From: Erythrobacteraceae bacterium
GTDB lineage: Bacteria; Pseudomonadota; Alphaproteobacteria; Sphingomonadales; Sphingomonadaceae
Direction of reading: 5' to 3'
Assembly: GCA_024642525.1 (NCBI GenBank)
Contig: JAHEAX010000004.1
Coordinates: forward strand, 1,675 to 65,674
DNA: 64,000 nucleotides
Shown: positions 1 through 64,000 of the stretch, in pieces
Numbering within the stretch: the stretch's first letter is position 1
How the letters are laid out: every line of letters begins with the position of its first letter
The notes under the pieces: generated by a model
The model's database searches: none
Seen by the model: only the letters and a program-made list of their open reading frames with translations
What the model was told of the DNA's origin: nothing
Position numbers and translations under genes: made by a program

Positions 1-339
1 GGCACATTATGCCGCGTGGAACTGCAGGTTGGCATTGCCTATGGCAGCGATGTCGAACGGGCCAAGGCCATCCTGATGGAACTGATCGACCAGCAGCCCG
101 ACATTCTGGCGGACCCTGAACCTGCTGTCCTGCTCGACAATCTGGGCGACAGTTCGCTCGTGCTGCGGCTGCTTTCGTTCATCGACGATCTGGCCAAGGC
201 CCCCGCGATAAAATCTGCCTTGCTTACGCAAATCTACAAGCGCTTTGCCGAAGAAGGTATCGAGATACCATTCCCGCAGCAGGAAATAACGCTGAAAGAT
301 GCCTTCCGTATCGAAAACGTTGCCCAAAAGGCAGGCTAG
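1..339 (+). CDS. MscS-family mechanosensitive ion channel, C-terminal part (5' truncated by window edge)
   Basis: Reading frame 1 is open from the first base and ends at a TAG. The 112 visible residues match the cytoplasmic C-terminal domain of MscS-type channels: an RVELQVGIAYGSDVE start, the beta-rich middle, and a helix ending in a PFPQQEI stretch, the usual 'IPFPQ' signature of this family's tail. These channels open under membrane tension and release solutes during hypo-osmotic shock. The pore helices and start codon lie to the left of the window, so length and subfamily cannot be judged. An internal GTG at base 16 is not the start, because the frame stays open upstream with family-like residues. 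Confidence 0.8.
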   Translation, partial: GTLCRVELQVGIAYGSDVERAKAILMELIDQQPDILADPEPAVLLDNLGDSSLVLRLLSFIDDLAKAPAIKSALLTQIYKRFAEEGIEIPFPQQEITLKDAFRIENVAQKAG

Positions 340-345
340 GCAAAG

Positions 346-1839
346 CTAAACGCCTTCGGGCGCGCTTTCCGCAACGCCGTTCTTCCGGTCGGCCAGCTTG
401 CGGACATTCGCATCATGTTTTGCGCGGTCGATGCTGTAAGGCGCGATCATCAACAGCATACTGCACCACAGGGCCAGAATGCTCGGCACGTAATATGCGC
501 CCATTTTCCAGATTGCCTCATCCGACACTTGCGAAGCATCTGCCCCGGCCTGGAAATCGGCTGCTGCCAATATGAAAGATGCCGCGATCAGGCCAAAGCC
601 CTGCGTGCATTTCCGGCTGAAAATGGACGCAGAAGTGAACACTCCTTCCGAGCGCAGGCCGGTCTTCAGCTCGTGCTGCTCCACCACGTCTGCCACCATC
701 GATGCCACCAGCATCTGGAAGGTGATGATAAGACCAAGGTCGATGACATTGGCCAGAAAGACGAACCAGAAAACGAATTCGGTCCCATTGGGCGGCAACA
801 GGTCGAGCAGCCGCAGGATAATCGGCACTGGCGCGCCCAGGAACGCCACCGCCCCAATGATCATGGCCCCGCGTTTCTTGCCCAGCCTGCGCGTCGCAAT
901 CGGCGCAAGCACGAAAGCAATCCCTGCGGCCACGAAAACGCCGAGGACGAGCTGCCCGCGTTCGATTGAACCAAAGCCCCAGAAATAGGTCATGAAATAG
1001 AATGAAAGCCCCGCCGCAAGGCCCGTGGCGGCCGCCCCGAACAACGAAGCAACGAACAATTTGAAGAAATCACGTTCCCTGATCGCACCGTAGATTTCCT
1101 TGAACACCACCCCGATTGTGATCGCCCGTTTGGGCGGCGGCTGCATCAGATAGGGTATCCGCGAATGGGTGCCGATGGTTGAAACCAGAATGGCAATGAG
1201 AATGCCGCACGACCCCATGATGCCATAAAGGCGGTAGGCATCGCGGTTGAATTGCCCGTCCGAGATCGCCTCTGTCACAAAGGCAGGGAAGATGAAGAAG
1301 AACATCAGGACAGTCATCGAATTGCCGCCCACCCAGCCGAAGAAATACCGCCAGCCGATAAGCGAACTGCGCTGGTCATAATCCTGCGTCATGTCCGGGA
1401 CGAGAGCGGAACTGGGCGTTTCATACAGCGTGATAAACGTGCGGATCATCACCGCCATGAACAGCAGGAACCAGAACAGCTGCATTTGCGTCAAGCCCTC
1501 CGGCGGGTTCCACAGCAGGAAGAATGTCGCAGAAACAGGTATGGCAGACGCATACATGAAGGGATGGCGCCGCCCCCAGCGGGACCGCAGATTGTCAGAC
1601 CAATATCCCACCAGCGGATCCGATATGGCATCCGCGATCAGCGCAAGGGTAAGGGCCAAACCCACCAGCCGCGCATCCAGCCCGACGACCTGGCTGTAGA
1701 AAAGCAGCAGGAAATAGTCGAACCCGTTGTTCTTCAGGCCAAAGGCAACTGACCCAAAGCCAAAGGCAAACCTGGTCCACAAGGTCAGAGGCGGCTTCGA
1801 TAGACCGTCTGCGGCGGCAAACTCGGCTTGCTGGTTCAA
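346..1839 (-). CDS. GPH/MFS-type sugar:cation symporter (MelB/YicJ-like)
   Basis: This 497-residue protein has about twelve hydrophobic segments. Its N-terminal half holds the D-x-x-x-D-P-x-x-G-x-x-S-D signature (about residues 70-82) followed by GRRHP (89-93), typical of the glycoside-pentoside-hexuronide symporter family. Members import sugars or glycosides with H+ or Na+ across the inner membrane. The substrate cannot be told from sequence. The start is a TTG with GGGGA six bases upstream; the nearby ATG is out of frame. It stands alone, converging on the MscS gene with only a few bases between the two stops. No sugar-degradation gene is adjacent, so the pathway it feeds is unknown. Confidence 0.85.
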   Translation of the reverse strand: MNQQAEFAAADGLSKPPLTLWTRFAFGFGSVAFGLKNNGFDYFLLLFYSQVVGLDARLVGLALTLALIADAISDPLVGYWSDNLRSRWGRRHPFMYASAIPVSATFFLLWNPPEGLTQMQLFWFLLFMAVMIRTFITLYETPSSALVPDMTQDYDQRSSLIGWRYFFGWVGGNSMTVLMFFFIFPAFVTEAISDGQFNRDAYRLYGIMGSCGILIAILVSTIGTHSRIPYLMQPPPKRAITIGVVFKEIYGAIRERDFFKLFVASLFGAAATGLAAGLSFYFMTYFWGFGSIERGQLVLGVFVAAGIAFVLAPIATRRLGKKRGAMIIGAVAFLGAPVPIILRLLDLLPPNGTEFVFWFVFLANVIDLGLIITFQMLVASMVADVVEQHELKTGLRSEGVFTSASIFSRKCTQGFGLIAASFILAAADFQAGADASQVSDEAIWKMGAYYVPSILALWCSMLLMIAPYSIDRAKHDANVRKLADRKNGVAESAPEGV

Positions 1840-1987
1840 ATATCATCCCCCTCAGCCCCAATTCCTGCGCGAAATCCCCCTCCCCGGCCAGCAAAAACGC
1901 CCCGATAGCTTGGTCACACCTGCGCAACGCCCAGCCCGAGGGACTGAGAATGAGCGCAAACGGCAACAAATCTGTTGTAGGAAAATC

Positions 1988-2064
<77 letters not shown>

Positions 2065-2201
2065 ATTCAGGAGCGGGCCGCTTAGCAAAGGGCTCCGCTG
2101 CTTGGAAGCGTAATATGCCATTGCTGCCGATCAAACTTTTCACTCCCCCACCGCCCTCATTAGCAATTTGGCAAGTGAAGCTGGCTAGGACGGTAGTCAC
2201 T

Positions 2202-2609
2202 ATGAACGCCTATTCCTCAGATTTTCATGTGCCGGGCGCCCAGCCGACCGGCGATGCGCAATTTTCGCGCAGCCCTGAAACCACGCTCGGCCAGCAATGG
2301 GCGGCACTTGCCGATGCGGGAATGGCCGTGGCGGCGTTGGCTGGGGTGGACCTGCAAACAGACAAGGATGCCGGCCGCCTGGCAGCATTTCCCGGGCAGG
2401 TAGAAGCTGCCGGCGGTTGGAAAATGGAACTGGCGCGCAATGGCATCGTGGACCTTTGTGCGTTCATGCAGCCCGGGCTTTCAGCCCTGCTGGCAGCAGG
2501 CGCGCGGGGCCAGGATGCGCAACCTGCGGCGATGACGCTGTGGCATGAATTCAGCAAGGCGCGCGATGCCTTGCTGGCCCTAGTTCCGCAGCCCGAAGAC
2601 GCCGCCTGA
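2202..2609 (+). CDS. conserved-looking hypothetical protein, 135 aa
   Basis: I do not recognise a family. The protein is soluble and helix-prone, rich in Ala and Gly, with no signal peptide or membrane segment. It has two Trp-containing helical stretches (QQWAALADAGMAVAALAG and MTLWHEFSKARDALLAL). The frame is open further upstream, through the tRNA, so the ATG at 2202 just outside the tRNA is taken as the start. It precedes mmcB by about 90 bases on the same strand and could be co-transcribed with it. Confidence 0.6.
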   Translation: MNAYSSDFHVPGAQPTGDAQFSRSPETTLGQQWAALADAGMAVAALAGVDLQTDKDAGRLAAFPGQVEAAGGWKMELARNGIVDLCAFMQPGLSALLAAGARGQDAQPAAMTLWHEFSKARDALLALVPQPEDAA

Positions 2610-2703
2610 TTTCACGGCGCATTGGCCGCTCCAACTATCGCAAAGCATCGCCGTCTGCGATTCGCTGGCTTGACGAAGTTCTCTCTATGTTCCAAGTGTG
2701 GGC

Positions 2704-3222
2704 ATGGCTATCGTATCCCCAATCGCACCGCTGGACAGCGCATCTGAAAAGGCCTTGCTGCATGGTGCGCAGGCTGTATCGCGCGGCATTTGCCGCCTGT
2801 TTGCCCGTAACGATATCTGGTGCCTCGGGGAAATGCCGCTGCGCAATGGCCGGCGTGCAGACCTGATGGGAATCGACCCCAAGGGGCGGATCGTCATCGT
2901 TGAAATAAAGGTCAGCCGGGCTGATCTGCTGGGCGATGAAAAATGGCCCGACTACCTCGATTTCTGCGACAGGTTCTATTGGGGCCTGCCCCCCGAACTG
3001 GACCGTAGCACGCTCGAAAACGAAGATTATCGGCCTGATTTCTGTGGGGTGATTGTTGCTGACAGCTACGATGCTGAAATCGTCCGCCCCGCCCCGTCCC
3101 ACCCGCTGGCCGCCGCGCGCCGCAAGGTGGAGGTTGAACGGTTGGCACGCACGGCATTGCGCCGCCAGCTGGTCGGGATGGACCCGGACTGTGCGCCATG
3201 GGGCGCGCGCGACCAGGCGTGA
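2704..3222 (+). CDS. mmcB: MmcB-family DNA repair protein
   Basis: The 172-residue protein has the layout of the MmcB family (PF06319), which has a PD-(D/E)xK nuclease-like core. Visible signatures are GRRADLMGID, a strand VIVEIKVSRADL (the ExK motif), then DEKWPDYLDFCDRFYW and a valine-rich strand FCGVIVAD. In Caulobacter, MmcB is a damage-induced repair factor acting outside the SOS regulon; that role is carried over by homology. An upstream GTG at 2698 is an alternative start two residues longer. No clear Shine-Dalgarno decides between them. Confidence 0.82.
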   Translation: MAIVSPIAPLDSASEKALLHGAQAVSRGICRLFARNDIWCLGEMPLRNGRRADLMGIDPKGRIVIVEIKVSRADLLGDEKWPDYLDFCDRFYWGLPPELDRSTLENEDYRPDFCGVIVADSYDAEIVRPAPSHPLAAARRKVEVERLARTALRRQLVGMDPDCAPWGARDQA

Positions 3223-3283
3223 CGCTGTGGTAGAGTGCCTGTTGATTGGGCTTCACTGATTAGGACTGTTTCAGCCGCGCCCC

Positions 3284-4042
3284 ATGCGCCATAATGGGCG
3301 CGTGACTTTCGCAATCATCCTTTCTGCCATTGCAATGACCGTGATTGTTGCCCTGCGTTATCTTGCCACCAGCGGAATTTTCGCCTGGGCGACATCGCGG
3401 GTTCGGCCCGGCCATTATGACGGGCTTGGCCCGCAAATTCGCAAGGAAATCTACTGGTCGCTGCTGTCGGCTGCCATCTACGGCATTCCAGCAGGGATAG
3501 TGGCATGGGGGTGGGACAGCCGCGGCTGGACAATGATCTACACTGACTGGGCGCAATATCCGATCTGGTATTTGCCCTTGTCCCTGTTTGTATATCTGTT
3601 TGCACATGACACCTGGTTTTACTGGACCCACCGCTGGATGCACCGGCCGCGCATCTTCCGCGCAGCCCATGCCGTGCACCATGCCAGCCGCCCACCCACC
3701 GCCTGGGCCGCGATGAGTTTCCACCCGCTGGAAGCGCTGACGGGCGCCTTCTTCATCCCGGCATTGGTCTTCATCATCCCCATTCACGTGGCCATGCTGG
3801 GGGCGGTGCTGGCCATCATGACCGTGATGGGCGTGACCAATCACATGGGCTGGGAAATGTTTCCGCGGACTTTTGTTCATTCGCGATTCGGGAATTGGCT
3901 GATAAGTGCCAGCCATCATCAGCGTCATCACGAGCAATATTCATGCAATTACGGCCTCTATTTTCGTTTCTGGGATCGCCTGTGCGGTACGGACAGGGGG
4001 CTGTCAGACGCTTTCGCAAAGCAGGCACCATCGCAGCGCTGA
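3284..4042 (+). CDS. sterol desaturase / fatty acid hydroxylase-family membrane enzyme
   Basis: This integral membrane protein of up to 252 residues has the three histidine clusters of the fatty acid hydroxylase superfamily (PF04116): HDTWFYWTHRWMH, HAVHH and SASHHQRHHEQY. These ligate a di-iron centre that hydroxylates or desaturates lipid chains. Four or so membrane segments surround them. The final motif is followed by YGLYFRFWDRLCGT, also typical. In sphingomonads some relatives act on carotenoids or sphingolipids, but the substrate is unknown here. A GTG at 3302 is an alternative start. The 3' end overlaps the next gene by 100 bases in another frame. Confidence 0.85.
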   Translation: MRHNGRVTFAIILSAIAMTVIVALRYLATSGIFAWATSRVRPGHYDGLGPQIRKEIYWSLLSAAIYGIPAGIVAWGWDSRGWTMIYTDWAQYPIWYLPLSLFVYLFAHDTWFYWTHRWMHRPRIFRAAHAVHHASRPPTAWAAMSFHPLEALTGAFFIPALVFIIPIHVAMLGAVLAIMTVMGVTNHMGWEMFPRTFVHSRFGNWLISASHHQRHHEQYSCNYGLYFRFWDRLCGTDRGLSDAFAKQAPSQR

Positions 4043-4488
4043 CGGGCGCAGTAACGGGCGCAGCAGCGCTGGCGACTACGCCCGCACCGGCGGCGCAGCC
4101 ATCTGCCCGCCCAACCAGCGACATCACCATCACGGTAACTGGCCTGCGTTCCAGCGAAGGGGTCGTGCGCGCCTGCATCACGTCCAACCCTGACCAGTTC
4201 CCCAAATGCAGGGGCGATGCCGCCAGCATCAGCATCGTGAAGCCAGCGGCTGCAACGGTGACGCTGACGTTCCACGACATAAAGGCAGGCCGATATGCCG
4301 TGGCCTTGCTGCATGACGAGAACAACAACGGAAAGGCGGACCGCGCGTTCATGATGATGCCGAAGGAAGGTTTCGGTTTTTCGCGTGACGCCAAGGTCAA
4401 AATGGGGCCGCCCAAGTTCGACGAAGCTGCTTTCGACGTCACCGGCGGTGCAATGAAGCAAACCATCCGCATGCGGTACATGCTGTAA
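3943..4488 (+). CDS. DUF2141 domain periplasmic protein
   Basis: From the ATG at 3943 the protein has a basic N-terminus, a hydrophobic stretch with AATTPAPAAQ (likely signal peptide cleavage), then a beta-rich domain. The segments ITVTGLRSSEGVVRACI, YAVALLHDENNNGKADRAF and PKEGFGFSRDAK are diagnostic of DUF2141 (PF09912). The DENNNGK stretch looks like a calcium-binding loop. The function of the family is not known. The start lies inside the hydroxylase gene, and such a long overlap suggests transcriptional and perhaps translational coupling. A later start (for example the MGPP-less internal methionines) would lose the signal peptide. Confidence 0.8.
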   Translation: MQLRPLFSFLGSPVRYGQGAVRRFRKAGTIAALTGAVTGAAALATTPAPAAQPSARPTSDITITVTGLRSSEGVVRACITSNPDQFPKCRGDAASISIVKPAAATVTLTFHDIKAGRYAVALLHDENNNGKADRAFMMMPKEGFGFSRDAKVKMGPPKFDEAAFDVTGGAMKQTIRMRYML

Positions 4489-4565
4489 TCGCCATCGCCC
4501 AAGTCGCTGCCAACCTTGCAATCTGCGGGCTGTGCTGGCGCTGCGACGTCACCTGTGACGCCAGA

Positions 4566-4619
4566 ATGTCGCGCCACCTTTATGGCGCAACTTAACATTA
4601 TGTTTACCATGTCGCGCCA
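4566..4619. repeat. 11-bp direct repeat plus hairpin in the leader of the PAS gene
   Basis: ATGTCGCGCCA occurs at 4566-4576 and again at 4609-4619, 43 bases apart. Between them GCGCCA (4571-4576) pairs with TGGCGC (4583-4588). The pair lies 40-95 bases before the start codon at 4661, where promoter or leader signals would be expected. Confidence 0.5.
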
Positions 4620-4660
4620 GAAGGTTCCTTGAAACACGGGTCAAGGGGGCTTTGACAGCC

Positions 4661-6499
4661 ATGGATACGCTTCGCGGAAACTTCGGTGAGACCGGCTATG
4701 ATGACGGTCAGGACGATTGGCAGCGAGAATGGGACAGCGGCGAAGACGATACCGGTCTTCAGGTGCCGCCGGCCGCAATCGGTACCGACGAACGCCGGAT
4801 GCAGGTGCGCGCCTATAACCATTGGGCCAGCCTGCTGGACGACCGCAATTTCCCTTCTATCGAGGACCTGAGCCCCGAAAACCTGCCGGATTTCGGGCCT
4901 TACAGCGTACTTCTGGACTTCACTTCGGGTGTAGAAAACCCCGCCATTCGCTATCTGGGTGACCAGCTGGCTGAGGAATGCGGCACGCATGACGAAATCG
5001 GCGCCTTGTCCGATATTCCCAGTCGTTCGCTGCTGACCCGAATCACTGACCATTACATGCAGATCCTCGCGAATCAGGCGCCGATCGGATTCGAGGCTGA
5101 ATTCGTGAACCAGCGCGGCGCGACGATTCTCTATCGTGGCATTCTGCTGCCGTTTTCGAGCGACGATGAAGGCATCGACTTTATTTATGGCGTCATCAAC
5201 TGGAAGGAAATGGCCGACCAGATGACCACGGATGAACTGCTGCTCGAAATCGACCAGGCACTGGAAGCAGAAGACGAAGATGAAGACGAACCGGAAGCGC
5301 GCGAGCCCGATCCGGTGACCGAATGGGCCGATGGCCCCTCATCCGAGCTGCCCGCCATCGCAAATGAGCCTGTAAGCGAGAGCGAAGACGAGGAAGCCAC
5401 ACCTTCCAACGTGCTCGACCTTGGCGGCATGTATGAAGACGAGGACGAGGAAGATGGCATCGAAGCCGGTGCCTTCCCGATGCCGAACTTCGGCTTCTCT
5501 GGCAATTTCAAGGTTGTCGACCCTGCCGACGAAGAAGAATTCGACGAGGATGAAACGGGCGAATTCGAAGACGATTCAGCAGAAATCGGCTTTGCCAGCA
5601 TGATCCCGACCTTCGGCAAGACCGCCAAGACGCCGATCGATCTTGATGCACTGGCCCGCAAGGCCGTGCAGGATGAAACCTACGACGAAGAAACACAGCC
5701 CGCCTATGATGACGGCGCTTCCACCGAAGTCGGCGAAGACAGCGACATTGGCGGCTATTCGGAAGAAATGGACGAATACGAAGAAGAAGAAACCTTCGTC
5801 GCACAAGTGCCGCAGCCTGCATTCACGCCTGCGCTGGCGCATGACGATCTGGACATTTCCATCCTGGAAGAATCGGGTCTCGACAGCGGGCTGGACGAAG
5901 GCCTGTATGATTGCCTGGCCGCAGCGCGCGAACTGGCCCATGCCGCCCGCAGCTGTGAAGATCGGAGCCGCTCGGCCCTGTATGCCGCAGTTGGCCGTGC
6001 CTATGATTTCAGCATCGTTGCACAGGAAGAACAGGAAGATTTCGACGAGCTCGTCGCCGAAAACGGCCTGACCGTGCAGGACCGCGCGCCGATGACGCCG
6101 GTTGTGAAGCTGGTCTTCGGCGCAGATTATGACAAAACCCGCCTGACCGAATATGCCGCGGTGCTGACACACGCCCACCGCATGGGTGTCGAACGCGGCG
6201 CGCTTGCGGGCTTCCTGATGAAAGCCGAAGGCGGTCTCAAGGGTGTGGTGCAGGCAGAACGCCGCCTGCGCCGTGAAGAAAATTCGGAAAATGCCGAAGA
6301 AGTTGAAGGCCCGCAGGAAAAGCTTGCCCGCAAGCTGCGCGCGATCGAGCCGATCAGCTTCGATGATATAGGCAGCGATGGGGCTGAATTCGGCCTCGTG
6401 ATGATCCGCCGACTGCCCACTGGTGAAGTGGTTGTGCTGGGCGAAATCACCGACGATGTTCCCATGGTGGAGCGCGCCGGGCGCAAGCTGGTTGGCTGA
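4661..6499 (+). CDS. PAS-domain protein with long acidic linker and unknown C-terminal domain
   Basis: The 612-residue protein has three parts. Residues about 35-190 contain a fold like PAS_5 (PF07310), including RAYNHWASLLDDRNFPSIEDL and YRGILLPFSSDDEGIDFIYGVINW. Residues about 190-410 are strongly acidic and low-complexity, with many Glu/Asp runs interrupted by a few hydrophobic patches. Residues about 420-612 form a helical domain (CLAAARELAHAARSCEDRSR; YAAVLTHAHRMGVERGAL; KAEGGLKGVVQAERRLRRE) that I do not recognise, then a short beta-rich end. There is no kinase, cyclase or methyl-accepting domain. The ATG at 4661 is preferred to the TTG at 4652 because AAGGGGG lies 11 bases ahead. A terminator follows, so it is probably monocistronic. 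Confidence 0.75.
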   Translation: MDTLRGNFGETGYDDGQDDWQREWDSGEDDTGLQVPPAAIGTDERRMQVRAYNHWASLLDDRNFPSIEDLSPENLPDFGPYSVLLDFTSGVENPAIRYLGDQLAEECGTHDEIGALSDIPSRSLLTRITDHYMQILANQAPIGFEAEFVNQRGATILYRGILLPFSSDDEGIDFIYGVINWKEMADQMTTDELLLEIDQALEAEDEDEDEPEAREPDPVTEWADGPSSELPAIANEPVSESEDEEATPSNVLDLGGMYEDEDEEDGIEAGAFPMPNFGFSGNFKVVDPADEEEFDEDETGEFEDDSAEIGFASMIPTFGKTAKTPIDLDALARKAVQDETYDEETQPAYDDGASTEVGEDSDIGGYSEEMDEYEEEETFVAQVPQPAFTPALAHDDLDISILEESGLDSGLDEGLYDCLAAARELAHAARSCEDRSRSALYAAVGRAYDFSIVAQEEQEDFDELVAENGLTVQDRAPMTPVVKLVFGADYDKTRLTEYAAVLTHAHRMGVERGALAGFLMKAEGGLKGVVQAERRLRREENSENAEEVEGPQEKLARKLRAIEPISFDDIGSDGAEFGLVMIRRLPTGEVVVLGEITDDVPMVERAGRKLVG

Positions 6500-6525
6500 A
6501 AACCAGCACCTGTTACTGATCAATC

Positions 6526-6555
6526 AGGGGCCGGATCACATCCGGCCCCTTTTTT
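6526..6555 (+). terminator. rho-independent terminator
   Basis: An 11-bp perfect stem (AGGGGCCGGAT / ATCCGGCCCCT) with a three-base loop is followed by a run of six T. It sits 27 bases after the PAS gene stop. Confidence 0.95.
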
Positions 6556-6650
6556 GTGCGCTTTCCCTTTGGCTTACAGGCAGCTACGCCCTGTCCTGAG
6601 ATATCCTGCGCCTGTCCGGCCCTGCCGGACGCACAGATCATGGGGGCGAA

Positions 6651-7628
6651 ATGGCACGGACAAAGAGGATGGGCTGGATGGGTTGGACAGTGCTGGGCAT
6701 CGTGCTGGTGGCTGGGCTGGCCTATGCAGCGCTGCAATATTCTATCGGCAGCAACGGGCCAAAAGTGCTCGATAATGTTGACCGGCTGACCGGCGGATTG
6801 CGCGACGTGGTGCTGGTTCACAACCAGTCGCTGGGCACAGCAAACGCCCAGAAACTGGCAGTTTATCAGCCCGACCTGGGCCTCAAGAACACCCAGTCAG
6901 ACTTGCCGGTTTTCCTGTTTGTGCATGGCGGCGGATGGCGCAGCGGAGACCCTGCCGATTACGGTTTCGTGGCACGCGGTGTCGCGCCCGAAGGCTTTGT
7001 CGTGGTGCTGGCCGGATACAGGCTGGGCGCAGAAGGGGTTTTCCCGGCCATGCTGGAAGATACTGCCAAGGCCATTGCCTGGACCAAGGGCAATATCGCG
7101 CGTTTCGGCGGTGACCCTGATTCCATAATCATCGCGGGCCATTCTGCCGGTGCCTATAATGTCGCCATGGTCGGGCTTGATCCGCAATGGCTGGGCAATG
7201 AAGGCATGTCGCCATCTGACCTTGCAGGGGTCGTGGGCCTGTCCGGACCTTATGATTTCTATCCCTTCGATACTGAATCGAGCAAGCTGGCCTTTGGCGG
7301 CGCTGCCGACCCCGAAGGCACCCAGCCGGTCAATTTCGCGCGCGAAGACGCGCCGCCCATGCTGTTGATTCAAGGCGAAAAAGACACGGTGGTAAAGCCG
7401 CGCAACACCAACGCGCTGGCCGCTGCCCTTGCCGCTGTCGGGGCCAAGGCGGAAAAGGCAATGTTCCCCGAAATGGACCATAATGGCCCCATTCTGGCAC
7501 TGGCCAGCCCGTGGCGAAAGAACCGCGAGATGATCAATATCATCGACCGCTTCGCAAAGTTCTCGTTGCGCAACCGGGCGGCGGCCAGAGTGGAAGCTTC
7601 AGTTCCGGTTCAGGCCGAAACACGCTAG
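6651..7628 (+). CDS. alpha/beta hydrolase (BD-FAE / carboxylesterase type), membrane-anchored
   Basis: The 325-residue protein begins with a basic N-terminus and one hydrophobic segment (about residues 9-30), giving an anchored or exported enzyme. The hydrolase core shows the oxyanion motif FVHGGGW, the nucleophile elbow GHSAGA, an Asp region LLIQGEKDTVV and a His in MDHNGP, completing a Ser-Asp-His triad. This pattern fits the esterase/acetyl-esterase branch that deacylates small esters. The substrate is not predictable. The gene ends about 10 bases before the M48 peptidase gene on the same strand, so the two may share a transcript. Confidence 0.85.
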   Translation: MARTKRMGWMGWTVLGIVLVAGLAYAALQYSIGSNGPKVLDNVDRLTGGLRDVVLVHNQSLGTANAQKLAVYQPDLGLKNTQSDLPVFLFVHGGGWRSGDPADYGFVARGVAPEGFVVVLAGYRLGAEGVFPAMLEDTAKAIAWTKGNIARFGGDPDSIIIAGHSAGAYNVAMVGLDPQWLGNEGMSPSDLAGVVGLSGPYDFYPFDTESSKLAFGGAADPEGTQPVNFAREDAPPMLLIQGEKDTVVKPRNTNALAAALAAVGAKAEKAMFPEMDHNGPILALASPWRKNREMINIIDRFAKFSLRNRAAARVEASVPVQAETR

Positions 7629-7638
7629 CACGCAGTCG

Positions 7639-8994
7639 ATGCGCATTATTGCCCATATTCTGGCCTTCCTTGCCGCGATGTCGCTGGTTGCGCAGCCCGC
7701 GGCCGCGCAATCCATCCTCCGCGATGCCGAAACAGAGGCTCTGCTGCAGGAAATGGCTGCCCCGCTGGTGGATGCCGCCGGGCTGAAGCCGGGCAATGTC
7801 GATATCGTGCTGGTCAACGACCCGTCGATCAACGCTTTTGTGGCGGGCGGACAAGTCGTCTATATTCACAGCGGCCTTATCGATGCCGCTGACACTGCCA
7901 ATGAAGTGCAGGGCGTGATCGCGCACGAATTGGGCCATATCACCGGCGGCCATATCATCAGGAGCAGCCAGGGCATTGGCGCTGCGACCAATATTTCCAT
8001 CCTTTCCCTGCTGCTGGGCGTGGCGGCGGCTGTCGCAGGCGCAGGCGATGCTGCAATGGGCGTAATTATGGCCGGCCAGCAGGCCGCATTGGGCAAATTC
8101 CTCGCCTTTACCCGTGTACAGGAATCTTCCGCCGATGCGGCGGGCGCGCAATATCTGTCCGCCGCCGGTATTTCGGGCCGCGGATCGCTCGCCTTCTTCA
8201 AGAAATTGCAGAACCAGGAATTCCGCTATGGCTACAGCCAGAGCGACGATGCAGCCTTTGGCCGCACCCACCCGCTTTCGGGCGACCGGATTGCCCGCCT
8301 GCGCGAAGATTACACCGTCGATCCTGCATGGGATGCGCCCGACGATCCGGTGATGCAGCGGCGGTTTGAACGGGTGAAGGCAAAGCTGTTCGGCTATCTG
8401 TCCGAACCTGCCCGCACCCTGCAGCAATTCCCCGAAAGCCGCACCGATGTGCCGGCCCGCTATGCCCGCGCATATGCCTATCACAAGAACGCGCTGGTCG
8501 ATCAGGCGCTGGCGGAAACGAAGGCACTGCTGGCGATGGACCCGCAGGACCCCTATTTCCTCGAGCTGGAGGGCCAGGTTCTGCTGGAATCGGGCAAGCC
8601 CGATGAAGCGCTGGCACCGCTGCGTGAAGCGACCGACCTTACAAATTCCAGCCCGCTGATCGCTTCGGTGTTCGGCCATGCGCTGATCGCCACCGAAGAT
8701 GCGAGCCATTTCGAGGAGGCGGAAAAAGTGCTGCGCGCCGCAGTGGCGCGTGACCGTTATAATCCCTTTGCCTGGTATCAGCTGGGCGTTGTCTATGCGG
8801 CCAAGGGCGATTTGCCCCGCGCGCGGCTGGCCAGCGCCGAACAACAGGTGATGACGCGGCGCTATGCCGAGGCAATCCGAAGCGCGCAGGCCGCAGAAGC
8901 AGGCCTTCCGACAGGCACGCCTGACTGGATAAGGGCGCAGGATATCGGTCTGCAGGCACGTGCAGAGCTTGAAAGGGAGCAGAAGCGCAAGTAG
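7639..8994 (+). CDS. M48-family zinc metalloprotease with TPR tail (BepA-like)
   Basis: The 451-residue protein starts with a signal peptide (cleavage near AAAQ, residue 24). The catalytic motif HELGH is at 96-100, followed by GGH, and the likely third zinc ligand is Glu162 in QESSADAAG. The C-terminal 200 residues are alpha-helical with TPR-like repeats. This is the architecture of BepA (YfgC), a periplasmic protease and chaperone that checks outer-membrane protein and LptD assembly. Two further periplasmic genes follow on the same strand, separated by 12 bases and then by a 4-base overlap, suggesting one operon for envelope protein quality control. Confidence 0.9.
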   Translation: MRIIAHILAFLAAMSLVAQPAAAQSILRDAETEALLQEMAAPLVDAAGLKPGNVDIVLVNDPSINAFVAGGQVVYIHSGLIDAADTANEVQGVIAHELGHITGGHIIRSSQGIGAATNISILSLLLGVAAAVAGAGDAAMGVIMAGQQAALGKFLAFTRVQESSADAAGAQYLSAAGISGRGSLAFFKKLQNQEFRYGYSQSDDAAFGRTHPLSGDRIARLREDYTVDPAWDAPDDPVMQRRFERVKAKLFGYLSEPARTLQQFPESRTDVPARYARAYAYHKNALVDQALAETKALLAMDPQDPYFLELEGQVLLESGKPDEALAPLREATDLTNSSPLIASVFGHALIATEDASHFEEAEKVLRAAVARDRYNPFAWYQLGVVYAAKGDLPRARLASAEQQVMTRRYAEAIRSAQAAEAGLPTGTPDWIRAQDIGLQARAELEREQKRK

Positions 8995-9006
8995 CGCAGC
9001 AGCAAC

Positions 9007-9711
9007 ATGACACCGTCTTTTCGATCGTTCGCCCTTACAGCGATAATCTCGCTGGTCTTCGGTTTTGCCGGTGCCGCCGTCTGGTCCTTCACCGGCCTCG
9101 GCAATGCAGGCACTCGCGCCTATCTGCTGGAGCATCCCGAATTGCTGCCCGAAATGGCCGAAGCCTATCAGAAGAAGGAAACGCAGAGCCGCCTCGCAGA
9201 TATATCCGACGCGGTGAAAAAGCCCTTCCCCGGCGCAGTTTTCGGCAATCCCAACGGTTCGGTCACGCTGGTTGAATTCACCGATTACGCCTGCGGGTAT
9301 TGCCGGATGAGCGAGGAACACGTCGCCCAGCTGGTGAAGGACAATCCCGATCTGAAAGTGGTGATCCGAGAATATCCGATTTTCCAGGGAAGCGACAAAG
9401 CGGCGCTGGTGGCGTTGGCAGCTGCGGACCAGGGCAAATATGCCGAATTTCACCGCACCATGTTCACCAAGGGTGCGCCCACCGATGCTGCCATTGCCGA
9501 AACCGCGCGTGAAATCGGTCTCGACATGGACAAAGCCCGCGCTTTTGCAGCAACACCAGCCGCGCAGGCCGAACTGGCCAACAATATCGCCATGGCGCAG
9601 CGCCTCGGCTTCAGCGGCACGCCCAGCTGGGTGATCGGCGATCGCGCTTTTGAAGGGGCTGTCGGGCTTTCCGCGCTGCAGAATGCCGTCAACGACGCCA
9701 AGGGTTCGTGA
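9007..9711 (+). CDS. DsbA-family thiol oxidoreductase
   Basis: The 234-residue protein has an N-terminal hydrophobic signal/anchor (about residues 8-28), a short helical region, and a thioredoxin-like domain with the active site CGYC at 96-99 and the cis-proline loop FSGTPSWVIG. This matches the DsbA/ScsC-like branch that carries an N-terminal extension, as in alphaproteobacterial DsbA2-type proteins. It would make or isomerise disulfides in the periplasm. The stop codon overlaps the GTG start of the next gene (GTGA), so translation is probably coupled. Confidence 0.9.
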   Translation: MTPSFRSFALTAIISLVFGFAGAAVWSFTGLGNAGTRAYLLEHPELLPEMAEAYQKKETQSRLADISDAVKKPFPGAVFGNPNGSVTLVEFTDYACGYCRMSEEHVAQLVKDNPDLKVVIREYPIFQGSDKAALVALAAADQGKYAEFHRTMFTKGAPTDAAIAETAREIGLDMDKARAFAATPAAQAELANNIAMAQRLGFSGTPSWVIGDRAFEGAVGLSALQNAVNDAKGS

Positions 9712-10682
9712 AGGTCAAATTCCTGAAAATTATTGCGGCCACCTGTCTGGCCGCAACTGGCATTCCGGCAGCTGCGGCGGCCGACAATGCCTTTGCACAA
9801 AGCCTGCACCTTTTGCAGCAGCGCGACCAGCAGGTGCAGTCGATCGGCTGGAAGTTGGTGCGTGGAAATGCCGCCTTCTGCCCCGATGCCCGCCCATCCA
9901 TCGGCCTGTTGCTGCAGGATGTCGCGGCCTTTACTGCGCCGCAAACCGTGCGCAGCGCTATTGGCATTTCGGGCGATATTGCCGTGCAGGCTGTTGCCGC
10001 GGGCGCCCCAGCGCAGACCGCCGGATTGCCCGTATTCGCTGAAATTCTGGCGATTGATGGGGAGCAGATGAAAGACCTTGCCCCGGCGGGCAAGAAGAAC
10101 TGGCGCCGCCTGCTCGACCTGCATCAGTCCCTGCAATCGCGCCTTTCCGCCAATGGCAAGGTCAGTGTCATGTGGCGCGATGGCGCACATGAAACACGCA
10201 CCACGCAAATCGCAGGCGTGCCTGCCTGTCCGAGCAGTTTCGAAGTGATTGCCGGGTCGGCCAAGGCATCAGCCAACGGCCAGCGCGTTGCCATCGGCGA
10301 AAATTTCGTCGGCTTTTCCTATCCTGAAAACCTGTTCGCCGCCGCCATCGCGCATGAGCTGGCGCATAACATCCTCGGCCATCCCGGCTGGCTTGATGCC
10401 AATGGCCGCAAGCAGCGCAATGTGCGCAGGACCGAGCGCGAGGCAGACCGGATGATGCCGTGGCTAATGGCCAATGCTGGCTATGATCCAACCGCCGCCG
10501 AACGCTTCATGCGCCTTTGGGGGCCGGGCCATGATGGGGGCCTGTTGCGCGGCCGAACGCATGACGGGTGGGATGAACGGGCTGATTTCATCGCCGCGGA
10601 ACTGCCCGCGATCCGCCAGAGCATGGCGGAAAGCGGAACAGCAGACTGGGCCCGCCTGTTTGTCAGGCAAGACCAGCCCTAG
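9708..10682 (+). CDS. periplasmic M48-type metallopeptidase with PDZ-like domain
   Basis: The 324-residue protein has a signal peptide (cleavage near AAAAADN). The middle part (about 85-170) is PDZ-like: GISGDIAVQAVAAGAPAQTAGL, then AEILAIDGEQM. A zinc site follows, with HELAHNILGH starting at 216 and EREAD at 243-247, the usual third-ligand motif in M48 proteins. It starts with GTG inside the dsbA-like stop. A PDZ placed before the protease core is unusual for M48, where TPRs are commoner. Cys58 and Cys174 could form a disulfide, fitting the coupled DsbA partner; that link is inference. Confidence 0.8.
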   Translation: MKVKFLKIIAATCLAATGIPAAAAADNAFAQSLHLLQQRDQQVQSIGWKLVRGNAAFCPDARPSIGLLLQDVAAFTAPQTVRSAIGISGDIAVQAVAAGAPAQTAGLPVFAEILAIDGEQMKDLAPAGKKNWRRLLDLHQSLQSRLSANGKVSVMWRDGAHETRTTQIAGVPACPSSFEVIAGSAKASANGQRVAIGENFVGFSYPENLFAAAIAHELAHNILGHPGWLDANGRKQRNVRRTEREADRMMPWLMANAGYDPTAAERFMRLWGPGHDGGLLRGRTHDGWDERADFIAAELPAIRQSMAESGTADWARLFVRQDQP

Positions 10683-10684
10683 AT

Positions 10685-11293
10685 TCAGGCGTCTGCATCC
10701 ATCTTGTAGAGTGTGGCCAGCGGCTTTGCCATGACGCGGCGGACCATCGGCGCGAAGAATTCGAGGCTTTCGCTTTCATAGTCAGGATCGAAAGCGGCCT
10801 GGTCATATTTCTCGCAGAATTCCGCGCAGGCATCGAAATAGGGGCTGCCGCGGAACTGTTCACGCGATTCGCGGTCCATGCCGAGATAGTGGAAATAGTA
10901 ATAGCCCTGGAAGTGGCCATGATGCTGGCAGATCCAGTATAATTCCTCGCTGATGAACGGCTTCAGGATTGCTGCGGCGACTTCGGGGTGGTTGAAACTG
11001 CCCAGCGTGTCGCCAATGTCATGCATCAGCGCCATGACGACATATTGTTCATCCCGCCCGTCACGATATGCGCGCGTCGCCGTTTGCAACGAATGTTCAA
11101 GGCGGCAGATCGGAAAGCCGCCAAAATCGCCATCCAGCAATTTGAGATGTTCAAGAACGCGATCCGCCACGCCAGAGGCAAATTCACGAAAATGCCCGCC
11201 GATGAGCGCCCAGTCTTCGGCTGTGCCTTCCTTCATTTCGCGGAATTTCGCACGTTCCATGGCATCATGTGCCGCTTTGTCTTCCACACCCAT
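10685..11293 (-). CDS. HD-domain protein, possible di-iron oxygenase or hydrolase
   Basis: This 202-residue soluble protein has an HD-type metal site: LEHSLQTATRA, ALMHDIGD (the HD pair), NHPEVAAAILKPF, and HHGHFQGYYYFHYLG, with a distal Asp in YFDACAEFCEKYDQAAFDPDY. That order (H, HD, H, H, D) is shared with HD phosphohydrolases and with mixed-valent di-iron oxygenases such as PhnZ. No nucleotide or cyclic-di-GMP motif (HD-GYP) is seen. The ATG at 11293 has GAGGAG eight bases upstream and is preferred over the GTG directly before it. The gene is convergent with the PDZ peptidase, so their stops are almost adjacent. Confidence 0.7.
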   Translation of the reverse strand: MGVEDKAAHDAMERAKFREMKEGTAEDWALIGGHFREFASGVADRVLEHLKLLDGDFGGFPICRLEHSLQTATRAYRDGRDEQYVVMALMHDIGDTLGSFNHPEVAAAILKPFISEELYWICQHHGHFQGYYYFHYLGMDRESREQFRGSPYFDACAEFCEKYDQAAFDPDYESESLEFFAPMVRRVMAKPLATLYKMDADA

Positions 11294-11384
11294 CACATCA
11301 TCTCCTCGCCAGCCATCCTATCCCATGATTGAAGATGCGCAAAACAATCTGACGAAAACGTACAAAATCGGCTAGACTGCTTCC

Positions 11385-12638
11385 ATGGTAATGTTGCCCT
11401 TCAGACCAACACCCTTCTTCCGCAACAAGAACCGGGCGTTCTGGAACCTGCAAATCGCGGGCTGGGCGGGCCTGTTCCTGTTCCGCGCGATGAGCGCGCT
11501 GGCCAACCAGCAGCCCCCGTCTTTCCTCGTGCTGCTGCTGATCGAAGCGATTACCGGCTTTTCGCTGACGCTGGTGCTGTCGGTCATATACCGCCACCTG
11601 ATCCAGCGCAGGCCAGTGGTGACATGGGGCATGACCAGCATCGTGCTGGTGGTGGCCGTCAGCCTGTTCACCTTTATCGAGGCATGGGTCTTCAGCCTGA
11701 CGCGGCCTTCGGGCGGGCCGTCCTTCGCGCAATTGGTGATCGGACTGTTCTACATCCCCATGACCCTGCTGGGTGCATGGTCGGCGCTTTATTACGCCAT
11801 CAACTACTTCCTGCAGGTGGAAGAACAGACAGACCGGCTGGAACGGCTGGAAGCGCAGGCAACCAGCGCGCAGCTGGCCATGCTGCGTTACCAGCTGAAC
11901 CCGCATTTCCTGTTCAACACGCTCAATTCCATCAGCACACTGGTGCTGCTGAAGCAGACAGAACCTGCCAATGCGATGCTGACGCGCCTTTCATCCTTCC
12001 TGCGTCACACGCTGGTGACCCAGCCGGGCGGCAAGGTTTCGCTGGAACAGGAAGTGGAAACGCTGAAGCTGTATCTTGGCATCGAACTGATGCGGTTCGA
12101 GGAACGGCTGCGCCCGGATTTCCGAATCGATGCCGATGCGGCCAAGGCATTCTTGCCTGCCATGCTGCTGCAACCGCTGGTCGAAAATGCGATTAAATAT
12201 GCGGTGTCACCGCAGGAAGAAGGCGCGCAAATCAGCGTTGCGGCGCAACTCGTCGGACAGCGGCTGCGCGTCACCGTTTCCGACACCGGTCCGGGGTTGA
12301 ACTCCTCGACGCCGCGCCACACCCTTCCAGGCGCCATGACGGGCCAGGGCCGAGCGGTGTCGACAGGGGTCGGCCTCGCCAATATCCGGGACCGGCTGGC
12401 ACAAGCCTACGGTGATGATCATCTCTTCGAAATCCGCACTCCCCCAGAGGGCGGATTCACGGTTGTGATCGAATTGCCTTATGAAACATCGGACACAGAC
12501 AGTGTCGCGCCCGAAGCAGCAAGAATCTCCTTCGGCAGCGGCCAGACCAATATTGAGAAACCCCAGGCCGCTTCATCCGTTATTTCACCGCAATCAAACA
12601 TACATCCAGTGGGGCGCACGATCGGATCAAACTTATGA
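11385..12638 (+). CDS. LytS-type sensor histidine kinase
   Basis: The 417-residue protein has four membrane segments (about 22-145) with little periplasmic sequence between them, a short coiled linker, then a His_kinase domain (PF06580). The phosphoacceptor is His174 in LNPHFLFNTL. The ATP-binding lid shows LVENAIKYA, DTGPGLN and GVGLANIRDRL. It autophosphorylates and passes the phosphate to the LytTR regulator encoded next, whose ATG overlaps this stop (ATGA). The unusual 50-residue tail after the ATPase domain is Ser/Gln-rich. The signal sensed is unknown. Confidence 0.9.
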   Translation: MVMLPFRPTPFFRNKNRAFWNLQIAGWAGLFLFRAMSALANQQPPSFLVLLLIEAITGFSLTLVLSVIYRHLIQRRPVVTWGMTSIVLVVAVSLFTFIEAWVFSLTRPSGGPSFAQLVIGLFYIPMTLLGAWSALYYAINYFLQVEEQTDRLERLEAQATSAQLAMLRYQLNPHFLFNTLNSISTLVLLKQTEPANAMLTRLSSFLRHTLVTQPGGKVSLEQEVETLKLYLGIELMRFEERLRPDFRIDADAAKAFLPAMLLQPLVENAIKYAVSPQEEGAQISVAAQLVGQRLRVTVSDTGPGLNSSTPRHTLPGAMTGQGRAVSTGVGLANIRDRLAQAYGDDHLFEIRTPPEGGFTVVIELPYETSDTDSVAPEAARISFGSGQTNIEKPQAASSVISPQSNIHPVGRTIGSNL

Positions 12639-13432
12639 CTATTCGCACTATTATCGTCGACGACGAAAAACTCGCCATCCAGGGCCTTCAGCTGCGGCTC
12701 GAAGCCTTCGACGATATCGAAGTGATCGAAACCTGTGCCAACGGGCGCGAAGCCATCCGCAAGATCAAGACCGAAAAGCCGGATCTGGTCTTCCTCGACA
12801 TCGAGATGCCCGGCTTTGACGGTTTCAGCGTGGTCAAGGGCGTGATGGAAATCGAACCGCCGCTGTTCGTGTTCGTGACTGCCTATCAGGAACACGCCAT
12901 TCGCGCGTTCGAGGCCAATGCCGTCAACTATCTGATGAAGCCGGTGGATGTGGACAAGCTGGCCGATACAGTGGAGCGGGTGCGCGTGCGCCTTGCTGAA
13001 AAGCGTTCGGCTGAAGAAGCTGCCAACCTCATGAATGTGCTGGCAGAAGTCGCCCCGGACGCAGCCGAGGAATTTGCCGAAACCGAAACGGAATCAACCG
13101 ACCGGTTCGAAAAGCTCATCAATATCAAGGATCGCGGACAGATCTTCCGTGTCGAAGTCGGCTCGATCGAACATATCGAGGCGGCAGGCGATTACATGTG
13201 CATCTACACAGGCGATAATTCACTGATTCTGCGCGAAACGATGAAAGATCTCGAACGGCGGCTTGATCCGCGCAAGTTCCAGCGCGTTCACCGCTCCACC
13301 ATCGTCAATCTGGACCAGGTGCGGCAGGTGAAACCCCATACCAATGGTGAATGTTTCCTGGTTCTGGATTCGGGCGCAGAAGTGAAAGTCAGCCGGTCAT
13401 ACCGCGACGTCGTTGCACGGTTTGTCCATTAA
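12635..13432 (+). CDS. LytTR-family response regulator
   Basis: The 265-residue protein has a receiver domain (Asp9-Asp10, phosphoacceptor Asp55 in FLDIEMPGFDG, Lys in LMKPVD), an acidic linker, and a C-terminal LytTR DNA-binding domain (IEAAGDYMCIYTGDN, FQRVHRSTIVNLDQVRQV, VKVSRSYRDVV). LytTR domains bind pairs of short direct repeats upstream of target genes. It overlaps the kinase gene by four bases, forming one two-component unit. nadC starts immediately after it, so NAD synthesis could be on the same transcript. Confidence 0.92.
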   Translation: MTIRTIIVDDEKLAIQGLQLRLEAFDDIEVIETCANGREAIRKIKTEKPDLVFLDIEMPGFDGFSVVKGVMEIEPPLFVFVTAYQEHAIRAFEANAVNYLMKPVDVDKLADTVERVRVRLAEKRSAEEAANLMNVLAEVAPDAAEEFAETETESTDRFEKLINIKDRGQIFRVEVGSIEHIEAAGDYMCIYTGDNSLILRETMKDLERRLDPRKFQRVHRSTIVNLDQVRQVKPHTNGECFLVLDSGAEVKVSRSYRDVVARFVH

Positions 13433-13433
13433 G

Positions 13434-14294
13434 ATGGGCTTTGCACTCGAAGGGTTCGACCTCGATGAATTCGTCCGCGCAACATTGGCAGAAGACCTTG
13501 GCACAGGCCTGCCGGGCGGCGGGCATGATGTCACTTCCGAAAGTGTGATCCCTGCAGATGCGCGCTTTTCAGGCGTGATGGACAGCCGCGATGCCATCGT
13601 GGTCGCGGGCCTGCCCATCGCAGAGGCATTCTTCCGCAGCCTGCAGCCCGAGATGGAAATCGAAATGCTGGTGCAGGATGGCGACAGCGTGGCCGCGGGC
13701 ACGGATCTTATGCGCCTGTCCGGCAATGCCCGCGCCATGCTGACCGCAGAACGCAGCGCGCTCAACACCGTCCAGCACCTGTCCGGCATTGCCACCATGG
13801 CGCGCCAATATGTCGATGCGATGGACAGCAAGACTTGCATCCTGCTGGATACCCGCAAGACCATTCCCGGCCTGCGCCATCTGGAAAAATACGCCACTCG
13901 CCAGGGCGGCGCGCAAAATCACCGGATGGGATTGTGGGATGCCGCCATGATCAAGGACAACCACGTTGCGGTGGCAGGCGATGTCGGCACGGCAGTCAGG
14001 CGTGCGCGCGAAGCAGGTGTGCCCAAGATCATCTGCGAAGTGGACCGCATCGACCAGATCGAACCGGCGCTGGCCGCAGGGGCCGACCATCTGCTGCTCG
14101 ACAATATGGACCCAGCCACCCTGCGCGAAGCCGTGGAGCTGGTTGCAGGGCGCGTTCCGACAGAGGCGTCGGGCGGGATCAATCTCGAAACTATTGCGGC
14201 CAAGGCTGCGACAGGGGTCAATTTCGTGTCGGTAGGACGGCTTACGCAAAGCGCGCCCGCGGCGGACATCGGGCTGGACTTCACCCCGCTATGA
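13434..14294 (+). CDS. nadC: nicotinate-nucleotide pyrophosphorylase (carboxylating)
   Basis: The 286-residue enzyme converts quinolinate and PRPP to nicotinate mononucleotide in de novo NAD synthesis. Hallmarks are an AEDLG N-terminus, NTVQHLSGIAT, LLDTRKTIPGLRHLEKYA, RMGLWDAAMIKDNH, EVDRIDQIEPAL and LLDNMDP, ending in a SGGIN phosphate loop. The first ATG just after the regulator's stop gives the normal length; an upstream TTG inside the regulator gene is unlikely. No nadA or nadB is seen nearby, so the pathway is split. Upstream coupling to a LytTR system is unusual. Confidence 0.95.
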   Translation: MGFALEGFDLDEFVRATLAEDLGTGLPGGGHDVTSESVIPADARFSGVMDSRDAIVVAGLPIAEAFFRSLQPEMEIEMLVQDGDSVAAGTDLMRLSGNARAMLTAERSALNTVQHLSGIATMARQYVDAMDSKTCILLDTRKTIPGLRHLEKYATRQGGAQNHRMGLWDAAMIKDNHVAVAGDVGTAVRRAREAGVPKIICEVDRIDQIEPALAAGADHLLLDNMDPATLREAVELVAGRVPTEASGGINLETIAAKAATGVNFVSVGRLTQSAPAADIGLDFTPL

Positions 14295-14386
14295 CCGCTT
14301 AAAATTATGTAATTACTGTTGAATATGTGTGTTTTTCCGGTGTCACCTGGTGCCATTGTCTGAAAATATTTGTAACTGCCCGGTTG

Positions 14387-14406
14387 TTGGCGCAAGGTCG
14401 CGCCAA
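14387..14406. promoter_or_regulatory. inverted repeat upstream of small membrane protein gene
   Basis: TTGGCGC-N6-GCGCCAA is a perfect 7-bp inverted repeat ending 24 bases before the start codon at 14430. No T run follows, so it is more like an operator or leader hairpin than a terminator. Confidence 0.4.
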
Positions 14407-14429
14407 TCATCGTAACGGGGACCTTGTCG

Positions 14430-14864
14430 ATGCGCCCAAATTCCATTCTTCTGTTTGAACGCCTGTATCTTGCCTCGCTGGTTGTCGGGGTGATCAACCT
14501 GGTGCTGTCCTATGAACGGATTGTCGCCCAGATGCAGCGCGATCCTGCCGTTGCCCAGCTCGGCTGGGGTTCAGGGGCGGTCATCGTGATGTTTGGTCTC
14601 GGCATGGCCGTATCGCTGATACTCTGGTATTTCACGGCCCGCCGGGGAAGCTCGATTGCCAAGTGGTTTCTGGTGGCATTCACCGCCATCGGGCTGCTCA
14701 GCCTGCCTACCACGCTGGCAACCGGAAGCGGGCTGCCGCTGATCATGGCAATCGTGATCAACCTGTTGCAACTGATCGCCGTGGTCATGCTGTTCCGCGC
14801 CGATGCGAGGCCGTGGTTCAGCCGCAAGGAACCAGCCGCCGCAGATCCTGCCACTTTTGAATAG
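14430..14864 (+). CDS. small four-helix membrane protein, unknown function
   Basis: The 144-residue protein has four predicted membrane helices (starting near residues 8, 44, 78 and 104), short loops and a hydrophilic, acidic tail ending ADPATFE. I recognise no domain. The ATG at 14430 is preferred to a TTG two codons upstream. It stands alone between nadC and tadA, and converges with tadA. A perfect 7-bp inverted repeat lies just ahead of it. Confidence 0.65.
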   Translation: MRPNSILLFERLYLASLVVGVINLVLSYERIVAQMQRDPAVAQLGWGSGAVIVMFGLGMAVSLILWYFTARRGSSIAKWFLVAFTAIGLLSLPTTLATGSGLPLIMAIVINLLQLIAVVMLFRADARPWFSRKEPAAADPATFE

Positions 14865-14885
14865 TTTGGCCGGGTCTCCGGTTTT

Positions 14886-15341
14886 CTAGCGGCGTTCCCG
14901 GAAGAAATTGCGCAGCATTTCTGCTGCCGGTTCTTCGCCTATGCCGGCGTAGATTTCGGGCTTGTGCAGGCAGGTGGGCTGGTCGAACACGCGCGCACCA
15001 TGTTCCACCGCGCCGCCTTTCGGGTCTGATGCCCCATAATAAAGCTTGGCGAATCGGGCATGGACAATGGCGCCGGCGCACATGGCGCAGGGCTCCAGCG
15101 TGACCCATAATTCGCAATCTTCCAGCCGTTCCTGCCCCAGGATGCGCGCCGCCTCGCGAATCGCCATCATTTCGGCGTGGGCAGTCGGATCATGCAAGGC
15201 GCGGGGCGAATTATGGGCAGCACAAATAATCTCGCCGCCGCGTGTAACCACCGCGCCCACGGGCACTTCACCCGCCTTGGCAGATGCCTGGGCATGGCGT
15301 AATGCCTGCGCCATAGGCTCGGGTAGTGGCCATTTGTTCAT
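14886..15341 (-). CDS. tadA: tRNA-specific adenosine deaminase
   Basis: The 151-residue zinc deaminase converts A34 to inosine in tRNA-Arg(ACG). The catalytic motif HAEMMAIREA supplies a His ligand and the proton-shuttling Glu; PCAMCAGAI supplies the two Cys ligands. N-terminal EVPVGAVVTRGGEIICAAHN and C-terminal FFRERR are also family-like. The ATG at 15341 gives the usual length; an ATG 36 bases upstream would add 12 residues with no homology. It diverges from rpmB, with about 160 bases between. Confidence 0.95.
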   Translation of the reverse strand: MNKWPLPEPMAQALRHAQASAKAGEVPVGAVVTRGGEIICAAHNSPRALHDPTAHAEMMAIREAARILGQERLEDCELWVTLEPCAMCAGAIVHARFAKLYYGASDPKGGAVEHGARVFDQPTCLHKPEIYAGIGEEPAAEMLRNFFRERR

Positions 15342-15503
15342 CTTGTGTGCGCTAGGGCGTGTATTCACCGGGCGCAAGAAAGGTGATGCGCGAGACGCTC
15401 TCTTGCTTGACGATTCGGGTAGCCACCGCTAAGCGCCCCGCTTTCCGTAAGTAACAATGGCCCCGGAGCTTTGCCCCGGGTCCGCAATCGAACGAGATAT
15501 ATC

Positions 15504-15797
15504 ATGTCGCGCATCTGCGAACTGACCGGCAAAGGTCGCCAGGTCGGCAACAACGTTAGCCACGCCAACAACAAGACGAAGCGTGTCTTCCTGCCCAACC
15601 TGCAGAATGTCACGCTGATGAGCGAGAAGCTGGACCGCAGCTTCAAGTTCCGCGTGTCCACCAATGGCCTGCGCTCTGTCGAACACGTCGGCGGCCTGGA
15701 CAACTGGCTGCTCAAGACGAAGAACGAGAAGCTCAGCGATCGCGCCCGCAAGGTGAAGCGTGAACTGGTGAAGGCGGAAGCAGCCGCAGCAGCCTGA
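15504..15797 (+). CDS. rpmB: 50S ribosomal protein L28
   Basis: The 97-residue protein has the L28 signature: [27 protein letters not shown], then FLPNLQNV and [22 protein letters not shown]. It sits in the large subunit near the E site. A possible promoter is TTGACG at 15407-15412 and TAAGCG at 15430-15435, 17 bases apart, but the -10 is weak. Two hairpins follow, the second a terminator, so it is likely transcribed alone. The usual partner rpmG (L33) is not next to it. Confidence 0.97.
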
Positions 15798-15872
15798 ATT
15801 GGCGCTGGTGTGATGCTGGCCTTTGGGCCGGCAACACCCATCAACTGCATTTGCCCGAAATCGAATCGATAG

Positions 15873-15899
15873 GGCGCGCGGCACCGCTGCGCGCCTTTT
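15873..15899 (+). terminator. rho-independent terminator after rpmB
   Basis: GGCGCGC (15873-15879) pairs with GCGCGCC (15889-15895), with further pairing inside and an ACC loop, followed by TTTT. A second stable hairpin with GGTGT/ACACC arms lies earlier, at about 15807-15837, without a T run. Confidence 0.8.
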
Positions 15900-15909
15900 C
15901 GTTTGCCTG

Positions 15910-16896
15910 TTATCTTGCTGGGCGGGCCTTTGGCCTGTTGCCGGGGGCCCAACGCATCCGCAGCAGCAATGTCTGCTGGAAGCTGGCGAGATTATCGTCA
16001 GAGATCATCCATAGATCGAGCGCGCCGTCAGCGCGCGGCACGGCCGCCAGCCCTTCGTAATTGTCCGATGGCACAGGCGGCGTGAAACTGGCGATCACCC
16101 TGCCCTGCCACAATTTTCCTGCCCCTATGTCGGCTGGATCTGCCACCAGCAGCTTTGCCGTAAAGCGCGGGGGCAGCCCCCAATGTATCTTGCGCACCAA
16201 CACCAGCACGCGTCCATCGGGTATCTGCGTCATGTCCACCGGCCGGTATCCTGACGGGGCGGCAAAGCGGAACGTCTGCGCACCTGCACCTTCCACCGGA
16301 TCGCCTGCAAACAGCACGCCGGGAAAATCACTTTTGCCCAGGCTGCGCGATCCTTCTGCCAGCACGATAAACTTGCCATTGGCCAGCCGCACCATGGCTT
16401 CCGGCCCGCTGTTTTCCGACCAGCCGCGCATCTGGGGCGGCATCACGCGCTTTGCACCATGCAGCTTGCGGTCAAGCCGGTCGATGGCATTCGCCCCTTC
16501 ATAGCCGATCCAGATCTGGCCGCTTGCAGGGTCACGAGTGATCGATTCGACATCGACCAGATGCTTGTCAGCCACATCCTTGCCGGACAGGAAATCCATC
16601 CGCGCAGCAGGCGTGCCATTTTCGGGCATATCCAGATACATGACCCGGCCACGGTCGCTGGCGGCCAGAAGGTTGCCGCCGGGCATTGCTGCAAGAGCTG
16701 AAAAGCCGCCAAAATGGCCGTTCTCGCTTTGCAGCCGCCATGCGCGCAGGATTTCGATTTCGCCTGACACCCGTGGAAATTGGCCCATCGGGGTGAATTT
16801 GACCGGCGCAGCAAGATCAGGCGGCGGAGAGGCGCTGCGCAGCCACGTACCCGGCGCCAGGGCCAGCGCCAGCAGCAAGGCCAGACCCGCGCGCAA
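15910..16896 (-). CDS. exported esterase-like protein of phytase family
   Basis: The 328-residue protein has a signal peptide (hydrophobic residues 3-16) and repeated beta-propeller-like strands: FGGFSALAAMPGGNLLAASDRG, DVESITRDPASGQIWIGYEGANAIDRL, SGPEAMVRLANGKFIVLAEGS and DNYEGLAAVPRADGALDLWMISDDN. This matches the 'esterase-like activity of phytase' family (PF13449). The enzyme activity in bacteria is not well established. Its stop is close to the rpmB terminator. It starts two bases after the M23 lipoprotein stop, so it is the distal gene of the xseA-DUF2093-M23 run. Confidence 0.8.
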   Translation of the reverse strand: MRAGLALLLALALAPGTWLRSASPPPDLAAPVKFTPMGQFPRVSGEIEILRAWRLQSENGHFGGFSALAAMPGGNLLAASDRGRVMYLDMPENGTPAARMDFLSGKDVADKHLVDVESITRDPASGQIWIGYEGANAIDRLDRKLHGAKRVMPPQMRGWSENSGPEAMVRLANGKFIVLAEGSRSLGKSDFPGVLFAGDPVEGAGAQTFRFAAPSGYRPVDMTQIPDGRVLVLVRKIHWGLPPRFTAKLLVADPADIGAGKLWQGRVIASFTPPVPSDNYEGLAAVPRADGALDLWMISDDNLASFQQTLLLRMRWAPGNRPKARPAR

Positions 16897-16898
16897 TG

Positions 16899-17867
16899 TT
16901 ACCCCAGCGGGCCTGTAAACAGCAGCGGATCGAGCCGCGTATCATGCCATTTCAGGCTCCAGTGAAGGTGCGGGCCAGTGGCGCTGCCGGTAGAGCCGAT
17001 ATTGCCGATATACTGCCCCTGCCTGACGATATCGCCTTTGTTCACCACCAGTTTCGAATTGTGCAGGAAAGCGCTGTTCAGACCCATTCCATGGTCGATA
17101 ATCAGCAAATATCCTTCGAGCGAGAACGGCGTGCGGGTGGCAAGCACCACGACCCCGTCGGCAGGCGCGACATAGGCAGTGCCGCTTTCGCCCGTCGCGA
17201 TATCCACGCCCGAATGATAGCTGCCGGGCACACCTGCATAGATGCGCTGCGACCCGAAACGGCCGGAAATGCGGCCCTTTACCGGCCAGATAAAGTCCTG
17301 CCGCCAGCCATCGCTTTCGGCATTCAGCGCGCGGGCAGCGTTGATCTGCGCCAGTTCGGGCCGCCGGCGGCGCATGAATTCCTCGCTCGGTCCGCCCAGA
17401 TTACGCGCCAGATTGACGCGTTCGATGTTCCACGCACGCGGGGCAACCGAAACAGGGCTTTCGATTGCCGTATCATCGGCCAGTCTGGCGATAAGGGTCG
17501 CAGTGGGGCCTGCATCCCGGTCAAAAGCCGCGAAGAACCGACCCTGTGCATCAAGCGCCAGCTGCTGGTCGCCAAGGCTGGCAGAAACAGTGCCGCCGGG
17601 TGCCTGTCCGCGAATCCAGCCACCTTGCGTCAATTGACCGGCAAAGGTGAAGGTGGATGGCCCGGCCCGCGGTGCAGGGGCGGGCGTGTCTGCCGCTTGT
17701 GTCGTCGCTGCTGGCCTTGTGACGACAGGCTGCACGACTTGCGTCGAAGCAGGTGTTGCTGCGGGCGCCGTCGCAGAGGTGGGGGCGGGAACTACATTAC
17801 AGGCAGCGAGAAGGCTGGTTGCAGCCGATGCCGCTGCGAAAAGCCTGACAATAGCGGGGAATGTCAT
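16899..17867 (-). CDS. M23-family murein endopeptidase lipoprotein
   Basis: The 322-residue protein starts with a lipoprotein signal ending LLAAC (lipobox), so it is probably anchored to a membrane. A long Ala/Thr/Pro linker follows. The C-terminal LytM domain shows GQRIYAGVPGSYHSGVDIATG, AYVAPADGVVVL and TGPHLHWSLKW, the zinc ligands being the His and Asp of HSGVD and the HxH of HLHW. Such enzymes cut or help cut cross-linked peptidoglycan. The ATG overlaps the DUF2093 stop (ATGA). A further in-frame start 38 codons upstream would run through DUF2093 and lose the lipobox position. Confidence 0.9.
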   Translation of the reverse strand: MTFPAIVRLFAAASAATSLLAACNVVPAPTSATAPAATPASTQVVQPVVTRPAATTQAADTPAPAPRAGPSTFTFAGQLTQGGWIRGQAPGGTVSASLGDQQLALDAQGRFFAAFDRDAGPTATLIARLADDTAIESPVSVAPRAWNIERVNLARNLGGPSEEFMRRRRPELAQINAARALNAESDGWRQDFIWPVKGRISGRFGSQRIYAGVPGSYHSGVDIATGESGTAYVAPADGVVVLATRTPFSLEGYLLIIDHGMGLNSAFLHNSKLVVNKGDIVRQGQYIGNIGSTGSATGPHLHWSLKWHDTRLDPLLFTGPLG

Positions 17868-18061
17868 TCCGTCTCCAGCGCGCGCCTGGTGGCGATTTCC
17901 GCACTGAAATAAGGTTCCTGCAATTCCACGCTCCAATAGCGCAATTCCTCCAGCGGAATCACTTGTCCGGAAACCGCACACAGGACGTGCTGACCGGGCC
18001 GCATCACGCGGAAACCATTGGGACCAAAAATCAATTTGGCTGCGTTATCACCTGAAGACAT
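17864..18061 (-). CDS. DUF2093 protein, 65 aa
   Basis: This small soluble protein has the DUF2093 pattern: KLIFGPNGFRVMRPGQHVLCAVSGQVIPLEEL, then RYWSVELQEPYFSAEIA. The family is widespread in alphaproteobacteria and commonly sits next to xseA. No function is established. Two ATGs two codons apart (18067 and 18061) could start it; the inner one has better spacing from GGCGGA. Its stop overlaps the M23 start by four bases. Confidence 0.85.
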   Translation of the reverse strand: MSSGDNAAKLIFGPNGFRVMRPGQHVLCAVSGQVIPLEELRYWSVELQEPYFSAEIATRRALETE

Positions 18062-18090
18062 CAACATTTCCGCCCTTTAGCAAGGATGGT

Positions 18091-19620
18091 TCAACCAAAC
18101 AAATCCTCTTGTCGCCCGCCCGTTTCCGGCGGGCGCGCTTTCCTTGCCCGCTTTGCCGGTCTGGCGGTCTGGGCAGGCTTTGCGCCAGCTCCGCCATTCG
18201 TCCCGCCATTCGTCCCGGCATTTGCCCCGTCAACCACCGGCACCGCGTCAAGCAATCCATCGGCAAATTCAATTGTCAGCAGAGCCTGCGCTGCGGCAGC
18301 CACCTTGCTGCGGATCAGGCTGCCGTTCTCATCTTTCACCAGCACGAACCCGCGGGCGAGCGGGGCCTTGGGATTTAGAGAAAGATAAAGCCTTTCCAGC
18401 GCGGCAAACCGTTCAGTCTCGCGTGCGCTGCGCTTTGTCACAAGGGCAGGCAGCAGCCGCGCTGCGGCCAGCCTGTCCCTGGCGCGGTCCACCCGTGACA
18501 TGAGCAGAGGTGCAGAAAGGCGCGCCCTGTCTGCCATCAGCAGGCCGCGCGCCTGCGCTGCCCGGTCGGACAGGCCGCGCCGCAGCCGTTCGGACAGATC
18601 GTCCAGCTTCTGGGCCTGCGGCTGCAACAGCGCTTCGGGACGCGGCAGGCGCTGGACCCGTGCCTGAAGCCGCTCACGCCCCAGCGAAACAGGGCGCGGC
18701 GCGGCACGCTTCTGGCGCAAGGCGAGGTCTTCGATAGAGGCAAGCAATTCCGCCCGGACCGGCACGGCCATTTCGGCAGCAGCCGTGGGCGTTGGCGCGC
18801 GCCGGTCGGCGGCAAAATCTGCAAGGGTGGTATCTGTTTCATGCCCCACGGCAGAAATGATCGGGATGGTGCAATCGGCAATTGCCCGCACGACGACTTC
18901 TTCATTGAAGCCCCACAAATCCTCGATCGATCCGCCGCCGCGCGCGACAATCACCAGATCAGGACGCGGCACTGGCCCGCCCGGCCTGATTTCCGAAAAA
19001 CCGCGCACGGCTGCCGCAACCTGTTCGGCAGAACCCTGCCCTTGAACCAGCACCGGCCAGACCAGTACATGGCTCGGAAACCTGTCGGACAGGCGGTGAA
19101 GAATATCGCGGATTACAGCGCCGGTTGGCGAAGTGACCACGCCTATAACGCGAGGGATATAGGGCAGGGCTTTCTTGCGCTCAGGCGCGAACAGCCCTTC
19201 AGCCTCCAGCCGCTTGCGGGTTTTTTCCAGCAGCGCCAGCAGCGCGCCTTCACCGGCTATCTCGAGGCTGTCGATCACGATCTGATATTTCGAGCGGCCC
19301 GGATATGTCGTCAGTTTGCCGCTGGCGACCACTTCGATGCCATCTTCCGGCAGGAATGACAGGCGCTGGGCATTGCCGCGCCACATCACCCCGTCGATGA
19401 CAGCCGATTCGTCCTTCAGCGCACAATAAAGATGGCCCGATGCAGCCCGTTTCACGCCCGAAAGTTCGCCGCGCAGGCGCACGAAACCGAACTGGTCTTC
19501 CACTGCGCGCTTGAGCCGGGCCGAAATCTCGGTGATCGTCAGCGGCTCGGCGTTGTCGCCTGCGCGCGACCGCGCTACCAGCCCACCGTTATTGTCATCA
19601 TTATCGAAAGGGCTGGGCAT
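18091..19620 (-). CDS. xseA: exodeoxyribonuclease VII large subunit
   Basis: The 509-residue protein has an N-terminal OB fold ([47 protein letters not shown]) and a catalytic domain with [42 protein letters not shown] and [29 protein letters not shown] long coiled-coil region follows. With XseB it degrades single-stranded DNA to oligonucleotides. xseB is not in the window. The start codon overlaps that of divergent purD by two bases. The Ala/Gly/Lys-rich tail (about residues 465-509) is longer than usual. Confidence 0.95.
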
Positions 19621-20908
19621 GAATATCCTGCTGCTGGGATCGGGCGGACGCGAACATGCGCTGGCATGGAAGCTGGCGCAATCCCGCCTGCTATCTGGCG
19701 CACAGGATAGATTCTACGCCGCGCCCGGCAACCCCGGAATTGCAGAACACGCCGAATGTGTCGCGCTGGATGCAGCAGACCATGCCGCCGTGGTGCATTT
19801 CTGCAATGCCAACCGCATTGGCCTGGTTGTGGTCGGACCGGAAGCGCCGCTGGTGGATGGGTTGGCTGACAGCCTTCGCGGCGAAGGCATTTCCGTTTTC
19901 GGCCCATCTCGCGCTGCTGCCCAGCTTGAGGGCAGCAAGGGCTTCACCAAGGATTTGTGCCAGCGCGCCGGCATCCCCACTGCAGGATATATCCGCACCA
20001 CCAGCTTTGCCTCTGCCGTCGAAGCGCTCGACAGTTTCCAGCCGCCCTATGTGCTGAAGGCTGACGGGCTGGCCGCTGGCAAGGGCGTGGTCATTCCCGA
20101 AACGCGCGATGAAGCCATTGCAGAGCTGGAAGACATGTTCGGCGGCAGGTTCGGGGCAGCAGGCGCAGAAGTGGTCATCGAGGAATTCATGCGCGGCGAA
20201 GAAGCCAGCTTCTTCGCCCTGACCGATGGCGCAACCATCCTGTCATTCGGCTGCGCGCAGGATCACAAGCGCGTGGGCGAAGGCGATACCGGCCCCAACA
20301 CCGGCGGCATGGGCGCCTATAGCCCGGCAGCCGTGCTGACCCCGATGCTGCGCGGCGAAGTGCTGGAAAAAATCATAGCGCCAACGGTCAAGACGCTGGC
20401 GAATGAAGGCACACCCTATTCCGGCGTGCTGTTTGCCGGGCTGATGCTGACCGAGCATGGCCCCAAGCTGATCGAATATAATTGCCGCTTCGGCGATCCT
20501 GAATGCCAGGTCCTGATGACCCGGCTAACGAGCGATCTTGGCGAATTGATGCTGGCCTGCGCTGAGAACAAGTTGGCCACTTGCCAGCCTGCCCGCTTTG
20601 CCGAAGAGACTGCGCTTACCGTGGTGATGGCCGCAAAGGGCTATCCCGATGCACCCGAAATGGGCGGCGCAATCGACCTTGGCAATTCAGAATGCGCGGG
20701 CACCAAAGTCTTCCATGCGGGCACCAGACTTATGGCCGATGGCACGCTGGTGGCCAATGGCGGGCGCGTGCTCAACGTCACGGCAACCGGCGCAAATGTG
20801 ACAGAGGCGCAGGCTGCTGCCTATCGCGCGGTGGATGCCATTTCATTCCCGTCAGGCTTTTGCCGCAGGGATATTGGCTGGCGCGAAGTGGCCCGCGAAG
20901 CGGAATAA
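19619..20908 (+). CDS. purD: phosphoribosylamine-glycine ligase (GARS)
   Basis: The 429-residue enzyme makes glycinamide ribonucleotide, the second step of purine synthesis. It starts [22 protein letters not shown] and has the ATP-grasp motifs [58 protein letters not shown] and [23 protein letters not shown] six bases before the ATG is the ribosome-binding site, and it lies within xseA codons. The start was set at 19619 because the family begins at MNILLLG. Confidence 0.97.
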
Positions 20909-20925
20909 CGCTTCAGGAACAGCAA

Positions 20926-20957
20926 CAGGCTGGCGGCCAATCCGGCACGCCAGCCTG
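20926..20957. terminator. convergent hairpin between purD and the adenosine kinase-like gene
   Basis: CAGGCTGGCG (20926-20935) pairs with CGCCAGCCTG (20948-20957), with GCC/GGC inside. It sits in the 59-base gap between converging genes. There is no clear T run on either side, so its role as a terminator is likely but not certain. Confidence 0.55.
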
Positions 20958-20967
20958 CTTGAGGCCT

Positions 20968-21963
20968 TTAGCCCAGTTTTGCAGCGACGAGCGCCTTCAG
21001 ATCAGCTTCTGGCCGTGCGCCATAATGCGAAATCACTTCTGCTGCCGATACCGCGCCCATCGTCAGGCAATTCTCGACGCTTTCGCCGCGCACATGGCCT
21101 GCCAGGAAGCCTGCGGCGAACAAATCGCCAGCGCCGGTGGTGTCGACCACTTTGGCGATCGGCTGGGCCGCGACCTGGAAACGTTCGCCGCCTGTAACCG
21201 CCACCGCGCCTTCCGCGCCGCGTGTAACCACCAGTATGGGGACCTTGGGCGCAAGCGCTGCAAGGCCGTCATCGAAATCATCTTCACCCGTCAGCGAAGC
21301 CAGTTCGACATTATTGGCAAAGAGGATGTCGATCATGCCTTCTTCGATCAGCGTGCGGAAATCGTCACCGTGACGAGAAATCACGAAGGGGTCGGACAGG
21401 GTGAATGCCACTTTGCGTCCGGCGGAACGCGCTGCCCCGATTGCGCGGCGCATGGCGGCACGCGGTTCTTCCGGGTCCCACAGATAGCCTTCGAGGTAGA
21501 GCACTTTTGACGCGGCAATGGCTTCTAGGTCCAGCGCATCTGCAGGCAGATACTGGGACGCGCCGAGAAAAGTGTTCATCGTGCGCTGGCCATCGGGCGT
21601 GACGAAAATGAGGCAGCGCGCCGTTGGCGGGTCGCCAGCACGGGCCGCAGTGTCAAAATCGATACCGGCTGCGCGAATGTCATGCTTGAACACATCGCCC
21701 AACTGGTCTGCAGCAACCTGGCCGATGAAACCGCACTTCGCGCCAAGGCCGGCAAGGCCGGCCAGCGTATTGGCAGCCGAACCGCCGGAAATCTCCTTGG
21801 CCGGGCCCATTGCTTCATACAGCGTGTTTGCGCCTTCGGTGTCGATCAGGGTCATGCCGCCACGCGTCATGCCGAGCTTTTCAATCAGCGCGTCTTCGCA
21901 CGGTGCCATCACATCGACGATGGCATTACCGATTGCGATTACGTCATAGCGGGTATTTGTCAT
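20968..21963 (-). CDS. PfkB-family sugar kinase, adenosine kinase-like
   Basis: The 331-residue protein opens with YDVIAIGNAIVDVMAPCED and GGMTLID, has the substrate-binding SGGSAANTLAGLAGLGAKCGFIGQVAADQLG, and ends with the ATP/anion-hole motif DTTGAGDLFAAGFLAGH. This arrangement fits adenosine kinase-type PfkB enzymes of alphaproteobacteria, which phosphorylate adenosine or a related nucleoside. Sugar kinases of the same family cannot be excluded. It converges on purD. Confidence 0.88.
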   Translation of the reverse strand: MTNTRYDVIAIGNAIVDVMAPCEDALIEKLGMTRGGMTLIDTEGANTLYEAMGPAKEISGGSAANTLAGLAGLGAKCGFIGQVAADQLGDVFKHDIRAAGIDFDTAARAGDPPTARCLIFVTPDGQRTMNTFLGASQYLPADALDLEAIAASKVLYLEGYLWDPEEPRAAMRRAIGAARSAGRKVAFTLSDPFVISRHGDDFRTLIEEGMIDILFANNVELASLTGEDDFDDGLAALAPKVPILVVTRGAEGAVAVTGGERFQVAAQPIAKVVDTTGAGDLFAAGFLAGHVRGESVENCLTMGAVSAAEVISHYGARPEADLKALVAAKLG

Positions 21964-22096
21964 GGAAATCCTTGGGATTCGATAGGTCGAGTGGGGCGCG
22001 TAGCCGCTGGCGCGCCGCGCGCCAAGACCTGCCTGCCTCGCATTGCAACAAAGTGCGATTGACTTGGCATATCATGGCGCGGCAGAGGCATCGCCA

Positions 22097-22789
22097 ATGA
22101 TGTCCCTGCCGACAGCCCTTGCCCGTGCATTTGCACAATTGTCCGATCCGGCAATCCTGCGGGTGCTGGCCAAGTCCATTTTACTGACATTGGCGCTGAT
22201 ATGCGTGCTGGGGTTTGGCGCATGGTATCTGCTGGCGGGCCTGCTTGGCCGATGGGAACTGTCCTATGGCCCGGAACTGGGCGCATTGGTTGCCATATTG
22301 GTCACCGTAATTGGCGGCTGGCTGCTGTTCCGGCTGGTGGCATTGGCAGTGCTGCAGTTTTTCGCGGATGAAGTTGTGCAGGCAGTCGAGGCGCGCCATT
22401 ATCCGGCGGCAAGGGCATCTGCCCGCTCGCTCGACTGGCATCAGGAACTGCGCAATTCAGCGCGTTCCACGCTTCGCGCAGTGCTGGCCAATCTGGTGGC
22501 CGCGCCATTTGCCCTGGCCCTGCTGGTGACGGGCATCGGCACGCCGGTGCTGTTCTGGGCGGTAAACGGCTGGCTGCTTGGCCGCGAATTGCAGGACATG
22601 GTCTGGCTGCGTCATCGCAGCACGGACGATGACGCCGCGCCGATGGGCGCCCTGCTGCGCTTCGCGCTGGGCGGCACTGTCGCCGCGCTGCTGATCGTGC
22701 CCTTTATCAATCTTCTCGCTCCGGTCATCGGCGCTGCGGCAGCCACCCATCTGGTGCATGGCCGGAAAGGTATTCTGAATGCGAATTGA
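22097..22789 (+). CDS. EI24/CysZ-family membrane protein
   Basis: The 230-residue protein has about four to five long membrane segments (for example near residues 24-46, 60-85, 133-170 and 196-222) and a central soluble region EVVQAVEARHYP. This is the EI24 domain pattern (PF07264), which includes CysZ, a sulfate permease. The alphaproteobacterial members are of uncertain function. Two adjacent ATGs (22097, 22100) are possible starts. It overlaps the following lipoprotein gene by 11 bases. Confidence 0.8.
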   Translation: MMSLPTALARAFAQLSDPAILRVLAKSILLTLALICVLGFGAWYLLAGLLGRWELSYGPELGALVAILVTVIGGWLLFRLVALAVLQFFADEVVQAVEARHYPAARASARSLDWHQELRNSARSTLRAVLANLVAAPFALALLVTGIGTPVLFWAVNGWLLGRELQDMVWLRHRSTDDDAAPMGALLRFALGGTVAALLIVPFINLLAPVIGAAAATHLVHGRKGILNAN

Positions 22790-23228
22790 TCTGCGGCGCG
22801 GCCTTGTGCTTGGAATTCTGCCCCTGCTGGGTGCCTGCGCAGGCGCGCTGCCGCCGCCATCGCCTGGCACCACACCCACCGCGCCGGTTGGCCGTGCAAC
22901 GCGCGCTGGGCCGCCGCCATCCAACCCTGCCATGCCAACAGGCGCGGCGTTTCGCGCGCCGCGGGTGATGAACATCCCCGGCGTCGAGGGGCTGATCGGG
23001 TCCAATGCGGATAGTTTGCAGCGCGCTTTTGGCACGCCGCGGCTGGATGTGGTGGAAGGCGACACGCGCAAATTGCAGTTCAGCGGTGAGGCCTGCGTGC
23101 TCGACATCTATCTTTACCCCTTGCGCGAAGGGGCAGAACCGACTGCAACCTATGTTGATGCCCGCCGGTCAAGCGACGGGCTGGACGTGGACCGCGCCGC
23201 CTGTGTGGCGGCACTGAAACGCCGCTAG
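22779..23228 (+). CDS. lipoprotein, 149 aa
   Basis: A lipobox, LLGAC, ends the signal peptide at about residue 20, followed by a Pro-rich spacer and a small domain: VEGLIGSNADSLQRAFGTPRLDVVEGDTRKLQFSGEACVLDIYLYP. The 'GTPRLDVVEGDTRKLQF...LDIYLYP' pattern resembles the SmpA/OmlA-like fold that reports on outer-membrane assembly, but the match is weak. Its start lies inside the EI24 gene, so they are likely co-translated. The stop is close to the sufA stop on the other strand. Confidence 0.72.
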   Translation: MRIDLRRGLVLGILPLLGACAGALPPPSPGTTPTAPVGRATRAGPPPSNPAMPTGAAFRAPRVMNIPGVEGLIGSNADSLQRAFGTPRLDVVEGDTRKLQFSGEACVLDIYLYPLREGAEPTATYVDARRSSDGLDVDRAACVAALKRR

Positions 23229-23234
23229 GTAAGC

Positions 23235-23591
23235 CTAGACCATGAAGCTTTCGCCGCAGCCGCACGCGCCCTTGGCGTTGGGGTTTTCGAAGGTGAAACC
23301 TGCGGTAAAGTCATCCTCCACCCAGTCCATGATCGATCCCACCAGATACAGCACGCTGGCACCGTCGATATAGAACGTGCCGCCGGGGGTTTCGATTTTC
23401 TCGTCGAATTTGGCTTCCTCGGTGACGTAATCGACCGAATAGGCAAGGCCCGAACAGCCGCGGCGCGGGGTCGAAAGCTTGACCCCGATTGCATCGTCAG
23501 GTGCCTTGGCCATCAAATCCGCAATGCGCTTTTCCGCACCGGCTGTCAGTGTGACAGCAGCAGGTATCTTGCGGGTTTTTGTCTCTGTCAT
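23235..23591 (-). CDS. sufA: A-type Fe-S carrier of the SUF system
   Basis: The 118-residue protein has the A-type carrier fold (PF01521) with three cysteines, one in RRGCSGLAYSVDYV and two in the C-terminal GACGCGESF. These receive an Fe-S cluster from SufBCD and pass it to target proteins. The ATG at 23591 shares its A with the sufT stop (TGATG). It is the last gene of the suf operon. Confidence 0.92.
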   Translation of the reverse strand: MTETKTRKIPAAVTLTAGAEKRIADLMAKAPDDAIGVKLSTPRRGCSGLAYSVDYVTEEAKFDEKIETPGGTFYIDGASVLYLVGSIMDWVEDDFTAGFTFENPNAKGACGCGESFMV

Positions 23592-24118
23592 CACAGCATT
23601 CCCAGTTCGAGACGGGCTTCATCGCTCATCTTTTGCGGGTCCCACGGCGGGTCCCAGACAAGGTTGACCTCTGCATCGCGCACACCGGGCACCGATGCCG
23701 CGCGCAGTTCCACTTCGCCGGGCATGGATTCTGCCACCGGGCAATGCGGCGTGGTCAGCGTCATGTTGATGACCACATCTGCATCGGGCGAAACTTCAAC
23801 CGCGTAGATCAGCCCCAGATCGTAGATGTTCACCGGAATTTCCGGATCGTAAATTTCCTTCAGCGCAGCGACGACGGCTTCATACAGGTTGCCGCCCGGT
23901 TCCCCCGGGGTTACGTTTTCCGGCTTTTTCGCCAAGAACCCTTCGAGATAGTCGCGCTTGCGTTCCAGCTTTTCGCCCATGGTTTCTGCGTGCGCAGCCA
24001 TTTCGGAGTCCACCGCATCGCTGACCCGCGCGCGCGGCGGCTTGGCCAGTGCTTCTGCCTGTTCCACCGGAGACGGTGCCATCACGTGGTCGCGGGTGTC
24101 GTTTTCGGGCTTGTCCAT
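23591..24118 (-). CDS. sufT: SUF-associated DUF59/MIP18 protein
   Basis: The 175-residue protein has a charged N-terminal extension of about 80 residues and then a DUF59 domain: VAALKEIYDPEIPVNIYDLGLIYAVEV, then MTLTTPHCPVAESMPGEVELRAASVPGVRDAEVNLVWDPPWDPQKMSDEARLELG. This is the SufT type, which helps Fe-S maturation when demand is high. The single conserved Cys in TPHCPVAE is present. It is coupled to sufS (shared base) and sufA (TGATG). Confidence 0.92.
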   Translation of the reverse strand: MDKPENDTRDHVMAPSPVEQAEALAKPPRARVSDAVDSEMAAHAETMGEKLERKRDYLEGFLAKKPENVTPGEPGGNLYEAVVAALKEIYDPEIPVNIYDLGLIYAVEVSPDADVVINMTLTTPHCPVAESMPGEVELRAASVPGVRDAEVNLVWDPPWDPQKMSDEARLELGML

Positions 24119-25335
24119 CAGCCGAATATCCTCTTGGTTCTCTCGATACCGCGCATCAACGCGGCAATATCGTCTTCATCGCTATACAGGCCGAAACTGG
24201 CACGGGCCGTGGCCGGCACACCCAGATGCTGCATCAATGGCTGGGCGCAATGATGGCCTGCGCGGATCGCGACATTTTCTTCATCCAATATGGTGCCAAG
24301 GTCATGCGGGTGAACCCCCTGCATTTCAAAAGACACGATACCGGCAGATTTTTCCGGCCCGAACAGACGGATCGAATTGAATTGGGACAGGGCTTCCCGC
24401 GCCTTGGCCGCCAGCCCGCTTTCATGGGCAAAGGCAGCTTCCAGCCCCAGCGCATCGACATAATCGATGGCCGCATGCAGCGCGATCACCTCGGTAATCA
24501 TCGGCGTGCCCGCCTCGAACCGCTGCGGCGGCGGAGCATAGGTGGTTTTCTCGAAGCTGACCTTCTCAATCATCGCGCCGCCGCCCTGATAGGGGGGCAT
24601 GGCGTCAAGAATTTCCTCGCGCGCCCACAACACGCCGACGCCCGTCGGGCCATACAGCTTGTGGCCCGAAAAGACGTAGAAATCGCAGTCCAGTTCCTGC
24701 ATCGACAGGCGCATCCGCGGGGCGGCCTGGCACCCGTCCAGCAGCAGCTTCGCGCCGACACCGTGGGCCAATCTGGCAGCGCGCTTTGCGCCCAGAATCG
24801 AACCCAGAACGTTCGAAACATGGGCCAGCGACACGATCTTGTGCTGCGGCGTCAGCATGGATTCCAGCGCATCAAGGTCGATCAACCCGTCCTGCGTCAA
24901 CGGGCAGACATCGATGCTCGCGCCGGTCTTTTCAGCCACCATCTGCCACGGCACGATGTTGGAATGGTGTTCCAGCATGGACAGCATGATACGGTCGCCC
25001 GCCTTCAGATTGGCCATGCCCCAGCTTGAAGCGACAAGATTGATGCCCTCTGTCGCGCCGCGCACGAAGACAATTTCGTTTGCCGATTTCGCCCCGATGA
25101 AGGACTGGACACGGCTCCGCGCCTTTTCATAGGCGGCGGTCATATCGGCAGAACGCGCATAAACCCCGCGGTGGACCGTCGCATAATCGCGGCCCAGCGC
25201 ATTCACCATCGCGTCGATCACCGCCTGCGGCTTTTGCGCCGTGGCAGCAGTATCGAGGTAATGCCACGGCTTGCCATCAGCGGTGGTCAGCCCCGGAAAA
25301 TCTGCCTTTCGGGCAATGGTGCCGGCCATTGTCAT
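24118..25335 (-). CDS. sufS: cysteine desulfurase
   Basis: The 405-residue PLP enzyme takes sulfur from cysteine. It shows YLDTAATAQKP, VHRGVYARSADMTAAYE, FVRGATEGINLVA, LSMLEHHSNIVPWQ, the PLP lysine in FYVFSGHKLYGPTGVGVLW and the catalytic Cys in IRAGHHCAQPLM. This is the type II (SufS) class with the short active-site loop. Its SufE partner is not in this operon. It overlaps sufD by four bases. Confidence 0.97.
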   Translation of the reverse strand: MTMAGTIARKADFPGLTTADGKPWHYLDTAATAQKPQAVIDAMVNALGRDYATVHRGVYARSADMTAAYEKARSRVQSFIGAKSANEIVFVRGATEGINLVASSWGMANLKAGDRIMLSMLEHHSNIVPWQMVAEKTGASIDVCPLTQDGLIDLDALESMLTPQHKIVSLAHVSNVLGSILGAKRAARLAHGVGAKLLLDGCQAAPRMRLSMQELDCDFYVFSGHKLYGPTGVGVLWAREEILDAMPPYQGGGAMIEKVSFEKTTYAPPPQRFEAGTPMITEVIALHAAIDYVDALGLEAAFAHESGLAAKAREALSQFNSIRLFGPEKSAGIVSFEMQGVHPHDLGTILDEENVAIRAGHHCAQPLMQHLGVPATARASFGLYSDEDDIAALMRGIERTKRIFG

Positions 25336-26099
25336 AATGCCGCCTTGTCGAGCTGGCCGAGGGCAGCTTCCATCAGGCTTTCGCGCAAGGCATCGTCTTC
25401 CAGCGCGGCAAAAGCATCGCCGATGAAAGCCTGCAGCAACAGTTTGCGTGCAATTTCGGGCGGCAAACCGCGTGCGGCCATGTAAAACCCGGCGCTCTCA
25501 TCCAGCGCACCGATGGCAGCACCGTGGGCGCATTTCACATCGTCAGCAAAGATTTCGAGTTCCGGCTTGGTGTTGGCGCTGGCGCCTTTTTCCAGCAGCA
25601 GCGCGCGGAAATTCTGCGCCGCGTCGGTTTTCTGCGCATCGCGGGCAACTTCGATCCGGCCAAGGAAATTGCCGGAAGATTTGCCCCATTGCACCGCCCG
25701 CACAGTCTGGTTCGACGTGCCATTGGGCTGGGCATGGATGCAGCGCGTGACGAATTCCTGCGTCTTGTTGCCACCACCAATGGTGACACCGCCAAATTCG
25801 AAATGCGCGCCGTCGTCCAGCGTCACTTCCACTTCCACGCGGGTGTATGATCCGCCTGCGATGACAAAGAATGCCTCGAAGCGGCCCCCCTTGCCGACAT
25901 GGACGCGGAAACGCTCGACCTTGCCCGCACCATCCTGCGTATCGGGATAGCAGGATGTAATCTGGCTGGTTTCACCTGCCGGAACGCCAATGACCTGCCA
26001 GCTGTTCAGCGCTTCGGCATCAGCCGCGCCGAGGAACGCGCTGTCAGCGTAGCGCCAGTCCTCGTCTCTGGTGGTGGGAAGGGTGTTTGCCTCGGTCAC
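25332..26099 (-). CDS. sufD: Fe-S cluster scaffold subunit SufD
   Basis: The 255-residue protein is short for SufD but has the conserved core: [13 protein letters not shown] at the N-terminus, the beta-helix region, and the C-terminal block [45 protein letters not shown]. The His in KCAHGA is the SufD residue implicated in cluster assembly. It starts with GTG, overlapping the sufC stop (GTGA). A short SufD of this kind is usual in sphingomonads. Confidence 0.93.
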
Positions 26100-26839
26100 G
26101 CTGCGACTGCCTCATACCCTTCTTCTTCCAGCTGCAACGCCAGTTCCGGCCCGCCTGTTTTGACGATCCGGCCAGCGGCCAGCACATGGACGAAGTCCGG
26201 TTTCACATAGTCCAGCAGACGCTGGTAATGGGTGATCAGCAACACGGCTTTCTCAGGCTTGCGCATGATCGTGTTGATACCGTCACCCACAATGCGCAGC
26301 GCATCGATATCAAGCCCGCTGTCTGTTTCATCCAGCACGGCAAATGCCGGGTCGAGAATGCCCATTTGGACCATTTCGGCGCGCTTCTTCTCGCCGCCGG
26401 AAAAGCCGACATTGACCTGCCGCTTGAGCATTTCCATGTCCATTTTCAGCAAGGCGGCCTTTTCCTTGGCCAGCTTTAGAAACTCGCCGCCCGATAGCGG
26501 GGCTTCGCCGCGCGCACCGCGCTGGGCATTCAATGCTTCGCGCAGGAACTGCACATTGGAAACACCTGGAATTTCCACCGGATACTGGAAACCGAGAAAC
26601 AGGCCCAGCGCAGCACGTTCATGCGTTTCAAGATCGAGCAGATCCTTGCCCATGAACTGCGCGCTGCCGCCGGTAACTTCATAGCCGGGACGGCCACCAA
26701 GCACATAGGCCAGGGTCGATTTGCCAGCGCCATTCGGGCCCATGATGGCATGGATTTCGCCCGCGCCGATGGACAGGCTCAGACCCTTAAGAATGGGCTT
26801 GCCAGCCACTTCTGCGCAAAGATTGTCGATAGTAAGCAT
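26096..26839 (-). CDS. sufC: Fe-S assembly ATPase
   Basis: The 247-residue ABC ATPase shows Walker [10 protein letters not shown], the signature [13 protein letters not shown], Walker [15 protein letters not shown] and the switch histidine in [11 protein letters not shown]. It powers SufBCD rearrangement in the cytoplasm. It is preceded by the DUF559 gene with a nine-base gap and overlaps sufD. Confidence 0.97.
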
Positions 26840-26848
26840 GAACGTCTC

Positions 26849-27339
26849 TCAATATCCCGAAGTATAGGGCGATGCGTCATCATCCGCGAAACTCGCGGCT
26901 TCAGGCGCCCTGCGTTTGGGCTTTTCAAAGGGGGTGTTGAGCATTTCCAGGATGGCTGCACAGGTCGCTTCGATATCATCGAGCACCTGCTGCGAGGTGA
27001 AGCGCAGCACGCGCACACCCACTTCGACCAGCTTGCGGTCGCTCAGCGCCTCGACCGAAGGATCGATATCCGCATCGTCGATTTCCACCACCAGCCAGCG
27101 GGCCGGACAGGCAAAATCGACAATGGACGAGCCGACAATGAACTGCCGCTTGAACTTGAAACCACCCAGTCTCTGGTTGGCCAGCTGTTTCCACAAGAGC
27201 TTTTCGGCTTCGCTGGGGTTGCGGCGGCGGTCGCGGGCCATTTCATGAAGCCGGTCGAGCCGCTTGCCCTTGACGCCCCAATTGTCACGCGGGTCTGCGC
27301 CGCCTTCCTTTGGTTCGGTGCGAATGGAGAGGGTCTTTT

Positions 27340-27343
<4 letters not shown>
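26849..27343 (-). CDS. DUF559 (Vsr-like nuclease fold) protein inside the suf operon
   Basis: The 164-residue protein has the DUF559 core: [54 protein letters not shown], then [26 protein letters not shown]. The RR-x-x-P-x-E-x-x-LW start, the D in IVDF and E-I-D strand match a PD-(D/E)xK/Vsr-type nuclease fold, though the usual ExDG is EIDD here. Both ends are coupled: its ATG overlaps the sufB stop and sufC starts nine bases later. What it does for Fe-S assembly is unknown. Confidence 0.85.
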
Positions 27344-28832
<1,489 letters not shown>

Positions 28833-28836
<4 letters not shown>

Positions 28837-29279
28837 GCTATTTCTCGATCGGTTTTGTTCTTCAGGGCGAGGTCGGCCCCTTGCGCCAGCCGCGTCAGCG
28901 GTACGCCCGCCAGCGCGCCGCGCATTGCTTCATTCACCACTGCCCAGTGCGGGCGCACGGAACAGCTGTGTTCCAGCGCGCAATCATGTTTGCCATGCGG
29001 CGCACAGGATGTGAGCGCGATGGGGCCTTCCACCGCCTCGACAATGTCAGCCAGCGTGATCGCCGCAGCCGGACGCGCCAGTTGCAAGCCGCCGCCTGCG
29101 CCGCGCACGGAACGCAGCAGACCGCCGCGCGTCAGCAGGCTGACCAGTTTTTGCACTGTGGGTGCCGGAAGACCGGTTTCTGTCGCCAGTTCTGCGGCCG
29201 AAACGCGCACGCCGCCGCAATGGCGCGCAGCGGCGCTCATCGTGACAACAGCATAATCGGCCATGCTCGAAAGGCGCAA
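28833..29279 (-). CDS. sufR: SUF regulator (Rrf2/IscR family)
   Basis: The 148-residue protein has an Rrf2 winged helix ([70 protein letters not shown]) and three Cys in [16 protein letters not shown] that would hold an Fe-S cluster. This is the SUF-type IscR-like regulator of alphaproteobacteria. The TTG at 29279, with AGGAG six bases upstream, gives the canonical N-terminus; a longer GTG start at 29336 would read through a palindrome that is probably its operator. It leads the operon and is expected to control it. Confidence 0.9.
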
Positions 29280-29309
29280 AATCGGCTCCTGTTCAGGTGG
29301 TGCAGCCTT

Positions 29310-29322
29310 AATCAGACTGATT
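29310..29322. promoter_or_regulatory. palindrome upstream of sufR, possible Rrf2 operator
   Basis: AATCAG-A-CTGATT is a perfect 13-bp palindrome, 30 bases upstream of the TTG start of sufR. A possible promoter on the minus strand lies just before it (TTGAAA, 17-base spacer, TAGGTG). Autoregulation by SufR/IscR is known in other bacteria; that this is the site is inference. Confidence 0.45.
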
Positions 29323-29429
29323 CGTTCCGATTTCACCTAAGAGGCCGAATCGCCGGTTTCAACGCAAAACCCCTTGTTGCGAGTCGTTAGCAGCGATGCC
29401 GCAAGCCCGTCAGTCGGCCCTTCGGCGCC

Positions 29430-30332
29430 CTATTCCTCGAGAGCGTCCCTTGCCGGTGGGCGTTCGCTGCCAAATGGTTCGACTATGCCATAGCCATCGG
29501 GGGCAAGCGTATCGGTGCCAACTGTCCGGTCCACGTTCTTCAGCCGCTTGGGCGTCCGGCCGGTATAAAAGTGGATGTCGCGGATCATATGCGCCTGATC
29601 GTAAAAGGCATCCTGCACTTCCCGCTGCATCTGGGCGGGCAGTTCGGGCAGCGACAGCAAGGTGGCTGCGCGGATGGCGCGATACCGCTTCAGCAGGCGC
29701 GACGGTGGCTGGCCGAAATAGCGCTTGGTAAGGCGCTGCACCTGCCTCGGCGAAAGGGGCAGCGATGCATTCAACTGTTCCACAGGCGGGTTGAAATCGC
29801 TGTTGAGCCATTCGACCACGCGCGCAATCACCGCTTCATGGTCAGGCTCGATCGGGGTGATCCCGGCACGTACAATTTCCGCCAGCTGCGCGCAGGCACC
29901 TGCTGCGTCGATATCTCCCGCGCTCACCGCATGGCTGAGATCGAATACCCGCCGCGCCAGGTCATGCGGCAGCACCTTGTCAGCAGGCAGCACCCTGTTT
30001 GCGCAGCGATCGACCGGGATGCCGCCCAGCGCTGCCCAGCCAAGTGAATTCAACGACACGCCGATGGCAATGGCGGGGCCGTGCATCTTGAACGGCACGG
30101 CCTGCTGCAGCGGAGTGGTAAAAAAGGCCGCGCAGGAATGTGCCATTCTCCCGTCTGGAAACGACATTTCCGCCTTGCCCTTGGGCATGAGGAAGAACTG
30201 TGCCGAATAGGCAGGTAGAATGTCCTCCAGCACGTCCTCGTCCGTGCGAAAAATGAAGAGCGTGTTGATATAAGGCGCAAGGTCTGGCGCGAACCCGACA
30301 AACTCGAATGTAAAGCGACCGTCTGCTTCCAT
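29430..30332 (-). CDS. AraC-family transcriptional regulator
   Basis: The 300-residue protein has an N-terminal effector-type domain (about 1-140) and two C-terminal helix-turn-helix motifs. The second reads LSPRQVQRLTKRYFGQPPSRLLKRYRAIRAATLL and is followed by FYDQAHMIRDIHFYTGRTPKRL, the AraC signature. A cysteine is present in AHSCAAFF. The regulated genes are not evident; it lies between sufR and a DUF885 gene, about 150 bases upstream of sufR's start on the same strand. Confidence 0.85.
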   Translation of the reverse strand: MEADGRFTFEFVGFAPDLAPYINTLFIFRTDEDVLEDILPAYSAQFFLMPKGKAEMSFPDGRMAHSCAAFFTTPLQQAVPFKMHGPAIAIGVSLNSLGWAALGGIPVDRCANRVLPADKVLPHDLARRVFDLSHAVSAGDIDAAGACAQLAEIVRAGITPIEPDHEAVIARVVEWLNSDFNPPVEQLNASLPLSPRQVQRLTKRYFGQPPSRLLKRYRAIRAATLLSLPELPAQMQREVQDAFYDQAHMIRDIHFYTGRTPKRLKNVDRTVGTDTLAPDGYGIVEPFGSERPPARDALEE

Positions 30333-30367
30333 CTTGTTATCCCCGGCGCATGACCCTGCGCACTATT

Positions 30368-32218
30368 TTATCCCGCTGCGTTATCATCACCTGATTCTGC
30401 GGCAATCCATGCGTCGACATTTTCTTCCATGATAGAAAGCGGGACCGGCCCCGTTTTCAGAATTACATCGTGGAAGGCGCGAATGTCGAATTTTTCTCCC
30501 AGCCTGTTCTTCGCCCGTGACCGCAATTCCATGATCTTGAGCTTGCCGATCATATAGGCCGTCGCCTGGCCGGGATAGACGATATAGCGTTCGATGGCCT
30601 TGCGGATATCGCCTTCGGGGTTGGGCGTGTTGACAGTCAGATACTGGATCGCCTTTTCACGGCTCCACCGCTTGTCATGAATGCCGGTATCAACCACCAA
30701 TCGGCAGGCGCGCCACAGTTCCATGCCCAGCCGGCCAAAGTCGGAATAGGGGTCCTTGTAGAAGCCCATGTCTTTGCCCAGTTCTTCGGAATAGAGCCCC
30801 CAGCCTTCGGAATAGGCAGTTACGCCGCCAAACCTGCGGAACGGCGGGACATCGCCCAGGGCTGTCTGGATGGAACGCTGCAGATGATGGCCGGGCAGCC
30901 CTTCATGATAGGCCAGCGCTTCCAGTTCGTTCTTCGACATATCGTTGAGATTATAGAGGTTTACGTAATAAGTGCCGGGCCGCGAACCATCGGGCGCGGG
31001 GCTTTGGTAGAACGCCTTGCCCGCGCTCTTTTCGCGGAAGGCTTCCACCGGCTTTACCTGTAACGGATCAGCCGGAAGCGTGGCGAAGAATTCAGGCAGC
31101 TTTGCCTCCATGGCAGAAAGCTTGCCATCGACATCCGCCAGATATGCCTCGCGCGTGTCGTAGAAGAATTCCTTGCCGTCACGCGTGTGCTTGAAGAAAT
31201 CCTGCAGGCTGCCGGTAAAACCGACCTGCCGCATGATCCGTTCCATCTCGCCATGAATGCGAGCCACTTCGCGCAGGCCGATATTGTGAATTTCGTCCGC
31301 CGTCAGATCGGTGGTCGTATAATTGGCCAGCAGCGTCTTGTAATAGGCGCCGCCTTCGGGGAAGCGCCAGATGCCGTCGGCGGTTCCGGCGACGGCCTGC
31401 TGCCGCTTCATTTCTTCGAGCAAGCGGACATAGGCGGGCCGTGCACCCTCGTTCCATGCCTCCAGCGAACCTTCCTTCAGGCCGTCCCTGCCTTCGTCGG
31501 GCAGGTCGATCTTGTCCACCTTGGCCGCGAAATCCATGAGAATGGCGTTATTGTCGCCAGCGTTCAGCAGGTTTTCGATATCGGAAATGACATAGTCATA
31601 CACCCAGCGCGGCGGCATAACGCCTGCTTCGGCGCGGGTCCGCGATGTCTCGGTCAAAGTGTCCAGCGCCTGGCCGAGCGTGGCAATGCGCACCACATAG
31701 GCAACCGCCTGTTCAAGATCCTTCACCGAATGAATGTTGATGAGGAAGGCGGGCAGGCCCGACTGTGCGCCATTCATCTGGTCAAATTCATAGCCATAGT
31801 CGCGGTATGGGAAACTGGCCGCGCTGCGCTTGGCCATCGCATCGAACAGTCGATAGGACAGGGCATCTTCATCAGACAGGTCGTCGAGGACGAAATCTTC
31901 GTGCATCTTTGTGGCAGTTGCCTGCAGCAGGTTCTGGCTGGCCACCGCGCGCGCATCGGAAAAATCGCCCCACCGCGCATAATCCCCGTCACGAATGCCG
32001 CGATAGGCCTTGGATTGCGGAGAAAGTGCCAGCTGCGCTGCATCATAATCGGCAAACAGCTTGGCCAGCTGTTCGCTCTGGGCGGCGCTGGGGGCAGGCG
32101 CTTGTTCAACTGCGGGGTTTGAATTGGCACTGGCGATTTCGGCCGTTTGCGGCGCACAGGCGCTGATCGCCAACGCCAGAAATGCAGCCCCGACAAGCTT
32201 GGAAGCACGGATTTTCAT
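30368..32218 (-). CDS. DUF885-family lipoprotein
   Basis: The 616-residue protein has a lipoprotein signal ending in AISAC. The DUF885 domain (PF05960) shows LPAFLINIHSVKDLEQ, MPPRWVYDYVISDIENLL, LGLREVARIHGEM, and a zinc-peptidase-like AYHEGLPGHHLQRSI, with SEGWGLYSEELGKDMGFY and the late ERYIVYPGQATAYMIGKLKI. HEGxPGHH is a HExxH-like motif, so a metallopeptidase role is likely but unproven. GGAG six bases ahead of the ATG supports the start at 32218; an upstream ATG ten codons earlier gives a poorer signal. Confidence 0.85.
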   Translation of the reverse strand: MKIRASKLVGAAFLALAISACAPQTAEIASANSNPAVEQAPAPSAAQSEQLAKLFADYDAAQLALSPQSKAYRGIRDGDYARWGDFSDARAVASQNLLQATATKMHEDFVLDDLSDEDALSYRLFDAMAKRSAASFPYRDYGYEFDQMNGAQSGLPAFLINIHSVKDLEQAVAYVVRIATLGQALDTLTETSRTRAEAGVMPPRWVYDYVISDIENLLNAGDNNAILMDFAAKVDKIDLPDEGRDGLKEGSLEAWNEGARPAYVRLLEEMKRQQAVAGTADGIWRFPEGGAYYKTLLANYTTTDLTADEIHNIGLREVARIHGEMERIMRQVGFTGSLQDFFKHTRDGKEFFYDTREAYLADVDGKLSAMEAKLPEFFATLPADPLQVKPVEAFREKSAGKAFYQSPAPDGSRPGTYYVNLYNLNDMSKNELEALAYHEGLPGHHLQRSIQTALGDVPPFRRFGGVTAYSEGWGLYSEELGKDMGFYKDPYSDFGRLGMELWRACRLVVDTGIHDKRWSREKAIQYLTVNTPNPEGDIRKAIERYIVYPGQATAYMIGKLKIMELRSRAKNRLGEKFDIRAFHDVILKTGPVPLSIMEENVDAWIAAESGDDNAAG

Positions 32219-32234
32219 TATTCTCTCCACCCTA

Positions 32235-32248
32235 TTGGTTGTGACCAA
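32235..32248. promoter_or_regulatory. short palindrome ahead of the DUF885 gene
   Basis: TTGGT-N4-ACCAA lies 17-30 bases upstream of the DUF885 start codon. It could be an operator, but 5-bp arms are short and may be chance. Confidence 0.25.
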
Positions 32249-32393
32249 CTAGTCTGAAAATAAACGGTTTGGCTAGATCAGGGCTGAAATACCTTTACCC
32301 GATTGCGTGATTCGGCGCGCAGCCCGGATTACGGGCCACATCGTCCAACCAGCTGGCAAAATGCCGCCGCCACGCTAGGTTCCTGAATTCAGA

Positions 32394-32430
32394 CAAAAAA
32401 GGAGCGGCCCTTCTTGAAGGAACCGCTCCT
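32394..32430 (-). terminator. rho-independent terminator with no obvious upstream gene
   Basis: On the minus strand an 8-bp stem (AGGAGCGG / CCGCTCCT) closed by a smaller CCTT/AAGG stem is followed by six T. The shape and T run are typical. The strand excludes both flanking genes' transcripts, except for read-through of an antisense RNA from pyrD. Confidence 0.85.
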
Positions 32431-32480
32431 AAAGTCGAGGAACTCGTCACATCGCTGCATCGAGCCCTTCGGGTCGCAGG
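32394..32480 (-). ncRNA. candidate small RNA with rho-independent terminator
   Basis: The 388-base gap between the DUF885 gene and pyrD contains a strong terminator reading to the left, but no minus-strand gene in front of it. The minus-strand transcript before the terminator has two further hairpins: CGAG/CTCG (32436-32446) and CGACCC-GAA-GGG (32461-32476). An AT-rich tract near 32505-32525 could hold the promoter, but I cannot place a convincing -35. The 5' end is therefore only approximate. The rest of the gap, 32249-32390 and 32525-32636, holds nothing I can name apart from the start signals of the flanking genes. Confidence 0.4.
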
Positions 32481-32636
32481 AGTGTTCTACACTGATTCGG
32501 CTGGAATATTATTGTATGTAAACGACAAGATTGCTGGTGCATCGTTTCACTGTGGCAAAAATATCTTGTCCGTAGTTACACATCTGCGGCTTCTTCCAGT
32601 CGACAGGAACAGGCCGTTTGGGCATAGCGCCGCATC

Positions 32637-33668
32637 ATGCTGTTCTCCATTCTTCGCCCTGCGCTGTTCACCCTCGACCCGGAAACGGCCCACCGGCTGA
32701 CAATTGCCGGTTTGAAGAAAAGCCCGCTGAAATCTCCGCCCGCTGCCGGTCCGCTGGCTGTCGATGTGGCGGGCATTGCCTTTCCCAATCCGCTGGGCAT
32801 GGCAGCCGGCTTCGACAAGGATGGCGAAGTGCCCGACGCCTTGCTCGGCCTTGGCTTCGGCTTTGCAGAGGTCGGTTCGATCACTCCCTTGCCGCAGGCA
32901 GGCAATCCCAAACCCCGCATTTTCCGGCTGATCGAAGACAGGGCGGTGATCAACCGCATGGGTTTCAACAATGGCGGCGGGGAAGCGGCGGAAGTCCGGC
33001 TGAAACGGCGGCTTTCGGGCCACGGCGGCATTGTCGGCATCAATATTGGCGCAAACAAGGATTCAGCTGACAGGATCGATGATTATGCCCGGATGACCCG
33101 CCTGATGGCTCCGCTGGCGACTTATCTTGCGGTGAATATCTCCAGCCCCAACACGCCGGGCCTGCGCGCGTTGCAGGATGAAGGGGCGCTGGTCGCGCTG
33201 CTGGACGCGGTGATGGAAGCGCGGGGCGAAAACCCTGCGCCGGTGTTCCTGAAAGTGGCGCCCGACCTCGAACCTGCCGACATTGATGCCATTGCCCGCA
33301 TCGCGCTGGACAAAAAGCTGGGCGCGCTCATCGTATCCAACACCACCATTTCGCGCCCGCCGCTCAAATCCAGCCACCGTGACGAGGCGGGCGGCCTTTC
33401 GGGCGCGCCATTGCGCGATCTTGCCCAGCAGCGGATGCGCGATTTCCGCAAGGCCACGGGCGGCCAGATCCCGCTGGTGGGCGTGGGCGGCATTGCCTCT
33501 GCCGAAGATGCATGGGCGCGCATTCGTGCAGGTGCCAGCCTGGTGCAGCTGTACAGCGCCATGATTTACGAGGGGCCGGGCCTTGCGAAGCGCATAATCC
33601 GTGGAATTGAACGCCTGATGCGCCGCGACGGGTTTTCCTCCATTGCCGAGGCGGTCGGGAGCGAATAG
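32637..33668 (+). CDS. pyrD: dihydroorotate dehydrogenase (quinone), class 2
   Basis: The 343-residue membrane-associated flavoenzyme oxidises dihydroorotate with quinone as acceptor. Family marks are FPNPLGMAAGFDKDGE, FGFAEVGSITPLPQAGNPKPRIFRL, NRMGFNNGG, NISSPNTPGLRALQ, VSNTTISRP and GVGGIASAEDAWARIRAGASLVQLYSAM. The extra N-terminal helix ahead of these is the quinone-binding one, typical of class 2. It is 10 bases from the gamma-glutamyltransferase start and may be co-transcribed. Confidence 0.97.
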   Translation: MLFSILRPALFTLDPETAHRLTIAGLKKSPLKSPPAAGPLAVDVAGIAFPNPLGMAAGFDKDGEVPDALLGLGFGFAEVGSITPLPQAGNPKPRIFRLIEDRAVINRMGFNNGGGEAAEVRLKRRLSGHGGIVGINIGANKDSADRIDDYARMTRLMAPLATYLAVNISSPNTPGLRALQDEGALVALLDAVMEARGENPAPVFLKVAPDLEPADIDAIARIALDKKLGALIVSNTTISRPPLKSSHRDEAGGLSGAPLRDLAQQRMRDFRKATGGQIPLVGVGGIASAEDAWARIRAGASLVQLYSAMIYEGPGLAKRIIRGIERLMRRDGFSSIAEAVGSE

Positions 33669-33678
33669 CAGTGGGCGC

Positions 33679-35424
33679 ATGATTTCGCGCCTGACACGCT
33701 TCGCCCCGCTCCTTGCAACCAGCCTGCTGTTATCTGCATGCGCTGCCACCGGGCAGATGGCACCGCCTGCGGCAAGCAGTGCGCCGCCCGTTGCAACGCA
33801 GGCAGAAGGACCGGGACTGGTAAGCGCGGCAGACCCGCGCGCCGCCGAAGCAGGTGCAGCCATGCTGCGGCAGGGCGGCACATCAACCGATGCCGCAATT
33901 GCCACCATGCTGGCGCTTACCGTGGTCGAACCGCAAAGTTCCGGCATTGGCGGCGGCGGTTTCTTCGTGCGCGGCACAGCTGGCGGCGATGTCATTACCA
34001 TCGATGGCCGCGAAACGGCACCGGCTGCAGCCGGGCCGGACTGGTTCCTTGCCCCTGATGGCACGGCGCAAACCTATGGTCAGGTGGTGCTGACAGGCCT
34101 CAGCGCAGGCGTGCCGGGCAACCTGCGGCTGGCGGAAATGGCCCACCGCAAATACGGCAGGCTTGAATGGGCCAACCTGTTTGCGCCTGCAATCCACCTT
34201 GCAGAAAACGGCTATGCAATTTCGCCCCGGTTCAACGAGTTTCTCGTACGATACAAGGCACGCGCAGCTGCCAGCGCCGAGGGGCGCGCATTGTTCTATA
34301 CAGAGTCAGGCGATGCAAAGCCGGTCGGCACCATCGTGCGCAACCCTGCCCTTGCCGCCACGCTGAAGCGCCTTGCCGCCAACGGTCCAGACAGTTTCTA
34401 CAAGGGTGAAGCGGCGGAAGAAATCGTCGCCCGCATCCGCGAGGCAACGCCACGCGATGAAGCCATGGCAGCGCAGGATCTTGCCGATTACGAGGCAAAA
34501 TCGCGCGATTCTGTATGCGGGGAATATCGCGCCTACCGGATTTGCGGCATGGGCCCGCCATCTTCGGGCGCGACCACCGTGCTCGGCATATTGAAACAGC
34601 TGGAACCCTTCGATCTTCACGCGCTTGGCCCTGCATCGCCGGTCAGCTGGCACCTGTTCGCAGAATCGCAGCGCCTCACCTATGCCGACCGCGAACGCTA
34701 TCTGGCTGACCCTGATTTCATCAATGTGCCGGTCCAGTGGCTGCTCCAGCCCGATTATCTCGCAGGCCGCGCCAAACTGATTTCCGCCAGCACCACCATG
34801 GAAAAGGTGGAAGCAGGCGTTGCGCCATCTCTTGCCCTTGCTCCGCCTGATGGCGACGAACCGCAGGAATATGGCACATCGCATTTTGTCGCGCTGGATA
34901 GTGACGGCAATGCGGTCAGCTATACATCCACCATCGAAGGTGCGTTCGGCTCTGGCCTGATGGTAGGCGGATTTTACCTCAATAACGAACTCACTGATTT
35001 CAGCCTCTCTCCCGTTGTTAATGGGCAGCTGGTGGCGAACCGGGTGGACAGCGGCAAGCGGCCGCGCAGTTCCATGGCGCCCACCGTGGTCTATGGGCCG
35101 GATGGGCAGATGGTCTATATTCTGGGTGCAGCGGGCGGCGGCACCATTCCTGTCCAGGTGGCCAAGACCCTTATCGGGCTGATCGATTTCAGGCTGCCGC
35201 TGGCGCAAGCGCTGGCATTGCCGCAGCTGTATTCACCGGGTGATGCCGTTGTGATCGAACAGGGGTCGGCGCTGGAAAGCATGGCTGCGGCGCTGACCGC
35301 GCTTGGCCACAAGCAGGTGCTGGCCCGCGAACTGCCGCTGAAGCTGAACGCCGCAGAGCGGACTGCAACAGGATGGGTGGGCGCTGCCGATCCGCGCAGC
35401 GAAGGCGCTTCGATCACGCAATGA
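33679..35424 (+). CDS. ggt: gamma-glutamyltransferase, lipoprotein form
   Basis: The 581-residue protein has a lipobox (LLLSAC) and is probably periplasmic and membrane-anchored. The Ntn-hydrolase nucleophile Thr lies in YGTSHFVALDSDGNAVSYTSTIEGAFGSG, followed by GGFYLNNELTDFS, and substrate motifs SSGIGGGGFFV, DGRETAP and GSGGGG-like AAGGGTIPVQV. It splits glutathione and transfers the gamma-glutamyl group. The ATG at 33679 is chosen because it begins the lipoprotein signal. A second downstream start would lose the lipobox. Confidence 0.92.
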   Translation: MISRLTRFAPLLATSLLLSACAATGQMAPPAASSAPPVATQAEGPGLVSAADPRAAEAGAAMLRQGGTSTDAAIATMLALTVVEPQSSGIGGGGFFVRGTAGGDVITIDGRETAPAAAGPDWFLAPDGTAQTYGQVVLTGLSAGVPGNLRLAEMAHRKYGRLEWANLFAPAIHLAENGYAISPRFNEFLVRYKARAAASAEGRALFYTESGDAKPVGTIVRNPALAATLKRLAANGPDSFYKGEAAEEIVARIREATPRDEAMAAQDLADYEAKSRDSVCGEYRAYRICGMGPPSSGATTVLGILKQLEPFDLHALGPASPVSWHLFAESQRLTYADRERYLADPDFINVPVQWLLQPDYLAGRAKLISASTTMEKVEAGVAPSLALAPPDGDEPQEYGTSHFVALDSDGNAVSYTSTIEGAFGSGLMVGGFYLNNELTDFSLSPVVNGQLVANRVDSGKRPRSSMAPTVVYGPDGQMVYILGAAGGGTIPVQVAKTLIGLIDFRLPLAQALALPQLYSPGDAVVIEQGSALESMAAALTALGHKQVLARELPLKLNAAERTATGWVGAADPRSEGASITQ

Positions 35425-35508
35425 GACGACTTGCCGCTACGGATGTGGCAGCCTAGATGAAACCAGAGCCGTAAAAACGGCGTGTAATAGCGGTTGCAGG
35501 AGCGGATA

Positions 35509-37311
35509 TTGCAGCTTTCCGATTTTGAATCGGCGAATAATCTCGTCGAACTATTTCTGTCTCGTGCGCAAGAACGGGGCGACAGCCCTTTTCTCGGCGC
35601 AAAGCTGGATGGCAGCTGGCAGACGATAAGCTGGCGCGAAGCGGCAGACCAGGTCTGCATATTGGCCGAAAACCTGCGCGCACTGGGGCTGGAAGATGGC
35701 GACCGGGTTGCGCTGGTTTCTGAAAACCGCCCCGAATGGTGCATTGCCGATCTGGCGATTATGGCCGCGGGCTGCGTTTCCGTGCCAACCTACATCACCA
35801 ATACCGAGCGCGATCACCAGCACATCCTCGATAATTCGGGTGCGCGCGCAGTGATCGTTTCCAGCGTCAAACTGTCACAGCCGCTGATACCGGCCATGAT
35901 GCGGTCAGGCGTTCCTGAACATGTCATCGCAATTGACGGTATTGCCCAATATCAGTCGGGCGGGCTGACCTGCCACAAATGGTCCACCATGATGGCAGGC
36001 GACGCGGCAGCAGCGCGCGCTGCTGTTGCTGGCCGGATCGCCGGCATTGGCCGGTCCGATACAGCCTGCATCATCTACACCAGTGGCACGGGCGGCGCGC
36101 CGCGCGGCGTGATGCAGCACCATGGTTCCATCTTGTGCAATGTCGCAGGCGCAGCGGAAATCCTGGCAGAAGATTTTGGCTGGGATGACGAACGTTTTCT
36201 CAGCTTCCTCCCCCTCAGCCACGCCTATGAACATTCCGGCGGGCAATATTTGCCGATCGGCATGGGCGCGGAAATCTATTACTCCGAAGGGCTGGAAAAA
36301 CTGGCCAGCAACATCGAGGAAGTCCGGCCAACCATCATGGTGGTGGTGCCGCGCCTGTTCGAAGTGTTGCGCACCCGCATCATGAAGCAGGTGGCGAAGC
36401 AGGGCAAAGTGGCCAATTACATGATGGACCGCGCCCTTTCGATTGGCGAATTCAAGGCAGGCGGGCGGATGCGCCTGCGAGACCGGCCAATGGATTTCAT
36501 CATCGACAAGGCCCTGCGTCCCAAGATCCGCCAACGATTTGGCGGACGGATGAAGGCGATGGTTTCCGGCGGCGCGCCGCTGAACCCCGAAGTCGGCATT
36601 TTCTTTGAATCAATGGGTCTGACCATGCTGCAAGGCTATGGCCAGACCGAAGCAGGCCCCGTTATCAGCTGCAACCGGCCATCTGCCGGCATCGCCATGG
36701 AAACGGTTGGCCCCCCGATGCGCGGCGTGGAAATCAGGATTGCCGAAGACGGCGAAATCCTCTGCCGCGGCGAGTTGGTGATGCACGGATACTGGCAGAA
36801 CCGGGCTGAAACCGCCCGCGCCTTGCAGGATGGATGGCTGCACACTGGCGACATCGGCCATATCGACGAACGCGGACGCATCGTCATTACCGATCGCAAG
36901 AAAGACATGATCGTGAATGACAAGGGCGACAATGTTGCCCCGCAAAAGATTGAAGGGATGCTGACCCTGCAGCCCGAAATCGCGCAGGCAATGGTGTCGG
37001 GTGACAAGCGCCCATACGTCGTCGGCCTGATCGTTCCCGATGCAGAATGGCAGGTGGAATGGTGCCGGGCGCAGGGCAAGAAATTCGACTGCCAGCAATT
37101 GCAGGAACTCCCCGAATTCCGTAGCGCCATCCGTGCCGCGGTTGACCGGGTGAACAAGGAACTGTCGGTTGTCGAGAAAGTCCGCCAGTTCGCCTTTGCG
37201 GACGAACCGTTCTCCATCGAGAACGAAGAAATGACGCCCAGCCTCAAAATCCGCCGCCACAAGATCAAGGAACGCTATGGCGACCGGCTGGATGCACTCT
37301 ATCGCAGCTAA
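35509..37311 (+). CDS. AMP-forming acyl-CoA synthetase-like ligase
   Basis: The 600-residue protein has the adenylation motifs IIYTSGTGGAPRGVMQHHGS, YGQTEAGPVIS and HTGDIGHIDERGRIVITDRKKDMI, placing it among long-chain fatty acid-CoA ligases (FAA1/FadD15-like). The usual TSGTTGxPKGV is TSGTGGAPRGV here. Two hydrophobic patches suggest membrane contact. The TTG at 35509 has AGGAG six bases upstream and gives MQLSDFESANN; a TTG five codons earlier lacks a Shine-Dalgarno. It ends converging on the next gene. Confidence 0.85.
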   Translation: MQLSDFESANNLVELFLSRAQERGDSPFLGAKLDGSWQTISWREAADQVCILAENLRALGLEDGDRVALVSENRPEWCIADLAIMAAGCVSVPTYITNTERDHQHILDNSGARAVIVSSVKLSQPLIPAMMRSGVPEHVIAIDGIAQYQSGGLTCHKWSTMMAGDAAAARAAVAGRIAGIGRSDTACIIYTSGTGGAPRGVMQHHGSILCNVAGAAEILAEDFGWDDERFLSFLPLSHAYEHSGGQYLPIGMGAEIYYSEGLEKLASNIEEVRPTIMVVVPRLFEVLRTRIMKQVAKQGKVANYMMDRALSIGEFKAGGRMRLRDRPMDFIIDKALRPKIRQRFGGRMKAMVSGGAPLNPEVGIFFESMGLTMLQGYGQTEAGPVISCNRPSAGIAMETVGPPMRGVEIRIAEDGEILCRGELVMHGYWQNRAETARALQDGWLHTGDIGHIDERGRIVITDRKKDMIVNDKGDNVAPQKIEGMLTLQPEIAQAMVSGDKRPYVVGLIVPDAEWQVEWCRAQGKKFDCQQLQELPEFRSAIRAAVDRVNKELSVVEKVRQFAFADEPFSIENEEMTPSLKIRRHKIKERYGDRLDALYRS

Positions 37312-37333
37312 TTCGGGCTGCTGGTTTGCACCG

Positions 37334-37849
37334 CTAGATCGTGCTGCGCGCCTCGAGATGCCGGGAAAATCTGGTCAATTCATGCATCAGCCGTTCTGAT
37401 GCGCGTTTCAGGCTGACCAGCTGTTCGAACAGTTCAAACGGAGTAAATGTTTGCCGCGCGCATGGCTGACGCGTGCCGCCATGAAACAGGCTTATCTCGA
37501 TTGTCAGATTACGGCCTTCGCGGCCGAAGCTGCCTTCGATGACCATTGGCCGCATGGCGGACATGTCCTGCCACGCGCCCAAGGCGGCCATCAGGCGGGT
37601 TGTGCCGCCCCCTTCAACCTGCTCGGTAATGAATTGGCGCAAGGCATTCAGGCGATTTTGCGCGCACGGGTCGAATGCGTCGGCAGGCAGGTCCAGACCT
37701 GCTTTTGCGACCAGCCCAAGGCAGCGGGCAATTGCCGCATCGGCGCTGGAATATGCGCCCATCATGGCCCCGCGCCAGATGGTGCCCAGAACAAGAATGT
37801 CGCCTTGCTGCTCGATCCCGAACGCATGGCCTGGCGTGGCAATTGTCAT
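37334..37849 (-). CDS. hypothetical protein, 171 aa
   Basis: I recognise no domain. The protein is soluble, with an N-terminal strand region, and two conserved-looking segments: GAYSSADAAIARCLGLVAKAGLDLPADAF and FELFEQLVSLKRASERLMHELTRFSRHLE, the latter helical and coiled-coil-like. It converges with the acyl-CoA ligase gene and is followed upstream on the same strand by another orphan 60 bases away, so the two may be an operon. Confidence 0.6.
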   Translation of the reverse strand: MTIATPGHAFGIEQQGDILVLGTIWRGAMMGAYSSADAAIARCLGLVAKAGLDLPADAFDPCAQNRLNALRQFITEQVEGGGTTRLMAALGAWQDMSAMRPMVIEGSFGREGRNLTIEISLFHGGTRQPCARQTFTPFELFEQLVSLKRASERLMHELTRFSRHLEARSTI

Positions 37850-37908
37850 GCCGCCTGTTGTGGGGCGGCCATGTTAAATTTGCGTCTACACGCGATGCGA
37901 AATCCTGC

Positions 37909-38436
37909 TCAGGCTGCTACTTCTTCCACCCAGTCTGGATAGAAGGCTGGCTGGCGGTCGGACCAGCCTGGCGCGGTGGCGGCAGCTTCGCTCAGGGATT
38001 TGAGCAAGTCGCGGCGGCGTTCGGGCCTGATTTGCGGCAGGGCGGCAGCCGCGCAGAATGCGCTGGGCAGCCACGGGCGCACATCGGCACCCAGAAGCCG
38101 TTCGTACAAGAAGCGATAGGCGGAAAAGCTGGTCAGCCGTTCCTGCGCCAGATCAAACGCGGTCACGCGCATCAGCTTGCCCATATAAGGGTCCAGATCG
38201 TCGAAGCCGGTTTCGCTCGGCATATGGCTGCGAAGCGATTTCAGATCCTGGTAGATGACATACTGGCTGCGGATGGAGGAATTTTCCGCCGCATCGCGCG
38301 CCCATAGTTTGAATGCATCATGCCGGCCCAGCCCGATATCGAGACTGCGTTTGATATAACGCTGCTCGCAAGCATCAAAGCTGGCAAATTCCCGCATCTC
38401 GGCAATGGTCATCGAAGCAGTGCTGGTGGTCGACAT
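37909..38436 (-). CDS. hypothetical protein, 175 aa
   Basis: No family is recognised. The protein is helical and basic-acidic mixed: FASFDACEQRYIKRSLDIGLGRHDAFKLWARDAAENS, then LDPYMGKLMRVTAFDLAQERLTSFSAYRFLYERLLG and a Trp-rich end. No signal peptide or membrane segment is present. It precedes the other orphan (37334-37849) by 59 bases on the same strand. Confidence 0.65.
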   Translation of the reverse strand: MSTTSTASMTIAEMREFASFDACEQRYIKRSLDIGLGRHDAFKLWARDAAENSSIRSQYVIYQDLKSLRSHMPSETGFDDLDPYMGKLMRVTAFDLAQERLTSFSAYRFLYERLLGADVRPWLPSAFCAAAALPQIRPERRRDLLKSLSEAAATAPGWSDRQPAFYPDWVEEVAA

Positions 38437-38504
38437 AATCTATTGTCCCCTGTTGCAAGGGGAATGTCGCCGAAGATGGTTAACGTCTGGTAACCAAGAT
38501 CGTT

Positions 38505-39497
38505 TTAAATCAATCCAGCCAGCGGGCTGCTGGGGTCGGCATATTTGCGCGTGGCCATCCGGCCGGACAAATAGGCATGGCGGCCAGCCTGTACGGCCAG
38601 CTTCATTGCCAGCGCCATGCGGACAGGGTCCTTGGCCTCGGCAATGGCGGTGTTCATCAGCACGCCGTCGCAGCCCAGTTCCATCGCCACGGCTGCATCA
38701 GACGCGGTGCCGACACCTGCATCCACCAGCACGGGGACGCTGGCACCTTCCACGATCAGGCGAATCATCACCCTGTTCTGGATGCCGAGGCCGGAACCGA
38801 TTGGCGCGCCCAGTGGCATGATCGCAACCGCGCCCACATCTTCCAACTGCTTCGCTGCAATCGGATCATCCGCGCAATAGACCATCGGCAGGAAGCCTTC
38901 CTTGGCCAGCACTTCGGTGGCGCGCAGGGTTTCGCGCATATCGGGATAGAGGGTGCGCGCTTCGCCCAGCACTTCCAGCTTCACCAAGTCCCAGCCGCCA
39001 GCCTCGCGCGCAAGGCGCAGCGTGCGAATGGCGTCTTCTGCGGTAAAGCAGCCAGCCGTATTGGGCAGATATGTGGTTTTCTTGGGGTCGATATAATCGG
39101 TCAGCATCGGTGCCTTGGGGTCAGAAACATTGACCCGGCGCACAGCCACGGTGACGATTTCAGCGCCGCTGGCTTCCAGTGCCGCAGCGTTCTGCGCGAA
39201 ATCCTTGTATTTTCCGGTGCCGACAATCAGCCGCGAATTGAACTTGCGGCCCGCCACTTCCCAGCTGTCATCAGCAATGCCCGAATGGTCACCGCCGCCC
39301 ACAAAATGCACGATTTCAAGTGCATCGCCATCTGACAAGGCCACTTCACCAAGCGTGGATCGCGGAACGATATCGCCATTGCGTTCCACTGCGACCTTGG
39401 CTGGATCAAGTTCCAGCTCGCGCACGAGCGCGGCAATGGTGGAGGCCTGGGTGCGGCGGGTTTCGCCGTTGACGGTAAGGGTAAGGTGGGAGCTCAT
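38505..39497 (-). CDS. thiSG: fused ThiS sulfur carrier - ThiG thiazole synthase
   Basis: The 330-residue protein joins two thiamine genes. Residues 1-69 are ThiS ([36 protein letters not shown]), where the Gly-Gly normally sits at the free C-terminus for thiocarboxylation. Residues about 78-330 are ThiG ([70 protein letters not shown]). The ThiG lysine of VKLEVLG, which forms the Schiff base, is present. No TPP riboswitch is seen before it. It is 17 bases from the MerC gene on the same strand. Confidence 0.93.
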
Positions 39498-39514
39498 GTC
39501 CCGCCAGATAGCGT

Positions 39515-39898
39515 TCAATGCGCGTGGCGCAAGTTGAGTATGTGCCCCAGCGTCACCAGCGCGACGCCAATTATGGTAAGAACAGCCTCTTCCACGCCGT
39601 GGGGAACAGCCAGTGCGCCGCCCATGAACGTAAGACCGGTCATCGCCACCACGAAGGGCGCTGCCCGCCGGTGGCGCAATGCGCCCCAGCCAATTGCCAC
39701 AGCTGCAATCAGCAATGCCAGCACCAGGCCGACACGGTGAATTTCCGGGGCGAGCAGGAATTGTCCGCCAGCGCCAAGGGCCGAAACGAGCAGGATGCTG
39801 GCAAGGCAATGCACGGCACAAAGGCCGGAAAGAAGCATACCCGCACGATCAAGCCGGGCGCGAATCGAGAGAAGTCCCTGGCGCATCTGAAGCCCCAT
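39515..39898 (-). CDS. MerC-domain small membrane protein
   Basis: The 127-residue protein has four membrane helices and the MerC-type [16 protein letters not shown] motif with paired cysteines and a histidine. MerC proteins move metal ions (mercury or others) across the membrane. In sphingomonads, homologues are often controlled by zinc. The gene is upstream of thiSG on the same strand and diverges from ctaA. It could be involved in zinc or other metal handling; specificity cannot be read from sequence. Confidence 0.8.
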
Positions 39899-39905
39899 GT
39901 ATGTG

Positions 39906-39923
39906 ACGTTGTATCATTGCGCA
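39906..39923 (-). promoter_or_regulatory. possible Zur-type site ahead of the MerC gene
   Basis: On the minus strand GCAATGATACAACGTCAC resembles the alphaproteobacterial Zur box (GAAATGTTATAACATTTC) at 12 of 18 positions. It lies 8-25 bases upstream of the MerC start. The resemblance is partial and the arms are imperfect. Confidence 0.25.
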
Positions 39924-40035
39924 AGGGCGCAACAAAAGATTTGCGTGCCGATTGGACAGGTTGCCGCATACCGGCGGTAAGGCGCGTTAGCTTATTGCAC
40001 TTGCGCTTTTTAAGGCTGCATCGCAGTAGGGGCGC

Positions 40036-41097
40036 ATGGTCGCACCAACCGGTAATCAGGATCAGATCACAGGCACCCGGTACGCCGGTGCACGCCCGCT
40101 TCTTCTGGCGCGGTGGCTCTGGTTCGTCGCATCGCTCGTGTTCATCATGGTGGTGGTGGGGGGAATCACCCGTCTTACCGAATCGGGTCTTTCGATTACC
40201 GAGTGGAAACCCGTGACAGGCGCCCTGCCCCCGCTGACCGAAGCGCAATGGCAGGCGCAGTTCGACGCTTACAAGCAGATCCCCGAATATACGCAGGTCA
40301 ACGGGCCAGCAGGCATGGTGCTGGCCGATTACAAATTCATCTTCTTCTGGGAATGGTTCCACCGCCTGCTCGGGCGAATCATCGGCATGGCGTTCGCCCT
40401 GCCGCTAGCTTGGTTCTGGATCAGGGGGCAAATACCCCAGGGGTATAAATTGCGGCTAGTGGCGCTGCTCGCGCTGGGCGGGCTGCAGGGTGCCTTCGGC
40501 TGGTTCATGGTCCGCTCCGGCCTGTCCGGCCAGATGACCGACGTTAGCCACTTCTGGCTGTCGATCCATCTTCTGACAGCCCTGTTCACCCTGTCAGCGC
40601 TGGTCTGGACCGCGCTTGATCTCAAACGTCTTGGCACTCTTGGTTCGGCGCGGCCTGCACGGCTTACCGGCGTTGCCGTGCTGGCAGGGTCAATCCTGTT
40701 CATCCAGCTGTTGCTGGGCGCGTGGGTGGCCGGGCTCAATGCGGGCCTTGCCTCGGACAGCTGGCCGTTGATGCAAGGCCGCCTCGTGCCTGATTACGAT
40801 GGGTCGCACGGTTTCTTCTATGCCGCCACGCATGACCCGTTCCTCATCCACTTCCTCCATCGTTGGTGGGCTTGGGTGGCCGTGGCCGCACTTATCTACA
40901 TGGCGCGCAAGGTGAAGCCGTTTGAACGGCGTGCATCCATTGCCATCCACAGCGCATTCGGCATCCAGATATTGCTCGGCATTGCCACTGTACTTTCCGG
41001 CGTCGCCTTGTGGCTTGGTGTTGCGCATCAGGCAGTGGGCGCGCTGCTGGTCGCGGCAACGGCATGGGGCGCACACGTGCTGGGCCGGCGCAGATGA
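40036..41097 (+). CDS. ctaA: heme A synthase (COX15-type)
   Basis: The 353-residue protein has eight membrane helices and the four histidines that bind two hemes: EWFHRLLGR, HLLTALFTL, LIHFLHRWWAWV and GVAHQAVGALL. It hydroxylates heme O to heme A for cytochrome oxidase. TESGLSITEWKPVTG near the N-terminus is the COX15 mark. The next gene's ATG overlaps this stop (ATGA). Confidence 0.95.
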   Translation: MVAPTGNQDQITGTRYAGARPLLLARWLWFVASLVFIMVVVGGITRLTESGLSITEWKPVTGALPPLTEAQWQAQFDAYKQIPEYTQVNGPAGMVLADYKFIFFWEWFHRLLGRIIGMAFALPLAWFWIRGQIPQGYKLRLVALLALGGLQGAFGWFMVRSGLSGQMTDVSHFWLSIHLLTALFTLSALVWTALDLKRLGTLGSARPARLTGVAVLAGSILFIQLLLGAWVAGLNAGLASDSWPLMQGRLVPDYDGSHGFFYAATHDPFLIHFLHRWWAWVAVAALIYMARKVKPFERRASIAIHSAFGIQILLGIATVLSGVALWLGVAHQAVGALLVAATAWGAHVLGRRR

Positions 41098-41831
41098 CCG
41101 TTCCGCTCAGCAGAAGGCAGTCGATGGGCTGGCTGGCTGGGGCTGCCCTTGTTCCGCTGCTTGCTGGCAACCGTTCCGCATCGGCGCAGATTGCAGGTGG
41201 CAGGTTCAACCCGCCTGCCGGACCCATGCGCCTTACGCGCCAATTGTCGCGCCAATTGGCCGATGGCGCGCAGATTGTCATCGAACGCACATGGGAAGTG
41301 CAATTCAGAAACCAGGCAGCGGGATATTCACTGGATGGCAGGCAAGTGGCGGTGGAGGTTTCCGCACCGCACAGCCTCGAGATGCTGGCCCGCATAGAAC
41401 GGGACCGGACAGAAAGCGGCCTGTTCCCCATCGAACTGGATCGCAATGGCTTGATCAGCGCCGATGCAGAGACCGGCAGCCTTGCCCCCATCGATCAGGC
41501 CGTATCGCAGGCACGCAAGCGCATCGAAGCTTCGGGCCTGTCCACAAAGGCGGCGGCTGATGCGCGCCAGTTCCTTGCCTATCTCCAGAAATCAGCAGCC
41601 GACCTATCCAGCCAGATGCCGGGCGACCTGTTTCATCCGGTAAGGCCAAATTGGCAGGAAAACCGCACAATCAGGCTTCCCCACGGGCAGACGGGCAGCG
41701 TTTCTGTCAGTTTTACCGCCATCACCAACCCGGAAGCGGGCCTGATGGAACGGGCGCAGCGGATTATCGTCACCGAAATAGGCGAAGCCAGCCGCACATC
41801 ACGCGAGAACTGGAAACTACTTCCAGCCTGA
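41094..41831 (+). CDS. exported hypothetical protein downstream of ctaA
   Basis: The 245-residue protein has a Tat-like N-terminus (SRRQSMGWLAGAALVPLLAGNRSASA), then a mature part with alternating strands and helices and no recognised domain: SRQLADGAQIVIERTWEVQFR, RKRIEASGLSTKAAADARQFLAYLQ and TNPEAGLMERAQRIIVTEIGEASRTS. The final third looks beta-barrel-like or lipoprotein-like but is unresolved. Its ATG overlaps the ctaA stop, so co-translation is expected; a role in oxidase assembly is guesswork. Confidence 0.65.
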   Translation: MTVPLSRRQSMGWLAGAALVPLLAGNRSASAQIAGGRFNPPAGPMRLTRQLSRQLADGAQIVIERTWEVQFRNQAAGYSLDGRQVAVEVSAPHSLEMLARIERDRTESGLFPIELDRNGLISADAETGSLAPIDQAVSQARKRIEASGLSTKAAADARQFLAYLQKSAADLSSQMPGDLFHPVRPNWQENRTIRLPHGQTGSVSVSFTAITNPEAGLMERAQRIIVTEIGEASRTSRENWKLLPA

Positions 41832-42017
41832 TATTCTGGCGGGCAATCCGTGTGGCGGTATTATTTTACCTCCACCAAGATGCGCGGATTCGCTTGACTT
41901 CGGGACGATAAACTAACAAATCGCGCGCTCTTTGCGGAACCCATTTCGGGGATTCGCGAAAAACTATCCGGCCCTGTCACGATGGGGCCTGCAATTTTTC
42001 AGGAATGGAACCAAGCC

Positions 42018-42497
42018 ATGAAGGCGCTCACCAAGAGCACCCGGTCGATCAAACCGGCCGAGGTTGAAAAGAACTGGCATCTGATCGATGCAGAAGGTCT
42101 GGTCGTTGGCCGCCTCGCCACGATCGTAGCCAACCTGCTGCGCGGCAAGCACAAGCCAAGCTTCACCCCGCACGTAGATTGCGGCGATCATGTCATCATC
42201 ATCAATGCCGACAAGGTGAAGTTCACCGGCAACAAGATGACCGGCAAGACCTATTACAAGCACACCGGCCACCCCGGCGGCATCAAGGAAACGACTCCGG
42301 CGAAGGTGCTGGAAGGCCGTTTCCCCGAACGCGTCATGGAAAAGGCTGTGCAGCGCATGATCCCGCGCGGCCCGCTTGGCCGTGCGCAGATGAAGGCACT
42401 CCACCTCTATAACGGCACCGAACATCCGCATGACGGGCAGCAGCCCACCGTGCTCGACGTTGCATCGCTGAACCGCAAGAACAAGGCTGCTTCGTAA
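42018..42497 (+). CDS. rplM: 50S ribosomal protein L13
   Basis: The 159-residue protein has the L13 marks: [48 protein letters not shown], then HTGHPGG and [20 protein letters not shown] leader of about 185 bases precedes it; I see no recognised L13 leader motif. The TAA stop overlaps the rpsI ATG by one base, as is usual for this pair. Confidence 0.98.
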
Positions 42498-43021
42498 TGG
42501 CTGACGAAAACAACACCGTCTCCGATCTCGCAGATCTGAAGACCATCGCCGGCGACACTCCCGATGCGGATGCCGCTGCAATTGCAACCGCCCATGTGCC
42601 TTCCACGCCGCTGCGCGAGCAGGAACTGGACGCACAGGGCCGCGCCTATGCCACTGGCCGTCGTAAGGACGCCAAGGCACGCGTGTGGATCAAGCCCGGC
42701 AAGGGCAAGATCATCGTCAACGGCCGCGACCAGGAAGTGTATTTTGCACGTCCTACCCTGCGTCTGGTGATCAACCAGCCGTTCGGCATTGCTGATCGCG
42801 TTGAACAGTATGACGTTGTCTGCACCGTCAAGGGCGGCGGGCTTTCGGGCCAGGCTGGCGCTGTAAAGCACGGCATTGCCCAGGCACTCGCCAAGTTCGA
42901 ACCGCAATTGCGTTCGACCATGAAGGTAGCTGGCTTCCTTACCCGCGACAGCCGTGTGGTTGAACGTAAGAAGTATGGCCGTGCCAAGGCACGTCGCAGC
43001 TTCCAGTTCTCGAAGCGCTAA
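42497..43021 (+). CDS. rpsI: 30S ribosomal protein S9
   Basis: The 174-residue protein has an alphaproteobacterial N-terminal extension (about 45 residues, acidic) before the S9 core: [30 protein letters not shown], then [21 protein letters not shown] and the C-terminal [17 protein letters not shown]. The final Lys-Arg reaches the P-site tRNA. It is coupled with rplM by a one-base overlap (TAATG), and a terminator follows. Confidence 0.98.
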
Positions 43022-43047
43022 GCCTTACAGGCATACGCCAGAAATTG

Positions 43048-43075
43048 GGGCGGTCCGGCAACGGGCCGCCCTTTT
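43048..43075 (+). terminator. rho-independent terminator after rpsI
   Basis: GGGCGG (43048-43053) pairs with CCGCCC (43066-43071), followed by TTTT. It closes the rplM-rpsI unit 27 bases beyond the stop. Confidence 0.8.
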
Positions 43076-43103
43076 CGTTGAGGCTTCCGGTCAAACAGGC
43101 CGA

Positions 43104-43958
43104 TTAAACTGGCGGATCGGTCCGCGGCACCTGGTTCACAGGGGCCACCGGTTCGCCCGCAGTGCGCGGCGGGGTCGCGTCTTCAGGCACTTCGTCGATC
43201 ATCATGTCTTCGCTGGCGACATGCTGCAAATTGCGCACTTCCACCCGCACATCGCCGCCCACGATGGTCAGTTCATTGAAACTGGGCGGCGTTGACCGGA
43301 TGCGCTGCGACAATGTGCCCGCACCAATCATGCGGACCATGCCGTGTTCCGTTTCCTGCATGATGTCGAAAGCATCATGCACATGGCCGGTCAGCACTGC
43401 GGCGACATTGCGCTTGGCCAGTTCTGCCAGTGCGCGCGTTCCGCCGCGTGTCAGTGCGGTGCCATGCGTGCCCACTTCCACCAGCGGATGATGCGCGGCA
43501 ATCAGCACTTGTCTGCCTGGCGGAAGGGAATCGATGGCATGCAGCGTTTTTGCCAATGCGGCATCTGTGACCCAACCCTTCGACCAGTTAAGCCGCCACT
43601 GCGCGCGAGCTGTTGTCTTCAGCGGAACCACAGCCAGACCCGGCAGGTCCAGTTCGCGCTCCACCATTTCTTCCATACCTTCGAACCGCTTGTATGGCGT
43701 GACGAACCGTTCGATCGGATTGAAATAGGGAAGATCGTGATTGCCCACTTCCACCGTAACCGGCGCTTCCAGCGAACATATCCATTCGCGCGCAGCGGCA
43801 AATTCACGGTGGCGGGCGCGCATTGTAAGATCGCCCGTAATCATCACCGCATCGGGTTTGCGTTCGGCAACTTCGGCAGCCACCCAGTCCAGCGCGCGGT
43901 TATCCTCCAGCCCGAAATGAATGTCGCTCAGATGAAAAAGTAATGTGCTGTCAGCCAT
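43104..43958 (-). CDS. metallophosphoesterase
   Basis: The 284-residue protein has the calcineurin-like set: HLSDIHFG, ITGDLTMRARHREFAAA, VEVGNHD, IAAHHPL and VLTGHVHDAF. These bind two metals and hydrolyse phosphoesters. The substrate is unknown; relatives include CpdA-type cyclic-nucleotide phosphodiesterases. The start at MADSTLLFHLSD overlaps the stop of the lipid-kinase-like gene by about eight bases, so they form a pair. Confidence 0.88.
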   Translation of the reverse strand: MADSTLLFHLSDIHFGLEDNRALDWVAAEVAERKPDAVMITGDLTMRARHREFAAAREWICSLEAPVTVEVGNHDLPYFNPIERFVTPYKRFEGMEEMVERELDLPGLAVVPLKTTARAQWRLNWSKGWVTDAALAKTLHAIDSLPPGRQVLIAAHHPLVEVGTHGTALTRGGTRALAELAKRNVAAVLTGHVHDAFDIMQETEHGMVRMIGAGTLSQRIRSTPPSFNELTIVGGDVRVEVRNLQHVASEDMMIDEVPEDATPPRTAGEPVAPVNQVPRTDPPV

Positions 43959-44802
43959 TCCCCGGCCCAAGCAGATCGACTTCCAATGGGGCAAGCGAAA
44001 AGATTTCTTCCTGCGCGCCCGTGTGCCTTTCGCCGTCGACCATCAGAGGTATGCCTTCGCCGCCAACAGAGCGCAGCGTGGCTGCATCGGCCACGCCCAG
44101 ATCATCGTGCGGGCCATCGCGGAAATTGCGTTTCAGTATGGCGATGCCCTGTTCTACGAACTCGGAAAATCCGTCGGGTCCATACCCTTCCATGCGCATG
44201 GTTTGCTCCTCCACTATGAGGCGAAGGCCGCCATACCCGTCATCCTTGCCCCGTGCAGGACTGGCGAGCGCGACATTGGGGCCGCTTTCGCCAATGCCGC
44301 TGGCATCAATGGCGCGCGACAGGGTCTGGGCCACATTATGGTCGCGCATTTCCTCGCGCACATCGGCCCATAGCGCGCCCGGTCCGGCGAGTATTTCGCA
44401 CAGGGCGATATGGTCCTTGCCGCGCAGGCAATGTTCGCGGCGGCGCACCAGTTCGCCGGCGCAGAAGGACCGGACGATGGCCATCGTGTCGCATTCGGGA
44501 AACAGCCGGTGGCACAGCAGGTTCGATGTGCCGCCCGGAAGGGCCAGAACTGCGCCTTCCCAGCCTTCCAGCAGGCCGATGGCGGCATTCAGCGTGCCGT
44601 CGCCGCCATGCAGCACGATATGGGTCACACCGCTGCCCCGGACAGTTGCCACGTCGGGCAGATCATCGTCCTTGCAATCCACGGTGCGATGCACAGTGTA
44701 ACCGCCTTTTCCGAGGGCATCGCTGATGGCTTCCACCATCTCGGGATCATGGCTTCCGCTGGCACTGTTGATGACCAGCCAGGTCTTGGGGTTGGTTTCC
44801 AT
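43951..44802 (-). CDS. diacylglycerol kinase-like (DAGKc) protein
   Basis: The 283-residue protein has the DAGKc catalytic domain (PF00781): VINSASGSHDPEMVEAISDAL at the N-terminus and the GGDGTLNAAIGLLEG motif, with LALPGGTSNLL after it. Bacterial relatives include YegS and lipid kinases acting on diacylglycerol, sphingosine-type or phosphatidylglycerol lipids. In sphingomonads a sphingoid substrate is tempting but unproven. The METNPKTW start at 44802 gives the normal length. Confidence 0.82.
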   Translation of the reverse strand: METNPKTWLVINSASGSHDPEMVEAISDALGKGGYTVHRTVDCKDDDLPDVATVRGSGVTHIVLHGGDGTLNAAIGLLEGWEGAVLALPGGTSNLLCHRLFPECDTMAIVRSFCAGELVRRREHCLRGKDHIALCEILAGPGALWADVREEMRDHNVAQTLSRAIDASGIGESGPNVALASPARGKDDGYGGLRLIVEEQTMRMEGYGPDGFSEFVEQGIAILKRNFRDGPHDDLGVADAATLRSVGGEGIPLMVDGERHTGAQEEIFSLAPLEVDLLGPGNG

Positions 44803-44845
44803 GTAGCCTAAGCGCGGCAATACGGATTCTGGTTCCCGCTCGCCT

Positions 44846-45112
44846 TCAAATACGGCGCGTCAGGATGAGCCATGCGGCCACGCAATTGAGCGCGGTATAG
44901 CCAAGATATGCCCACGCCAGCGACGGCCAGCCATTGGCAGCCAGCAGCAATGCGGCCAGCAGAACGACAAATTCTGTCGCCAGTGTCATCCGCCCGCCCA
45001 GCATGTGCACGAACCAGGGCATCTCGCCCAGCAGCGGGTGCCTGCTTTCCAGAACCGCGCGATGAAGCGCGAAATTGCCGATTCCCAGCACGAAGATGAT
45101 GATCAGCGCCAT
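44846..45112 (-). CDS. small three-helix membrane protein
   Basis: The 88-residue protein has three hydrophobic stretches (MALIIIFVLGIGNFAL; TLATEFVVLLAALLLAA; SLAWAYLGYTALNCVAAWLIL) joined by a short loop with RHPLLGEMPWFVHMLGG. I recognise no family. A start 14 codons upstream (45154) is possible but adds a polar lead. It precedes the DAGKc gene by 43 bases and may share its transcript. Confidence 0.6.
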   Translation of the reverse strand: MALIIIFVLGIGNFALHRAVLESRHPLLGEMPWFVHMLGGRMTLATEFVVLLAALLLAANGWPSLAWAYLGYTALNCVAAWLILTRRI

Positions 45113-45319
45113 AGGCCAATCATGCACTGACCTTCGTCGATTGCCAAATACCATTCAACGGCCAAATCGCAGCATCCGTCTGGCGACTACAGCCGTGGTC
45201 GGAAGTTTGAGCCCCGCTGTCGATGCAAAGCTGAAGTGGCCCGGCAACAGGCCTATCTCAATAATTGTGAAGGCCGCCCGCCCCCCTTTGAGGAGGTCTC
45301 GCAGATGGAGGATAAGATT

Positions 45320-45628
45320 ATGAAACGTGCATTTATTGCTCTTGCCGCCCTTGGCGCAACCGTCACCGCGGCTCCGGCATTTGCCGAGATCGCGGAATCC
45401 CAGACGATGCAGGTCGAATATGCCGATCTCAACCTTGCCAGCCCGGCAGGCCAGAAGACACTCGACCAGCGGATCACCAAGGCAGCCCGCCAGGTTTGCG
45501 GCATGGACGGTGTTCGCACTGGCACGCGCCTCAACCGCAAGGAAGCAACAGATTGTTTCCGCGCTGCCAAGGCCCAGGCTGAAAAGCAGTTTGCGGCACT
45601 TATTGACGATAAGCAGCTCGGCGGTTGA
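45320..45628 (+). CDS. UrcA-family exported protein
   Basis: The 102-residue protein has a signal peptide (KRAFIALAALGATVTAAPAFA) and a small conserved domain: VEYADLNLASPAGQKTLDQRITKAARQVCGMDG, then NRKEATDCFRAAKAQAEKQF, with two cysteines likely bonded. UrcA proteins are common in sphingomonads and of unknown function. An upstream in-frame ATG at 45305 also has a good Shine-Dalgarno, see findings. A convergent terminator follows. Confidence 0.78.
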   Translation: MKRAFIALAALGATVTAAPAFAEIAESQTMQVEYADLNLASPAGQKTLDQRITKAARQVCGMDGVRTGTRLNRKEATDCFRAAKAQAEKQFAALIDDKQLGG

Positions 45629-45712
45629 CTCACCCCTCAGCCGTCTTGACCCGGGTCGGACCAGTCCCCTGACCCGGGTCAACACATTCCCAGCATCAAT
45701 CCAGCAAAATGA

Positions 45713-45739
45713 AAAAGGCCGCCAGTTGGGCGGCCTTTT
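45713..45739. terminator. bidirectional rho-independent terminator
   Basis: AAAAGGCCGCC (45713-45723) and GGCGGCCTTTT (45729-45739) form a perfect 11-bp stem with a T run on each strand. It separates the UrcA gene from the converging LytTR regulator. Confidence 0.92.
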
Positions 45740-45760
45740 AATGTGCAGGTCCGGGGCCGG

Positions 45761-46501
45761 TCAGCGTCCGGCCATGGCCTTTACCTTGGGCAGATAAGTG
45801 CGCCCGATGCGCAGCGCCTCGCCATCGTCGAGTTCCACCGACCATACGCCCAACCCATCATGACGCAGCCCGCGGATATGTTCGCGGCGCAGGATGGTGG
45901 AGCGGTGAATGCGGATGAATTCCGCCGGATCGAGCCGCTTTTCCAGCCCGGCAATAGTCTGCAGCAGCAGGTAATTACGATCTGCAACGTGCAGCCGAAC
46001 ATAATCGCGTTCAGCATCAATGCGGGAAACCTGCGCGATTTCGATACGCAGCAATTCCGAACGGTGCGGCACCCATAGTTCGCTCAGCCATTCGCTGGCA
46101 GCGGCCATCGCTTCGCCGCGCCGGGCCAAGGCACGTTCAATCGCGCGGCCCAGGCGTTCGGGCGCAACTGGCTTCAGCACATAATCGACTGCATCAAGAT
46201 CGAATGCCTCGACCGCAAAATGGTCATGCGCGGTGACGAAGATGACCGCCGGGCGTTTGTCCATCCTGACGAGCTTGCGGGCCACGGCCAGCCCGTCAAC
46301 TTCGGGCATGGTCATGTCCAGCAGCATAAGGTCCGGCTCCAGCGCCTCGACCAGCCGCAGCGCACAGGCCCCGTCACTCGCAGTGCCGACCACGGCGAGG
46401 TCTTTCAGCTTGGCGCAGATGACCTGCATCCGTTCCACTGCCAGCGGTTCGTCATCGACGATCAATGTGCGCAAGGGTTGGTCAATTACGTCTTCAGCCA
46501 T
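45761..46501 (-). CDS. LytTR-family response regulator (second copy in window)
   Basis: The 246-residue protein has a receiver domain (Asp16-Asp17, phosphoacceptor Asp62 in LLDMTMPEVDG, Lys in VDYVLKPV) and a LytTR domain (IDAERDYVRLHVADRNYLL, FIRIHRSTILRREHIRGL, LRIGRTYLPKVKAM). It overlaps the kinase gene that precedes it by eight bases. The pair resembles the one at 11-13 kb but its receiver and DNA-binding sequences are different. Confidence 0.92.
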   Translation of the reverse strand: MAEDVIDQPLRTLIVDDEPLAVERMQVICAKLKDLAVVGTASDGACALRLVEALEPDLMLLDMTMPEVDGLAVARKLVRMDKRPAVIFVTAHDHFAVEAFDLDAVDYVLKPVAPERLGRAIERALARRGEAMAAASEWLSELWVPHRSELLRIEIAQVSRIDAERDYVRLHVADRNYLLLQTIAGLEKRLDPAEFIRIHRSTILRREHIRGLRHDGLGVWSVELDDGEALRIGRTYLPKVKAMAGR

Positions 46502-47744
46502 GCTTCACCAGAGGTATCCTCAGTTCCGTGAGATAGCCCGAGACGGTCGAGCCGGAAACGACGTTGGCTTCATTGCCGAAGCGCGCTTCCAACCGGTCAC
46601 GGACATTGGCAAGCCCGATGCCGAAGCCATGCTTGCTATCTGCATTTGCGCCCGGCCCGTCATCGCTGACAGAAACGACCAGCCGCCCATATTCCTCGCG
46701 CGCGGCCAGAGTAATCGTGACCGGTTCCTTCGACGGGGCAATCGCATATTTTACCGAATTTTCGATCAGCGGCTGCAGGATCATGCCGGGAATGCGCGCA
46801 TCTGCCAGCGTTTCGGGCAGGTCGAACACCGGCCGCAGCCGCTCGGGAAAGCGGACCGCTTCAATGTCGAGATAGTGGCGCTGGAGTTCAAATTCGTCCG
46901 CCAGTGCCACGTCCGATGTGGGATCGTCTGCCAGGCTGTGACGATAGAAATTGGAAATGGTCTGGATCATGGTTTCGGCACGGTCCGCCTTGCCAGTCAT
47001 CACGAGAGCCGAAAGCGAATTGAGGGTGTTGAACAGGAAATGCGGATTGACCTGGTAACGCAGCGAACGAAGCTCCGATGCCTTGGCTGCGCGCCGGAAT
47101 TCGCCCTCGCGCCGCTCTGCTGCACGGGCCTGCGCACCGGCCAGCAGGGCAAGATACAGCGATGCCCATGCCAGCAGCAGGAAGTAGCGGCCCAGCGCAA
47201 TATCAGTCAGCTGGCGCCACCGGTCGAGGCCGGTGGGCGCGCGGGCCAGTGTAACTGTTGCGGCGACCGCTGGCTTTTCATCGCGCATTTCGCCGTTGGG
47301 ATTGGCCGGCGCATTATCCAGTTCGCCGGGCAGGCCCGGCACATCCACCAGCACGTTGCCAGCCTCGTCCCGGCGGATCTTCACGCCCTGCCTTTCGCCG
47401 ATCTTTTCGATCACCTTGGCTTCAATGTCGGCAAACACCATCTGGTTCGCCTGCGCAATCAGCACTGCGGCGGGCAGGGCAACCAACAACGCCGCGACAA
47501 TCTTTACCCATAGCTGGCGTTCATCGAACAGGCGCAGCACCAACCACATCACGAATGTAACCGCGATACCCGCAACGCTGACCAGCCCGCGCCGCCACAG
47601 CAGTTCATCCTGCATTTCCAGCCCGACAATACTGCCGCGCAAGGTGGTCAGGAGGAAGTAGCACAGCCACAGACCCACCATGGAGGCAAGGACCACGCGG
47701 AAGGGCAGGCGGGCGGGAGTATCGGTGGTTTCAGATGCTGTCAT
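46494..47744 (-). CDS. LytS-type sensor histidine kinase (second copy)
   Basis: The 416-residue protein has two membrane helices before an about 80-residue extracytoplasmic region (104-183), then two more near 185-205. The cytoplasmic part holds the His_kinase domain with His235 in QVNPHFLFNT, and ATPase motifs LIENSVKYA, DDGPGAN and GIGLANVRDRLEARF. The ATG at 47744 is the only one that suits the membrane topology; upstream starts run into junk. Its extracytoplasmic loop (residues about 100-180) is larger than that of the other kinase, so it may sense an external ligand. Confidence 0.9.
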   Translation of the reverse strand: MTASETTDTPARLPFRVVLASMVGLWLCYFLLTTLRGSIVGLEMQDELLWRRGLVSVAGIAVTFVMWLVLRLFDERQLWVKIVAALLVALPAAVLIAQANQMVFADIEAKVIEKIGERQGVKIRRDEAGNVLVDVPGLPGELDNAPANPNGEMRDEKPAVAATVTLARAPTGLDRWRQLTDIALGRYFLLLAWASLYLALLAGAQARAAERREGEFRRAAKASELRSLRYQVNPHFLFNTLNSLSALVMTGKADRAETMIQTISNFYRHSLADDPTSDVALADEFELQRHYLDIEAVRFPERLRPVFDLPETLADARIPGMILQPLIENSVKYAIAPSKEPVTITLAAREEYGRLVVSVSDDGPGANADSKHGFGIGLANVRDRLEARFGNEANVVSGSTVSGYLTELRIPLVKHG

Positions 47745-47890
47745 ATTACGATCAGTATCTACCCCCCAAGGCGGGCGCAGCGCCAGAGCACCGGTCGAAC
47801 AGCCAACGTCTTTCGTCGAGCAGCAAAAAGGGCGGAACACGCCGGAATTGCGTGCCCGCCCCTGATGCTTAACCATCCTTTTTGCGCAAA

Positions 47891-49447
47891 TCAGGTGCCT
47901 GCGAGCAGGTGTTCCCTGGCAATCTTGTCTTTCCAATAGGCTGGCGCCAGCGTGTGCACATTGTTGCCCTCGCTATCGACCGCGACCGTTACCGGCATGT
48001 TTTCAACGGTGAATTCGTAAATCGCTTCCATGCCGAGGTCTTCAAAGGCGACGACCTTGGCTTCCTTGATGGCGCGGCTGACGAGATAGGCAGCGCCGCC
48101 CGTTGCCATCAGATAGGCGACCTTGTTCTGCGCGATTGCTTCTACCGCGCCCTGTCCGCGTTCGGCTTTGCCGATCATCAGCAGCAGACCCAGTTCGAGC
48201 ATCATCTTGGTGAACTTGTCCATCCGCGTGGCCGTGGTCGGGCCAGCGGGGCCAACAGCCTCGCCCATGATCGGGTCGACCGGGCCGACATAATAGATTG
48301 CCCGGCCATCGAAACTGACGGGCAGTTCCTCACCCTTGGCCATCATGTCCGCAATACGCTTGTGGGCAGCATCACGGCCGGTCAACATCTTGCCGCTCAG
48401 CAGCAGGCGGTCGCCATTCTTCCAGCTCTGCACTTCTTCGCGGGTGATCGTGTCGAGATCGACGCGCTTCGCTTCGACATCCGGCTTCCAGTCGACATCG
48501 GGCCATTCGTCCAGCTTGGGCGTTTCGAGGAATGTCGGGCCGGAACCATCCAGCGTGAAATGCGCATGGCGGGTAGCCGCGCAATTGGGGATCATGGCGA
48601 CAGGCTTGCCCGCAGCATGGCAGGGCGCATCATAGATTTTCACGTCCAGCACCGTGGAAAGGCCGCCCAGCCCCTGCGCACCGATGCCCAGTGCATTCAC
48701 CGCATCGAAAATATCGATCCGCAGCTGTTCGATATCGGTCTGCGCGCCGCGCTGTTTCAGCTGCGCCATATCGATCGGGTCCATCAGGCTTTGCTTGGCC
48801 AGCTTCATGCAATGTTCGGCGGTGCCGCCAATGCCAATGCCCAACATGCCCGGCGGGCACCAGCCAGCGCCCATGTTGGGGATCATTTCCACCACCCAGT
48901 CGACGATATTGTCGGACGGGTTCATCATCTTGAACTTCGACTTGTTCTCGCTGCCGCCGCCCTTGGCTGCCACATCGATGGTGACTGTATTGCCGGGCAC
49001 CATTTCGACCGACAGGACACATGGCGTGTTGTCGCGCGTGTTGCGGCGGGTGAAGGCAGGGTCTGCCAGAATAGAAGCGCGGAGCTTGTTTTCAGGATTG
49101 GTGTAAGCCTTGCGCACCCCGTCATCGACCACATCCTGCAGGCTGCGCGATGAACCGAGGCGGCAATCCTGCCCCCATTTGACGAATACGTTGACGATGC
49201 CGGTGTCCTGGCAAATCGGACGGTGTCCTTCGGCGCACATGCGGCTGTTGGTCAGGATCTGGGCAATGGCGTCCTTCGCGGCAGGACCTTGCTCTGCCTC
49301 ATAGGCATCGCCCAGCGCGCGGATATAATCCATCGGGTGATAATAGGAGATATATTGCAGCGCATCGGCCACGCTTTCGATCAGGTCGTCCTCGCGGATT
49401 GTCACCCACTCGTTCATCGCCATGTCGCCCTCAGCCAAGTCACTCAT
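47891..49447 (-). CDS. fumA: fumarate hydratase, class I
   Basis: The 518-residue iron-sulfur enzyme interconverts fumarate and malate. The two halves are fused: the N-terminal part has ICQDTGIVNVFVKWG and MLGIGIGGTAEHCMKLAKQS, with cluster Cys in CQDTG, CMKL and CAATRH; the C-terminal beta domain has GRAIYYVGPVDPIMGEAVGPAGPTTATRMD. Its [4Fe-4S] cluster makes it a likely SUF client. The ATG at 49447 has AAGGAG ten bases upstream; the ATG three codons earlier would be too close. Confidence 0.95.
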   Translation of the reverse strand: MSDLAEGDMAMNEWVTIREDDLIESVADALQYISYYHPMDYIRALGDAYEAEQGPAAKDAIAQILTNSRMCAEGHRPICQDTGIVNVFVKWGQDCRLGSSRSLQDVVDDGVRKAYTNPENKLRASILADPAFTRRNTRDNTPCVLSVEMVPGNTVTIDVAAKGGGSENKSKFKMMNPSDNIVDWVVEMIPNMGAGWCPPGMLGIGIGGTAEHCMKLAKQSLMDPIDMAQLKQRGAQTDIEQLRIDIFDAVNALGIGAQGLGGLSTVLDVKIYDAPCHAAGKPVAMIPNCAATRHAHFTLDGSGPTFLETPKLDEWPDVDWKPDVEAKRVDLDTITREEVQSWKNGDRLLLSGKMLTGRDAAHKRIADMMAKGEELPVSFDGRAIYYVGPVDPIMGEAVGPAGPTTATRMDKFTKMMLELGLLLMIGKAERGQGAVEAIAQNKVAYLMATGGAAYLVSRAIKEAKVVAFEDLGMEAIYEFTVENMPVTVAVDSEGNNVHTLAPAYWKDKIAREHLLAGT

Positions 49448-49552
49448 CGAACGCATACTCCTTCCGGTCGAATGAAGCGCTCCATAGGCGCAGCCTACCC
49501 CTAGCGTCAAAGCACTTGGCGATGACGCACCTACGCCTTAAAGCCGAGCAGA

Positions 49553-49583
49553 TTGACCAACTGTATTGTTGGTGTAATACAGT
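49553..49583 (+). promoter_or_regulatory. promoter overlapped by a perfect 8-bp inverted repeat
   Basis: TTGACC (49553-49558), a 16-base spacer and TAATAC (49575-49580) make a good promoter before the PIMT-tolC run. ACTGTATT (49560-49567) and AATACAGT (49576-49583) form a perfect inverted repeat with an 8-base gap across the spacer and -10. This is the geometry of a repressor operator. Confidence 0.6.
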
Positions 49584-49591
49584 AACCAGAG

Positions 49592-50218
49592 ATGATCATG
49601 ACCAACACCACCACCGCAAACACCCTTTCGCAGCCTGCCACCGGCGCTGAAACCGCGCGCCGCGCGATGATTGACAGCCAGCTGCGCACCAGCGGTGTGA
49701 ACGAACCCTTCGTGCTGGCGCGCATGGCCGCTGTGCCGCGCGAAAACTTCGTGCCGGAAAATGCGCGCGATACCGCTTATATCGATCGGTCCATTCCGCT
49801 TGCAAACGGGCGCCGCATGGCTGCCCCGCTGTTTTACGGCATGATTTTGGCAGAAGCGCAGCCGGCCCTGTCCGATACCGCGCTGGTGGTGGACAGCGGC
49901 AGTGGTTACCTGCCCGAATTGCTGCGCCCGCTGGTTGGCAAGCTGGATGTCATCACGCCCGAAGAAGCCGCCACAAAAAGCACCAAGCGGGCAACCTATT
50001 CGCTGGTGCTGGTCGATGGCGCAGTCGAAGAACTGCCCGATACGCTGGCCAGGCGCATGGATGATGGCGCACGGATACTGACCGGGCTGATCGCCAATGG
50101 CGTTACAAAACTGGCAACCGGCCGCAAATCTGCCAGTGGCATCGGCCTGCTGCCGCTGGCCGAAATGGGAATTCCGCGCCTTTCGGAATTCGACAAGGCG
50201 ACAGGCTGGAGCTTCTGA
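49592..50218 (+). CDS. degenerate protein-L-isoaspartate O-methyltransferase (PIMT)-like protein
   Basis: The 208-residue protein has a PIMT-like N-terminus: MIDSQLRTSGVNEPFVLARMAAVPRENFVPENARDTAYIDRSIPL. The SAM motif I reads VVDSGSGYLPELL instead of the usual acidic GxGxGY. The region after it is short, and the GDG motif II is lacking, so methyl transfer may be lost. In alphaproteobacteria this gene usually sits directly before tolC. It is the first gene after the palindrome promoter. tolC begins two bases after its stop. Confidence 0.75.
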   Translation: MIMTNTTTANTLSQPATGAETARRAMIDSQLRTSGVNEPFVLARMAAVPRENFVPENARDTAYIDRSIPLANGRRMAAPLFYGMILAEAQPALSDTALVVDSGSGYLPELLRPLVGKLDVITPEEAATKSTKRATYSLVLVDGAVEELPDTLARRMDDGARILTGLIANGVTKLATGRKSASGIGLLPLAEMGIPRLSEFDKATGWSF

Positions 50219-50220
50219 TC

Positions 50221-51687
50221 ATGCGTCGCAGCGTAGTAAGAGTGGCGCTGCTTGCCAGCGCGGTTTCCCTTGCAGTGCCAGCCCAGGCTGACACTCTGCG
50301 CGAAGCGCTGGCAGCCACCTATATGACCAACCCCACCTTGCAGTCTGCCCGCGCCAGCCAGCGCGCGACTGACGAGAACGTGGCGATTGAAAAATCGGCA
50401 GGCAGGCCCAATGCGTCCGGCTCTGCCCAATATATCGAATTCATCAAGCAGTCCTCCACCAGTTTCACCGCGCCAGAACGCACGGTGGGTGCAGGCGTGG
50501 ATCTTGGCGTGCCGATCTATTCCGGCGGAGCAGTCAGAAATTCGGTCAAATCTGCAGAAACGCGCGTTCGTGCCGGTCAGGCTGACCTGCGCGGCACTGA
50601 ATCTGCAATTTTCACGCGGGTCGTGGCTGCCTATATGGATGTGCTGCGCAACCAGGCAGTTGTCGGCCTGTCTGCAAATCAGGTCGATGTTCTTTCGGTC
50701 AACCTGCAAGCCACCAGCGACCGGTTTGAAATCGGCGATCTGACCCGCACGGACATCGCGCAGTCACAGTCGCGTCTGGCCGTGGCGCAAAGCGATCTGC
50801 GGTCGGCCCAGTCCAACCTTATTTCCGCGCGGGAAACTTACATCCAGCTGGTCGGGCAGACGCCTGACAATCTGCAGCCCCCGCCGCCGCTTCCCGGCCT
50901 GCCAGCCAGCGCGGATGCCGCGCTCGACACGGCGCTGGAAAACAACCCTGACCTGATTGCAGCACGCGAACGGGCCGAAGCCAGCGCATTTGACGTGGAT
51001 GTGGCCGGTTCTGGCCGTCTGCCGCGGGTGTCGTTGTTCGCAGGCGGTGATTATTCCAATTTCCTTGGCACGCTGGGCGGGAATATCTCGGGCACGGTTC
51101 CGCAGACATCGACGGCGGCGCAGGCCGGTGTGCAGGTGAGCATCCCCATCTTCCAGGGAGGCCGCCCGGCTGCATTGCAACGTCAGGCGCAGGCCCGTTC
51201 GTCTGCCGCGCTGGAACAGGTGATTGCCGCCGAACGTGAAGTGATTGCGCAAGTCCGCGCAGCCTTTGCCAGCTGGCAGGCAGCCAATGCCATAATCGAA
51301 TCGTCGCAAACCGCCGTTTCGGCCGCAGAACTTTCGCTGGAAGGCGTGCGGGCGGAAAATTCCGTCGGCAACCGGACGATTCTGGACATTCTGAACGCAG
51401 AACAGGAATTGCTGCTGGCACGGGTCCAGCTGGTGACGGCACGCCGCAATGCCTATGTCGCCGGTTTCAGCCTGCTGGCGGCAATGGGCCGCGCAGAAGC
51501 GCGCGATCTGGGCCTTGCAGACGAGGGCCTGCTGTATGATCCGCAAGTCAACGCAGACCGCGTTTCGGGCAAGTGGTTCGACTGGTCGCGCGATCCCGAT
51601 CCGGTCGCACAGTCGACACGAACCGTTGACATTCCTGCTCCGGACGCTGAAATTCCAGCAGAAGGTGACTCGCAGCCGGGTGCCTGA
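50221..51687 (+). CDS. tolC: TolC-family outer membrane efflux protein
   Basis: The 488-residue protein has a signal peptide (cleavage near PAQA) and the TolC repeats: TLREALAATYMTNPTLQSARASQRATDENV, PIYSGGAVRNSVKSAETRVRAGQADL, GDLTRTDIAQSQSRLAVAQSDL and the second half PIFQGGRPAALQRQAQARS, ILDILNAEQELLLARVQLVTARRN. It forms a trimer in the outer membrane for type I secretion or drug efflux. It follows the PIMT-like gene by two bases and precedes popZ. Confidence 0.95.
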   Translation: MRRSVVRVALLASAVSLAVPAQADTLREALAATYMTNPTLQSARASQRATDENVAIEKSAGRPNASGSAQYIEFIKQSSTSFTAPERTVGAGVDLGVPIYSGGAVRNSVKSAETRVRAGQADLRGTESAIFTRVVAAYMDVLRNQAVVGLSANQVDVLSVNLQATSDRFEIGDLTRTDIAQSQSRLAVAQSDLRSAQSNLISARETYIQLVGQTPDNLQPPPPLPGLPASADAALDTALENNPDLIAARERAEASAFDVDVAGSGRLPRVSLFAGGDYSNFLGTLGGNISGTVPQTSTAAQAGVQVSIPIFQGGRPAALQRQAQARSSAALEQVIAAEREVIAQVRAAFASWQAANAIIESSQTAVSAAELSLEGVRAENSVGNRTILDILNAEQELLLARVQLVTARRNAYVAGFSLLAAMGRAEARDLGLADEGLLYDPQVNADRVSGKWFDWSRDPDPVAQSTRTVDIPAPDAEIPAEGDSQPGA

Positions 51688-51724
51688 TCTTTCTGACGCC
51701 AGACTTTCCGGGGGTTCGTAACTA

Positions 51725-52237
51725 ATGCGCCAACAGAGCGAAGCTTCGGTGGAAGAAATCCTCGAATCGATCAAGAAAGTGATCGCCCGGGATAACCGCG
51801 CCGGTGCCGCCGAAGAACGCCGCCAGCGCGAATCGGAAGGCATGCGCCATCTGGCCGCTGAAATGGGCGTGGAACCTGCGGACGAAGATGAAGCCGGCGA
51901 AGTGCTCGACCTCAGCATGGCAGATTTTGCCGAAGAAGCGCCCGAATCCGACGAATATGAAGAAAACCGTTTCGAAGAAGATCGGGACGATGACGACACG
52001 CCGCTGACCGCAGCGCCGATCCGCGATTCCATGCGTGAGAATTTCGCGGCGCTGGCTATGCTGGCACAGCCCGGCGCATCACCGCAGATCGTCCGTTCCG
52101 GCGAGACATCGCTGGAAGGGCTGGTGCGTGACATGCTGCGCCCGATGCTGTCCGAATGGCTCGATACAAACCTGCCCGGCATGGTCGAAAAGATGGTTCA
52201 GGCCGAAATTGCACGGATTGCGGGCAAGCGCGGCTGA
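51725..52237 (+). CDS. popZ: PopZ-family (DUF2497) polar organiser
   Basis: The 170-residue protein has the PopZ layout: N-terminal helix SVEEILESIKKVIARD, a central disordered acidic linker (about 60-105), and a C-terminal helical oligomerisation module LEGLVRDMLRPMLSEWLDTNLPGMVEKMVQAEIARI. In Caulobacter, PopZ condenses at the poles and tethers the ParB-bound centromere. Here it is 11.6 kb from the probable origin. It follows tolC as in other alphaproteobacteria, but an S9 peptidase replaces the usual valS behind it. Confidence 0.92.
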   Translation: MRQQSEASVEEILESIKKVIARDNRAGAAEERRQRESEGMRHLAAEMGVEPADEDEAGEVLDLSMADFAEEAPESDEYEENRFEEDRDDDDTPLTAAPIRDSMRENFAALAMLAQPGASPQIVRSGETSLEGLVRDMLRPMLSEWLDTNLPGMVEKMVQAEIARIAGKRG

Positions 52238-52311
52238 GGCAACTGCCCGACAAAACCTTCTTTTTAAACTAGATGCTTGCGCCTCGCGGCCAAGCGGTTA
52301 ATTCGCAGCCC

Positions 52312-54453
52312 ATGAAAATAAAATCCGGGTTCGCGCTCTCCATGGTGTGGCTGGCAATGGCCGCGCCACTTTCCGCCTCTGACACTCCTGCGCCGATGAG
52401 CGCACAAGACCTTGCCACCTTGCCGCGGCTGGGGGCCAGCACCGCCAGCGCCGATGGCCAGTGGGTGCTATATCCGGTGACCGAGACGGACCGCGAAACC
52501 TATGCGCGCAGCGCGAAGTTCTACTTGCGCAATCTCACCGCCTCGCAGGCAGAACCCATTCTGCTGGACCTGCCCGCGGGCGCGTCCGACGCGAAATTCG
52601 CGCCTGACGGAACCGTGTTCTTCCTTTCCAGCGGGCCAGATGGCAAGGGGCCGATCCAGGTTTGGCGCACCACCCATAAGGCAGGCACACAGCAGCAGGT
52701 TCTGGTCGCACAGGTCACTGACTTTGTTGCAGACGTGGCTGGTTTCAGCATTTCGCCCAATGGCCGCAAGATTGCCGTCTGGGGCGATATTCCACGTGAC
52801 TGCGAAACTTTTGGCTGCGCCGACACGCCAGCCGCGCATCTTCCCGGCCCCGGCACCGGCCGGCTTTATGATGGCGAAGTTGGCTTCATCCGCCATTGGG
52901 ACAGCTGGGAAACACCCGGCCGCCACAGCCGCGTTTTCACCTTTGACCTCGTAAACGGCACTGCCGCGGGCAAAGGCGTTGCCGCAGATGGCCCCGCAGC
53001 AGAGGGCGCGCTGGTAGGCGATGCGCCGACCAAGCCGTTCGGCGGCGGGGAAGATGTTGCCTGGGCGCCTGACAGTTCGGGCATCTATTTCGCTGCCCGT
53101 ATGGCTGATGCTGAAGAACCCCTTTCCACCAATGTCGACATCTACTGGTCCGGCTCTGCCGGCGGCGCGCCGCATAACCTGACTGCGGCAAACCTTGCCT
53201 TCGATTCGCTGCCGGCCCCTTCGCCCGATGGCAAATGGCTGGCTTATGTCGCGATGGCCCGCCCCGGCTATGAAGCGGACCGCAAAGTCATCCAGTTGCG
53301 CGATCTCAAGACCGGCAAGACCCGCGCATTGACGCAGGATTTCGATCGGTCGTTTGATTCGATTGCATGGACGCCTGATTCGCGCTGGATTGTCGCCACG
53401 GCGCAGGACGTGCTCGATACGCCTGCCTTCCGGATCGATCCGCGTACGGGAGCGATTGAACGCCTCGACCTGATGCCCGGTAACGAAGCGCATATTGGCG
53501 ATGTTGCCACGCTGCCGGGCCAGCGGCTGTTGTTCACCCGCAATTCCATCGGCGCGCCTTCCGAGCTTTATCTGTCTGCTAACTGGCAGCAGGCGCGCCC
53601 GGTTACTTCCGTCGCCACGATGGAACTTGGCAAGCTGGCTTCCGTGGTCATCCGGCGGTTCAGTTTCGCAGGGGCAAATGGCGATACGGTGTGGGGCCAG
53701 ATCACCAAACCGGAAGGCAGGGATGGCAAGCCGACCGAAAATCTGCCCGCCATTCTATACGTGCATGGCGGCCCGCAAGGGTCGTTCAATGACAGCTGGT
53801 CAACCCGCTGGAACCCGAGGGTTGTCGCCAGCCAGGGCTACGCCGTCATCTCGATCGATTTTCACGGCAGCACCGGTTACGGTCAGGCCTTTACCGATGC
53901 CATCACCCTCGACTGGGGCGGCAAACCACTGGAAGATTTGCAAAAAGGTCTGGCCGCTGCGCTGGCGCTTGATCCGCAGATCGACGGCACGCGGGCCTGC
54001 GCAATGGGCGCGTCCTATGGCGGTTACATGATGAACTGGATTGCCGGCCAGTGGCCCGACCGGTTCAACTGCCTGGTCCAGCATGACGGCGTGTTCGACC
54101 AGCGTGCCATGTATTATGAAACAGAAGAACTGTGGTTCGTGGAATGGGAACATGGCGGCAAGGCCTATTTTGAAGACCCGGCCGCGTTTGAACGCTGGAA
54201 CCCTGTGAATTATGTCCAGAACTGGAAAACCCCGATGCTGGTCATCACCGGCGAGAAGGATTTCCGCATTCCCTACACGCAGGGCATTGCCTCGTTCACA
54301 GCACTTCAGCGCAAGGGCATTCCTGCCCAGCTGCTCGTCTTCCCGGATGAAAACCACTGGGTGCTGAAACCGAAAAATTCGGTCCAGTGGCACAATACTG
54401 TGTTCGAATGGCTTGACCGCTGGCTGGCAAAGCCGCAGCCCGACGCTGAATGA
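52312..54453 (+). CDS. S9-family (prolyl oligopeptidase) dipeptidyl/acylaminoacyl-peptidase, exported
   Basis: The 713-residue protein has a signal peptide (KIKSGFALSMVWLAMAAPLSASD), a beta-propeller region (many SPNGRKIA, SPDGKWLAYV-type blades), and a C-terminal alpha/beta hydrolase. The catalytic Ser is in GASYGGYM, Asp in GEKDFRIPY and His in DENHWV. It cleaves short peptides, often at X-Pro or Ala. The start at 52312 is chosen for its signal peptide. The following ferredoxin gene starts inside its stop (ATGA). Confidence 0.9.
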   Translation: MKIKSGFALSMVWLAMAAPLSASDTPAPMSAQDLATLPRLGASTASADGQWVLYPVTETDRETYARSAKFYLRNLTASQAEPILLDLPAGASDAKFAPDGTVFFLSSGPDGKGPIQVWRTTHKAGTQQQVLVAQVTDFVADVAGFSISPNGRKIAVWGDIPRDCETFGCADTPAAHLPGPGTGRLYDGEVGFIRHWDSWETPGRHSRVFTFDLVNGTAAGKGVAADGPAAEGALVGDAPTKPFGGGEDVAWAPDSSGIYFAARMADAEEPLSTNVDIYWSGSAGGAPHNLTAANLAFDSLPAPSPDGKWLAYVAMARPGYEADRKVIQLRDLKTGKTRALTQDFDRSFDSIAWTPDSRWIVATAQDVLDTPAFRIDPRTGAIERLDLMPGNEAHIGDVATLPGQRLLFTRNSIGAPSELYLSANWQQARPVTSVATMELGKLASVVIRRFSFAGANGDTVWGQITKPEGRDGKPTENLPAILYVHGGPQGSFNDSWSTRWNPRVVASQGYAVISIDFHGSTGYGQAFTDAITLDWGGKPLEDLQKGLAAALALDPQIDGTRACAMGASYGGYMMNWIAGQWPDRFNCLVQHDGVFDQRAMYYETEELWFVEWEHGGKAYFEDPAAFERWNPVNYVQNWKTPMLVITGEKDFRIPYTQGIASFTALQRKGIPAQLLVFPDENHWVLKPKNSVQWHNTVFEWLDRWLAKPQPDAE

Positions 54454-54839
54454 CGAAGGAAAAGCAACTTCTGAAGGCCAGACAGGCCCTCGCCAAGATT
54501 GGCGCCGAAACGGTTGATCGGCAGATTTTCCTGTGCGGCCCCTCTGAAAAGCAGAAATGCTGTAACCGCGAGGAAGGCAAGGCCGCATGGGATTATCTGA
54601 AGAAGCGGCTGAAGCAGCTTGGCCTGGTCGGGCCAAAGCGTGACGATGGCACGGGCGGTGTTCAGCGCGCCAAGGCCGATTGCCTGCAGATCTGCGCAGC
54701 AGGCCCGATCGCGGTAATCTGGCCGGACCGCGTCTGGTATCATTCGTGCAATGAAGACGTGCTGGAAAAGATCATCCAGCAACATCTCATCGGCGGTCAG
54801 ATCGTGGAAGAATACAGGCTGACGGGCATTACCGTCTGA
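54450..54839 (+). CDS. thioredoxin-like [2Fe-2S] ferredoxin
   Basis: The 129-residue protein has the four-cysteine pattern of this family: IFLCGPSEKQKCC early and ADCLQICAAGPIAVIW later, then YHSCNEDVLEKIIQQHLIGG. It would carry electrons through a 2Fe-2S cluster in the cytoplasm. It overlaps the peptidase gene by four bases, an odd pairing of a cytoplasmic ferredoxin with an exported protease. The small membrane protein gene after it is convergent. Confidence 0.88.
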   Translation: MTKEKQLLKARQALAKIGAETVDRQIFLCGPSEKQKCCNREEGKAAWDYLKKRLKQLGLVGPKRDDGTGGVQRAKADCLQICAAGPIAVIWPDRVWYHSCNEDVLEKIIQQHLIGGQIVEEYRLTGITV

Positions 54840-54855
54840 CCGGCAAAAGGGCGGA

Positions 54856-55149
54856 TCAATCGCCCAGCTTGTCTTTCTGGTTATCGCGCACCGTTTCGTC
54901 ATGCCCTGTCCCGCTGGACAGGAAGACAAGGCCCATCAGGGCAGATGTCAGCAACATCGCAAAGCCGATGCCCAGCGCCGTGGCGATATAGAAATGCACC
55001 GATACCAGCCCGTTTGTCTTGTACAGCAGGGCCACCGCAATCAGCACGACACTGATCGTAATCAGAAGCATGAAGCGCATCAAACGGCGGTAACGTGCCC
55101 ATGCAAATGCGGCGTTTTCCGGGTCATCAAGGGGGGAACGGTCCTTCAT
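54856..55149 (-). CDS. small two-helix membrane protein
   Basis: The 97-residue protein has two membrane helices (FMLLITISVVLIAVALLY; FYIATALGIGFAMLLTSALMGLVFL) and charged ends. I recognise no family beyond a resemblance to small proteins of unknown function in sphingomonads. It lies between the ferredoxin and CBS genes and starts about 130 bases from the latter in the opposite sense. Confidence 0.7.
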   Translation of the reverse strand: MKDRSPLDDPENAAFAWARYRRLMRFMLLITISVVLIAVALLYKTNGLVSVHFYIATALGIGFAMLLTSALMGLVFLSSGTGHDETVRDNQKDKLGD

Positions 55150-55278
55150 CCGCCCCCTTTGCCGTGCGCGGTGGCAGGTTGCAATGGCGGCGTTGCACCG
55201 GGATTCGCCAATGTCGATATTTCATGGCATATTTCCCGCAAGCGATGAGGCCAGACTGAAAACAGGAGCGAGCGCGCC

Positions 55279-55710
55279 ATGGAAATTTCCCATCTGATAG
55301 CCAACCGCGATTCCGCGCAGGTTGTTACGTGTGATGTGAATATGCCGGTCCGCGAAGTCATCACCCTTCTGGCTGAACGCAGGATCGGTGCATTGCCCGT
55401 CATGCGCGGAGGCGAGGTTGCCGGCATTTTTTCCGAGCGTGACCTGATCTACCGCGTTGCCGAAGTAGGATCAGACTGCCTTGACAGGCCCGTGGGTGAT
55501 GTGATGACAGCGCCCGCGATCACAGTTGGCCCGCGCGAGACAGTGCTGGATGCACTTGGGCTGATGACCCGACGCCGAATTCGCCATTTGCCCGTGGTCG
55601 ATGGCAACCGCATGTGCGGCTTCATTTCCATTGGCGACCTGGTGAAATCACGGCTCGACGAAATCGGCCATGAAGCCGAAGCGATGCGCAATTACATCCA
55701 GAGCGTGTGA
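55279..55710 (+). CDS. CBS-domain protein
   Basis: The 143-residue protein is two CBS domains and nothing else: VITLLAERRIGALPVMRGGEVAGIFSERDLIYRVAE and VLDALGLMTRRRIRHLPVVDGNRMCGFISIGDLVKSRLDEIGHEAEAMR. Such proteins bind adenine nucleotides and regulate partner enzymes or, in alphaproteobacteria, stress adaptation. The partner is unknown. Confidence 0.88.
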   Translation: MEISHLIANRDSAQVVTCDVNMPVREVITLLAERRIGALPVMRGGEVAGIFSERDLIYRVAEVGSDCLDRPVGDVMTAPAITVGPRETVLDALGLMTRRRIRHLPVVDGNRMCGFISIGDLVKSRLDEIGHEAEAMRNYIQSV

Positions 55711-55772
55711 TTGCAGGGCGATAACGCAGGCCCTCACTTGAGCGCAGCGCATCGCCGCCCTACATAGGCTGC

Positions 55773-56102
55773 ATGACCGAAGCCCTAACCCTTACGCCTG
55801 CTGCTGCAAAGCGTGTTGCATGGATTGCTGAAAAGCAGGCCAAGCCTGCAATTCTGCGCCTGTCAGTCGAAGGCGGCGGCTGTTCGGGCTTCCAGTATAA
55901 GTTCGACCTGGCTGATAATGCCGAGAGCGACGACAGCATCAGCGAGACTGAAGGCGTGACGCTGGTAGTCGATCCTGTCAGCCTCGATCTGGTTTCGGGC
56001 AGCGTTGTCGATTTCGTCGAATCGCTCGGCGGCGCGGCGTTCAAGGTTGAAAATCCGCAGGCAGCGGCTGGCTGCGGCTGCGGTTCCAGCTTCGGTATCT
56101 GA
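55773..56102 (+). CDS. erpA: A-type Fe-S carrier (ErpA/IscA-like)
   Basis: The 109-residue protein has the A-type fold: LTPAAAKRVAWIAEKQ, VEGGGCSGFQYKFDLAD, LVVDPVSLDLVSGSVVDFVESLGGAAFKVENPQAAAGCGCGSSF, with the three cluster cysteines. It may receive clusters from SufBCD and deliver to other targets, in parallel with SufA at 23.2 kb. It lies next to the xth gene on the same strand. Confidence 0.9.
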   Translation: MTEALTLTPAAAKRVAWIAEKQAKPAILRLSVEGGGCSGFQYKFDLADNAESDDSISETEGVTLVVDPVSLDLVSGSVVDFVESLGGAAFKVENPQAAAGCGCGSSFGI

Positions 56103-56167
56103 TTTAATCAGGTGTTGGCGCAGGTCCCGATGGACGATGCGCGTCCGGTCGCGCTAAGACCCGGGCC

Positions 56168-56941
56168 ATGAAGATTTCCAGTTTCAATATCAACGGCGTG
56201 AAGGCACGCCTGCCTCGCCTGCTTGAATGGCTGGAGGAAACACGGCCCAAGGTCGCCTGCCTGCAGGAAGTGAAAAGCCAGGACGAAGGCTTTCCCGCCG
56301 AGGAATTCGAGAAAATCGGCTACCACGCCATCTGGCATGGACAAAAGGCCTTCAACGGCGTGGCCATTCTGGCGGACGGCGTGCAGCCGGTAGAAGCCCA
56401 GCGAGGTTTGCCCGGCGATGCCGAAGACGAACAGGCGCGTTATCTGGAAGCGGATGTGGACGGTGTGCGGGTGGTTTGCATCTACCTGCCCAATGGCAAT
56501 CCGCATCCCGGCCCCAAATTCGACTACAAGCTGGCGTGGATGGAGCGCCTGCGCAAGCGGATGCAGGAATTATGGGCGCTGGAGATACCTTGCGCAGTGG
56601 TAGGCGATTTCAATGTTATCCCTGAAAACAAGGATGTCTGGTCGCCCAAAGCGATGGCCAGTGATGCGCTGATGCAGCCTGAATCGCGCGATGCCTATAC
56701 CCGTCTGCTGGCCGATGGCTGGACTGATGCTTTGGACACCCTCAATCCGCGCGGCGGCATCTGGACTTATTGGGATTATCAGGCCGGGGCATGGCAAAGG
56801 GATCATGGCTTCAGGATCGATCATATGCTGCTGTCGCCCGAACTCGCTGACAGGCTGGTTTCAGCCGGTGTCGACAAGGACCATCGTGGCCGTGAAAAGG
56901 CCAGCGACCATGCGCCTGTGTGGGTGGAACTGCGCGGCTGA
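56168..56941 (+). CDS. xth: exodeoxyribonuclease III
   Basis: The 257-residue enzyme is an AP endonuclease and 3'-5' exonuclease for base-excision repair. It has SSFNINGVKARLPRLLEWLEE, LQEVKSQD, the metal and catalytic residues in GDFNVIPENKD, GIWTYWDYQAGAWQRDHGFRIDHMLLSPEL and SDHAPVWVEL. The reading frame is intact and full-length. Confidence 0.96.
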   Translation: MKISSFNINGVKARLPRLLEWLEETRPKVACLQEVKSQDEGFPAEEFEKIGYHAIWHGQKAFNGVAILADGVQPVEAQRGLPGDAEDEQARYLEADVDGVRVVCIYLPNGNPHPGPKFDYKLAWMERLRKRMQELWALEIPCAVVGDFNVIPENKDVWSPKAMASDALMQPESRDAYTRLLADGWTDALDTLNPRGGIWTYWDYQAGAWQRDHGFRIDHMLLSPELADRLVSAGVDKDHRGREKASDHAPVWVELRG

Positions 56942-56945
56942 CCCA

Positions 56946-56975
56946 ACAAAAACCCCCTCCTGATGGGGAGGGGGT
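56946..56975 (-). terminator. rho-independent terminator of the SleB hydrolase gene
   Basis: On the minus strand ACCCCCTCC (56967-56975 complement) pairs with GGAGGGGGT (56952-56960 complement) and is followed by TTTTTG. It is 33 bases past the hydrolase stop. The A run seen on the plus strand may also serve xth weakly. Confidence 0.85.
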
Positions 56976-57008
56976 CTGATATCTTGCCGGCAATGTTCTT
57001 TGCAAAGA

Positions 57009-57668
57009 TTACCGATAGAAAATGTGCGTGTTGATAGTGGCGCGGGCCACTTTCTTCCGGCTCCACGACGGGCGCACATATTTCGCATGGAAATAAAGCG
57101 AATCGGCAGCCTGGCTGTCCCACAGCCCTTCATGGGCGATGCGGGCAACGGCTTTCGCCTGCTTCCACGCGGAAGAACCGCGCTTGATGCGGGGCATGGT
57201 GCCGCCTTTTACGAAAGAGAACTGCGAACGCTGATAGACGACGCCGCAATAGCTTTCGGGGAACAGGTTTGATTCCGCACGGTTGACCACCACTTGCGCC
57301 ACGGCCAGCTGGCCGGCAACGGGTTCACCGCGCGATTCAAAATAGATTGCACCGGCAAGACATTCCATCTCGCTCGACAGGGGTGCGGATGTCGGAACGC
57401 TGGAAACCAGCTCTTTCAGCGAAGACGCCTGCGGCAGGTCATTCGCCTTGGCATCGGCCTCGATTTCATCGGCCGTCTGCTCTGTGATTGGCTGAACCAC
57501 TTCTTCCGACACAAAAACCGGAACGGTTTCTTCGGTCAGGGTCTGGTTCCGGATTTCACGGACTTCGCCCTGTTGGGCAAAAGCGCCGGAACTTCCGGCG
57601 CTGGCAAGGGTTACTGTCAGTGTTGCGGCAATTGCCGACAACGTTGCAATATTGGTCTTACGACTCAT
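57009..57668 (-). CDS. cell-wall hydrolase of the SleB type
   Basis: The 219-residue protein has a signal peptide (cleavage near AFAQ), a Ser/Glu-rich spacer, and a C-terminal Hydrolase_2 domain (PF07486): MECLAGAIYFESRGEPVAGQLAVAQVVVNRAESNLFPESYCGVVYQ, then WDSQAADSLYFHAKYVRPSW. The catalytic Glu is in IYFESRGE. It cleaves peptidoglycan; relatives act on spores, but in alphaproteobacteria on the growing wall. The 200-base gap above it shows no gene or clear RNA. Confidence 0.85.
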   Translation of the reverse strand: MSRKTNIATLSAIAATLTVTLASAGSSGAFAQQGEVREIRNQTLTEETVPVFVSEEVVQPITEQTADEIEADAKANDLPQASSLKELVSSVPTSAPLSSEMECLAGAIYFESRGEPVAGQLAVAQVVVNRAESNLFPESYCGVVYQRSQFSFVKGGTMPRIKRGSSAWKQAKAVARIAHEGLWDSQAADSLYFHAKYVRPSWSRKKVARATINTHIFYR

Positions 57669-57870
57669 AATCTCGTTCGTTACGGCGGTTGACGAGCTCA
57701 GACGCAGGTGGGACCTGTTCGCGTTATTTGCGATTTAGGGATGGGTCCGATTTCAAGCCTGCCGGCCGCCACCCGTCTGCGTGCTTGTGCGGATGACCTC
57801 ATGTCTTCCACGACCGCCTGCGCACTCGGTAGCTGGCGGGCCAAATAGTTACATTTGAGACTAAGTCAAC

Positions 57871-58206
57871 TTAACCGTTCATCGATGCGATGAACCGTTC
57901 TCCATCTGCGATATCTACCTCCAGAATCCAGATATCGCTGTCCTGACGCTTGCGCCGGTCAAGGTAATCTTCAAATTCCTGTTTATTTTCAATAGTTTGA
58001 GTTTTTGCAACTTCGAACCGGCGCGAACCGTCCAATTGGGGCATTCTTTCGTAAAGTGTCCCGTTACGGTGTCTGTCGATGGTTAATATGAGGATGGTTC
58101 CGGCGTCTTTCTCGCCTTTGGCCAGGACGGTCGCAAAACCGCCCTGCGCCTGCACTGCACGAATCAGGCCGGAAACTTCGAGATGGGCCGGAAGACGGCC
58201 ATCCAT
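57871..58206 (-). CDS. DUF1491 protein
   Basis: The 111-residue protein has the DUF1491 pattern: LPAHLEVSGLIRAVQAQGGFATVLAKGEKDAGTILILTIDRHRNGTLYERMPQLDGSR, then DRRKRQDSDIWILEVDIADGERFI. The function is unknown. The ATG shares a base with the thioesterase stop (TGATG). The DUF1491-thioesterase-ptsN order is probably one operon. Confidence 0.85.
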   Translation of the reverse strand: MDGRLPAHLEVSGLIRAVQAQGGFATVLAKGEKDAGTILILTIDRHRNGTLYERMPQLDGSRRFEVAKTQTIENKQEFEDYLDRRKRQDSDIWILEVDIADGERFIASMNG

Positions 58207-58700
58207 CACGCCAGGTCCTGACCTGCGCTGTAGCCGGGCAAGCCTGACAACAGGATGTGGGATCGCATGAACGTGCCGGTGCCACGCCCGATTTCATCGC
58301 CTTCTTCGTCAATCAGGCGGGATTCGGCCACGTAAACCCTGCGCCGACCGCTGATCCAGCGGCCTTCGGCAATCACCCGGCCCGTGCGGACCGGCTTGGT
58401 GAAGTGAAGGTTGAACGAAGTTGTGAGCAGGAAACGGTCTGTCACCAGCGTATTGGCAGCATAGAAAGCCGCATCGTCCAGCATCTTGAAATAGATCGTC
58501 CCATGCGCTGCGCCCGCAGCATGGTAGCAAGCCTCGGTCACATCGAAGACCAGCTTTGAATGTCCTTCGCCTTCGATATGGAGGCGCGAGGCAAATAGCG
58601 AGTTTACCGGCGCGGATGCGTAAAGCCGTTCCAATGCGCGGTAATGCAGGGCAGCGCCCGGTGCCGCTTGTCCAGAAGATCCCTGATCAGGCGGCGTCAC
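58206..58700 (-). CDS. hotdog-fold thioesterase (PaaI-like)
   Basis: The 164-residue protein has the hotdog core with FDVTEACYHAAGAAHGTIYFKMLDDAAFYAANTL, typical of the PaaI/YbgC-like thioesterases, and ends in SFNLHFTKPVRTGRVIAEGRW. It would hydrolyse acyl-CoA thioesters. The GTG at 58700 is chosen since it lies behind GCGGGA; a TTG two codons earlier is possible. Either start overlaps the end of ptsN. Confidence 0.8.
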   Translation of the reverse strand: MTPPDQGSSGQAAPGAALHYRALERLYASAPVNSLFASRLHIEGEGHSKLVFDVTEACYHAAGAAHGTIYFKMLDDAAFYAANTLVTDRFLLTTSFNLHFTKPVRTGRVIAEGRWISGRRRVYVAESRLIDEEGDEIGRGTGTFMRSHILLSGLPGYSAGQDLA

Positions 58701-59160
58701 GGTCAATCCCGCTTCCGGAAATATTGGTAAGAAGCGCGTTCAACGCTTCGGCATCGGCCGCATTGACCAACGCATCATATGTCGCTTCGTCGCGGACCAT
58801 GCGCGAAATGGCGGCAAGGGCGTGAAGGTGGGCAACGCCTGCATTGCTGGGCGAAAGCAGGCCGATCACCAGATCCACCGGCATCGCGTCAGCCGAATCG
58901 AAATCAACCGGCGATTCGAGGCGCAGCAAAGCTGCCACGGGGCGCGTCAGATCATCCATCCGCGCGTGGGGAATAGCGACCCCGCTGCCGAAACCGGTGC
59001 TGCCGAGTTTTTCACGCTCTTCCAAACCTTCGAGAACTTCGTCCTGATCGAGCGAATAGCTGTCTGCCAAACGCTTCGCGAGGGTTTCAAGGATTCGCTG
59101 CTTGTCAGTCGCGCCAACGATGGCAACGGCTTCGGGCAACAGTTTGAAATTTGCGTTCAT
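58687..59160 (-). CDS. ptsN: nitrogen-PTS EIIA protein
   Basis: The 157-residue protein is an EIIA(Ntr): phosphorylated His in VAIPHARMDDLTRPVAALLRLE, and LVIGLLSPSNAGVAHLHALAAISRM. It accepts phosphate from NPr and modulates potassium and stress systems. It follows raiA on the same strand with a gap of 153 bases that contains an inverted repeat. Confidence 0.92.
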   Translation of the reverse strand: MNANFKLLPEAVAIVGATDKQRILETLAKRLADSYSLDQDEVLEGLEEREKLGSTGFGSGVAIPHARMDDLTRPVAALLRLESPVDFDSADAMPVDLVIGLLSPSNAGVAHLHALAAISRMVRDEATYDALVNAADAEALNALLTNISGSGIDRDAA

Positions 59161-59215
59161 GGCTCAAAATACGTCAATCGGTTGCGACCCGGGATACGCG
59201 GATTAAACCCCGCTT

Positions 59216-59247
59216 CTGCCTGCATCCAGAATTTCGAAAGCAGGCAG
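59216..59247. repeat. inverted repeat between raiA and ptsN
   Basis: CTGCCTGC (59216-59223) pairs with GCAGGCAG (59240-59247). It may be an mRNA stem-loop separating the two genes. There is no T run. Confidence 0.35.
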
Positions 59248-59313
59248 GACCCAGAAAAATGGTCAGGCGAAAGGCCCAGAAACCACCATTCTAACGGGCG
59301 GCAAAAGGGGCCA

Positions 59314-59877
59314 TCAATGCGGTTCGACCCAGCCGATCGATCCGTCGTGGCGGCGATAGACCATATTATGCCGCCCTGTTCCAGCATTTTTGAAGAACAT
59401 GGCATTGGTATCACGCAGATCCAGCATCATCACAGCATCGGCAACGCTCGATTCGGGGATGTCGACTTTTGTCTCGGCAACGATGAGCGGCGCATCGGCC
59501 ACTTCTTCCACATCCTGTTCCTGCGGGGCGAAAATGCGGTAAGCCGCTTCTTCTTCCTTCGACGCATGGGCTGATTGTTCGTGCCGGTCGTTCAGCCGGC
59601 GCTTGTAGCGGCGCAGCTGCGTGTCAATCTTGGCGGCTGCCTGGTCCAGCGCCAGATGCGCGTCCTGCGCTTCGCCGTGACTTTTGACGATCAACCCTTG
59701 CATCACATGGGTCACAATGTCGCAGCTGAATGCGCCTGCGGGCGCTTTGCCGAAAGTGACGTGCGATGACAGGGCGCGATTGAAATATTTTTCGACTATC
59801 CCGTTCAGGCGCTCTGCTGCGTGGTCCTGCAGTGCGGCACCTGTTTCCATCTGGTGGCCTGAAACGCGAATATCCAT
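59314..59877 (-). CDS. hpf: long-form ribosome hibernation factor HPF/RaiA
   Basis: The 187-residue protein has the N-terminal HPF domain (MDIRVSGHQMETGAALQDHAAERLNGIVEKYF, then HVTFGKAP) and a C-terminal dimerisation part (SSVADAVMMLDLRDTNAMFFKNAGTGRHNMVYRRHDGSIGWVEPH). It binds 70S ribosomes and forms 100S dimers in stationary phase. The ATG has AGAGG seven bases upstream. An earlier in-frame ATG would add 27 residues that look like intergenic sequence. Confidence 0.93.
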   Translation of the reverse strand: MDIRVSGHQMETGAALQDHAAERLNGIVEKYFNRALSSHVTFGKAPAGAFSCDIVTHVMQGLIVKSHGEAQDAHLALDQAAAKIDTQLRRYKRRLNDRHEQSAHASKEEEAAYRIFAPQEQDVEEVADAPLIVAETKVDIPESSVADAVMMLDLRDTNAMFFKNAGTGRHNMVYRRHDGSIGWVEPH

Positions 59878-59945
59878 CGAATTACCTCTTATGTTATAGG
59901 GATCGCCCAGATACGGATCGGGAGACCCGGTTGGTTTTGACGAGT

Positions 59946-60635
59946 TCATCCGCCCCACAGCGGCGACTTTATCTCCTTCATAAACTCCTGATGTCGTCTA
60001 AGTTCCTCGGCAGTGGCAGAATGGGGCCGCGGTTCGCGCCTGTTCTGCATAACCTGGGTTTTGGCGGGCATTGCCAGGATATTTGCCGATCCGGCTTCCT
60101 GGCTTGCGAGTTCCAGACCGATCTGGCGGCCGCCGGTCAATTCAACGTAAACCTGCGCCAGCAATTCGGCATCGAGCAATGCGCCATGTTTTACTCGGTG
60201 GCTTCGGTCCACACCGTAGCGGCTGCACAATGCATCGAGCGAAAGCTTGGCACCGGGGTGCTTCTTGCGCGCAATCGCCACGGTGTCGATCATCCGCGAC
60301 ATGCACACAGGTTCCATGCTCGCAATTGTCAATTCGGCATTGAGAAAGCCGAAATCGAACCCGGCATTATGCGCCACCAGCGGCGCATCGCCTATGAAAT
60401 CAATCAGTTCCGAAGCGATATCGGCAAACAGCGGTTTGTCGGCAAGAAAAGCAGCCGACAGGCCGTGAACGGCCTCTGCCCCTGCGGGCATATCACGCTG
60501 CGGATTGTAATAGGCGTGGTAGCTGCTGCCGGTGGCAACGCGGTTGACCATTTCGATGCAGCCGATTTCGACCATACGGTCCCCCGTTCTGGGATCCAGA
60601 CCGGTCGTTTCGGTATCGAAAACAACTTCACGCAT
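59946..60635 (-). CDS. dnaQ: DNA polymerase III epsilon subunit
   Basis: The 229-residue proofreading 3'-5' exonuclease has Exo I (FDTETTGLDP), Exo II (HNAGFDFGFLNAEL) and Exo III (HGALLDAELLAQVY) motifs. The C-terminal part (residues about 190-229) should bind the polymerase alpha subunit. It follows coaE by about 50 bases. Starting at MREVVFDTETTG removes 12 upstream residues that read as non-coding. Confidence 0.95.
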   Translation of the reverse strand: MREVVFDTETTGLDPRTGDRMVEIGCIEMVNRVATGSSYHAYYNPQRDMPAGAEAVHGLSAAFLADKPLFADIASELIDFIGDAPLVAHNAGFDFGFLNAELTIASMEPVCMSRMIDTVAIARKKHPGAKLSLDALCSRYGVDRSHRVKHGALLDAELLAQVYVELTGGRQIGLELASQEAGSANILAMPAKTQVMQNRREPRPHSATAEELRRHQEFMKEIKSPLWGG

Positions 60636-60686
60636 TGAATATACTATCGGCCCGAGATCGGCACTGTGCAAGGGGTCTGGTCAAAT

Positions 60687-61301
60687 TTAGCTGCCAGAAT
60701 TTTTTGCTGCTTCCTGCTTCAACTGGTCCACCAGCCGCGCCACGGCAGCTACTGTTTCCGTATGGGTGCAGCCTGTATCAATGACATGATCGGCGCGTGC
60801 GCGTTTTTCCGCATCGGGAACCTGCAATGACAGGATGTGCGCGAATTTTTCGGGGGTCATGCCGGGCCGTGATAGCACCCGCGCCCGCTGCGTCTCGGCA
60901 GGGGCCGATACAACCACCACCTTGTCCACCTGGCTTTGGCCGTTTTTCTCGAACAACAGCGGAATATCAAAAGCAATGATGGGCGCGCCTGCATGTTCGA
61001 GCAGGAATTCCTGCCGCATGGCAGCCACCGCCGGGTGGACAATGCCTTCCAGCCACGCCAGCGCCTCTGCATCGCCGAAGACCTGCGCGCCCAGTTTCGC
61101 TCGGTCGACCCCTTCGGCGCCGGTGGTGCCGGGGAATGCACCTTCGATCTGTTCCAGCAAGGCGCCGTGCGGACCTTGCAGGACATGCACCGCAGCATCG
61201 GCATCGAACACGGGCACGCCCTGTGCGACCAGCATCTTTGCCACGGTCGATTTGCCCATGCCTATCGATCCGGTCAGGCCGAGTATAAGCGGCTTCTTCA
61301 T
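60687..61301 (-). CDS. coaE: dephospho-CoA kinase
   Basis: The 204-residue enzyme makes CoA from dephospho-CoA. P-loop [17 protein letters not shown] at the N-terminus, then [27 protein letters not shown] and the lid region [34 protein letters not shown]. Its ATG overlaps the aroE stop by four bases. Confidence 0.96.
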
Positions 61302-62152
61302 GCCAGCAGCCTCGCCCGCAATTCCGCGTCAAATTCGCGGGGCGGGCTTACGCCAAAGAATTTCTCGAACGCGGCCGCAGCCTGGCCGATCAGCATGGAC
61401 AAGCCATCAACCGTGCGGAAACCGGCGGCGCGCGCATCTGCCAAAAATGGCGTTTCGACAGGGTCGGTCACGATGTCATAGGCGATGCTGCCAGGCGGGG
61501 CATGGCTGAAGTGGAATTCCAACGGCGGCTGCCCGCGCATCCCCAGCGGGCTGGCATTGACCACCAGATCTAGACAACCTTCGCGGTCATCGAATTCAAA
61601 ATCCGTGGCTTTCGCAAAGTGGCTGAGCGGCGCGATGTGATGGTCATGCCCCGGCGCCAGTTCATCCAGCAACGCGCGGGCCTTGTCCGTGTTACGCGCT
61701 GCCAGCACCATCACCAAGCCTTGCGCGGCGAGCGAGGCGACAATCGCCCGTGCAGCGCCTCCTGCACCGATGATGCGGGCCATGCGAAAGAGATGTCCCT
61801 TGGCCAGATCGCCGGCCAGTGGTTCGAGAAAACCGGCAGCATCGGTGTTATAGCCAACCAGCTTGCCATCATCTTCGCGCACGACAGTGTTCACCGCGCC
61901 GATGGTTTCAGCAAGCGGGTCCAGCCGGTCCAGCAGCGGAATGATTGCCTGTTTGTGCGGCATGGTGACATTGCAGCCGAGCCAGTCAGCGTTCTGGCGC
62001 GATGTGGCGAGATATTCCGCCAATCCATCTGCTGTCACACGGTGGGCACGGTATTCAGCATCGATGCCAAGCCTTGCAGCCCAGAAATTGTGGATCGCAG
62101 GAGATTTCGACTGCGCAATCGGATCGCCGATGACTTCTGCCAGCTTGGTCAT
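61298..62152 (-). CDS. aroE: shikimate dehydrogenase
   Basis: The 284-residue NADP enzyme has [38 protein letters not shown] and the NADP loop [18 protein letters not shown], with NASPLGM. It reduces 3-dehydroshikimate in aromatic synthesis. It overlaps coaE and maf by four bases each. Confidence 0.96.
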
Positions 62153-62733
62153 GAGGGCAATTCCCCCAGATCACGCAAGGCTGACAGTACGGGCAACAAC
62201 GGCATCCCCAGCACAGTGAACTGGTCTCCTTCGATTGCCTCGAACAATTGCACACCCAGCGCCTCTACGCGGAAAACGCCTACGCAACAGGATACTTCGG
62301 GCCATTCGGCATCGAGATATGTTTCGATGAATTCGTCCGATAATTCGCGGACCTGCAAATTTGCCCGGGCCGCGTGCTGCCAGATAATCGTATCGCCGCG
62401 GGCAATGGCAGCCGCGCTGTGCAGTTGCATGGTCTTGCCGGAAAAGAACCGCAGATGGTCTGCCGCAGCACTGCGATCGACCGGTTTGTCGAACCTGCTC
62501 CCACCCACACTGACGAGGGAATCGCTACCCAGGATCAGCTGGCCGGGATAGGCGTTGCTGAGAGCTGCGGCCTTGGCCTTGGCCAGCGCCAGCGCGATTT
62601 CGGCAGAGCCATGACCGGCCAGACCTGCTTCGATACCGCGTTCATCGACATTGGCCGGCACGGCTTCATAGGCCACGCCCGCTGCATCCAGCATGGCGCG
62701 GCGCGATGCAGATTTTGACGCAAGGATGATCAT
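62149..62733 (-). CDS. maf: Maf-like nucleotide pyrophosphatase
   Basis: The 194-residue protein shows [29 protein letters not shown], then [18 protein letters not shown] and the late [35 protein letters not shown], typical of Maf/YceF-type enzymes that hydrolyse non-canonical nucleotides and influence division. It is the second gene from the origin on this side. Four-base overlaps join it to ppsR and aroE. Confidence 0.93.
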
Positions 62734-63575
62734 ATCGGCTTGGTCCCGATACGCGGTTCAATCTCGCGCTTGTCGCGTTCGTTATAAAGCTTGATCACGG
62801 CTGCGGCGGTTTCCTCGATCGAACGGCGGGTCACGTCGATCACCGGCCAGCCATTGTCAGCAAACATACGCCGCGCGAACTGGATTTCCTCGCGCACGCG
62901 TTCAGCATCGACATAAGATGTTTCAGTCGCTTCATTCAGGCTGAGCAGCCGGTTCCGGCGGATCTGCACCAGACGTTCGGGTGCCGTGGTCAGACCCACC
63001 ACCAGTGGATGGCGCAAACCATACAGGGCTTCAGGCGGGGGGCTTTCCACCACCAGCGGAATATTGGCCGTCTTGAAGCCGCGATTGGCAAGATAGATAC
63101 TGGTCGGTGTCTTGGAACAGCGCGAAACACCTGCCAGCACGATGTCGGCTTCTTCCCAGTTTTCCCAGCCAACCCCGTCATCATGGGCAATGGTGTAGTG
63201 GATGGCATCGACCCGGCCGAAATAGGCTTCGTCCATGATATGCTGTCGGCCGGGCCGGCCGTGGGCTTCCTGCCCCAGCTGGCTTTCCAGCGCTTCTGTC
63301 ACTGCATCGAGCGCTGGCACCGCCGGCAGTCCCAGCTGGCGGCAATGGTCTTCCAGCCGTGCCCGCGTCTCGGGATTGACCAGCGTAAACAGGACAAGGC
63401 CCGGATTGTCTGCCAGGTCAGGCACGATCCGGTCGAGATGCTGGCGCGAACGGACCATGGGCCAGAAGTGGCGCACGATCTCGGCATCCTCGAATTGGGC
63501 GAGGGCGGCCTTGGCGACCATTTCGAGCGTTTCGCCCGTGGAATCTGACACCAGGTGAAGGTGGAGACGGCTCAT
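62730..63575 (-). CDS. ppsR: pyruvate-phosphate dikinase / PEP synthase regulatory protein (RP001 family)
   Basis: The 281-residue kinase/phosphotransferase has [25 protein letters not shown] and the ADP-binding [27 protein letters not shown]. It phosphorylates and dephosphorylates pyruvate-phosphate dikinase or PEP synthase. The same gene, RP001 in Rickettsia, abuts the origin in other alphaproteobacteria. The start at 63575 ([14 protein letters not shown]) is preferred to one 13 codons upstream. Confidence 0.93.
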
Positions 63576-63894
63576 AAACAGGGGGTCTTGGTGGCTGTGG
63601 ACAAGAATTGGCATAAACCACGGGACAAAGCTGACGACAAGTTAAGCCGCCGATTCCATGCCCGTTACCAGCCATTCCCGACCGGCTTTGTGGACAGCAC
63701 AGGGCGGTTTTGAACAGCTTGGGGACAGTGGGGATAAACTCTGCTTGACGCGAAGCCGTGCGGATTCGGAAGGCTGACAAGCCTGTTCAAAGCGGGACAA
63801 ATCGGGCAGAACGCGAATGTCCCCGATATCCACAGGGCCAACAGACTCCTACAATCCTTATTAAATACTTTATTATTTTGATTGGACTCCTTCG
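63576..63894. other. oriC: probable chromosome replication origin (oriC), hemE-RP001 interval
   Basis: The 319-base gap between divergent ppsR and hemE holds near-consensus DnaA boxes (consensus TTATNCACA): TGTGGACAA at 63596-63604 (reverse, one mismatch), TGTGGACAG at 63689-63697 (reverse, two mismatches), TGGGGATAA at 63729-63737 (reverse, one mismatch) and ATATCCACA at 63826-63834 (forward, one mismatch). An AT-rich tract at 63851-63882 is a candidate unwinding element. It is in the position of the Caulobacter and Rickettsia origins, beside the RP001 homologue. No gene is seen in it. Confidence 0.85.
63851..63882. other. AT-rich DNA-unwinding element candidate
   Basis: About 32 bases with only a handful of G or C lie between the last DnaA box and the hemE start. 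It is the most AT-rich stretch I noticed in the window and is placed as a DUE would be. Confidence 0.55.
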
Positions 63895-64000
63895 ATGCCC
63901 GGTCTTTTGATCGAAACCTTGCGCGGAAACCGTGCTGACCAGGTCCCCTTGTGGCTCATGCGACAGGCTGGTCGATATCTCCCCGAATACCGCGCATTAC
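63895..64000 (+). CDS. hemE: uroporphyrinogen decarboxylase, 5' part (cut by window edge)
   Basis: The 35 visible residues read [35 protein letters not shown], which contains the HemE signature [16 protein letters not shown]. It decarboxylates uroporphyrinogen III to coproporphyrinogen. In Caulobacter hemE lies next to the origin, and its promoter is inside it; the same is likely here. Confidence 0.96.

Follow-up and report, generated by a model that had tools for sequence, protein, structure and literature searches.

Where does replication of this chromosome begin, and which sites besides those for DnaA might govern its start? We addressed both questions in a 64,000-nt window, the whole stretch of Erythrobacteraceae DNA that was analyzed, which is contained in contig C51 (145,688 bp; window base = C51 base minus 1674) of a 2,529,388-bp draft genome. 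An initial annotation had placed a probable chromosomal origin (oriC) between ppsR and hemE, and our scans verified the 319-base gap between these genes at 63576–63894. The left flank, ppsR (RP001, COG1806 or DUF299 family; 62730–63575, minus strand), matched PRK05339 with 331 bits against a cut-off of 225. The right flank, hemE (63895–64000, plus strand), diverges from it and is truncated by the window end. Its 35-aa fragment matched TIGR01464 (E = 4.2e-11) and stayed under the whole-protein cut-off because the gene is cut there; read from contig C51, the complete frame is 341 aa long. Left of the gap we counted ten consecutive minus-strand open frames (57009–63575), of which eight matched a family; ten is more than the seven minus-strand genes first described. 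The gene popZ (51725–52237; PopZ_fam, E = 1.3e-29, 104.5 bits, under the curated cut-off of 125) lies ~11.3–11.9 kb away, in line with the 11.6 kb given earlier.

Relatives were surveyed for the same arrangement. Of the 149 family genomes, 142, ours among them, gave a PpsR match; of the seven that had none (G020, G021, G073, G104, G136, G138 and G145), six are small (2.1–2.4 Mb) and one is 3.7 Mb. We compared 70 gaps, namely those of the 30 best-matching PpsR loci (one being our own genome) and 40 chosen lower in the list, hereafter the close and the further gaps. Results showed that hemE is the divergent neighbor of ppsR in all 30 closest loci and in all 40 further relatives, which is to say in our own genome and 69 relatives. 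Gap length varied from 315 to 431 bp in the close set and from 287 to 487 bp in the further set, in which hemE starts were extrapolated wherever the match set in a few residues late. Counts across these relatives are inflated by common ancestry, and the main safeguard is the comparison of conserved blocks with the variable spacers beside them.

We then scored DnaA boxes against the consensus TTATCCACA. With at most one mismatch, the gap contains three: box 1 (TTGTCCACA, 63596–63604, minus strand), a box starting at 63729 (minus strand) and box 5 (ATATCCACA, 63826–63834, plus strand). The mean for 319-bp segments of the contig was 0.03; three or more such boxes occurred in 0.06% of these segments and in 0 of 500 shuffles of the gap. 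Box 2 (CTGTCCACA, 63689–63697, minus strand) has two mismatches and raises the count to four, a number reached by 0.18% of the segments and 0.6% of the shuffles. The four near-consensus boxes described at the outset are therefore present at up to two mismatches, three of them at no more than one. The looser core TNTCCMCA added a box at 63720, so that box scan and alignment gave two abutting boxes (CTGTCCCCA and TTATCCCCA, 63720–63737, minus strand) in the middle of the gap, and the total of five such cores equaled the contig maximum (five). Across the 64-kb window, single near-consensus boxes were at chance level (7 found versus 6.2 expected), and we therefore took the clustering of boxes as the evidence. 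The cluster in the gap exceeds chance. Exact copies of TTATCCACA were absent from the gap, whereas seven occur elsewhere in the genome. In Caulobacter, the weak W-boxes are of the TCCCCA type.

The boxes recur in the relatives: at up to two mismatches, the 30 close gaps averaged 4.60 and the 40 further gaps 4.05, as compared with ~0.7 after shuffling. In box 1, every column of TGTGGA was kept in at least 27 of the 30 close gaps, and TCCACA was found no more than 75 nt from hemE in all 30. Box 5 adjoins the AT-rich tract that had been reported for the gap. This tract (63850–63879) is 87% A+T, and only 3 of the 145,658 30-mer positions of the contig are equally A+T-rich. Its composition and its position beside a conserved DnaA box suggest that it is the duplex-unwinding region.

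Chromosomal position offered evidence of a second kind. Four parS-like sites were detected in the genome (palindromes with up to two mismatches; zero control hits), all at C51:73,428–75,971, or 7.9–10.4 kb to the right of the gap. Such sites were present in each of the 26 complete relatives searched. In 19 of the 20 complete relatives for which every position was given, they lay 4.9–12.4 kb away on the hemE side, and four of the 20 (besides the exception, G133) had one additional site outside this range. Relative G133 had 17 sites, of which the nearest nine were 23–28 kb away on the ppsR side and the others scattered; in G034, three sites among those listed were scattered and far from its ppsR.

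GC skew, one of the checks suggested in the initial annotation, gave a mixed picture. The draft consists of 59 contigs, and skew was therefore computed on contig C51 and not over a whole chromosome. On C51 it was −0.0136 left of the gap and +0.0143 right of it, with the cumulative minimum at C51:71,498, ~6 kb right of the gap. For the complete relative G013 we took 20 stretches of 20 kb each, two of them placed close together at the gap. Of the stretches on the right, 10 of 11 had positive skew, and 8 of the 9 on the left had negative skew (p = 0.0014). In two-segment fits, the best split set the origin 143–278 kb to the right, and the second best set it at the gap, where sampling was denser; the terminus side fell at 1.87–2.00 Mb, a range that includes the antipode of the gap (1.88 Mb). 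Relative G049 gave a weaker contrast, with the expected sign in 6 of 9 and 6 of 11 stretches (p = 0.081); its best split lay 11–76 kb from the gap and its second-best split contained it. Skew in this group is weak and noisy. The change of sign lay near the gap, and the contig minimum and the best split of G013 did not fall on the gap itself.

Synteny, box clustering, the AT-rich tract, the parS-like sites and the nearby skew change together point to the gap at 63576–63894 as the single chromosomal oriC, an assignment that we regard as very probably correct, and the same evidence supports the earlier proposal that replication runs leftwards through the window. The gap could instead be only a divergent ppsR/hemE regulatory region on which DnaA acts as a transcription factor, with the origin at another place such as the vicinity of dnaA on contig C49. 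Two divergent genes do flank the gap, which has promoter-like conserved spacing; DnaA boxes also occur at another promoter, that of ccrM (see below), and the skew minimum does not coincide with the gap. However, the parS-like sites cluster on the same contig, skew changes sign nearby and the AT-rich tract abuts a conserved DnaA box. Moreover, passages of PMC1914354 describe origins in the hemE-RP001 interval in Caulobacter and Rickettsia, as the initial annotation had stated. We consider this alternative highly improbable. The location of dnaA on C49, separate from contig C51, fits an excerpt of PMC8116508, according to which Sphingomonadales do not retain dnaA close to ori.

On the assignment of the gap as oriC, the known role of DnaA suggests a sequence of events. 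DnaA would bind the five boxes, with box 1 and the box adjoining the AT-rich tract as anchors, and the abutting middle pair would be filled as DnaA accumulates. The AT-rich tract between the last box and hemE would then melt, and bidirectional forks would leave leftwards via the window and rightwards via hemE and the parS cluster. A further module in mid-origin, described below, resembles a GcrA/CcrM promoter that would read to hemE across the AT-rich tract.

An origin at hemE is not new, because this location has been published for Sphingomonadaceae (PMC4741004, in the part available). Less expected is that the origin contains two conserved modules that are not DnaA boxes, and these merit follow-up. 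The first is supported by column conservation and pattern counts. It consists of the element GGCATAAACCACGGGA (63610–63625) and, at a constant 12-nt spacing from it, GACAAG (63636–63641). The pattern ATAAACCACGGGA-N10-GACAAG was present in 30 of the 30 closest gaps, own included (29 of 29 without it). The form ATAAACCA[CT]GG was found in all 30 close gaps and in 12 of the 40 further ones, 11 of which keep the GACAAG spacing. Thirteen columns of the element averaged 29.5 of 30 identical bases, versus 17.1 for the next ten bases. An exact scan of genome contigs for ATAAACCAYGGNA-N10-GACAAG returned at least 118 stretches; among the matches listed, 112 of 118 fell at the ppsR-hemE locus, of which 100 were flanked by both genes, 10 by ppsR alone and 2 by hemE alone; the other six were elsewhere. 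Also among these matches, the named loci nearest to the window belonged to Erythrobacteraceae bacterium, Sphingomonadaceae bacterium, Pelagerythrobacter, Parerythrobacter and Tsuneonella, at ~71–73% DNA identity over 4 kb. In our own genome the 11-mer is present in two perfect copies and the long form in one.

A class-wide scan of 290 genomes for the 29-nt element with up to two mismatches, with the reversed pattern as control, matched 28 of the 290, versus at least 30 for the control. Zero-mismatch matches were seen only in the family members G000 (our own genome), G012, G037 and G098 among the matches listed, and none was seen in the family member G086. In 28 of the 40 further gaps the exact ATAAACCACGG element was lacking. 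Fifteen of these 28 have TGTTGGCAA and 14 have TAA[AG]CCCCG, whereas none of the 42 gaps with the element has either. Because these two motifs are restricted to gaps that lack the element, different branches seem to retain different extra origin elements.

What this first module does is a matter of two readings, and it could be a ppsR promoter read leftwards or the site of a regulator. Under the former, the module would be merely a minus-strand promoter (TTGTCG, 17 nt, and TTTATG preceded by TG) with no role in replication. The spacing is constant in all 30 close gaps although the intervening bases vary, 17 nt is canonical, and the module lies ~37–66 nt before the ppsR start. Against this, the hexamers are poor, and a sigma-70 consensus scan of the gap returned no promoter and no −10 hexamer. 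In addition, the best-conserved bases include CCACGG, which would be placed in a normally variable spacer. We judge the chances of the promoter reading to be even.

The second module, TTGAC-N13-GATTC (63745–63767, plus strand), is supported by column conservation and is directed at hemE. Its GATTC belongs to a set of four GANTC (CcrM) sites in the gap, the others being at 63652–63656, at 63844–63848 (between box 5 and the AT-rich tract, and supported by column conservation) and at 63885–63889 in the hemE leader. GANTC sites averaged 4.63 per gap in the 30 close gaps and 4.90 in the 40 further gaps, versus ~1.4 in shuffled sequence. The full pattern, TTGAC-N13/14-GANTC, occurred in 28 of the 30 close gaps (own included) and in 12 of the 40 further gaps; shuffles gave 0.7% even with a looser N10–18 spacer. 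The blocks around TTGAC and GANTC averaged 25.9 and 25.7 of 30, and the intervening bases 13.5. Within the module, GANTC took the form GAKTCK in 24 of 28 cases, as compared with 14 of 111 for other GANTC sites in the same gaps on the same strand. The leading Y of the longer form YGAKTCK was poorly kept, with C or T in 13 of the 28 modules.

The 100 named gaps with both flanks, drawn from the matches listed, provided a further sample. They were selected by the ATAAACCACGGGA/GACAAG element alone, and some of their species may overlap with the 30. Among these gaps the module was present in 65 (shuffles 0.05%), and GAKTCK was found in 64 of the 65 modules versus 63 of 394 other GANTC sites. The module thus looks like a GcrA/CcrM promoter towards hemE, judged by its sequence. 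Genes resembling ccrM and gcrA are present in the genome, with PF18755 and PF07750 above cut-off, and a CcrM-like protein was encoded in all 59 family genomes compared, ours among them. Counting against this reading are the failure of the sigma-70 scan to find a −10 hexamer, the poorly kept leading Y, and the Brevundimonas motif and Caulobacter ccrM-deletion results cited below. Our literature search, which is not proof of being unpublished, found no title among the matches listed on a GcrA/CcrM-type origin promoter in sphingomonads.

The same type of module stands at ccrM. TTGAC-N14-GANTC, with a spacer of exactly 14, preceded ccrM in 26 of 30 loci, ours among them. In 19 of the 30 an exact DnaA box occurred in the 160 bases before the gene, and 18 had one no more than 60 bases away. 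DnaA may control the methylase gene. In our own genome, one of only seven exact boxes directly follows the module, 15 bases ahead of the ccrM-like gene (C16:38547–38583; positions 1473–1509 of locus L004). Thirteen of the 30 regions upstream of ccrM (loci L260–L289) also contained TTAACCAT, and seven contained TTAR-N7-TTAA. The former resembles a CtrA half-site, and because of these motifs CtrA may still act on ccrM.

By a count over the genome, the TTGAC-GANTC pattern does not mark a broad regulon. In our own genome it occurred 11 times and its reverse 10 times, and eight of its 11 occurrences were inside mechanically called open frames. The three outside them were those at oriC, at ccrM and at C10:49279. 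This third site (TTGAC-N14-GATTC, C10:49279–49302; positions 1501–1524 of locus L292) is followed, after ~209 bases, by an open frame that spans at least 438 aa and has no assigned function.

Other candidate elements were sought in the gaps. A perfect CtrA site, TTAA-N7-TTAA, was found in 0 of the 70 gaps and in 0 of the 100 named gaps among the matches listed. Sites with one mismatch numbered 0.10–0.12 per gap versus 0.05–0.07 in shuffled sequence. Our own gap has six matches at two mismatches versus ~1 expected, four of which start in the AT-rich tract; the group means at this threshold were close to expectation (1.80 versus 1.30 expected and 1.05 versus 1.17 expected). With no perfect site in any of the 70 gaps, the CtrA sites of a Caulobacter-type CtrA-controlled origin are lacking here, although the six loose matches in our own gap and the influence of CtrA on replication in Sphingomonas melonis (see below) point the other way. 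For IHF, one of two loose consensus forms matched once, at 63871, and ~4% of contig segments have as many. DnaA-trios (at least three within 16 bp of a DnaA box), scored with our own coding of the rule as given in passages of PMC8287927, were absent from our gap. They occurred in 15 of the 30 close and 14 of the 40 further gaps, below the control fractions of 0.65 and 0.68, and an origin of the BUS type was accordingly not supported.

We also considered whether the conserved non-DnaA blocks might be explained by a small RNA made within oriC. Such an RNA would be comparable to CcnA, which Caulobacter transcribes from its origin (PMC8959179, in excerpt), and the second module is a conserved, promoter-like sequence directed into the right half of the gap. 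However, no Rfam family matched in the gap (one sub-threshold hit, E = 2.6, lay outside it), a consensus scan of the gap found no terminator, and the conserved blocks are short with variable spacers between them. We regard an added small RNA as improbable.

Put together, the two modules allow a speculative model, which we consider unlikely. The origin of the Erythrobacteraceae-Novosphingobium group would be wired to the CcrM/GcrA methylation clock and not to strong CtrA sites. Passage of the fork would leave the TTGAC-GAKTCK promoter hemimethylated, which would alter hemE transcription across the unwinding region and, with it, the chance of re-firing. The matching TTGAC-N14-GANTC promoter of ccrM, often accompanied by a DnaA box, would close a loop of DnaA, origin and methylase, and a lineage-specific origin regulator would bind at the ATAAACCACGGGA element. 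With one of the two modules resembling the GcrA/CcrM type and common to ccrM, a direct test of methylation-linked origin control is feasible in a free-living environmental bacterium. The assignment of oriC would itself fix the replication origin of this draft genome, and hence gene order and dosage.

Comparison with described origins places the gap among known relatives. In the available text of PMC4741004, oriC is predicted at hemE in Sphingopyxis granuli, and most Sphingomonadaceae in DoriC are said to be likewise; the Sphingopyxis origins share conserved DnaA boxes and a DUE. The gap thus resembles that of S. granuli TFA and its relatives in its hemE intergenic location, its conserved boxes and its unwinding element. 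It differs in the TTGAC-GAKTCK module and the ATAAACCACGGGA element, which go unmentioned for Sphingopyxis in that portion of the paper. Regarding CtrA in this order, an excerpt of PMC8116508 states that Sphingomonas melonis tolerates deletion of ctrA, yet CtrA influences replication there.

The origin of Caulobacter crescentus, Cori, is similar in lying between hemE and the COG1806 gene and in having weak DnaA boxes and an AT-rich region (PMC1914354 and PMC4468827, in the parts available). It also has GANTC sites, as here (PMC3973325, in excerpt), and passages of the same source report that deletion of ccrM in Caulobacter keeps DNA-content profiles and initiation normal. Cori contains five CtrA sites, whereas none of our 70 gaps has a perfect TTAA-N7-TTAA, and among the Rickettsiales hemE origins several have CtrA-like sites according to excerpts of PMC1914354. 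The GAKTCK of our module is close to the extended motif YGAKTCK described for Caulobacter GcrA/CcrM promoters in the available part of PMC7987155, but here the leading Y is not conserved and no −10 hexamer was found; the same part describes Brevundimonas as having no preferred extended motif apart from a slight leading C. These comparisons suggest that one hemE-RP001 address carries extra control sites specific to each lineage: strong CtrA sites in Caulobacter and two non-DnaA modules here.
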